Below are positions 1 to 33,741 of a stretch of DNA of 33,741 nt, in pieces. Origin of the DNA: Lentisphaeria bacterium (lineage in GTDB: Bacteria; Verrucomicrobiota; Lentisphaeria; JABSQK01; CAJWLW01). Made by a program: the position numbers and the translations under genes. The DNA lies in NCBI GenBank assembly GCA_030754995.1, contig JASLZG010000007.1:1-33741 (forward strand), given 5' to 3'. How positions within the stretch are numbered: the stretch's first letter is position 1; every line of letters starts with the position of its first letter. The notes beneath the pieces were generated by a model, which worked only from the letters and a program-made list of their open reading frames with translations, searched no databases and was not told the origin of the DNA.

Positions 1-1
1 G

Positions 2-1525
2 GATCACTACGGTCTTGGCTACGTCCTCTACCGGCTCACCAGCGACGTCGAGGAACTGCCCTTCCCCATGGCCCCCGTCGCCGCCGCGGGAATTACGGCG
101 CTCGCCAGCGATCGGGATGAAAAGGCAAAGTGGCGATGGCGAGTCTTCTCGATAGGCGGCATGATGGGACTGGTGTTCGGCGCCATTTACATCGGATTCC
201 CGGCGATCACGGGCGCCATCCTGGAGAAGCCCAAATATCTCATCCCTATCCCCTGGGTTGACTTCACACCTCAGATGAGCGGGTTGCTGCCGGCGGCGCC
301 GATGAACATTACCTTCGATCTCGGCGCCCTGCTGTTGGGCATGGTCCTGCCATTCTGGGCGGTGGTCGGCGGTTTCCTCGGTGTCGTGATCACCATCTTC
401 GCCAACCCGGTGCTGCATCATTCCGGCATTCTCCACACCTGGCAGCCGCAGATGAGCATCGTTGACACGCTGTTCAGCAACCACGTCGACTTTTACCTCT
501 CGTTCGGTATCGGCCTGACGGTGGCGATCACACTGGTCAGCATCGCAAAGATCGCCAGCCCGTTGATGAAACTTTTACCGTGGAGCCGCGGCAGCACCGC
601 CAGGGAGTTGAGTCGGCCCGGTCCGGGCCAATCCAAGCCGAGCGCCTGGCGGCGCCTGGTAACCAACAACGTCAAGCGCGGCGACTTCTCCATTTTCATT
701 GCCTTGGGCATCTATATCGCGACCAGTACGCTGTGGATCGGATTCTGTTGTCTGCTCATCGATGATTTCAAGATTGTCCTGCCGTTCTTCATTTTCTATG
801 CCGTGGTGTATACCCCGTTGATCTCGTATGCGACCGCAAAGCTGGAGGGCATCTGCGGCCAGGCCGTCAGTATCCCGATGATCCGGGAAGTCACCTTCAT
901 TCTCAGTGGCTACAAGGGCGTGCAAATCTGGTTTGCGCCGGCCCCCATTCACAATTACGGTATGGCCACCGTTGAATTCCGTGTCCTCGAATTGACCGGT
1001 ACGAAAATCAAGAGCCAGATCAAGACCCAGTTCATTACTCTGCCGATCATTATTGTTTCCTCGCTGCTCTTTGCGAATCTCTTGTGGACCATGGCACCGG
1101 TACCCTCCGACGCCTATCCCTACGCCCAGAAAATGTGGGATCTGCAGGCGAAAAACATGTGCCTCACCATGAGTGCGACCCAGGAAGGGGGCTCACTTTT
1201 CCTGGAAACGTGGCGCTGGAAATATTTCGCCTGGGGCCTGGGATCGGCGACCGCGTCCTTCGTGGTGCTGTCGGCATTCGGGATGCCGACGCTGTTGGTG
1301 TTTGGGCTGGTCCGCGGATTGGGGCAAAGCACACCTGGTGCCATTTTTTTTGAGATGCTGGGCGCCTTGATCGGGCGCTTTTATTTCCGCCGGAAATACG
1401 GCGATATGTGGATGAAATTCACACCGGTGATGCTGGCCGGGTTTTCCTGCGGCATGGGGCTGGTCGCCATGGTGGCCGTCGCCATCACCATCCTCAACAA
1501 GATGATGGCGCCCCTGATGTTCTGA
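2..1525 (+). CDS. DUF6785/DUF6784-type OPT-like multi-spanning membrane protein, 5' truncated by window edge
   Basis: Frame stays open upstream of the listed ATG to base 2 (DHYGLGYVLYRLTSDVEELPFPMAPV...); many hydrophobic helices; resembles the oligopeptide-transporter-like family of Planctomycetota/Verrucomicrobiota. Confidence 0.7.
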   Translation, partial: DHYGLGYVLYRLTSDVEELPFPMAPVAAAGITALASDRDEKAKWRWRVFSIGGMMGLVFGAIYIGFPAITGAILEKPKYLIPIPWVDFTPQMSGLLPAAPMNITFDLGALLLGMVLPFWAVVGGFLGVVITIFANPVLHHSGILHTWQPQMSIVDTLFSNHVDFYLSFGIGLTVAITLVSIAKIASPLMKLLPWSRGSTARELSRPGPGQSKPSAWRRLVTNNVKRGDFSIFIALGIYIATSTLWIGFCCLLIDDFKIVLPFFIFYAVVYTPLISYATAKLEGICGQAVSIPMIREVTFILSGYKGVQIWFAPAPIHNYGMATVEFRVLELTGTKIKSQIKTQFITLPIIIVSSLLFANLLWTMAPVPSDAYPYAQKMWDLQAKNMCLTMSATQEGGSLFLETWRWKYFAWGLGSATASFVVLSAFGMPTLLVFGLVRGLGQSTPGAIFFEMLGALIGRFYFRRKYGDMWMKFTPVMLAGFSCGMGLVAMVAVAITILNKMMAPLMF

Positions 1526-1527
1526 AC

Positions 1528-1565
1528 GCGTGGTGCGTGGTGATGGAATCCCTTACGCACCACGC
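1528..1565. repeat. Perfect 11-bp inverted repeat GCGTGGTGCGT / ACGCACCACGC, 16-nt spacer, in intergenic gap
   Basis: Left arm 1528-1538, right arm 1555-1565, read directly. Confidence 0.8.
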
Positions 1566-1577
1566 AGCACGTAACAC

Positions 1578-4558
1578 ATGCCAAGCCATATGACCCATAA
1601 AATTACGATCCGCTCGCTGATTGTAGGCACACTGTTTGCCGCGCTCTTCGCGTTGCTTTGCCCGTATTTTGAGAATCGGAAGACGGTCTACGTCACGGCA
1701 ACCCAAATCGCCGTGCTGCCGTTTGTCCTCCTGTTGCTCACTGTTTTGTTGATTAATCCGGTCTGCCGTTTCTTGCGGGTTGTGCGCCGATTCAGCACCG
1801 CGGAGATTCTGATCATTTTTATTATGGGCTCGGTGTCGTCCGGGATTTCGGCGTTTGGCCTGGCGGCGCAACTGGTGCCGGTGATCACCGGGCTTTACAA
1901 TCCGCACTGGAATAGTGATCAGAGCGAATGGAATCGTTACATCGAGCCGTTCGTGAACGAAAACTATTTCATGTCTCAACCGGGTATTCGTCAGGCCGCG
2001 GTCGCCTATCGAGAGGCACTGCTGAACCAGGAGGCGGCCGAGCACATCCATGGTTCGGCGCTCCGTTACCAACGCACCCGACGGTCGGTGGACGCCACGG
2101 ACAAGGAATTGCAGCGGCTCGAGGCGTCGTCCGCCAGCGCCGAAAGAGAAATCCAACTGAGTCCGGCCAAGAAGTTGCATCGTGCCGCGCTTCGAGCCAA
2201 CGCCGAAGCCGAGGACGCTTGGCGGGAAGCGGGCAAGAACTTGACGATGCCCCATGATGAGGTGCTCGCTGTTTTCCCCGACCGGGTACGCCGATTCCAG
2301 CAGGCCACCGTGACCCAAAAGACCGCCTTGCGAGAGTTGGAAGCGAAGGCGTTTGCCAAAGTTGAACGGTTTCGCCGCGGCCTGCCCAAGGGACTGCGTG
2401 CCTATCCCGGTTTCATTCCGCTGCCCGACGAGGATTTCGGTATATATATGGGGCGGGTCCGGCGCCTGCTTCATGGTGGTGCCGCTTTACGGAAACTACG
2501 GGAGGCCGAAAAGCTGCTGGCAGCCGCGGGTGGAACGGAAGGTCAACGTGCCGAGCTGCCCGAAGAGATTGGCGGCTTGATCGAAGCCGCGGTAGCCAAG
2601 CTGTCGTCGTTGAGCAACACGGACGAGCTCGATGAGCGCAAGAAAATGCTGCACGCGGAGTGGAACCATAAAAACGACGAACTGAAAAACGCCGTGGTGC
2701 CGGAACTCGAGCGACTTCGTGAACACCGCCGCGTCGCTGCCGCCGTTGATTTCTCCCGGCTCGACCGTGAAATCGGGCAGTTGACCAGCCGCGGCGAGGC
2801 GATCGCGGAAGAAAAAATCGGGTTCAAACAGTCGCTGGAACACCTTCAGGTGCAACTTGACGTGACGCAAAAGGTGGCAGCCGCGGCGAACGAGTTGCAA
2901 GCGCTGCGCCAAGAGCTTCAGCGCCCCGAGCCCATCGACGCGGGGCGCACCGCGGATGAACTGGCGGCGATCATGGTGACCTTCCGTACCTTCGACGCCA
3001 GCTATCAGCGGTTCCTTGTCGGTGACATCCCGTGGTCCCATTGGGTGAAACCATTGCTGCACTGGACACTCTTGGCCGCCCTTACCTACCTGATACTGAT
3101 GACCTTTAACCTGCTGATCTTCCGCCAGTGGGCGCATCATGAGCGGCTGGTTACCCCTTGGCGCAGTTACCGGAGATGCTGGCCGGCGATTCCAAAAATC
3201 CGGCTGGCACGTCGGTACCGGCGATCTATCGCAACGGTCTCTTCTGGCTCGGCGTCGCGATCTCCGGCGGGGTGCTCGGCTGGAATTTACTGGTGCTCTC
3301 CAACGTCATACCTGAGTTGCCGCAATTCCCGTTGGGAAAACACCCCTGGAGCGGTCTCAAGAACACGTCGCTGGAGGGCCTTACAGGGGGTCTCGCCCGG
3401 TCGGAAGTCTTTTTCACTGTGATCGGCCTGGCCTTTCTGATCCCGGCAAACATTTCGTTTTCGCTCTGGTTCTTTGCCGTTCTCTACATGGTGCAACTGT
3501 TGATTTTGGTATGGTCTGGCTACGGACAAACCGAACGTTCGTTCCCGATGGACCCCTGGTATACCTGGAACTTTCGCTACGCCGAAGGCTCCGGCGCGAT
3601 GATCGTTTTTGCCCTTGTGATTCTTTATAAATGCCGGCACTATCTCTTGTGCTTTTTCAAGCCCGCGACGGTCAGCGGACTTGAACTGGGCGAACAGAGG
3701 GAGCTGCGCGTCTCCTCCTGCCTGTTTGTGTTCGGTTCGCTGGCTCTCATTCTCTTGTTATGGTTGAGTATGGGCGCCAACCTCTATCACACCCTCTTCT
3801 GTTACTTCGCCATCATGGCCATGACTGTTGCCCTCGTCCGCGCCGTCACCGAAGGCGGCATCCTGGGGTTCCAGGCCTATGCCAGTCCGTTTCACTTCAT
3901 CCGGACATTTTTCGGGATGGACAAAGCCTGGACGGCCCCGGCGCTCTTCACCCCGTTGCTGGTGTACTACCTGGTTTTCTTTTTCGAGCTCAAGACCTTT
4001 ATCGCTCCGGCCATGGCCAACAGCATCAAAATCCGTGAGGACTTGAAGATGGAGCGGGGTCGTTTTCATCTGGCGATTTTCCTGGCGATCGCGATCGCCT
4101 CGGTAACCGTGATACTTATCCACGTGATGATGGGATACCACACCGGCGCCGACGCCATGAGCGGGTGGTTTTACATAAATTTTCCACAATCAATTTATAC
4201 CAAGATTGCCGCCATGAACAAGCTCGGGCCGGTGGACCAGACGGCCACTCATCTGTGGTTCGGGTTCGGCGCACTATTGATGTCGGCACTCTTGTGGTTG
4301 CGGCAGTTTTTCTTCTGGCTGCCCCATCCGATCGGCATGATCATGCTGGTCAACCCGCTCATGAGAATATACTGGTTTTCGATATTTCTCGGCTGGCTGG
4401 CCAAAACGCTGGTCACCAAGTACGGCCGGAAGGAGGCCTACGAGAAAGCACGGAATCTGTTTATCGGCCTGATCGCCGGTGAACTGGCCATCGTTGCCCT
4501 GGCGATGTTGGTGTCTTATCTAATGGAGACACAGATCAGGATTGACTTTAACCGTTAA
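1578..4558 (+). pseudogene. DUF6785-family membrane protein with long coiled-coil-like insert; split by an apparent 1-nt frameshift near 3154-3157
   Basis: ORF 1578..3422 encodes N-terminal TM helices, a charged Ala/Glu/Arg-rich segment and TM (LLIFRQWAHHERLVTP), then out-of-frame sequence; ORF 3158..4558 continues in frame as LAQLPEMLAGDSKNPAG...; one extra C in the CCCC run joins them as ...ERLVTPLAQLPEML. Confidence 0.75.
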
Positions 4559-4808
4559 CCGAAGTGGATTCTAACCGGGAACTGTTCACCTTCGGATGCA
4601 TGGGAATTTATATCGGGCTGTATTGTGGAGGTTAAGGATCTTCTCGAGTTGAAATCGTCTGTGCCGGTGAGCCCGTAACGTTCGTTGGCTTCCTGAAAAC
4701 GTTGATTTATCCAGAACCCGGCATCGGCCGGGTGAATGTTGTCTACAGCAGTTTCGCTACATATAACAAGGCCGAGGGGGAGGGTGGGACCGATTTATTT
4801 TCTCAGAC

Positions 4809-5110
4809 TCACGCCATTTCCTGCCATGACGCGACTCTTTCCTTCAGTTCCATCACAACACTGGTGTAGTCCGGTTGGGTGTAAAGATTGTACAGTTCAT
4901 CCGCATCATTATCGAGGTCATAGAGACTGCCGTCTTCACCATACCCGGCATCATCGAGCGAGTAAGTCATTTCCCGCCGTCCGTAACGAATCATAACCCG
5001 GTGGCTGCCACTGGGCCCGTAGGCCGCGGACCCGGTACTGTCCACCTCCGAGAATGTCGGACGGTCGGGGATGAGTGCTGAGCGGACCGGAACTGTTAAC
5101 CCACCCCGAA
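4809..5110 (-). pseudogene. C-terminal remnant of a sulfatase
   Basis: Minus frame reads ...RSALIPDRPTFSEVDSTGSAAYGPSGSHRVMIRYGRREMTYSLDDAGYGEDGSLYDLDNDADELYNLYTQPDYTSVVMELKERVASWQEMA*, typical sulfatase C-terminus (MIR..YDLdnDpdElyNL). No N-terminal alkaline-phosphatase-fold part is present; it abuts the DapA-family stop codon. Confidence 0.7.
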
Positions 5111-6025
5111 CTACAGCAGGGACTTCCCTTTGCAGAAGTCGGCCAGCATTTCCATATCTTCGTCGGTCGCACTGGCGTAAGGTTTCCGTCGCCAGCGCTG
5201 CGTGATGCCGAACAGTTCAAGGGTGGCGTGCATGCCGGCGTCACAGCCGCCCTGACAGAGGCCTATGCAGTCAAAATATGGCATGTCATAATCGCGGATG
5301 ATATCCCTGGCCGTGGACAGGTCCGACGATTGAATGGCGTTCCAGTAGTTATGCGCAATCTCCGGCTTGAACGAGATGAAAACCGACATATATCCATCGC
5401 AACCATAGGGCAGCATGTTCATGTGGTTCTGCTTTGTGCCGCCGGAAAACGTCGCCCAGTGCTCGTGGAGCAGGAGCCCTGCTCGTCTCGCGAATTCCCC
5501 GCATATATCGTCCTTGAGAGCGACCACGCCGTCGACGCCTTCCATCAGCATTCTGAGAACTTCGAGTGCGAAGTCGGTGGGCCGGCGGCTCAGCGATGCG
5601 GTGACAACCATGACCGGCATGTGCTCGGCCGCGGCGGCATAGTACTCCACCAGTGTCTCGGGCGTACAGGACGCGCCCCAGTCCGGAGGCGCAACCATCA
5701 GCACATCCGCCCCTGCTGTAGACGCGTACTGGGCAAATTCGACCGCCTTCGGCGTTGCCCACTCGTTCCCGGCGGCCACGACCATGGCTCTCCCGGCAGT
5801 GTGCTCGACAACCACCCTGGTGACTTCAGCGATCTCCTCGTCGGTCAGTATAGTGTACAGGCTGTCGCCGGGGGTGAGAAGCATCGTCTTGCTGCCGGCG
5901 TCTACGAGAAAATCGATCAGGTTCCGCAGGGCCGCGAAATCGATACTGCCGTCGCGACAAAACGGCGTGCAGATAGACGCAAACGGCCCCGTCAACGCCT
6001 CTCTAATCTCTTGACGACCCAGCAT
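5111..6025 (-). CDS. DapA (dihydrodipicolinate synthase/N-acetylneuraminate lyase) family protein
   Basis: 304 aa; (beta/alpha)8 DHDPS-like sequence with Schiff-base Lys context GVVALKDD. Confidence 0.85.
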   Translation of the reverse strand: MLGRQEIREALTGPFASICTPFCRDGSIDFAALRNLIDFLVDAGSKTMLLTPGDSLYTILTDEEIAEVTRVVVEHTAGRAMVVAAGNEWATPKAVEFAQYASTAGADVLMVAPPDWGASCTPETLVEYYAAAAEHMPVMVVTASLSRRPTDFALEVLRMLMEGVDGVVALKDDICGEFARRAGLLLHEHWATFSGGTKQNHMNMLPYGCDGYMSVFISFKPEIAHNYWNAIQSSDLSTARDIIRDYDMPYFDCIGLCQGGCDAGMHATLELFGITQRWRRKPYASATDEDMEMLADFCKGKSLL

Positions 6026-6236
6026 GTCGGCCTCTCCGGTTGCAAGTTCATGTTATAACCCACACTGGCCCCGGGATCAGCGAGTCACCAGTGACCTTGT
6101 GTTCAATGTTCAGTCCGGATGTTGCAGCGGCGTGGCGGCAGTCCAATCGCCCGGGTGTCAAGATAGTACACGTCGCGAATCTCGGTGGCATTGCAGGCGG
6201 CTTTTTCACTGATCACTGATCACTTTGACTCGGACG

Positions 6237-6686
6237 CTACCGGAACCACCTGTAAGCAGTGATCCAACCACCAGTGCCTTCCGCCATGACCTCCAGTTCT
6301 GCGTGCTGGACCCACTTTACATGCCCATCGTGCTGGGCCCGCATCCAGCCGGTTAAGATACCCGGATTCCACCCATTGTGTATTGCTTCGGGGTGATTGC
6401 CGCGCTGGGGAATGCCCGCTCCCACGCCGCCTTCGTCGTCAGCGATGTCCATGGCCAAAACCTCGGCGGCCGGGTTTTTCACCCGGGTGGCCTTGACAAC
6501 CGACAACGGCTCCTGCTGAGGCGCGAAAAAACCCGTCTTTTGATCGGGCACGTGTTCCGCGGGGAAGATGTGGCAGGAGATTCGCACATCAGTACTGGCC
6601 GTATCATTCCAACCATGCAGATCATCGGGCCCGGTAATGAAAGGCTGGTCCGGTCTGTACCCCCTGCCGCTGGACGGACACATCAC
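6237..6686 (-). pseudogene. Possible remnant of a pilin-like/H-X9-DG-type protein lacking the N-terminal prepilin peptide
   Basis: Contains HVMCPSSG...MDIADDEGG...GNHPEAIHNGWNPGILTGWMRAQHDGHVKWV; upstream same-frame sequence SDLWRPDVRKSAPV is cut by a stop; no N-terminal GFTLIE-type leader found. Confidence 0.4.
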
Positions 6687-6816
6687 ATGGATAACCGAAG
6701 GCAGTCACACGGGGGCGGATTTACGAACATCAGGACGCCACAGATCGGAACCCGATCAGTGATGCACTCGAGGTGGCGGCACTGCGACGAACGAAAGTAA
6801 ACCATGTTGCAGCCAC

Positions 6817-7704
6817 TCACAGCGGCTCGAGCCTGATCACCCGGTAACCGTTTCTGAAGCCCTCCCGGGTCACATACTGGAAGCGGCCGGGGCACAGTTC
6901 GCCGGCGTGAGCTAAGTGTACATGGCCGCAGAAGACACCCACCAGATTGTCAGGGGCGCCTCGGGTCAGGAGCCGGTGGCAGGCCGTCGTGCTTGGATCG
7001 GATTCGCGCATCTTATTTTTTTTCCGGGCCTGCTCAGTCCAGCCTGGAGCCGCCATCATGATCGGTATCTTCCAATTATCCAGAACGGGCGGCGCCAGTG
7101 TCGGGGTGTAGAGTGGAATATGCAGGAACAGAAGGCAGGGTTCTCCGGTCTGAAGCTGGCGGTACAGGAATTCCAGCTGTTCGTCCGTCACCTGGTAGTT
7201 GCTGTTGTCCAGGGCAACCAGTCGCGCGCCGCCCAGCGCCATCACCTGCGCCGCGGGCGAATGGCCCGCAAGATGCGCCAGGCGGGGATAGAATTCCAGG
7301 CGCGTAGCATCGTTCCGCGGCAGATAAGGAAAGTGCCAGTCGTGGTTACCCAGCGTGTAAAGATAAGGAGCTCGCAGCGCATCCACACCCCGCTCAATTA
7401 TTTCTACCGCCGCCCGGGCCGGAAAATGGATGATATCACCGGTCATGATGGTGCAGTCCACCGAAAAGCGGTTGCTGCGTTCCAGCGCCTGCTCAAAAAG
7501 CTGCTGCGGGGGCACATTGCCGGGGGTCAAATTCTGGAATAACTGTTGGCATTCGGCCGCGACCTCGAGCGCCTCCGGATCGCGCTCGTCTGCAGCGGCC
7601 ATGTGGCTGTCAGTGATGTGCATCAGAGTCAATGGCCGCTCGAGGCCCTCGACGCCGATGACGGTGCGCCGCTCGTCTTGGGTTTGCCAATGTTCTATAC
7701 GCAT
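6817..7704 (-). CDS. Calcineurin-like metallophosphoesterase
   Basis: Motifs DSH, GDI(I), GNHDW, FCGHVH in order. Confidence 0.88.
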   Translation of the reverse strand: MRIEHWQTQDERRTVIGVEGLERPLTLMHITDSHMAAADERDPEALEVAAECQQLFQNLTPGNVPPQQLFEQALERSNRFSVDCTIMTGDIIHFPARAAVEIIERGVDALRAPYLYTLGNHDWHFPYLPRNDATRLEFYPRLAHLAGHSPAAQVMALGGARLVALDNSNYQVTDEQLEFLYRQLQTGEPCLLFLHIPLYTPTLAPPVLDNWKIPIMMAAPGWTEQARKKNKMRESDPSTTACHRLLTRGAPDNLVGVFCGHVHLAHAGELCPGRFQYVTREGFRNGYRVIRLEPL

Positions 7705-7840
7705 TGTTTACCAACATGGAATGGGACCAACGACTCGGCCCCATTTCCGCCCCCTCCCGATGGCTCCAATACCGTGCCATATTCGGCAGCCCCAACGGCG
7801 CTCTGTCGCCCCGGCTGCGTCATGTGCAGGTTGACATGGG

Positions 7841-8458
7841 TCAGCGTCCATGTGTTCCAGCGTTCCCGGCAGTTTCGAGTGTGATTGCCACGACACCGAA
7901 GATGATTCCCTGGGAGAGGACTTCCGCCTCGAGGGATGCAAGGACACGACCGGGATCGGTGCGCATGGCATAGACATCAAGGTGCGCATTGCGGGAGAGC
8001 CAAACTGCCGGAACCCGCGACGTATGCTGAAAACCGAAGGAGCCGATGGAATCGTCGTAGTTCGATGGGTTGACCAGGTCCAGAACGACCTCATCCCCCT
8101 CGGTGTAGCGGGCGAGAAGCCGGACGTTCTCAATGTGGGTCTGCATCACTTCGGTGGTGCCGGCGGTAAGCAGGTAGACGGTCCGGACGCCCCGGCGGTC
8201 GAGGGGTACAACCAGACGAGGGTCAAAGCTGTCCCAGCGCGATATGAACGCTGCCCGCGTCTCTTTTGGCGAAACCCGGAAGCGCACACCTTCCTGGGTG
8301 GTAAACCGGGTCTTCCCGGCCAGTCCGGCCCGGAATTCGGTCTCGTCGACAGTCCAGCGCACGCCGTGCTCCTTGCGCAGCATGAAGCCGGCGCCCCTTG
8401 CAACGTTCCGAACAATCACAGATGAAGAAAGAGGACCACCCCGCAACCGATCGATCAT
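7841..8458 (-). CDS. Protein resembling the C-terminal accessory domain of larger surface/glycoside-hydrolase-like proteins
   Basis: 205 aa; DPGRVLASLEAEVLSQGIIFGVVAITLET-like ending; start codon overlaps the upstream dehydrogenase stop (ATGA). No catalytic domain. Confidence 0.55.
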   Translation of the reverse strand: MIDRLRGGPLSSSVIVRNVARGAGFMLRKEHGVRWTVDETEFRAGLAGKTRFTTQEGVRFRVSPKETRAAFISRWDSFDPRLVVPLDRRGVRTVYLLTAGTTEVMQTHIENVRLLARYTEGDEVVLDLVNPSNYDDSIGSFGFQHTSRVPAVWLSRNAHLDVYAMRTDPGRVLASLEAEVLSQGIIFGVVAITLETAGNAGTHGR

Positions 8459-9417
8459 GCCAGGACCTCCGGATTCACACAGAACTTTGGGGGCCTCCCT
8501 TGCAGGATGGCAACCATATCCGTAGCCATAGACCGAAAGTTGCGTTCCATGGCCAGTTCACTCGCACCCAATACATGAGGGGCGCAGAGGCAATGGGGAT
8601 TCTTGAATATACGATGCGAGACGTCCGGCGGCTCCCCGGGAAACACATCCAAACCTACTGCGGCGAGTTGACCGCATTCAAGGGCGTCTGCCAGGACATC
8701 GAGACTCTCTATCACATCCCCCCGTGCCAGGTTGATCAGGATGGCGCTCTTCTTCATTGACGCGATTCGATCCCTGTCGATCAGTCCGTGCGTCTCGTCG
8801 TTCAACGGCACATGAAGCGACACATAGTCCGATCGCGCCAGCAACTCATCAAACTCAACGAACTCAACCCCGAAGTCGCCGGCGCCCTTGCAGGGCAGGT
8901 AAGGGTCGAACACCAGAACCGTCATCTCGAACGGCTGCACGAGCTTGGCCAGGAGGGATCCGATCCGCCCGAAACCCACGATCCCCAGCGTATGACCTGC
9001 CATGTCACCGGTTTTGAACCCGTACCGCTCTTTCCATCGTCCGCCTTTGAGGATCTCATCGCATTGTGGAATGCGCTTCACCAGCGCCATGAGTATGGCC
9101 AACGCCCCCTCGGCGACCGCAAAGCCGCTCACCGGTGCATACACCACCGGGATTTTTCGTTCGCTGGCGGCGGCCACGTCCACCGTGTCAACGCCTGCCC
9201 CGGGCCGGCCAATAACCTTCAGTTCCCCGGCTCCGGCGATCATCCTGCCCGTCACCGGCCCCATGCCACGGCTGACGAACGCGATGGTGTCCTCCACCAT
9301 TCCCAACAGCGTCTCCTCGTCCATGTTCGGCGAGATTTCCACGGGAGCGATCTGCTCGAGTATGTCGATCGCAATTGCTTCGATCGGCGCCGTTGCCACG
9401 ATCCGCTTGTTACCCAT
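8455..9417 (-). CDS. D-isomer-specific 2-hydroxyacid dehydrogenase (phosphoglycerate dehydrogenase-like)
   Basis: 320 aa; Rossmann GFGRIGSLLA, LINLARGD, GLDVFPGEPP, APHVLGAS. Confidence 0.92.
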   Translation of the reverse strand: MGNKRIVATAPIEAIAIDILEQIAPVEISPNMDEETLLGMVEDTIAFVSRGMGPVTGRMIAGAGELKVIGRPGAGVDTVDVAAASERKIPVVYAPVSGFAVAEGALAILMALVKRIPQCDEILKGGRWKERYGFKTGDMAGHTLGIVGFGRIGSLLAKLVQPFEMTVLVFDPYLPCKGAGDFGVEFVEFDELLARSDYVSLHVPLNDETHGLIDRDRIASMKKSAILINLARGDVIESLDVLADALECGQLAAVGLDVFPGEPPDVSHRIFKNPHCLCAPHVLGASELAMERNFRSMATDMVAILQGRPPKFCVNPEVLA

Positions 9418-9465
9418 GTCTCCTCCTTGGAAGTTTCGGGAGTACCCTCAGTTTTACACGGTTTG

Positions 9466-10117
9466 TCAGGCAGCGATGGCGTCGATTTGCATCTCTTGAT
9501 GCTGCTTGGCTGCAGCGGGTTGCCGGAAACTGTCCCGGCGTCCTGGCTTGACGATCGCACGAATCGAAAGGATTGGCTGGCCACCGGTGCGGCTCCAACG
9601 CATGCCGCTGCGACACATCCGTTGCTTGACAATGGTCTTGCACGCCGCTTCTGCCGGTCCGCTGCCAACAGGTAAACCACGAGGTGCCCGCCCCGCTGTT
9701 CTTGCCGAAAATCGCCTCGGAAGCCAACCCCGACTGTTCCATGGCATGACAAAAGTCCAGTAGCTTTTTCGCCCTCCGCCCGACGTAAAACGAAATCCAG
9801 CCCAACATCGCATTCTTACAGCACGAGCCATTCCCTGCACCTGGATCATCCGCCTTATCTGGACGTTCTGCCCGACGCCCGGTCTTCGCGCCTTGCTCAC
9901 GTAATCGAACGGTCGCGCCGTCAAGACTTTCAAACATAACTGCTGTACCCCCTGGCACCGGCCCGCTTGGACGCAGTTGCGCAGGCAGTTCCTCGCCGTG
10001 GATGTCAAACAGCGCCGCGTCGTCGGACATCTCGACAAAGTCATTGGGGGTTCCTTTGATTTCGGCCACAACCACCTCTATAATGGATGTCAGATCAGTC
10101 ACTGTCCCCGCCTTCAT
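9466..10117 (-). pseudogene. ISKra4-like transposase relic, frameshifted and internally degraded
   Basis: Minus frame ORF 9466..10071 ends GLPVGSGPAEAACKTIVKQRMCRSGMRWSRTGGQPILSIRAIVKPGRRDSF (ISKra4 C-terminal signature); the other minus frame (9410..10117) carries the upstream parts ESLDGATVRLRE... and ...LLDFCHAMEQ. Confidence 0.75.
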
Positions 10118-10214
10118 GTTGGCTGTAATTACATGACTGGCATCACATTATAGCTGGCGGGAAGGCGGTGATAATGTAAGATACCTCACGACCCTTCACA
10201 AGGCTACCGAGAAG

Positions 10215-10520
10215 ATGGAAGCGCCGGAGCTCCCGCAGGCAGCCGCCACCACCGTCAAAGCGAAGGCGTGGCCGGCGTGGACCGTTGTGGAGTCAACGTA
10301 TGGCGACGACTTCCTGGACTGGCAGTTGAATCCCGTCAATCATCTGGTAATGACCAGCGCGCCCGGCACTTCCTACACCCTGTTAACGGCTCTACAGGCC
10401 GTGAGCACCGGTTCCAAGCCGGTTTGGACGGTCGAGGCGAACTCAGACGGCTCGGTCACTGCGCGCAGCGGCGACGCTGAACACGTCACCGACCCGGACA
10501 CCGTGCCGCGGGAAAACTGA
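10215..10520 (+). CDS. Hypothetical small protein (101 aa)
   Basis: Isolated ORF, no recognisable family; only ORF length supports it. Confidence 0.35.
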   Translation: MEAPELPQAAATTVKAKAWPAWTVVESTYGDDFLDWQLNPVNHLVMTSAPGTSYTLLTALQAVSTGSKPVWTVEANSDGSVTARSGDAEHVTDPDTVPREN

Positions 10521-10903
10521 CCAGGGTCGCTTCCGGGAAGGTGTGTCTGCCGCTTGACCCCCGCCGGCACACACCGCGGATCAGACTCGTAAAAGGTTCG
10601 GACAGCGCGACTTACGCCACCCAGACGACTGTCATAGGTCACCGGGAGGTCGGGGTTTGACCATGGTGGATGGAACCAGCTGTTCACCTAATGGTTCACC
10701 AGTGAACGCCGCTACTGCTGACTGCGGTTTTTCCTCGAGCTGTGCAGCAGGCAGCCATTCGCGGTGGTGGCCGGATCGATCGCAATCCACCCCACCGACT
10801 AATAGGCGGTCTATTGCGATTGCCTCGAAGCAACGTCCGTTTACATTGGAAAATGCAGACGCCTGCGATCGTGGCAAACTGTTTGCGGCGGAGAGTGCCG
10901 GCC

Positions 10904-11881
10904 ATGGCAAAAAATCACAGCGATGAGTCGCCGATTATCCGGCTCGGTATCAGCGCCTGCCTTTTGGGGCAGCCGGTGCGCCACGACGGTGGGCACAAGC
11001 GGGAGGCGTTCCTGGTTGATACCCTCGGGGCGTTCGTCAACTGGGTGCCGGTCTGCCCGGAAGTCGAGATCGGCATGGGTACACCGCGTGAAACGATCCG
11101 GCTCGAGGGCAATGCCGACGACCCTCGCGTAGTGGCGCCGAAATCCGGTGTTGACCACACAAACGCCATGAAGCGCTGGTCAAAACAGCGGCTGAAGGCG
11201 CTGGACGAGCTCGATCTGCATGGTTTTGTCCTCAAGCGCGCCTCACCTAGTTGCGGTGCGTTCCGCGTCAAGGTTCATCCGCCAAACGGCGGCACTCCGC
11301 TGAACCGCGGCCAGGGCGTTTTTGCCCGGGCGTTGACCCAGCAATGCCCGCTGCTGCCGGTGGAGGAAGAAGGACGCCTGAACGACGCCTGGTTGCGTGA
11401 AAACTTCATCGAACGCGTCTTCGCCTGGTACCGTTGGCAGCAGTTCCTGGCAGACAAGCCGACGAAAAAGGGGCTGGTGGCGTTCCACACGGCGCACAAG
11501 ATGACGCTGATGTCGCACAGCGTCGAGGCGTACCGGGCGCTCGGGCGCCTGGTCGCGGGCGTCGGCAAGCGACCGTGGGCCTCGGTGCGCGCCGACTATG
11601 CCGAGGGCTTCATGACCACCTTGGCAAGGCGCCCGACCCGGTGCAAGCACACCCGTGTACTGGACCAGCTGGTGGGCTCTCTGAAGCGCCTCATTGATGC
11701 CGCTGCCAGGCAGGAACTCATCGGCCTGGTCGAGGATTACCGCCGGGAACTGGTGCCGCTGACCGTGCCGCTGAACCTGCTGAAAGATCACGTGGCGATG
11801 CATGATGTACCGGAGTGGGTGCGCCAGCAGCTGTATTTGAACCCCTGTCCGAAGGAACTGCGGTTGCGCAATCAGCTGTGA
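10904..11881 (+). CDS. DUF523 + DUF1722 two-domain protein (YbgA-like)
   Basis: LGISACLLGQPVRHDGGHKR, CPEVEIGMGTPRETIRL, LKRASPSCG; C-terminal AFHTAHKMTLMSHS...YRRELVPLTVPLNLLKDH. Confidence 0.9.
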   Translation: MAKNHSDESPIIRLGISACLLGQPVRHDGGHKREAFLVDTLGAFVNWVPVCPEVEIGMGTPRETIRLEGNADDPRVVAPKSGVDHTNAMKRWSKQRLKALDELDLHGFVLKRASPSCGAFRVKVHPPNGGTPLNRGQGVFARALTQQCPLLPVEEEGRLNDAWLRENFIERVFAWYRWQQFLADKPTKKGLVAFHTAHKMTLMSHSVEAYRALGRLVAGVGKRPWASVRADYAEGFMTTLARRPTRCKHTRVLDQLVGSLKRLIDAAARQELIGLVEDYRRELVPLTVPLNLLKDHVAMHDVPEWVRQQLYLNPCPKELRLRNQL

Positions 11882-11943
11882 ATCACCATAGTGCGGACGG
11901 CCGGTGAGATGATGCCCGCTGGTGAACCGTCTTTGCCGCGGCC

Positions 11944-13665
11944 TCACTCCGGCGCTTTGCCGTAGATCTCCAGCAGGCGCGCCTCAAGTGCCGCCGCGTC
12001 CGTCAGGCTGCTGAGCTGCCCGGCTTCGAAGGTGTCTGCCCGGAAGCGGCCGACTCGATAGATGATGTGGTAATGCGTGAACATGCTCGGCGACAGCATG
12101 CCGTGAAAAGCGTCCCACGACGTCTGCGAATCCATGCCGAACTCGTTGCGGACCACCAGGTCCGGCGGGTATGTGGCGCAGAAGCGCTGCAGGAACAGCG
12201 TCGCCGACGCGCTCGAGGCGTAGGGAACGTAGGAGTCGAGCACCATGTGCGTGATGTTCGCGCTGCCGCTTTCGCGCAGCCTGTCGATCATCCAGTCGTG
12301 TTGCCTTGATTCCTCGCTCGGCAGCGCGTCCACGAAGTCGTACAACACCACCGTCCGGTGCAGGTGCAGGGCGCGGAAAATCGGCCAGGCATGCGTCGCA
12401 ATGATCTCCTCGCCAATGTCGGTTCCCAGCAAATACTTCACCGCCTTGTCGTAGCCGCCCGCCGCTGTCATCAGGTGCCGTGACTTCGAAATCTCCACCG
12501 CTGCGGTAAACGCTGTCAGGACGACTGCGGCAGCGATCCCGATTGAGGCACGACGGCTGACGCCCGCCAGCCGCCGGCCGATGCAGTCGACGGCAACGGC
12601 CCAGAAAATACAGAGGAAAAACACCAGGTACAGATGGGCGCGCGGAAACGGCAGGCCCATTTTCAGAAAGGCCAGCAGCAGCCCCCACCAGCACAGCAGC
12701 AGCCAGGTGCCGCCGAATCCCGGACGCCGGTGCAGGCATGCCAGGCCGATAAACCCGAGCAACAGCAGGGGCCAGCCGCAATACCTCGTCAGGTGACTGA
12801 CAAGATACGCCTGCCATTCGTACCCCCCGGCGCCGGCGGCTGTGACGTTCTTGCCGTACCACTCCAGCGTTCCGTTCCACTCGACGTTGTGCCGCAGATA
12901 CCCCATGGTCAGGGCATAGCCCAGCGCCGCAAGGAGCAGCAGCACGGCAGCCGCCAGCAGCACCGGCTTCACGGCCTGCCGGCGCCGCGTCAGCAGCAGC
13001 ATCAGCCCCCAGGCGCCAGCCATGCCGAGAAGCGTCAGGCAAGTTTGTATGCGTACGGTGAAACTGAACCCCAGCAGCAGTCCGGCCGGCAACAGCCATA
13101 GCCAGCGGCGCCACGATATCCGCCGCGGCGCCGCGGCCGGCTCCTCCTCCAGCCACAGTCCGAACGCCTTCGCCTGCTGCACCAGCAGCAGCGCGATCAG
13201 GCAGAAAAACATCAGGGCATAGCCGTCGCTCATGTTGCTGCGATTATAGAACAGCACGTAATGACTGCATGCCATGGCGGCAGCCCCGAGCACAGCCACG
13301 CGCCGTTTGAAAAGCTGCGACAGCAACCCGTAGAACAGCGCGATCGTCGCCAGCCCGCAGATTCCGGAAAACTGCAGACTGGCAGCCTGGCTGAGCCCCA
13401 GGAGCGATATCCCGACGGCGATGAACCACAGCAGGCCGTGCTTGAAGAAAAGAAACGGCTCCTGGTGATCGACGAGATAGAGGATCGGGAGATTGAGATG
13501 GTAACCCTCGTCGCAGAACCGGTAACCCTGCCCCGACAAATGATAGAACCTCAGGACAGCGGCACCGCCCACGGTGACGGCAAGCAGCAGCCACGCAACC
13601 TTCGGCGGCAGGTCCCCTGCTGCCGCCGATGCCGGATCACCGTCCTGCACTTGATCGTCTTTCAC
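11944..13665 (-). CDS. ArnT/PMT-like (GT39-type) integral membrane glycosyltransferase
   Basis: 573 aa with about 10 hydrophobic helices; N-terminal acidic motif GYRFCDEGYH in first loop. Confidence 0.75.
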   Translation of the reverse strand: MKDDQVQDGDPASAAAGDLPPKVAWLLLAVTVGGAAVLRFYHLSGQGYRFCDEGYHLNLPILYLVDHQEPFLFFKHGLLWFIAVGISLLGLSQAASLQFSGICGLATIALFYGLLSQLFKRRVAVLGAAAMACSHYVLFYNRSNMSDGYALMFFCLIALLLVQQAKAFGLWLEEEPAAAPRRISWRRWLWLLPAGLLLGFSFTVRIQTCLTLLGMAGAWGLMLLLTRRRQAVKPVLLAAAVLLLLAALGYALTMGYLRHNVEWNGTLEWYGKNVTAAGAGGYEWQAYLVSHLTRYCGWPLLLLGFIGLACLHRRPGFGGTWLLLCWWGLLLAFLKMGLPFPRAHLYLVFFLCIFWAVAVDCIGRRLAGVSRRASIGIAAAVVLTAFTAAVEISKSRHLMTAAGGYDKAVKYLLGTDIGEEIIATHAWPIFRALHLHRTVVLYDFVDALPSEESRQHDWMIDRLRESGSANITHMVLDSYVPYASSASATLFLQRFCATYPPDLVVRNEFGMDSQTSWDAFHGMLSPSMFTHYHIIYRVGRFRADTFEAGQLSSLTDAAALEARLLEIYGKAPE

Positions 13666-13761
13666 TCTGGCAGCCGCGGTGAATGGTGGATCATGTGGGT
13701 GGCGTCTTCCGCCTTGATGAGTCGAATGCCGGGCACGGCGGACGTCCTTTGTTTGAGCGTT

Positions 13762-14457
13762 TCAGATTTCGAAATTGAAACCGCTTTTGGCCAACCGCTT
13801 ATAGCTGGGTTCGTCGAAGCGGTACAGCCGCGCGGCGCGATGCGCCACGTCCCGCTCGATCTCGTTGCAGTCGATCAGCAGATCCATCGCCAGGATCTTC
13901 TTGCGGAAGTTGCGCTTGTCGAGTTCCTTCTCGAGTATGACCTCGTACATGCGCTGAAGCTGCGTAAGTGTGAACTTCACAGGCAGCAGCTCGAAACCGA
14001 TCGGCTGATAACGCACCTTGCCCTGCAGCCGCCGATGCGCCATGGTCAGAATATCGTCGTGATCGAATGCCACGGGCGGGCAATCATGGACCCCGAACCA
14101 CGCCGCATCCGCAGCATCGGTAGTGGCGCGGATCACCTGTCCGGAAAGTTTGACGAGGGCATAGTAAGCTACCGTGACGACGCGCTCACGCGGGTCACGA
14201 TCAACCGCTCCGAACGTGTAGAGCTGCTCGAGATAGACTTTGTGGATACCCGTTTCCTCCTCCAGCTCACGACGTGCGGCATCGTCAAGAGATTCCTTCG
14301 GATCAACAAAACCGCCGGGCAGCGCCCACTGGTCCTTGAACGTTTTTTCTCCACGCTGAATGAGCATGACTTTCAGTTCATCCTCGTCCAGCCCGAAAAT
14401 CACGCAATCGACAGTGACCGCGTGCATAGGGTATTTATATGAGTATTTCCGAGCCAT
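13762..14457 (-). CDS. Nudix-domain transcriptional regulator, NrtR-like (Nudix + C-terminal winged-helix)
   Basis: [21 protein letters not shown]..., Nudix-like box [24 protein letters not shown]-terminal [30 protein letters not shown] typical of NrtR wHTH. Confidence 0.85.
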
Positions 14458-14467
14458 TTTCGCCTCA

Positions 14468-14487
14468 TTTGTGTATATAAAACACCA
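14468..14487. promoter_or_regulatory. Operator-like palindrome TTTGTGTATATAAAACACCA
   Basis: GTGT-N7-ACAC core, 11 bp upstream of the Nudix regulator ATG. Confidence 0.5.
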
Positions 14488-14491
14488 ATGC

Positions 14492-14511
14492 TTAGTGTAA
14501 TTCAAGCACTA
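14492..14511. promoter_or_regulatory. Operator-like palindrome TTAGTGTAATTCAAGCACTA
   Basis: Same GTGT-N7-RCAC architecture, 14/20 identical to the first site, start-to-start 24 bp. Confidence 0.5.
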
Positions 14512-14726
14512 TGTTGGAGGATTTTTTCACCGGGCCGGAAATGCGTATGACTGAACGGGCAGGATGCCGGCGCTCCCGGGGAACGAAACCAACCGGATCG
14601 GGTTGACAATGGCCCAACACAGGCAGACTGTAGATATTGTCCCACCCAACGGAACTGCAGCATGTCGACAAAGAATAAATCTGCGTCAATCAACACCACG
14701 TCCATGCTGTCGAACAGGATGACCCC

Positions 14727-17579
14727 ATGAACCCGGACAACGCCCGCGTTATCCCGACGCATATCGCGGCTTACCTGAAGCAGCCCGCGGCGGTCCCGAT
14801 CGAACCCGGCATCCAGAACTACGACTGGGGCGACCCGGAGTTCATTCCCGGGCACTTCGGCTACGACAACACCGCCCGCCGCCCGTATGCGGAACTGTGG
14901 ATGGGCGCCCATCCGGAACTGCCGGCACTGGCGCAACTCGACGAGCCAACCTCACTGCGGACGCTGATCGACGCCGCCGCCGAAACGTTGCTGGGCGCCG
15001 CCTGTGCCGAAAAATTCGGCGAACTGCCGTTTCTCTTCAAGGTCCTGAGCGCGGCGCAGCCGTTGTCCATCCAGGTACACCCGAACCGCATCCAGGCCGC
15101 CGCCGGATTCGCCAGGGAAAACGCCGCCGGGATCCCGATCGACGCCGCCCAGCGCAACTACAGGGACGGCAATCACAAGGTCGAAATGGCCGTCGCCATC
15201 ACCGGCATGTACGCCCTCGCCGGTTTGCGGCCGGCCAGCGAGATCGCCGCAAATCTGCAGCCGTTCGCCGACAGCGCCGAATATCCCGACGACCTGCCCG
15301 CGGCCGACAGCTCACCAGCCGCCGGGCGCCAATTGTTTACCGCGTTGATGTCGCTGCCGCAGCCTGTCGTCAACGACATTCTCAATCCCGTTGTCGCAAC
15401 GCTCGACAAAAAACGGGACTCCTTCAGCCGTGACGACTGGCAGTACTGGTTCCTGCGTGCCAACACCGTGTTCGCCGGCAATGGCGACCGCGACCGCGGG
15501 CTGTTGGCAATACCGTTCCTGCAACTTGTCCATCTGCAGCCGCTGCAGGCACTGTACCTGCCGCCGGGCATCGCGCACGCCTATCTCGAGGGTACGGTCG
15601 TCGAGATCATGGCAAACTCCAACAACGTCCTGCGCAGCGGGCTCACCCAGAAGCATATCGACACCGACGAGCTGGTCCGGGTCATCGACTTCGCTGCCGG
15701 CGCCCCGACGATTCTGGCTGCCGCCGCGGCCGGCGACTGGTCGGTGTACGAAACCCCGGCCGACGAGTTCCAACTGTCGCAGCGCCCGCTGACCGCCGGT
15801 GAAACCGTCTCGCACACCGCCGCCGCCAGCGCCGAGATCCTGCTGGTGCTGACCACCGACGCCGACACCGAAGTGACCGCCGATGGCGCCGGCCGCAACT
15901 TCTCGCGCCGTGGCAGCACCGCCGTGTTCCTGCCGGTCGATGCCGCCTGTGCAATCACCACGAGCGCTGATGCCCGGTTGTTTCGAGCCGCCGTTGGCGC
16001 GACCGGTCGTCCGGATTTTCGCACCCGGCAGCCGCCGACGCTGAGCTTCGGCACCAGCGGGCTGCGCGGCCTCGCCACCGACATCACCGACCTCGAAGCG
16101 TACATCAACTGTCGCGGCTTCCTGCGCTACCTCAAGGTTGTCGGCGACGCCGACGAAGGCACCACAGTGAGTACCGGCGGCGACATGCGCCCCAGCACCG
16201 GGCGCATCCTCGGCGCCGTCGCCGGGGCCATCGCCGACGAAGGCATGCAGGCGCACTACCTCGGCCGCGTGCCGACACCCGCACTCACCTATCACGGCAT
16301 TCAACACCGGCAGCCGAGCATCATGGTGACCGGCAGCCATATTCCATTCGATCGCAACGGCATCAAGTTCAACAAGAGCAACGGCGAGGTCCTCAAGGGC
16401 GACGAAGCCGGCATCCTCGCCGCTGTCGCTGCCATCCGCGACGAAACCTACGCCTGCCCGGCCGCGGCCTCGCAGTTCGACGACGACGGCATGTTCCGCG
16501 AGCCGGCCAAGGACCCGGTTGCCGATCCGGAAGGCATCGAACTGTATAGGCGGCGCTATGTCGATTTCATGCCGCCGGATTGCCTGCGCGGGATGCGGGT
16601 CGTCTTCTACCAGCACTCCGCCGTCGGCCGTGACCTGCTGGTCGATCTGCTGGACGCCCTCGGCGCCGACGTCATTCCGATGGGCCGCAGCGAATCCTTT
16701 GTCGCCGTCGACACCGAGGATATCACGGCCGAGCGGCTCCAGGTGCTGCAGGAACTGGCTGATACGGCCGCCGCCGGGCACGGCCCGGTCGACGCGGTGA
16801 TCTCGACCGACGGCGACAGCGACCGGCCGCTGCTGGCCGCTGTCGATGCGGCCGGCAAGGTGGTGTTTTACCCCGGCGATGTCCTCGGCGTAGTGGTCGC
16901 CGACTATCTGCAGGCCGATTCGATCTCGGTACCGATCAGCGCCAACGACCTGGTCGACCTGCATTTCCGGGCCCAGGACATCGAACCGCTGAAGACGAAA
17001 ATCGGCTCGCCCTTCGTCATCGCCGGCATGGACCGGGCAACGGGCACGGCGCGGGTGGGCTGGGAAGCCAACGGCGGTTTTCTCACCGGCTCGGTGATTG
17101 AACGGCACGGGCGCCTCCTCCCCGCCCTGCCGACGCGTGACGCCGGGCTGCCGCTCTTGGCAACACTGCATGCCGCCGCCGAGGCCAAGGTACCGGTGAC
17201 CGAGCTCTTCGCGCGGCTGCCGCACCGCTTCAGCAAAGCCGGGCTGCTCGACAACTTCGACCCCGCCGTCAGCCGGGCACTTCTCCAGCGCCTGTCGCCG
17301 CCGGCGACCGATGTGCCGGGAGCCCTGGCGCCGTTCTTCACGCCGGCGGATGGGTTCGGGGCAATCACCGAACTGAACTACATCGACGGTGTGCGCATCT
17401 TTTTCGACAACGGCGATATTGCCCACCTGCGCCCATCGGGCAACGCGCCGCAGCTGCGAATGTACGCCTGCGCCGACACCCGCGAGCGCGCCGATGAAAT
17501 CATCCGCCTCGCCGTCGCCGAACCCGACGGCATCCTGCGGCAATTGGAAACATGGATTCGGGACTCTCCGGATGACTGA
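14727..17579 (+). CDS. Fused mannose-6-phosphate isomerase (type I) - phosphomannomutase/phosphoglucomutase
   Basis: PMI part: IQNYDWG, QVHPNR, NHKVEMA, PPGIAHAYLEGTVVEIMANSNNVLRSGLT. PMM part: LSFGTSGLRG, VTGSHIPFDRNGIKF, DGDSDRP, WEANGGFLTG, RPSGNAPQLRMY. Confidence 0.93.
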   Translation: MNPDNARVIPTHIAAYLKQPAAVPIEPGIQNYDWGDPEFIPGHFGYDNTARRPYAELWMGAHPELPALAQLDEPTSLRTLIDAAAETLLGAACAEKFGELPFLFKVLSAAQPLSIQVHPNRIQAAAGFARENAAGIPIDAAQRNYRDGNHKVEMAVAITGMYALAGLRPASEIAANLQPFADSAEYPDDLPAADSSPAAGRQLFTALMSLPQPVVNDILNPVVATLDKKRDSFSRDDWQYWFLRANTVFAGNGDRDRGLLAIPFLQLVHLQPLQALYLPPGIAHAYLEGTVVEIMANSNNVLRSGLTQKHIDTDELVRVIDFAAGAPTILAAAAAGDWSVYETPADEFQLSQRPLTAGETVSHTAAASAEILLVLTTDADTEVTADGAGRNFSRRGSTAVFLPVDAACAITTSADARLFRAAVGATGRPDFRTRQPPTLSFGTSGLRGLATDITDLEAYINCRGFLRYLKVVGDADEGTTVSTGGDMRPSTGRILGAVAGAIADEGMQAHYLGRVPTPALTYHGIQHRQPSIMVTGSHIPFDRNGIKFNKSNGEVLKGDEAGILAAVAAIRDETYACPAAASQFDDDGMFREPAKDPVADPEGIELYRRRYVDFMPPDCLRGMRVVFYQHSAVGRDLLVDLLDALGADVIPMGRSESFVAVDTEDITAERLQVLQELADTAAAGHGPVDAVISTDGDSDRPLLAAVDAAGKVVFYPGDVLGVVVADYLQADSISVPISANDLVDLHFRAQDIEPLKTKIGSPFVIAGMDRATGTARVGWEANGGFLTGSVIERHGRLLPALPTRDAGLPLLATLHAAAEAKVPVTELFARLPHRFSKAGLLDNFDPAVSRALLQRLSPPATDVPGALAPFFTPADGFGAITELNYIDGVRIFFDNGDIAHLRPSGNAPQLRMYACADTRERADEIIRLAVAEPDGILRQLETWIRDSPDD

Positions 17580-19218
17580 ACACGACGCCGTGAAAATCAT
17601 CAAGGGCAACATCGCCTTCACCCGCGAGCTCATCGACGCCGGTGAGACTCCGGAGGTCATCGGTACCGTCTCCGGGTCCGAATCGGCACGAGAATTCTGG
17701 CAGAGCGTCCTTGACCGGGCGGGCGAAACGCTGAAGGCGCGCGAGGCCGTGTCGTTTCACGAGGACCTGCCGGTCAACCAGGCTTTCGGCATCCTCCTGC
17801 TCTGGCAACGGCTGAAGCCGTACGTCCGCGAGGACCGCGGAAGCCTGGTCGCATTCGTCTTTGGCGAGGGCACCCGGGCAACACCGTTTACCGAGACCGA
17901 CAACGCCCAGAAGCCGGCGATCGCGACCTACGCCTCGACGCCGGGTGCCGACGGCAGCCAACGCCAACTGTCAATGGTCGAACTGGCAATGTACTATCGT
18001 GTGCCGGTGCAGCAGTACCTGCGCCGCTCGGGGTTCGACGGACTCGTGGTGCAGTGGGGCGACGAGGTTCAGATTCCGACCTGCGACCTCCGCAAAACCG
18101 ATTCTGGATTGGCGAATGCAGATGTCGTCCGCTTCGTGTCGGTGTGCGAAATGACCGCCGGCCAGGCAGCGGAAAAGGACTGGGTCGGCGTCGATGCTGA
18201 TGGCCGGGTCACGGCGTTCATTCCACGACGGCCGCTGGCAGAGATGGAACAACTTGCCGACCGCGGCCTGCTGCAGCGCCGTGACGGCAAGCTCTTCGGC
18301 GGCATTAATCTCGGGTCGATCGCCGTCTCCTACCGGTTGCTCGACGCCCTGCTTGCGGAGTTCGCAACAGACGTCAACGACACCGGCGCCAACCGGCAGC
18401 AGCGGCCGGACCTCGATCCGCAGTTCTTCACGGCGTTGACCATCGCGGTTGTCGATGACCCGGCGGCGCGGACAGCCGCGTGGGCAGCGGCCTGCGAAGA
18501 GAATCGTGCAATGGCCGCACTGCATGAAATGATGCCGGATATCCTGTCGCGCCTGCGCCGGGTGATCGAGACTGTTGCGCAGGACACCGGCCGCCGGCTG
18601 AATATGCGGGCCATGGATTGCGGCGAACCGTTCTGGGGCGACATCGGCCAGCACCCGCAGATCTACAAATTCTATACTGCCTTGCGGGCAACGTCGGCGG
18701 CGGGCGAAATCTCACGGGCAATTGCGCAGATCGCCGACGTGGAACCCGACCGCGACGGCAATCGTATCGTCGACAGTGAGCTTGGCCCGGACGTCGAAGT
18801 GCGCGGCTCCGTGTTGATCGGCGTTACCGTCAGCGGCCGCGGCACCATCACCGACAGCGTGCTGATCGGCACGCGGGCGCAGGAGATTGTCGCCGACCAG
18901 GCATTCGACGTGGGCAGCACCGTTCGCGAGCTGCGGCTGGCGGCGCGCAGCGGCACCTACAAGGTCGTCGCCTCGGAGCCTGTCGATGCCGGCCCGGGCG
19001 AGCGCTGCACGACACTGTTTGTGCCCGGCCACGGCGGGCAGCTCATGCAGGTTCACGAAGACACGGACCTGCGCGACCGCGAGAATTGCTACGACCAGCC
19101 GATTCTGGGCAATCCGCTGTCCTTCCGGGAAGCGCACGAGGCGATGGGGCGGATCGGTGTCGAACAGCTTGCCGAGTTGCGGCAGGCGGCAACGGATGAG
19201 GTCCTGGCAGGTCGATAA
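17572..19218 (+). CDS. Candidate sugar-1-phosphate nucleotidyltransferase (possible GDP-mannose pyrophosphorylase-like) with beta-helix-like C-terminus
   Basis: FGEGTRATPFTETDNAQKPAI matches the GxGTRxxPxT...KPA nucleotidyltransferase signature; C-terminal VRGSVLIGVTVSGRGTITDSVLIGTRA hexapeptide-like turns; ATG overlaps the PMI-PMM stop. Confidence 0.65.
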   Translation: MTEHDAVKIIKGNIAFTRELIDAGETPEVIGTVSGSESAREFWQSVLDRAGETLKAREAVSFHEDLPVNQAFGILLLWQRLKPYVREDRGSLVAFVFGEGTRATPFTETDNAQKPAIATYASTPGADGSQRQLSMVELAMYYRVPVQQYLRRSGFDGLVVQWGDEVQIPTCDLRKTDSGLANADVVRFVSVCEMTAGQAAEKDWVGVDADGRVTAFIPRRPLAEMEQLADRGLLQRRDGKLFGGINLGSIAVSYRLLDALLAEFATDVNDTGANRQQRPDLDPQFFTALTIAVVDDPAARTAAWAAACEENRAMAALHEMMPDILSRLRRVIETVAQDTGRRLNMRAMDCGEPFWGDIGQHPQIYKFYTALRATSAAGEISRAIAQIADVEPDRDGNRIVDSELGPDVEVRGSVLIGVTVSGRGTITDSVLIGTRAQEIVADQAFDVGSTVRELRLAARSGTYKVVASEPVDAGPGERCTTLFVPGHGGQLMQVHEDTDLRDRENCYDQPILGNPLSFREAHEAMGRIGVEQLAELRQAATDEVLAGR

Positions 19219-19298
19219 ATTTCGGGGATGTCGTTCGCGGCGTGCGTCTCCCGTGATCGGGCGGTATAGTGTCGGCGAAACAACCCCGTGACACATGC

Positions 19299-19409
19299 GT
19301 CCCACCACCGGAGGGACAGGTGAAGCGGTCATCCCGGATTTGTCGATAGCAGTCACAAATCCCTGGACCTGAACCGGCAGCGCCACAATAAGCCGCCGCC
19401 AGGCGCCGG
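19299..19409 (+). promoter_or_regulatory. Candidate structured 5' leader upstream of GSAM-like gene
   Basis: GTCCC(19299-19303)/GGGAC(19313-19317); CAGGT(19317-19321)/ACCTG(19367-19371) enclosing GGATTTGT(19336-19343)/ACAAATCC(19355-19362); GCGCC/GGCGC at 19380-19406; TATAGT at 19265. Confidence 0.35.
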
Positions 19410-19445
19410 GGCATCAACATCAATTCATAAAAGCCGGAGACGGAT

Positions 19446-20708
19446 ATGGATTTCTCCAGATCAGAGGCGCTGCACAGCGAAGCGTCCGAGGTGCTTGTCG
19501 GCGGTGTCTCCAGCGGATTCCGCAAGAACATTACTCCACTGCAGTACTTTGAGCGCGCCGACGGGCCCTGCTACTACGACGTCGATGGCAACGACTTTGT
19601 CGAGTACACGCTGGCCTGGGGGCCGCTGATCGTCGGTTCCAACCATCCCGAGATCAACGCCGCGGTCCGGGCCCAGCTGGAAACCAGCTATACCCTCGGC
19701 GCCCAACACAAGCTGGAGATCGAGCTGGCGCAAAAGATGGTCGGCGCCGTGCCCGGCATCGACCAGGTAATTTTTTCCAATACCGGTTCGGAAGCCGTGC
19801 AGGCCACATTGCGCATTGCCCGCGCCACGACAGGCCGCGACAAAATCGTCCGCTTCAGCGGTCACTATCACGGCTGGTTCAACAACGTCCTCATTTCGAT
19901 GGACGAAAACGGCAACGCTGCCGCGATGTGCGGCGGACAGCCGGAAAAGGAGTACGAGGACACCCTGGTCCTGCCCTGGAACGATCTCGACGCATTGACC
20001 AGGCTGCTGCAGTCGCAAGGCGATGAAATCGCCTGCGTCATCACCGAACCGATCCTCGTCAACAGCGGCTCGTGCATGCCGCAGGACGGCTTTCTCCCGG
20101 GCCTGATCGAGGTGTGCCGGGAGCACGGGGTACTGTCGATCTTCGACGAAGTCATTACCGGCTTCCGGGTCGCCCTCGGCGGCGCCCGCGAATACTTCGG
20201 CCTGCAGCCGGACCTGTCGGTGTATGCCAAGGCGATGGCCGGCGGCTTCACCATGTCCGCAGTCGGCGGGCAGCGCGGGATTTTCGATGCGTTGCGTGAC
20301 GGGCGCACCGTGCACTACGGCACTTACAACGGTTCGTCACACAACCTCGCCGCCGCCATCGCCACCATCGACATCCTGTCGCAGCCCGGCACTTATGAAC
20401 GAATGCACGGGCACGGCAATGCCATCCGTGAACGTCTCGAGGCGAAGGCGCATGAACACGGGCACCAGTTGGTCACCTCCGGTGTGGGCACCGCATTCAG
20501 CATGCACTTCGACCTCGAAGAACCGCCGCTCAGGCATGCCGACACGCTGGCCGCCAACAAGGAAAAGCTCGCAGCCTTCCGCCGCAACATGCTGGAGAAT
20601 AATGTCCTCACCCTACCCGACGGCCGCTGGTACGTCAGCGCCGTGCACACGGACAAGGAGCTCGAACGCACGCTCGCCGCGATCGACGCCAGCATGGCCG
20701 CAATCTGA
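19446..20708 (+). CDS. Class III PLP aminotransferase, glutamate-1-semialdehyde aminomutase-like
   Basis: YDVDGNDFVEYTLAWGPLIVGSNHP, SNTGSEAVQATLRIAR, IFDEVITGFR, YAKAMAGGF. Confidence 0.9.
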   Translation: MDFSRSEALHSEASEVLVGGVSSGFRKNITPLQYFERADGPCYYDVDGNDFVEYTLAWGPLIVGSNHPEINAAVRAQLETSYTLGAQHKLEIELAQKMVGAVPGIDQVIFSNTGSEAVQATLRIARATTGRDKIVRFSGHYHGWFNNVLISMDENGNAAAMCGGQPEKEYEDTLVLPWNDLDALTRLLQSQGDEIACVITEPILVNSGSCMPQDGFLPGLIEVCREHGVLSIFDEVITGFRVALGGAREYFGLQPDLSVYAKAMAGGFTMSAVGGQRGIFDALRDGRTVHYGTYNGSSHNLAAAIATIDILSQPGTYERMHGHGNAIRERLEAKAHEHGHQLVTSGVGTAFSMHFDLEEPPLRHADTLAANKEKLAAFRRNMLENNVLTLPDGRWYVSAVHTDKELERTLAAIDASMAAI

Positions 20709-20722
20709 ACAAATGCCGCCCG

Positions 20723-20761
20723 GCATTCATTCAATTGCCACCTCGACCATCGTCGGCGACA
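20723..20761. repeat. Arm A of 39-bp imperfect inverted repeat flanking ybaK
   Basis: GCATTCATTCAATTGCCA-cctcga-CCATCGTCGGCGACA; complementary to 21226-21264 at 33/39 positions, mismatches confined to the central 6 nt. Confidence 0.9.
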
Positions 20762-21218
20762 ACAGCTCGATGGCATCTGCCGGAGCGATGCCGACCAGGA
20801 ACCCCCTGGCGCCCCCGTTGAGGTAGATCTTGTCGAGCTCGGCAACCGATGCTTCCATGTATATCGGCATGGACTTGCGGGTCCCCAGCGGCGAGGTGCC
20901 GCCGACCTTGTAGCCGGAATGCCGGTCGGCGACTTCCGGGGCGCAGGCCTGCACCGACTTGCAGCCGATCTGGCGCGCCAGGTTCTTCGTCGAAACCTGC
21001 CGGTCCCCGTGCATCAGCACGATCAGCGGGTTGCGCTTCTCGTCCTCCATGACCAGGGTCTTGACGACGGCATGCTCGGGAACACCAAGCTCGCGGGCCG
21101 ACACGGCGGTGCCGCCTTTCTCTTCGTAGTTGTATGGATGTTCCGAGTAGTCGACACCCGCCTGTCGCAGCATGCGGACCGCGGCACTGGTCGGATTCTT
21201 CTGTTTCGATTTCTTCAT
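20727..21218 (-). CDS. ybaK: YbaK/EbsC-type Cys-tRNA(Pro) deacylase
   Basis: VVKTLVMEDEKRNPLIVLMHGDRQVSTKNLARQ...HSGYKVGGTSPLGTRKSMPIYME. Confidence 0.9.
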   Translation of the reverse strand: MKKSKQKNPTSAAVRMLRQAGVDYSEHPYNYEEKGGTAVSARELGVPEHAVVKTLVMEDEKRNPLIVLMHGDRQVSTKNLARQIGCKSVQACAPEVADRHSGYKVGGTSPLGTRKSMPIYMEASVAELDKIYLNGGARGFLVGIAPADAIELLSPTMVEVAIE

Positions 21219-21225
21219 CACCCAA

Positions 21226-21264
21226 TGTCGCCGACGATGGACAATCTGGCAATTGAATGAATGC
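21226..21264. repeat. Arm B of the 39-bp imperfect inverted repeat flanking ybaK
   Basis: TGTCGCCGACGATGG-acaatc-TGGCAATTGAATGAATGC, reverse complement of arm A except the central 6 nt. Confidence 0.9.
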
Positions 21265-21304
21265 AAAATCCGTTTTGCGGCAGTTGCCCAGGCGCCCCCC
21301 CATG

Positions 21305-21327
21305 CCGCCGGCGGCTCCTGCCGGCGG
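21305..21327. repeat. GC-rich hairpin CCGCCGGC / GCCGGCGG (8-bp stem, 7-nt loop)
   Basis: Read directly; intergenic between divergent ybaK and FKBP genes. Confidence 0.6.
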
Positions 21328-21510
21328 GCGAACAGCAATTGTGCTGGGCCACGGAGATTCGGATGGTACTATCAGGGAAAAAAACTTCTTTGGGTGGCTT
21401 CGGCACGCAAACTGCGATACTTGCGTCTGTGTCAATCTGACGTATTTTACTAGACTACCTCAATTCGGGGTGGTGCCGTGTTCAAACAAAACGCAATCAG
21501 GAGGCATTTC

Positions 21511-22245
21511 ATGTTCCGGATAATCACCATTTGTCTGTTAGGTGTATTGGCGCTGTCGCTCCAGGCCCAGGATGAAGCCGCCGCGCCGGCAGAAGAAGAA
21601 CCGGAAGCCGCCGTCGACTGGCGTCTGAGCTATGCCGTAGGCATGGAAGCGGCCGAGTCGCTGAAGGCCCAGGAAACGCTGGATTCCCGGCTGTTCCAAC
21701 GCGGCTTTAAGGATTCTATAGACGGCGAAGAGCCGCTGCTCTCCCAGGAAGAGGCGCAGGAGATTCGCAAGGTCTATTACGCCGAGTTGGCGGCCGCTAA
21801 CAATCTCCAGCGGAGCCACGCCATCCTGGCGGAGAACGCCCAGGCCGAAGGCGTCACGACGACGGATAGCGGGCTGCAGTATGTCGTCCTCGAGCCGGGC
21901 GATGGAGAACGGCCCGCCGATTCCGACAGCGTGCAGATTCACTACAAGGTCTATAGCATCCGCGGCGTGCTGATTGAGGACTCCTATGGCAACGAACGCC
22001 CGGCGGCCAGCGAGGTCAGGGCCCTGATACCGGGCTGGCGCGAAGGACTGAAGCTCATGCAGGTCGGTGGCAAGTCCCGATTCTTCATCCCCCCCGAGCT
22101 GGCCTACGGCGCCGAGGGGCGGTTGCCGGCAATCGGCCCGAACATGGCGCTGATCGCCGACATTGAACTGCTGTCCAAATCCAGCATCGACAACGTCGAG
22201 CGGATATCCGAGGATACCAAGAAGAGCATCGAAGACCAGCTGTAA
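21511..22245 (+). CDS. FKBP-type peptidyl-prolyl isomerase with N-terminal FKBP_N-like region and signal peptide
   Basis: SD AGGAGG before ATG; signal-like MFRIITICLLGVLALSLQAQ; VQIHYKVY...LIPGWREGLKLMQVGGKSRFFIPPELAYG. Confidence 0.9.
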   Translation: MFRIITICLLGVLALSLQAQDEAAAPAEEEPEAAVDWRLSYAVGMEAAESLKAQETLDSRLFQRGFKDSIDGEEPLLSQEEAQEIRKVYYAELAAANNLQRSHAILAENAQAEGVTTTDSGLQYVVLEPGDGERPADSDSVQIHYKVYSIRGVLIEDSYGNERPAASEVRALIPGWREGLKLMQVGGKSRFFIPPELAYGAEGRLPAIGPNMALIADIELLSKSSIDNVERISEDTKKSIEDQL

Positions 22246-22261
22246 ACCGCTGTGCGTTCCG

Positions 22262-24001
22262 ATGGAGTCTTCACTCGGCAGAACCCCCGGCGGACGCCCG
22301 ACCGTATACGGGCGTAACGGCGTCGTCGCCTCCGGCCACTACCTGGCGTCGGAGATCGGCATTCACATCCTCCGACGCGGCGGCAACGCATTCGATGCCG
22401 CCGTTGCCGCCGTAATCGTCCTGCAGTTGACCAAGCCGCACCAGAACGGCTTCGCCGGCGAAAATCCAACCCTGCTTTATTGTGCACGCCGGAAGAAGGT
22501 CCATGCCTTGAGCGGCCATGGCCCGGCACCGGCAGCCGCGACGCTGGAGCGTGTGAGCAGCCTGTGCGACGGCCTGATCCCCCCCGATGGATTCCTGCCC
22601 GCAGTCGTGCCGTCGGCTTTCGGAACCTGCATGTATCTGCTCAAGACGTTCGGCACGCTGTCGGTCGAGACCGTGCTGACTCCGGCACTGGCGCTCGCCG
22701 TCGACGGCTTCGCCATGGCCGGCGACCTGTCGCGGACGATCGCCGCCGCGAGCCAGCGCTTCCGCACCCAGTGGCCGTCGAGCGCCGCCCTGTTCCTGCC
22801 CGGCGATGAGGTGCCGGCCGCCGGGGCATTGTTCTGCAACCCCGACTTCGGCCACACGCTGGAACGCCTGATCGAGGCGGCTGCCGGCAAAGACCGCGAA
22901 ACCGGCTGCACCGCCGCCGCCGACCGATTCTATCGCGGCGATATTGCCCGCGAGATTGTCGAATTCATCGGCGACGACCCGGCCGCCCTGCTGACTTTGG
23001 CTGACTTTGCCGCCTTCCACCCGGCGCTGGAAACGCCGGCATCGATTACCTGGCGCGGCATGGACGTCGTCAAATGCCCGACCTGGACGCAGGGGCCGGT
23101 ATTGCTGCAGTCACTGAATCTGCTGCAGTCATTCGACCTGGAGGCGATGGGCCACAACACCGGGGATTACATCCACACGGTGGTCGAGGCGATGAAGCTG
23201 GCCTACGCCGATCGCGAGTTTTACTATGGCGACCCCGACTTTTCCGAGATCCCCCTGGAACGATTGCTGGACCCCGCCCATGCCGCCGAACGCGCCGGAC
23301 TTATTGCGGACTCCGCAAGCTTGGAGCTGCGGCCGCACGGGTACGCGCCGCTGTCGGAGTTCGGCAGTGTGAACGACCTCGACGAGACGGTCGCTGCCGG
23401 TCCGCACCACGGGGACACGACCAAGCTGGACATCATCGACGGCGACGGCAATGCAATCAGCATCACGACCAGCGGCGGCTGGCTGCAATCGTCGCCGGTC
23501 ATCCCCGGATTGGGGTTCCCGCTCGGCACCCGTGGCCAGATGTTTTCGCTCCAGCCCGGGCACCCGAACTGCATCGCGCCGGGCAAACGGCCACGCACGA
23601 CGCTGACGCCGGGGCTGGCACTCAAAGAGGGCGAGCCATACCTGGCTTTTGGTTCGCCCGGGGGCGACGGCCAGGACCAGTGGGCCCTGCAGTTTCTGCT
23701 CAATACAGAACTCTTCGGCATGGACCTGCAGGAAGCGATCGAGGCGCCAACGTTCTGGTCGCAGCATTGGCCGGACAGTTTCTATCCGCGCAAATGCGAA
23801 CCCGGCAAATTGCTGCTGGAAAGCCGCATCGAGTCGACCGCCATCGAAGCAGTTGCAGCACGGGGGCATCATACAGTCCGGACCGGCGCGTATGCCGGCG
23901 GCAGCACCTGCGCCTGCCGCCGCCAGCAAACGCCCAGGGGCGTGTTGTTGTCGGCCGGCGCGTCGCCACGGCTCGAACCCGCCTATGCCCTGGCCTATTA
24001 G
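22262..24001 (+). CDS. Gamma-glutamyltransferase family protein
   Basis: VASGHYLASEIGIHILRRGGNAFDAAVAA; catalytic-Thr region GDTTKLDIIDGDGNAISITTS; PGKRPRTTLTPGLAL, GSPGGDGQ. Confidence 0.9.
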   Translation: MESSLGRTPGGRPTVYGRNGVVASGHYLASEIGIHILRRGGNAFDAAVAAVIVLQLTKPHQNGFAGENPTLLYCARRKKVHALSGHGPAPAAATLERVSSLCDGLIPPDGFLPAVVPSAFGTCMYLLKTFGTLSVETVLTPALALAVDGFAMAGDLSRTIAAASQRFRTQWPSSAALFLPGDEVPAAGALFCNPDFGHTLERLIEAAAGKDRETGCTAAADRFYRGDIAREIVEFIGDDPAALLTLADFAAFHPALETPASITWRGMDVVKCPTWTQGPVLLQSLNLLQSFDLEAMGHNTGDYIHTVVEAMKLAYADREFYYGDPDFSEIPLERLLDPAHAAERAGLIADSASLELRPHGYAPLSEFGSVNDLDETVAAGPHHGDTTKLDIIDGDGNAISITTSGGWLQSSPVIPGLGFPLGTRGQMFSLQPGHPNCIAPGKRPRTTLTPGLALKEGEPYLAFGSPGGDGQDQWALQFLLNTELFGMDLQEAIEAPTFWSQHWPDSFYPRKCEPGKLLLESRIESTAIEAVAARGHHTVRTGAYAGGSTCACRRQQTPRGVLLSAGASPRLEPAYALAY

Positions 24002-24037
24002 GACGGCATGGCCACCGCCACGGCGTCTCTTTGCGGA

Positions 24038-24610
24038 TCAATCGATTGACCCCTCGCCGAATTTTTCCAGGACCCCCTCCAACCAAAGACATTCGCCGAC
24101 AAACGCATCGTCGAAGTCGAGGAAACGCTGCAGGTTCGATGGCCCGGTACCGATGCAGGGCCATGGCGGTGGCGACTGGCGCCAGCCGCCGGCCGGCTTC
24201 ATGTGGCTGCGGTCGGACACCAGCCGGTCGCGAAAGTCGGCAGCTGGAACAACCCTGAAATACGGCCGCAAGTCGGACCGCCACCGGTCACATCCGGGGA
24301 AGGTCTCGTCCAGCCATATGTCAACTGCCGATGGAAAGGCCAGCCGCGTGTCGAAGTCGTAAACCTGCCACGCCTGTTCGGGCGCCGACCGCGCCGCCAG
24401 AACGACGTGATAGTCCCAGACAACCGGCTGCCCCACCGCCGCCGCGCGCTGCTGCCACAACATGCAGGTACGGGCCGGATTGGTGATGACCAGGACAACG
24501 CGCTCATCGCCGGCGAGAACTGGATTGCCGGCGAGCTGCCAGATGTTCTCTTCGCAGTAGAAGGCAGTGTAGGCGCACGCAGCCAGGGGCAGGTCGCGGC
24601 GCGGCGTCAC
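24038..24610 (-). CDS. NTAQ1-like protein N-terminal glutamine amidohydrolase (WDYHV family)
   Basis: CAYTAFYCEENIWQLA, PVVWDYHVVL, VYDFDTRLAFP, SDRSHMKPAGGWRQSPPPWPCI: the conserved Cys/His/Asp blocks of eukaryotic NTAQ1. GTG start overlaps the upstream stop (GTGA). Confidence 0.92.
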   Translation of the reverse strand: MTPRRDLPLAACAYTAFYCEENIWQLAGNPVLAGDERVVLVITNPARTCMLWQQRAAAVGQPVVWDYHVVLAARSAPEQAWQVYDFDTRLAFPSAVDIWLDETFPGCDRWRSDLRPYFRVVPAADFRDRLVSDRSHMKPAGGWRQSPPPWPCIGTGPSNLQRFLDFDDAFVGECLWLEGVLEKFGEGSID

Positions 24611-25221
24611 GCGTGCAAGCGTTCGCAGTGCTGCAGCAGCTGCGCCGCGAGGGCGTCGCTTGTCGGCAGTTCGATCAGGTCGATCTTCTGCTTGACATCA
24701 AGCGGCAGATGAAAGGCAAGCAGGTTGATGAAGGTCAGCAGTTCGATGGACTGCATGCGCTCCGCCAGGCCCGACGGTGCGTCGCCGATGACCTCGACCA
24801 GCGCCCGGGAGCCAAGCTCGCGCAGCCGCTCAACGGCGCCGTCCGCCGGCGATATTTCCGCCGGCATGTCATCGATGCGGGTCTCGACGCAGCGGAACGG
24901 TCTGTCGCAGGACACCTCCGCCATCTGCACCCGCGACACTCCCTCCACCAGGATATTGTAGCGACCATCAGGATGCCGCTCGTAATCGATGACGCTGCAG
25001 ACGCAGCCGGTGGGGTGAAAGTCCGGGTTGCCGTCGTACTTCTGCGCCCAGTTGCCAACCAGCGTGCCCATGCAAAATCTGCCATTGCCGTCGAGGACTT
25101 CCGCCATCATCTCACGGTACCGAGACTCAAAAATATGCAGCGGCACGTGGACGCGCGGGAACAGGACAAAATCGGGCAATGGAAAAAGCGGCAGGACTTC
25201 ATAAGCACTCACTTTCACCAT
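24607..25221 (-). CDS. LON substrate-binding (LON N-terminal, PUA-like) domain protein
   Basis: EVLPLFPLPDFVLFPRVHVPLHIFESRYREMMAEVL...CVCSVIDYERHPDGRYNILVEGVSRV; no AAA+ or protease domain. GGAGGG upstream of ATG at 25221 (alternative ATG 25242). Confidence 0.9.
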   Translation of the reverse strand: MVKVSAYEVLPLFPLPDFVLFPRVHVPLHIFESRYREMMAEVLDGNGRFCMGTLVGNWAQKYDGNPDFHPTGCVCSVIDYERHPDGRYNILVEGVSRVQMAEVSCDRPFRCVETRIDDMPAEISPADGAVERLRELGSRALVEVIGDAPSGLAERMQSIELLTFINLLAFHLPLDVKQKIDLIELPTSDALAAQLLQHCERLHA

Positions 25222-25386
25222 CCTTTCCTTCCCTCCTGACATGGACCGGCCATGACTGATTCAGGCGTTCTGGCGGCGGTTGCAGCCCACACCCTCCGCG
25301 CTACCTGCCAAATTACACCCGAATGGACTGGTTGTACAAGAAACTATTGAATGAAATTGCGCGGTGCCGGCTGCCGGCCGGGGCAA

Positions 25387-25415
25387 TTGTCATCGCTGCC
25401 GACAGGGAGTATACT
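25387..25415 (+). promoter_or_regulatory. Sigma70-like promoter TTGTCA-N17-TATACT
   Basis: Near-consensus hexamers with 17-bp spacing upstream of the ATG at 25452. Confidence 0.6.
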
Positions 25416-25451
25416 CTTGGTCATTGTGATAACCTGCAACCGGTTGCCGCC

Positions 25452-25970
25452 ATGCATCTCTGGCTTGTCTACGCACTGTTGACGGTCCTGTTCTGGGGCT
25501 TGTACGGCGTCTTTCTGCACACCGGCCAGGTCGCCATGGCCGATCCGGTTAACGGCCGTTACAAGGCATTCCTGCTTGTCGGTATCGCCTATTTCCTGAC
25601 CGCCGTTCTGGCGCCGCTGGCCATTCTCATTTTCAAGGGCTCGGATTGGTCGATGCCCGGCAAAGGCGTGACCTTCTCGCTGGTTGCCGGCCTGGTTGGG
25701 GCAGCCGGTGCTTTCTGCGTGCTGCTGGCATTCGGCGCCAAGGGAACGCCGCCGGTCGTGATGTCGATCATTTTTGCCGGGGCCCCGATCATCAATGCGG
25801 GTGTGGCGATTGCACTGCATCCGCCGGCCGGCGGCTGGCGCTCGGTCGGCCTGCCGTTTTATCTCGGCATTGTACTGGCCGCCGTCGGCGGTTGCCTGGT
25901 GTCGTTGTACAAGCCGGCGCCAGGCAAGCCACCACCCAAACCGGACGTCGTTCAAACCGACGTGCAGTGA
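25452..25970 (+). CDS. EamA/DMT-like small membrane protein
   Basis: 172 aa, about 5 hydrophobic helices, MHLWLVYALLTVLFWGLYGVFLHTGQ...VVMSIIFAGAPIINAGVAI. Confidence 0.7.
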   Translation: MHLWLVYALLTVLFWGLYGVFLHTGQVAMADPVNGRYKAFLLVGIAYFLTAVLAPLAILIFKGSDWSMPGKGVTFSLVAGLVGAAGAFCVLLAFGAKGTPPVVMSIIFAGAPIINAGVAIALHPPAGGWRSVGLPFYLGIVLAAVGGCLVSLYKPAPGKPPPKPDVVQTDVQ

Positions 25971-25972
25971 CG

Positions 25973-27217
25973 ATGCAGAGCAAGCTCCAGGCGTTGCTTC
26001 AGAATCTGTTGCCTTCGAATGCGTTTTATGCGCGCAAATACGACGGCACCGGCATCACGCCCGAGATCAGTATCGACGAGTTCCGTGGCGTCGCCCCGTT
26101 CACCACCAAGGCCGAGCTCGTCGCCGACCAGCAGCAGCATCCACCGTACGGCAGCAACCTGACGTATCCGCTCGAGCAATACACGCACTTCTGCCAAACC
26201 AGCGCCACGGCCGGAACGCCAATGCGCTGGCTCGACACACCGGGGAGCTGGGCCTGGATGCTCGACAACTGGCAGCACGTCTACGCCGCCGCCGATGTCT
26301 CCCGCGACGATCGCTGTTTCTTCGCCTTTTCCTTCGGCCCGTTCCTCGGGTTCTGGACCGCCTTTGACGCAGCCCAGGCACGGGGCTGCCTGTGTGTGTC
26401 CGGCGGCGGCATGCGGTCGTTGGCACGGCTGCAGGCAATCGTCGACAATCGCATCACCGTGCTCTGCTGCACGCCGACGTACGCCATTCATCTCGGCCAG
26501 GTGGCGGCCGCCGAGGGAATTGACCTGGAACAGGTTGCAGTGGGTGCCATCATCGTCGCCGGCGAACCGGGCGGCAGCATCCCGGCAACCGGCGCCCGCA
26601 TCGAAACCCTGTGGCCGACCGCGAAGCTCTACGATCATCATGGCATGACCGAAGTCGGCCCGGTCAGCTACCAGTGCCCGGCCAGGCCGGGGCGGCTGCA
26701 CGTTATCGGTTCCGCCTACCTCGTCGAAGTGATCGATCCCGACACCCTCGCCCCCGCCGCTCCCGGAGTGCCCGGCGAACTTGTGTTGACGACGCTCGGC
26801 CGCGATGCCTGCCCGTTGTTGCGCTATCGCACCGGCGACCTGGTTCACGCCCCGCACTGTGGCACCTGCGAATGCGGCACCGAAGATCCAGCGCTGGAAG
26901 GCGGAATTCTCAGCCGCGTCGACGACATGTTCATCGTACGCGGGGTCAATGTTTACCCCGGCGCCGTCGAGGCTGTCGTCCGGCAGTTTGCCGAGGTCGA
27001 GGAGTATCGGGTCAAGGTGTCGGGCAGTGCGGCGCTTCGCGAGCTGTCCATTGAAGTCGAGCCGGGCCCGCACTGCAATGATGCTGCCGCCTTGCAGCAG
27101 AAGATCGGCGACGCCCTGTCGACGACCTTCTCCATGCGCATCGACGTCGCGGTCGTGGCCTCCGGAACGCTGCCGCGCTTCGAGCTGAAAGCCCGGCGCT
27201 GGATAGTCTCGACATAG
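25973..27217 (+). CDS. Phenylacetate-CoA ligase (PaaK)-like AMP-forming enzyme
   Basis: FCQTSATAGTPMRW, YDHHGMTEVGPVSYQC, LLRYRTGDLV, RVDDMFIVRGVNVYPGAVE. Confidence 0.88.
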   Translation: MQSKLQALLQNLLPSNAFYARKYDGTGITPEISIDEFRGVAPFTTKAELVADQQQHPPYGSNLTYPLEQYTHFCQTSATAGTPMRWLDTPGSWAWMLDNWQHVYAAADVSRDDRCFFAFSFGPFLGFWTAFDAAQARGCLCVSGGGMRSLARLQAIVDNRITVLCCTPTYAIHLGQVAAAEGIDLEQVAVGAIIVAGEPGGSIPATGARIETLWPTAKLYDHHGMTEVGPVSYQCPARPGRLHVIGSAYLVEVIDPDTLAPAAPGVPGELVLTTLGRDACPLLRYRTGDLVHAPHCGTCECGTEDPALEGGILSRVDDMFIVRGVNVYPGAVEAVVRQFAEVEEYRVKVSGSAALRELSIEVEPGPHCNDAAALQQKIGDALSTTFSMRIDVAVVASGTLPRFELKARRWIVST

Positions 27218-27227
27218 GACACTGATA

Positions 27228-27256
27228 TTGCCAGCGACCCCGGCGGAGGCTATACT
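27228..27256 (+). promoter_or_regulatory. Sigma70-like promoter TTGCCA-N17-TATACT
   Basis: Near-consensus hexamers, 17-bp spacing, 30 bp upstream of the fumarase ATG. Confidence 0.6.
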
Positions 27257-27285
27257 CCTTCAGCGCCAACCATCGAGACCTGACC

Positions 27286-28887
27286 ATGGCTGAATTCGAA
27301 CCCGCCCCAATCCTGCCGATCGGTGCCGACGACACGAAGTACGAGTGCATCTCAACCGATCACGTGTCGACGATCGAAGCCGGCGGCCGCACCATTCTGC
27401 AGGTGCAACCGCAGGGCCTGGAACTGCTGGCCGAACAGGCCATGAGTGACATTTCGTTTTACCTGCGCACCAGCCATTCGGACAAAGTCGCAAAAATCAT
27501 CGACGACCCGGAGGCGTCCGACAACGACCGCTACGTCGCTGCCACCATGCTGCGCAACGCCATCGAGTCGGCCAAGGGCATCCTGCCGATGTGCCAGGAC
27601 ACCGGCACGGCAGTCGTCATGGGCGAGAAAGGCGAACAGGTGTGGACCGGAGGCAACGACGAAGTCGCCTTGGCCCGCGGCATATACAACACCTTCGCCA
27701 CCCGGAATCTGCGGTACTCGCAATTGGCGCCGCTGACGATGTTCGACGAAATAAATACCGCCACCAACCTGCCGGCGCAGATCGATATTCATGCGACCGG
27801 CGGTGATGAATACCATTTCCTGTTTCTTGCCAAAGGCGGCGGCAGCGCCAACAAATCGAAGCTCTTCCAGGAGACCAAGGCGATCCTGACGGAAGAGCAC
27901 CTGGCGTCCTTCATTCGCGAAAAAATCTTCGACCTGGGCACGGCAGCATGTCCGCCATATCACATCGCGATCGTCATCGGCGGAACATCGGCGGAGGCAA
28001 ACCTGAAGACCGTGAAGCTGGCCAGTGCCGGTTTCCTGGATGCACTGCCGACCGCCGGCAACGCCGCCGGCCAGGCATTCCGCGACCGCGAGTGGGAGGC
28101 GAGGGCAGAACAGATCGCGCGTGAAACCGAAATAGGCGCCCAGTTCAAGGGCAAATACCTGGCACACGACATCAAAGTGATCCGCCTGCCGCGGCACGCC
28201 GCGTCGTGCCCGATCGGTGTCGGCGGGAGCTGCAGCGCCGACCGCAACGCCAAGGCCAGGATCACTGCGGACGGCATTTTCCTGGAACAACTCGACCGCA
28301 ACCCGGCCAGGTTCCAGGACAAGATCAAGATCACCCTGGAGGCGCCGGTCATCATCGATCTCAACCGGCCGATGGCCGAAATCCTGGCGCAGCTGAGCCA
28401 ATACCCGGTCGGCACGCGACTGCTGCTCAACGGTTCACTGGTCGTCGCCCGTGATACGGCGCATCAACGGATCAAGCAGCTGCTCGACGACGGTCAGCCG
28501 ATGCCGGAGTACTTCAAGAATCATCCGGTGTACTATGCGGGCCCCGCCAAGACGCCGGAAGGCATGGCCAGCGGCAGTTTCGGCCCGACCACAGCCAACC
28601 GCATGGACGTCTACGTCGACGAATTCCAGACGCTCGGCGCTTCGATGATCATGCTCGCAAAAGGTAACCGCACCGACCTCGTCACCGAGGCCTGCGGCAA
28701 GCACGGCGGCTTCTATCTCGGCTCCATCGGCGGGCCGGCCGCAATCCTGGCGAAAGAGTCGATCCTGAAAGTGGAGACAATCGGCTTCGAGGACCTCGCA
28801 ATGGAGGCGATCCGCCGCATCGAGGTGAAAGAGTTTCCGGCCTTCATCATCTGCGACGACAAGGGCAACAATCTGTTTGCCGACTAA
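27286..28887 (+). CDS. Class I (Fe-S) fumarate hydratase
   Basis: [53 protein letters not shown]-terminal [16 protein letters not shown]. Confidence 0.95.
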
Positions 28888-28994
28888 GTACCGCCGCCGT
28901 TGCCGGAATTTGCGGCGCAACGTTCCCCACGCCTCGTGCAGCGTGCCGCACCGCTTGCGAAGTTCACAGAAATCGCGGGACGGCGGAGAAAATC

Positions 28995-29498
28995 ATGCCT
29001 GACATCAACGGGCCGAACAGTGCGGCCGTGTACGCCGCCATCCTGGCACTGCTCGAGACCAACGCCGTCGACTACCGCACGGTGCATCACGAGCCGACCT
29101 ACACCTCCGAACAGTCGGCGACGGCACGCGGCGAGGACATGGCGATCGGCGGCAAATCAGTGCTGTTGAAAGTGGGCGATGAGTTCCGGCTGTTCGTGCT
29201 TAGCGCAACGCTGCGCATTGACTCCGGGGCCTTGCGCCGCCATTTCGAGGTACGAAAGACACGATTCGCATCGCCGGAGGAGCTGCTCGAACTGACCGGA
29301 TTAGTGCCCGGTTCAGTACCGCCGTTCGGCCGGCCGATCCTGCCGTTCGACCTGTATATCGATGAGTCGATCATAGCCAACGACCGGATCGCATTCAATG
29401 CCGGCAGCCTGACCGACTCGATCATCTTCGGCGTCCCCGATTATCTGCGGATCGTTGCTGCCGGGCGTTTCGCTTTCAGCCGGACGTGTGACAAATAG
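28995..29498 (+). CDS. YbaK/ProX-like aminoacyl-tRNA editing-domain protein
   Basis: YRTVHHEPTYTSEQSATARGEDMAIGGKSVLLKVGDEFRLFVLSA...GLVPGSVPPFGRPI. Confidence 0.85.
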   Translation: MPDINGPNSAAVYAAILALLETNAVDYRTVHHEPTYTSEQSATARGEDMAIGGKSVLLKVGDEFRLFVLSATLRIDSGALRRHFEVRKTRFASPEELLELTGLVPGSVPPFGRPILPFDLYIDESIIANDRIAFNAGSLTDSIIFGVPDYLRIVAAGRFAFSRTCDK

Positions 29499-29516
29499 CC
29501 CAGCTGCGGCTATATT
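29488..29516 (+). promoter_or_regulatory. Sigma70-like promoter GTGACA-N17-TATATT
   Basis: 5/6 matches to both consensus hexamers, 17-bp spacing, upstream of the PSP1 gene. Confidence 0.5.
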
Positions 29517-29578
29517 ACGCCACTCCACGCCAACACGGGCCGCCTGCCGTGCCAACGTGAACCCGAACGGTCACACAT

Positions 29579-30385
29579 ATGGATATCCTCTATCGCGTCA
29601 TGATTGACCAGGCCATTACCCTGGAGTGCGTCGGCGCGGAATCCCTCAAGCTCCACGTCAACGACTGGTGCATCGTCAACTGCGGCAGGTACCAGGACTA
29701 CGGACGGGTGGCGCATCTGGGCGATCTGCCGGCCGACGCCGATGTCGGTGACATGCCGGTCGTCGACCGCCGCGCCACCTTGCGCGACCAGGGCAAGGCG
29801 AACGAAAACGCCGCCCGCGGAAAATCCTTCAGCCGCAAAGGCCAGGAGGTCATCGACCGTCACAATCTGCCGATGAAACTCGTCAGCACCCATTACGTCT
29901 TCGACCGGAGCCTGATCATTTTCATGTTCACGGCGCCGGGCCGCGTCGATTTCCGCGAGCTCGTCAAGGACATGACCAAATCGTTCGGCAGCCGTGTCGA
30001 GCTGCGCCAGATCGGCCCGCGCGACCAGGCGGCGATCATTGGCGGGCTGGGCTCGTGCGGGCGCATGCTGTGCTGCTCCTCCTTCCTCACCAATTTCGTC
30101 AGTATCAACCTGAAGATGGCGAAGGAACAGGGCGTCTCCCTGAATCCGTCGAACATCATCGGTGCCTGTGGCCGGCTCAAGTGCTGTCTCGATTACGAGT
30201 ACGAGGGCTACAAGATCCTGATGGAGAACATGCCGCGGCCGGGGTCGCGCTGCAGTTGCGAAAACCGCGACGGTCACATCATCGAGAGCAATCCCCTGAC
30301 CCAGACCGTGAAGGTGTCGATCAAAGGCAACGACGGCAGCCGCATCGTTAGCGTACCTCTCGCCGAAGTGGAACTGAAGAGTTAA
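29579..30385 (+). CDS. PSP1 domain protein (RicT/YaaT-like)
   Basis: RVDFRELVKDMTKSFGSRVELRQIGPRDQAAIIGGLGSCGRMLCCSSFL...GACGRLKCCLDYEYEGY. Confidence 0.93.
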   Translation: MDILYRVMIDQAITLECVGAESLKLHVNDWCIVNCGRYQDYGRVAHLGDLPADADVGDMPVVDRRATLRDQGKANENAARGKSFSRKGQEVIDRHNLPMKLVSTHYVFDRSLIIFMFTAPGRVDFRELVKDMTKSFGSRVELRQIGPRDQAAIIGGLGSCGRMLCCSSFLTNFVSINLKMAKEQGVSLNPSNIIGACGRLKCCLDYEYEGYKILMENMPRPGSRCSCENRDGHIIESNPLTQTVKVSIKGNDGSRIVSVPLAEVELKS

Positions 30386-32235
30386 TGCAAGGCTGCTTTG
30401 GCACTACACTGCCGGTGCGTGGTGCGACGGTTTTGCTCGCCGGCCTCTTCCTTGTCGCGCCGCACAAGTTCGGCAACATCGTCAACCCTGTCGGACCGGT
30501 TGGCGGATCCGTCTTTCCGACGTCCACCATCGAATGGATTGTCGGCATGTGGCCGACGTATTTCCCGGCAATCGCCAGCGGCGTTGCGTTGCTCACGGTT
30601 CTGCTGGCGCACTGGTGGAGGCGCCGTCCCGATTACGTTCGGGCCTGGCCGCTGCTGCTGCCCTGCCTGCTCCTGGCGCTGGCGACACTGATTGGCATGC
30701 CGCACACCACCGAGCGTTACGTGGCAATGTTCTTCCTGGCACACATGTTCGGCGTGCTGGCCTTCCTGCTGGCGGTCTACATCCACCTGACACAGGTGCC
30801 GGAAAGTCGACACCTGTTCCTCGGTGCCGCGGTCGTCGGGGTGCTGACAAGCGCGCTCAACGGCTGGTACGGCAAGCTTCAGGGACAGGCCGAGATGATT
30901 CAATTCCTCTACGACATGGAAGCAAATGGCGAGACGATCATCATGCCGCTGTGGGAACGCGTGCTCGAAGGTCGAATAACCGCCAGCTTCACTTATCCGA
31001 ACGTCTTCGCCGCGCACTTGCTGCTGCTGTTGCCGGTCACCTTGTACGTCGTCGACCGCTGGGCAAAGTTCCTGCAGCCCAACGACATCCAGGCGGATGT
31101 GACCCGCGTCACCAGGCCGCTGTTCGTCGGAACCTCGGCAATCCTGATGCTGGTCGCTGTGTACTGGACCGGCAGCCGTGCCGCGGTTCTCGGGATCAGC
31201 AGTGCCGCCATGGTAATGACCGGGATGGTAGCCATTACGCACCGGGACTGGCTGCGCCGGCGCGGGCAACTCCTGGTCGCACCGGCGGTCATCGTGCTGG
31301 TCGCGGGGATTGTCATCAGCCTGCAGTTTTACGACCGCGGCCTGTCGTCGCTCGGTGCCAGGCTCGACTATGCGGACAGTGCCGTGCAGATGTTTGCGGA
31401 GCACCCCGCAACCGGTGTCGGTGTCGGCGAATTCTTTCCGAATTACATGCGGTTGAAAGGGCCCGGCGCCGAAGAAACGAGGTTGCCGCACAACCTGCTG
31501 CTTTATTTTCTTTCGCAGTGCGGCATCTTCGGCGGACTCGCCGGTCTTCTTTTCATTGTGCAGCCCGTCATGCTGTGGTTTCGACGCATCGGCGACGGGC
31601 CACCGGCCCCCCTGGCGTTCGGATGCGTTGTCGCCGGCATGTTGGCCTGGAGCGCGCATGCCCTGGCCGACTTCGATCTGCACGTGCCGGCCACTATGAT
31701 GATGGTCGTGACCCTGCCCTTGCTGGTGCTGAAACTGCCGGGCGCAGTTCCCGGCGGACTCCGGTGGCACCGCAGCCTGTGTATGCTGGCAGCGCTGGCC
31801 TGTCTCGCCAATCTCCTGTGGATTCCAGGCGACATGGCCCACCAGGACCTCCAGTTGGCAATGGATTCTCAGCAACGGCTGACGCAACAATCGCCCCCAG
31901 TCCGGGCGCCGCGACCAGGCGCCTTGCTGCCGCTCGTGGAGCGCGCCGGGAAGCTAATACCGTGGTCGCCCTACCCCTATGACAGCTTCGGAAAACACGC
32001 CTTTCAGTTCCGGGAGTATGCCCTGGCCCGTGAAGCCTTTATGGCTGCCGCCGAACGCGCCCCGCACCGATCGTCCGTGTACAAGCAAATCGCCGATTGC
32101 AGCATTAACCTGGGCGAGCTGGAAATCGCCAGGGAGTACCTGGAGAAGGCGCTGCTGTGGTACCCGCACGACCCGCAGCTCAGTTCCAGGATCAAAAGTC
32201 TCGAAATCATCGAGGCCAAACAGGCGCCGCCGTGA
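30385..32235 (+). CDS. O-antigen ligase (Wzy/WaaL)-like membrane protein with C-terminal TPR-like repeats
   Basis: Many TM helices, TGSRAAVLGISSAAM and HNLLLYFLSQCGIFGGLAGL; C-term REYALAREAFMAAAERAPHRSSVYKQIADCSINLGELEIAREYLEKALLWYPHD. Confidence 0.8.
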   Translation: MQGCFGTTLPVRGATVLLAGLFLVAPHKFGNIVNPVGPVGGSVFPTSTIEWIVGMWPTYFPAIASGVALLTVLLAHWWRRRPDYVRAWPLLLPCLLLALATLIGMPHTTERYVAMFFLAHMFGVLAFLLAVYIHLTQVPESRHLFLGAAVVGVLTSALNGWYGKLQGQAEMIQFLYDMEANGETIIMPLWERVLEGRITASFTYPNVFAAHLLLLLPVTLYVVDRWAKFLQPNDIQADVTRVTRPLFVGTSAILMLVAVYWTGSRAAVLGISSAAMVMTGMVAITHRDWLRRRGQLLVAPAVIVLVAGIVISLQFYDRGLSSLGARLDYADSAVQMFAEHPATGVGVGEFFPNYMRLKGPGAEETRLPHNLLLYFLSQCGIFGGLAGLLFIVQPVMLWFRRIGDGPPAPLAFGCVVAGMLAWSAHALADFDLHVPATMMMVVTLPLLVLKLPGAVPGGLRWHRSLCMLAALACLANLLWIPGDMAHQDLQLAMDSQQRLTQQSPPVRAPRPGALLPLVERAGKLIPWSPYPYDSFGKHAFQFREYALAREAFMAAAERAPHRSSVYKQIADCSINLGELEIAREYLEKALLWYPHDPQLSSRIKSLEIIEAKQAPP

Positions 32236-32957
32236 CGGCGCTGCCGACCATCTGCTGGCTGCCCGGCTGGGCCGGGAACAACCGCCTATGGGCACGGCCG
32301 CAGTCGGCACTCGAGGCATATCGGCATCTGTCACCCGACTACGGCGGCGTGACCAGCCCGGGTGACTTCATCGACGGCGTTGCCGCCTGCCTGCCGGCAA
32401 CGCCGTGTATCCTCGTCGCGTGGTCGCTGGGCGGCATGCTCGCCCTGGAGGCGGCCGCGGGCATGCCCATGGTACAGGGCCTGGTTGTCTGTGGCGGCAC
32501 CGGCTGCTTCGTCAATCGCCACCGCAGCCTGGGATGGCCCGCATCCGTCCTGCAACGCATGCAGCGCCACCTCGCTTCCGACCCGGCCACGACAATCCGC
32601 CGATTCATTGCCAGGATGTTCGCAGACCCGGGCATGGCGCAGCACTTCATTGATACCACCTATCCCAATGGGCTGCTCGACGACTGTTCGTACAATGCCG
32701 CGGCGCTCGATGCGGGGTTGCAGTACCTGGCCGGCACCGACCTCTCTGATTCTATCGGGAATGTGCGGTGTCCCGTGCTGTGGCTCCATGGAATCGACGA
32801 CCGCATCTGTCCCGTCGGCGCCGGACGTGCCGCCGCCGGCAAATTGGCGAATTGCCAATTTGTCGAACTCCCCGGCGGCCACCTGCCGGCTTTCGAAACC
32901 AGCGACGCCCTGACTGAGCGCCTGGTTGCGTTTGTCAGAAATTCTCACAAAACATGA
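32232..32957 (+). CDS. Alpha/beta hydrolase, BioH-like
   Basis: GTG start overlapping upstream TGA; LPGWAGNNRLW, VAWSLGGMLAL nucleophile elbow, WLHGIDDRICP, PGGHLPAFE. Confidence 0.82.
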   Translation: MTALPTICWLPGWAGNNRLWARPQSALEAYRHLSPDYGGVTSPGDFIDGVAACLPATPCILVAWSLGGMLALEAAAGMPMVQGLVVCGGTGCFVNRHRSLGWPASVLQRMQRHLASDPATTIRRFIARMFADPGMAQHFIDTTYPNGLLDDCSYNAAALDAGLQYLAGTDLSDSIGNVRCPVLWLHGIDDRICPVGAGRAAAGKLANCQFVELPGGHLPAFETSDALTERLVAFVRNSHKT

Positions 32958-33033
32958 AAGGTTGCGCCGGAAAGCATGTACTTCCCCGGTCAACCGGCGG
33001 CGGACATACTGGCAGGGAAATGATCCACATTGA

Positions 33034-33060
33034 ACGTAAATTTCCCGCGGAATTTTACGT
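33034..33060. repeat. 27-bp near-perfect palindrome ACGTAAATTTCC CGC GGAATTTTACGT
   Basis: 12-bp arms with one mismatched pair; no following T-tract. Confidence 0.7.
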
Positions 33061-33113
33061 TACCCTTCGGATCCTTCGTGGCTTCGTGGTAGATTCCTCT
33101 TCGAGGCGTAACC

Positions 33114-33741
33114 ATGCGAATAATCTGTTTCGGCGACAGCCTGACAAGTTGCGGCGGCGGCAACGGCCGCTACAGCGACATCCTGCAGGACCGCTTTCCC
33201 GGGCACGAATTCATCAATGCCGGCATCGGTGGCGAGACCTTCGTGGATGGGCGCGGGCGATTGCCGGCGGATGTGCTCGCGCATGCCCCCGACGTCGTCG
33301 TGCTCGCCTTCGGCTCCAATGACTGGTGGCAAGACGAACGTCCGCTGACCCAATGGAGCGACGACCTCGACTACTTGATTCGCGAGATCAAGACGATCGG
33401 CGCGCAGATCATCGTGCTTGGCGTGTTCGGCGACTACCTCGACAAGAATGACCGGCCGGCGCCCAAGAGATACGGCAGCGACACCCGCGGTATCGAGTTC
33501 CAGGCACTCGAAGCCGCGGTTGCCGCGAAACACGGGTGCGGTTACGTCGCCAACATGCAGGAGCGCATTGTCGGTCGGCGCTGCTGCTGGACCGACCGGA
33601 ATCACCCGAACGAATACGGCAACCGCCACGTCGCCGATACCATCGAGCCGATCCTCGCCGAATTCCTTCAAACGCCGCCGCTGCCGATTCGCAAACCGAC
33701 GATCCACACCGTCCGCGACATGTGGCGCGAGGCTGTCGACC
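33114..33741 (+). CDS. SGNH/GDSL hydrolase, 3' truncated by window edge
   Basis: MRIICFGDSLTSCGGGNGRYSDILQDRFPGHEFINAGIGGETF...VVVLAFGSNDWW...DRNHPNEYGNRHVA; absent from the ORF track because no stop occurs in the window. Confidence 0.88.
   Translation, partial: MRIICFGDSLTSCGGGNGRYSDILQDRFPGHEFINAGIGGETFVDGRGRLPADVLAHAPDVVVLAFGSNDWWQDERPLTQWSDDLDYLIREIKTIGAQIIVLGVFGDYLDKNDRPAPKRYGSDTRGIEFQALEAAVAAKHGCGYVANMQERIVGRRCCWTDRNHPNEYGNRHVADTIEPILAEFLQTPPLPIRKPTIHTVRDMWREAVD

Follow-up and report, generated by a model that had tools for sequence, protein, structure and literature searches.

The window analysed here, a stretch of 33,741 nucleotides from a Lentisphaeria bacterium, encodes on its minus strand a true, full-length member of the NTAQ1 family (24038..24610, 190 aa, GTG start), which is likely to be an active N-terminal Gln amidohydrolase. 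The same genome encodes a set of bacterial N-degron components, and we consider it an even call that the enzyme feeds Bpt and ClpS/ClpAP in this organism. From the family, the fold, the triad and the companion genes observed in the same genome, we infer the following activity, substrate, order of steps and turnover function. A papain-like Cys19-His68-Asp85 triad would strip the side-chain ammonia from the N-terminal Gln of a protein to leave an N-terminal Glu, the Bpt transferase of this genome would add Leu to the new Glu terminus, and ClpS would recognise the Leu terminus and pass the protein to ClpAP. Gln would then rank as a tertiary destabilising residue, the status it holds in eukaryotes, with the difference that the steps after it would be those of the bacterial leucine branch.

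Family, catalytic triad and predicted fold of the NTAQ1-like protein

We searched the NTAQ1-like protein with the PF09764 profile, which matched well above its cut-off (E 1.6e-44, 152.2 bits, cut-off 27) and aligned protein residues 14-169 on profile positions 1-166 of 184. Human NTAQ1 aligned with residues 8-169 at 40% identity (E 2.8e-33). The Cys, His and Asp motifs pointed out from the sequence alone (YCEEN, WDYHV and YDFDT) were found in the translation, together with the SDRSHMK...PPPWPCI block. The triad of human NTAQ1 is Cys28/His81/Asp97 (PMC4214742), corresponding here to Cys19, the predicted nucleophile (codon at 24554..24556, minus strand), His68 (24407..24409, minus strand) and Asp85 (24356..24358, minus strand). 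Using an alignment that combined human NTAQ1 with some 83 relatives from bacteria, with invariance counted over the rows that have a letter at the position, we found Cys19 invariant in 83 aligned sequences and His68 and Asp85 each in 84. Across the bacterial sequences (roughly 83, representing six or more phyla), the triad and the CEEN.W, W.YH, D and S/T-DR.HM blocks were invariant or nearly so; the relatives having been gathered by peptide patterns that covered the Cys and His blocks, only the Asp, SDR.HM and PP.P blocks serve as independent checks.

The AlphaFold model of the protein had a pLDDT of 94.8, and Foldseek matched it to structures of human NTAQ1 at E about 1e-17 and TM about 0.85. 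All matches below E 0.001 were human NTAQ1, mostly N-terminal Gln variants, and no non-NTAQ1 fold was retrieved below that threshold. The NTAQ1-family identity is thus upheld by profile, triad and fold, and the assignment of the protein as an N-terminal Gln amidohydrolase is highly probable on sequence and modelled structure. We consider activity likely because the triad, the family blocks and the predicted fold all match those of human NTAQ1.

The likeness to eukaryotic NTAQ1 (Nt_Gln_amidase, PF09764; human C8orf32) comprises homology over the whole domain at the identity given above, the Cys-His-Asp triad and the fold, and the SDRSHM and PPP[WY]PCI blocks are common to both. Downstream of the eukaryotic enzyme come arginylation by ATE1 and then UBR ubiquitin ligases, a type of enzyme that one would not expect in bacteria, whereas the bacterial gene here adjoins a LON gene and only the bacterial Bpt/ClpS route is available downstream.

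Organisation of the gene pair

The NTAQ1-like gene follows, on the minus strand, a gene for a standalone LON substrate-binding-domain protein, first listed at 24607..25242 (211 aa). Both reading frames are present as the sequence-only reading had described them, and so is the GTGA overlap (24607..24610, minus strand, read directly), in which the LON stop codon TGA occupies 24609-24607 and the NTAQ1 start codon GTG 24610-24608. Together with the motifs and the profile matches of both proteins, these features are well outside the reach of chance. The LON gene probably starts at the ATG at 25221 (24607..25221, minus strand, 204 aa; the domain itself matches PF02190) and not at 25242, because between its two ATGs there is a strong Shine-Dalgarno-like stretch (AGGAGGGAAGG) and the N termini of its relatives correspond to Met8 of the 211-aa version; the AGGAGGG before the start at 25221 is read directly at 25231..25237 (minus strand). 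On inspection of the sequence upstream of the NTAQ1 GTG we found no Shine-Dalgarno-like stretch. Translational coupling of NTAQ1 to LON by re-initiation is plausible, because the GTG has no such stretch and is the sole in-frame ATG/GTG/TTG ahead of the conserved block.

The two genes form an isolated unit flanked by opposite-strand genes on both sides, and the LON gene is probably co-transcribed with NTAQ1 in this genome. Downstream, and outside the pair, the unit is bounded by a convergent gamma-glutamyltranspeptidase gene (22163..24001, plus strand; PF01019, E 1e-116), the end of which lies 36 bases from the NTAQ1 stop; upstream, also outside the pair, it is bounded by a divergent ORF without Pfam match (25323..25970, plus strand).

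Elsewhere in the window, two overlapping plus-strand frames (1578-4558) each hold part of a DUF6785/DUF6784 (OPT transporter-like) protein, divided by a frameshift either of the gene or of the assembly, and in a 949-aa ORF (14730-17576) a type I phosphomannose isomerase domain is fused to a complete phosphomannomutase/phosphoglucomutase.

N-degron genes in the same genome

The sequence-only reading had proposed Bpt leucylation and ClpS/ClpAP as the steps after deamidation, and a search of the same genome for bpt, aat, clpS and clpA returned all four, with a divergent Aat. Bpt (G000:C489) matched the NCBIfam model NF002346 at 212 bits (cut-off 170); NCBI names this model arginyltransferase, and sequence does not tell whether Bpt transfers Leu or Arg. 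The clpS gene is directly followed by clpA (G000:C65), ClpA being read up to the edge of the stretch examined, and ClpS contains NDDYTPMEF and MLSVH, which we take to be the pocket blocks of E. coli ClpS. Aat passed TIGR00667 narrowly (145.9 against a cut-off of 143.6); in the Aat tree this protein (L105:5889-6512) forms the longest branch, and several conserved residues are missing from it, such as the Lys of the ASK block.

It is established for Vibrio vulnificus that Bpt transfers Leu to N-terminal Asp and Glu, and that proteins with a Leu terminus are passed by ClpS to ClpAP (PMC3692480). The present genome resembles this bacterial Leu/N-degron pathway in having the genes for Aat, Bpt, ClpS and ClpA. 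The pathway as described there has primary destabilising residues and, beyond them, secondary ones only (Arg and Lys, plus Asp and Glu with Bpt), whereas a Gln amidase would add a tertiary residue.

Distribution of bacterial NTAQ1

By peptide-pattern search of 84,980 species genomes we retrieved NTAQ1 relatives on at least 196 stretches, a lower bound; by these strict patterns NTAQ1 occurs in less than 0.3% of all species. The relatives belong to Bacteroidota (one clade), Myxococcota, Pseudomonadota, Acidobacteriota, Planctomycetota and Melainabacteria. By profile search, 5 of the 198 genomes of the window's class encode NTAQ1, as do 51 of the 379 Myxococcota (13% of those sampled), and the 14 model genomes yielded no match; a search of phages, plasmids and viral contigs found none. 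One genome of the class (G008) has an apparently decayed NTAQ1 with a stop codon (L007:1501-1692), the copy in its sister G007 being intact. Among the open-licence papers searched, we found neither a description of a bacterial NTAQ1, which is not proof of absence, nor one of Gln acting in bacteria as a tertiary destabilising residue.

Co-occurrence of NTAQ1 with Bpt, Aat and ClpS

Within the window's class, 16 of 198 genomes encode Bpt, namely 5/5 of those with NTAQ1 versus 11/193 of the others, at a nominal p of 2e-6 that is confounded by kinship, most of these genomes being close neighbours when listed by kinship. Independent origins of NTAQ1 in the class would have made this co-occurrence strong evidence. 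We considered such independent acquisitions and set them aside: the tree scattered the sequences, but a single clade was not rejected (p-AU 0.38 for four, 0.87 for three). The p-value for the class thus overstates the case, because the genomes are kin and a single NTAQ1 origin is not rejected (p-AU 0.38).

Among the 379 Myxococcota, we found no association between NTAQ1 and Bpt, which is present in 23/51 genomes with NTAQ1 versus 124/328 others (p 0.36). In 54 NTAQ1-encoding genomes chosen for diversity, ClpS was detected in 51, Aat in 47 and Bpt in 35, leaving 19 without Bpt. All six Cyclobacteriaceae-type genomes sampled with NTAQ1 (L015, L016, L021, L029, L045, L081) are devoid of both Bpt and Aat, and their ClpS is short and divergent. 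Bpt is not an obligate partner of NTAQ1, because the Myxococcota show no association and these six genomes have neither transferase; therefore, in the Bpt-less lineages, either NTAQ1 must have a Bpt-independent use or an unrecognised transferase must substitute. The Cyclobacteriaceae-type protein presents itself as a Gln amidase without a known downstream transferase.

No bpt, clpS or clpA was found near NTAQ1 in the loci surveyed (80, and 38 further that partly overlap with them). The sole N-degron gene near any NTAQ1 is an Aat gene (L062:1282-1896) about 3 kb away in the same orientation, separated from it by antiparallel genes.

Among the Aat proteins, a supported clade (FPWTG[EI]HPIPW, DCQQxT; L150, L152, L153, L156, L144, L157, L160) occurs, within the set of NTAQ1-encoding genomes, only in those without Bpt (7/19 versus 0/35 with Bpt, p 3e-4). 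Several of these genomes also carry an ordinary Aat, and the clade may have another substrate specificity. In the 379 Myxococcota the motif of this second clade was found in 6 genomes, 4 of them with NTAQ1. The replacement of Bpt by a second Aat type is reduced to a lead by this low count and by the motif having been defined on NTAQ1-encoding genomes.

The LON-domain protein

PF02190 is the sole domain of the LON protein (E 7e-30, 105 bits, cut-off 28.7; residues 16-194 of 211), which at 204-211 aa has no AAA+ or protease domain; its predicted structure had a pLDDT of 35. In being a LON domain alone of about 200 aa it resembles standalone proteins such as Bordetella BPP1347 (PF02190; PDB 1zbo), and it differs from them in the overlap of its gene with NTAQ1. 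In Cereblon and the LONRF proteins, too, a LON domain serves protein quality control (PMC4287342, PMC10226518), but these proteins act in ubiquitin ligases and have CULT or RING domains, of which the present protein has neither, so that the comparison is one of analogy only.

We inspected the flanks of 80 NTAQ1 loci from other species (median flank about 5 kb) and found a LON gene in none, nor was there one in the 38 further, partly overlapping loci; the window's genome is the only one in which LON and NTAQ1 were adjacent. Within the class, just four genomes have a clear standalone LON orthologue, and all four encode NTAQ1 (4/5 with NTAQ1 versus 0/193 others; nominal p 8e-8, again among related genomes). 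In the three others (G001, G007, G008) the orthologue lies on a contig other than that of NTAQ1, beside genes that on inspection resemble those for a MiaB-type methylthiotransferase, a shikimate kinase and an esterase. The neighbourhood that had been proposed from this DNA is therefore not conserved, neither in the 0/80 and 0/38 loci nor in the relatives of the class, and LON as a conserved partner of NTAQ1 is rejected on these grounds. The coupling is probably a local gene arrangement, LON being neither conserved nor required as a partner.

Other recurrent neighbours of NTAQ1 were also rejected: the gene clusters obtained reflected synteny within a genus, apart from a weak arrangement in Myxococcota. 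There (L022, L031, L033), an alpha/beta-hydrolase gene directly precedes NTAQ1 and is itself preceded by a gene of the recurrent cluster c2, a small arrangement at the level of the lineage.

Alternative explanations

The amidase could deamidate N-terminal Gln for a purpose other than Bpt, with Bpt co-occurring only by lineage; we regard this as a tentative but real possibility. The Glu formed could alter or protect the N terminus (forestalling cyclisation to pyroglutamate, for instance), serve in peptide recycling or be read by another recognition factor, uses to which we give the same tentative standing. Such a role would fit the 28/51 NTAQ1-encoding Myxococcota that have no Bpt and show no enrichment, the six Cyclobacteriaceae-type genomes with their short, divergent ClpS and neither transferase, and the lack of a shared NTAQ1 neighbourhood across loci. 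Every NTAQ1-encoding genome of the window's class, however, has Bpt and, where tested, ClpS, and the analysis turned up no other factor that would read N-terminal Glu. A drift of the protein to another target of deamidation or transglutamination (internal Gln, free amides or a special peptide) is improbable: protein-glutaminases and effectors acting on other targets are indeed known among papain-like folds (PMC4214742), and some sequences of the bacterial set resemble human NTAQ1 only distantly, but the protein studied here has 40% identity to human NTAQ1 with every family block retained, and NTAQ1 alone was matched by Foldseek below E 0.001.

That LON and NTAQ1 form a working module, in which LON binds substrates or docks the amidase to a protease, is unlikely. 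The isolated two-gene unit with its GTGA overlap, the confinement of LON orthologues in the class to NTAQ1-encoding genomes (4/5 versus 0/193) and the occurrence of LON domains in quality-control ligases such as LONRF2 (PMC10226518) are consistent with it, but the adjacency is limited to one genome (0/80 and 0/38 loci elsewhere), the orthologues of G001, G007 and G008 are on other contigs beside unrelated genes, and the co-occurrence lies among relatives. We found nothing beyond this single adjacency for the suggestion that the LON domain acts as substrate receptor or adaptor. We hold it to be very doubtful that some bacteria run a three-tier pathway from NTAQ1 through Bpt or, where Bpt is missing, the distinct Aat clade to ClpS/ClpAP, with LON co-expressed as a substrate receptor in the window's lineage. 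Of the tertiary-destabilising module advanced by the sequence-only reading, the NTAQ1 family, the presence of Bpt, ClpS, ClpA and Aat in the genome and the 5/5 occurrence of Bpt in the class stood, while the LON pairing and a general dependence on Bpt did not.

Significance

The spread of NTAQ1 among bacteria, often without Bpt, raises the question of the role of the enzyme where no Glu transferase is found. If N-terminal Gln deamidation does feed Bpt and ClpS/ClpAP in the genome studied here, the combination of NTAQ1, Bpt and ClpS would add a tertiary tier of the eukaryotic type to the bacterial N-degron pathway, Gln termini would be degrons in some bacteria, and the finding would bear on the origin of the eukaryotic deamidation step.
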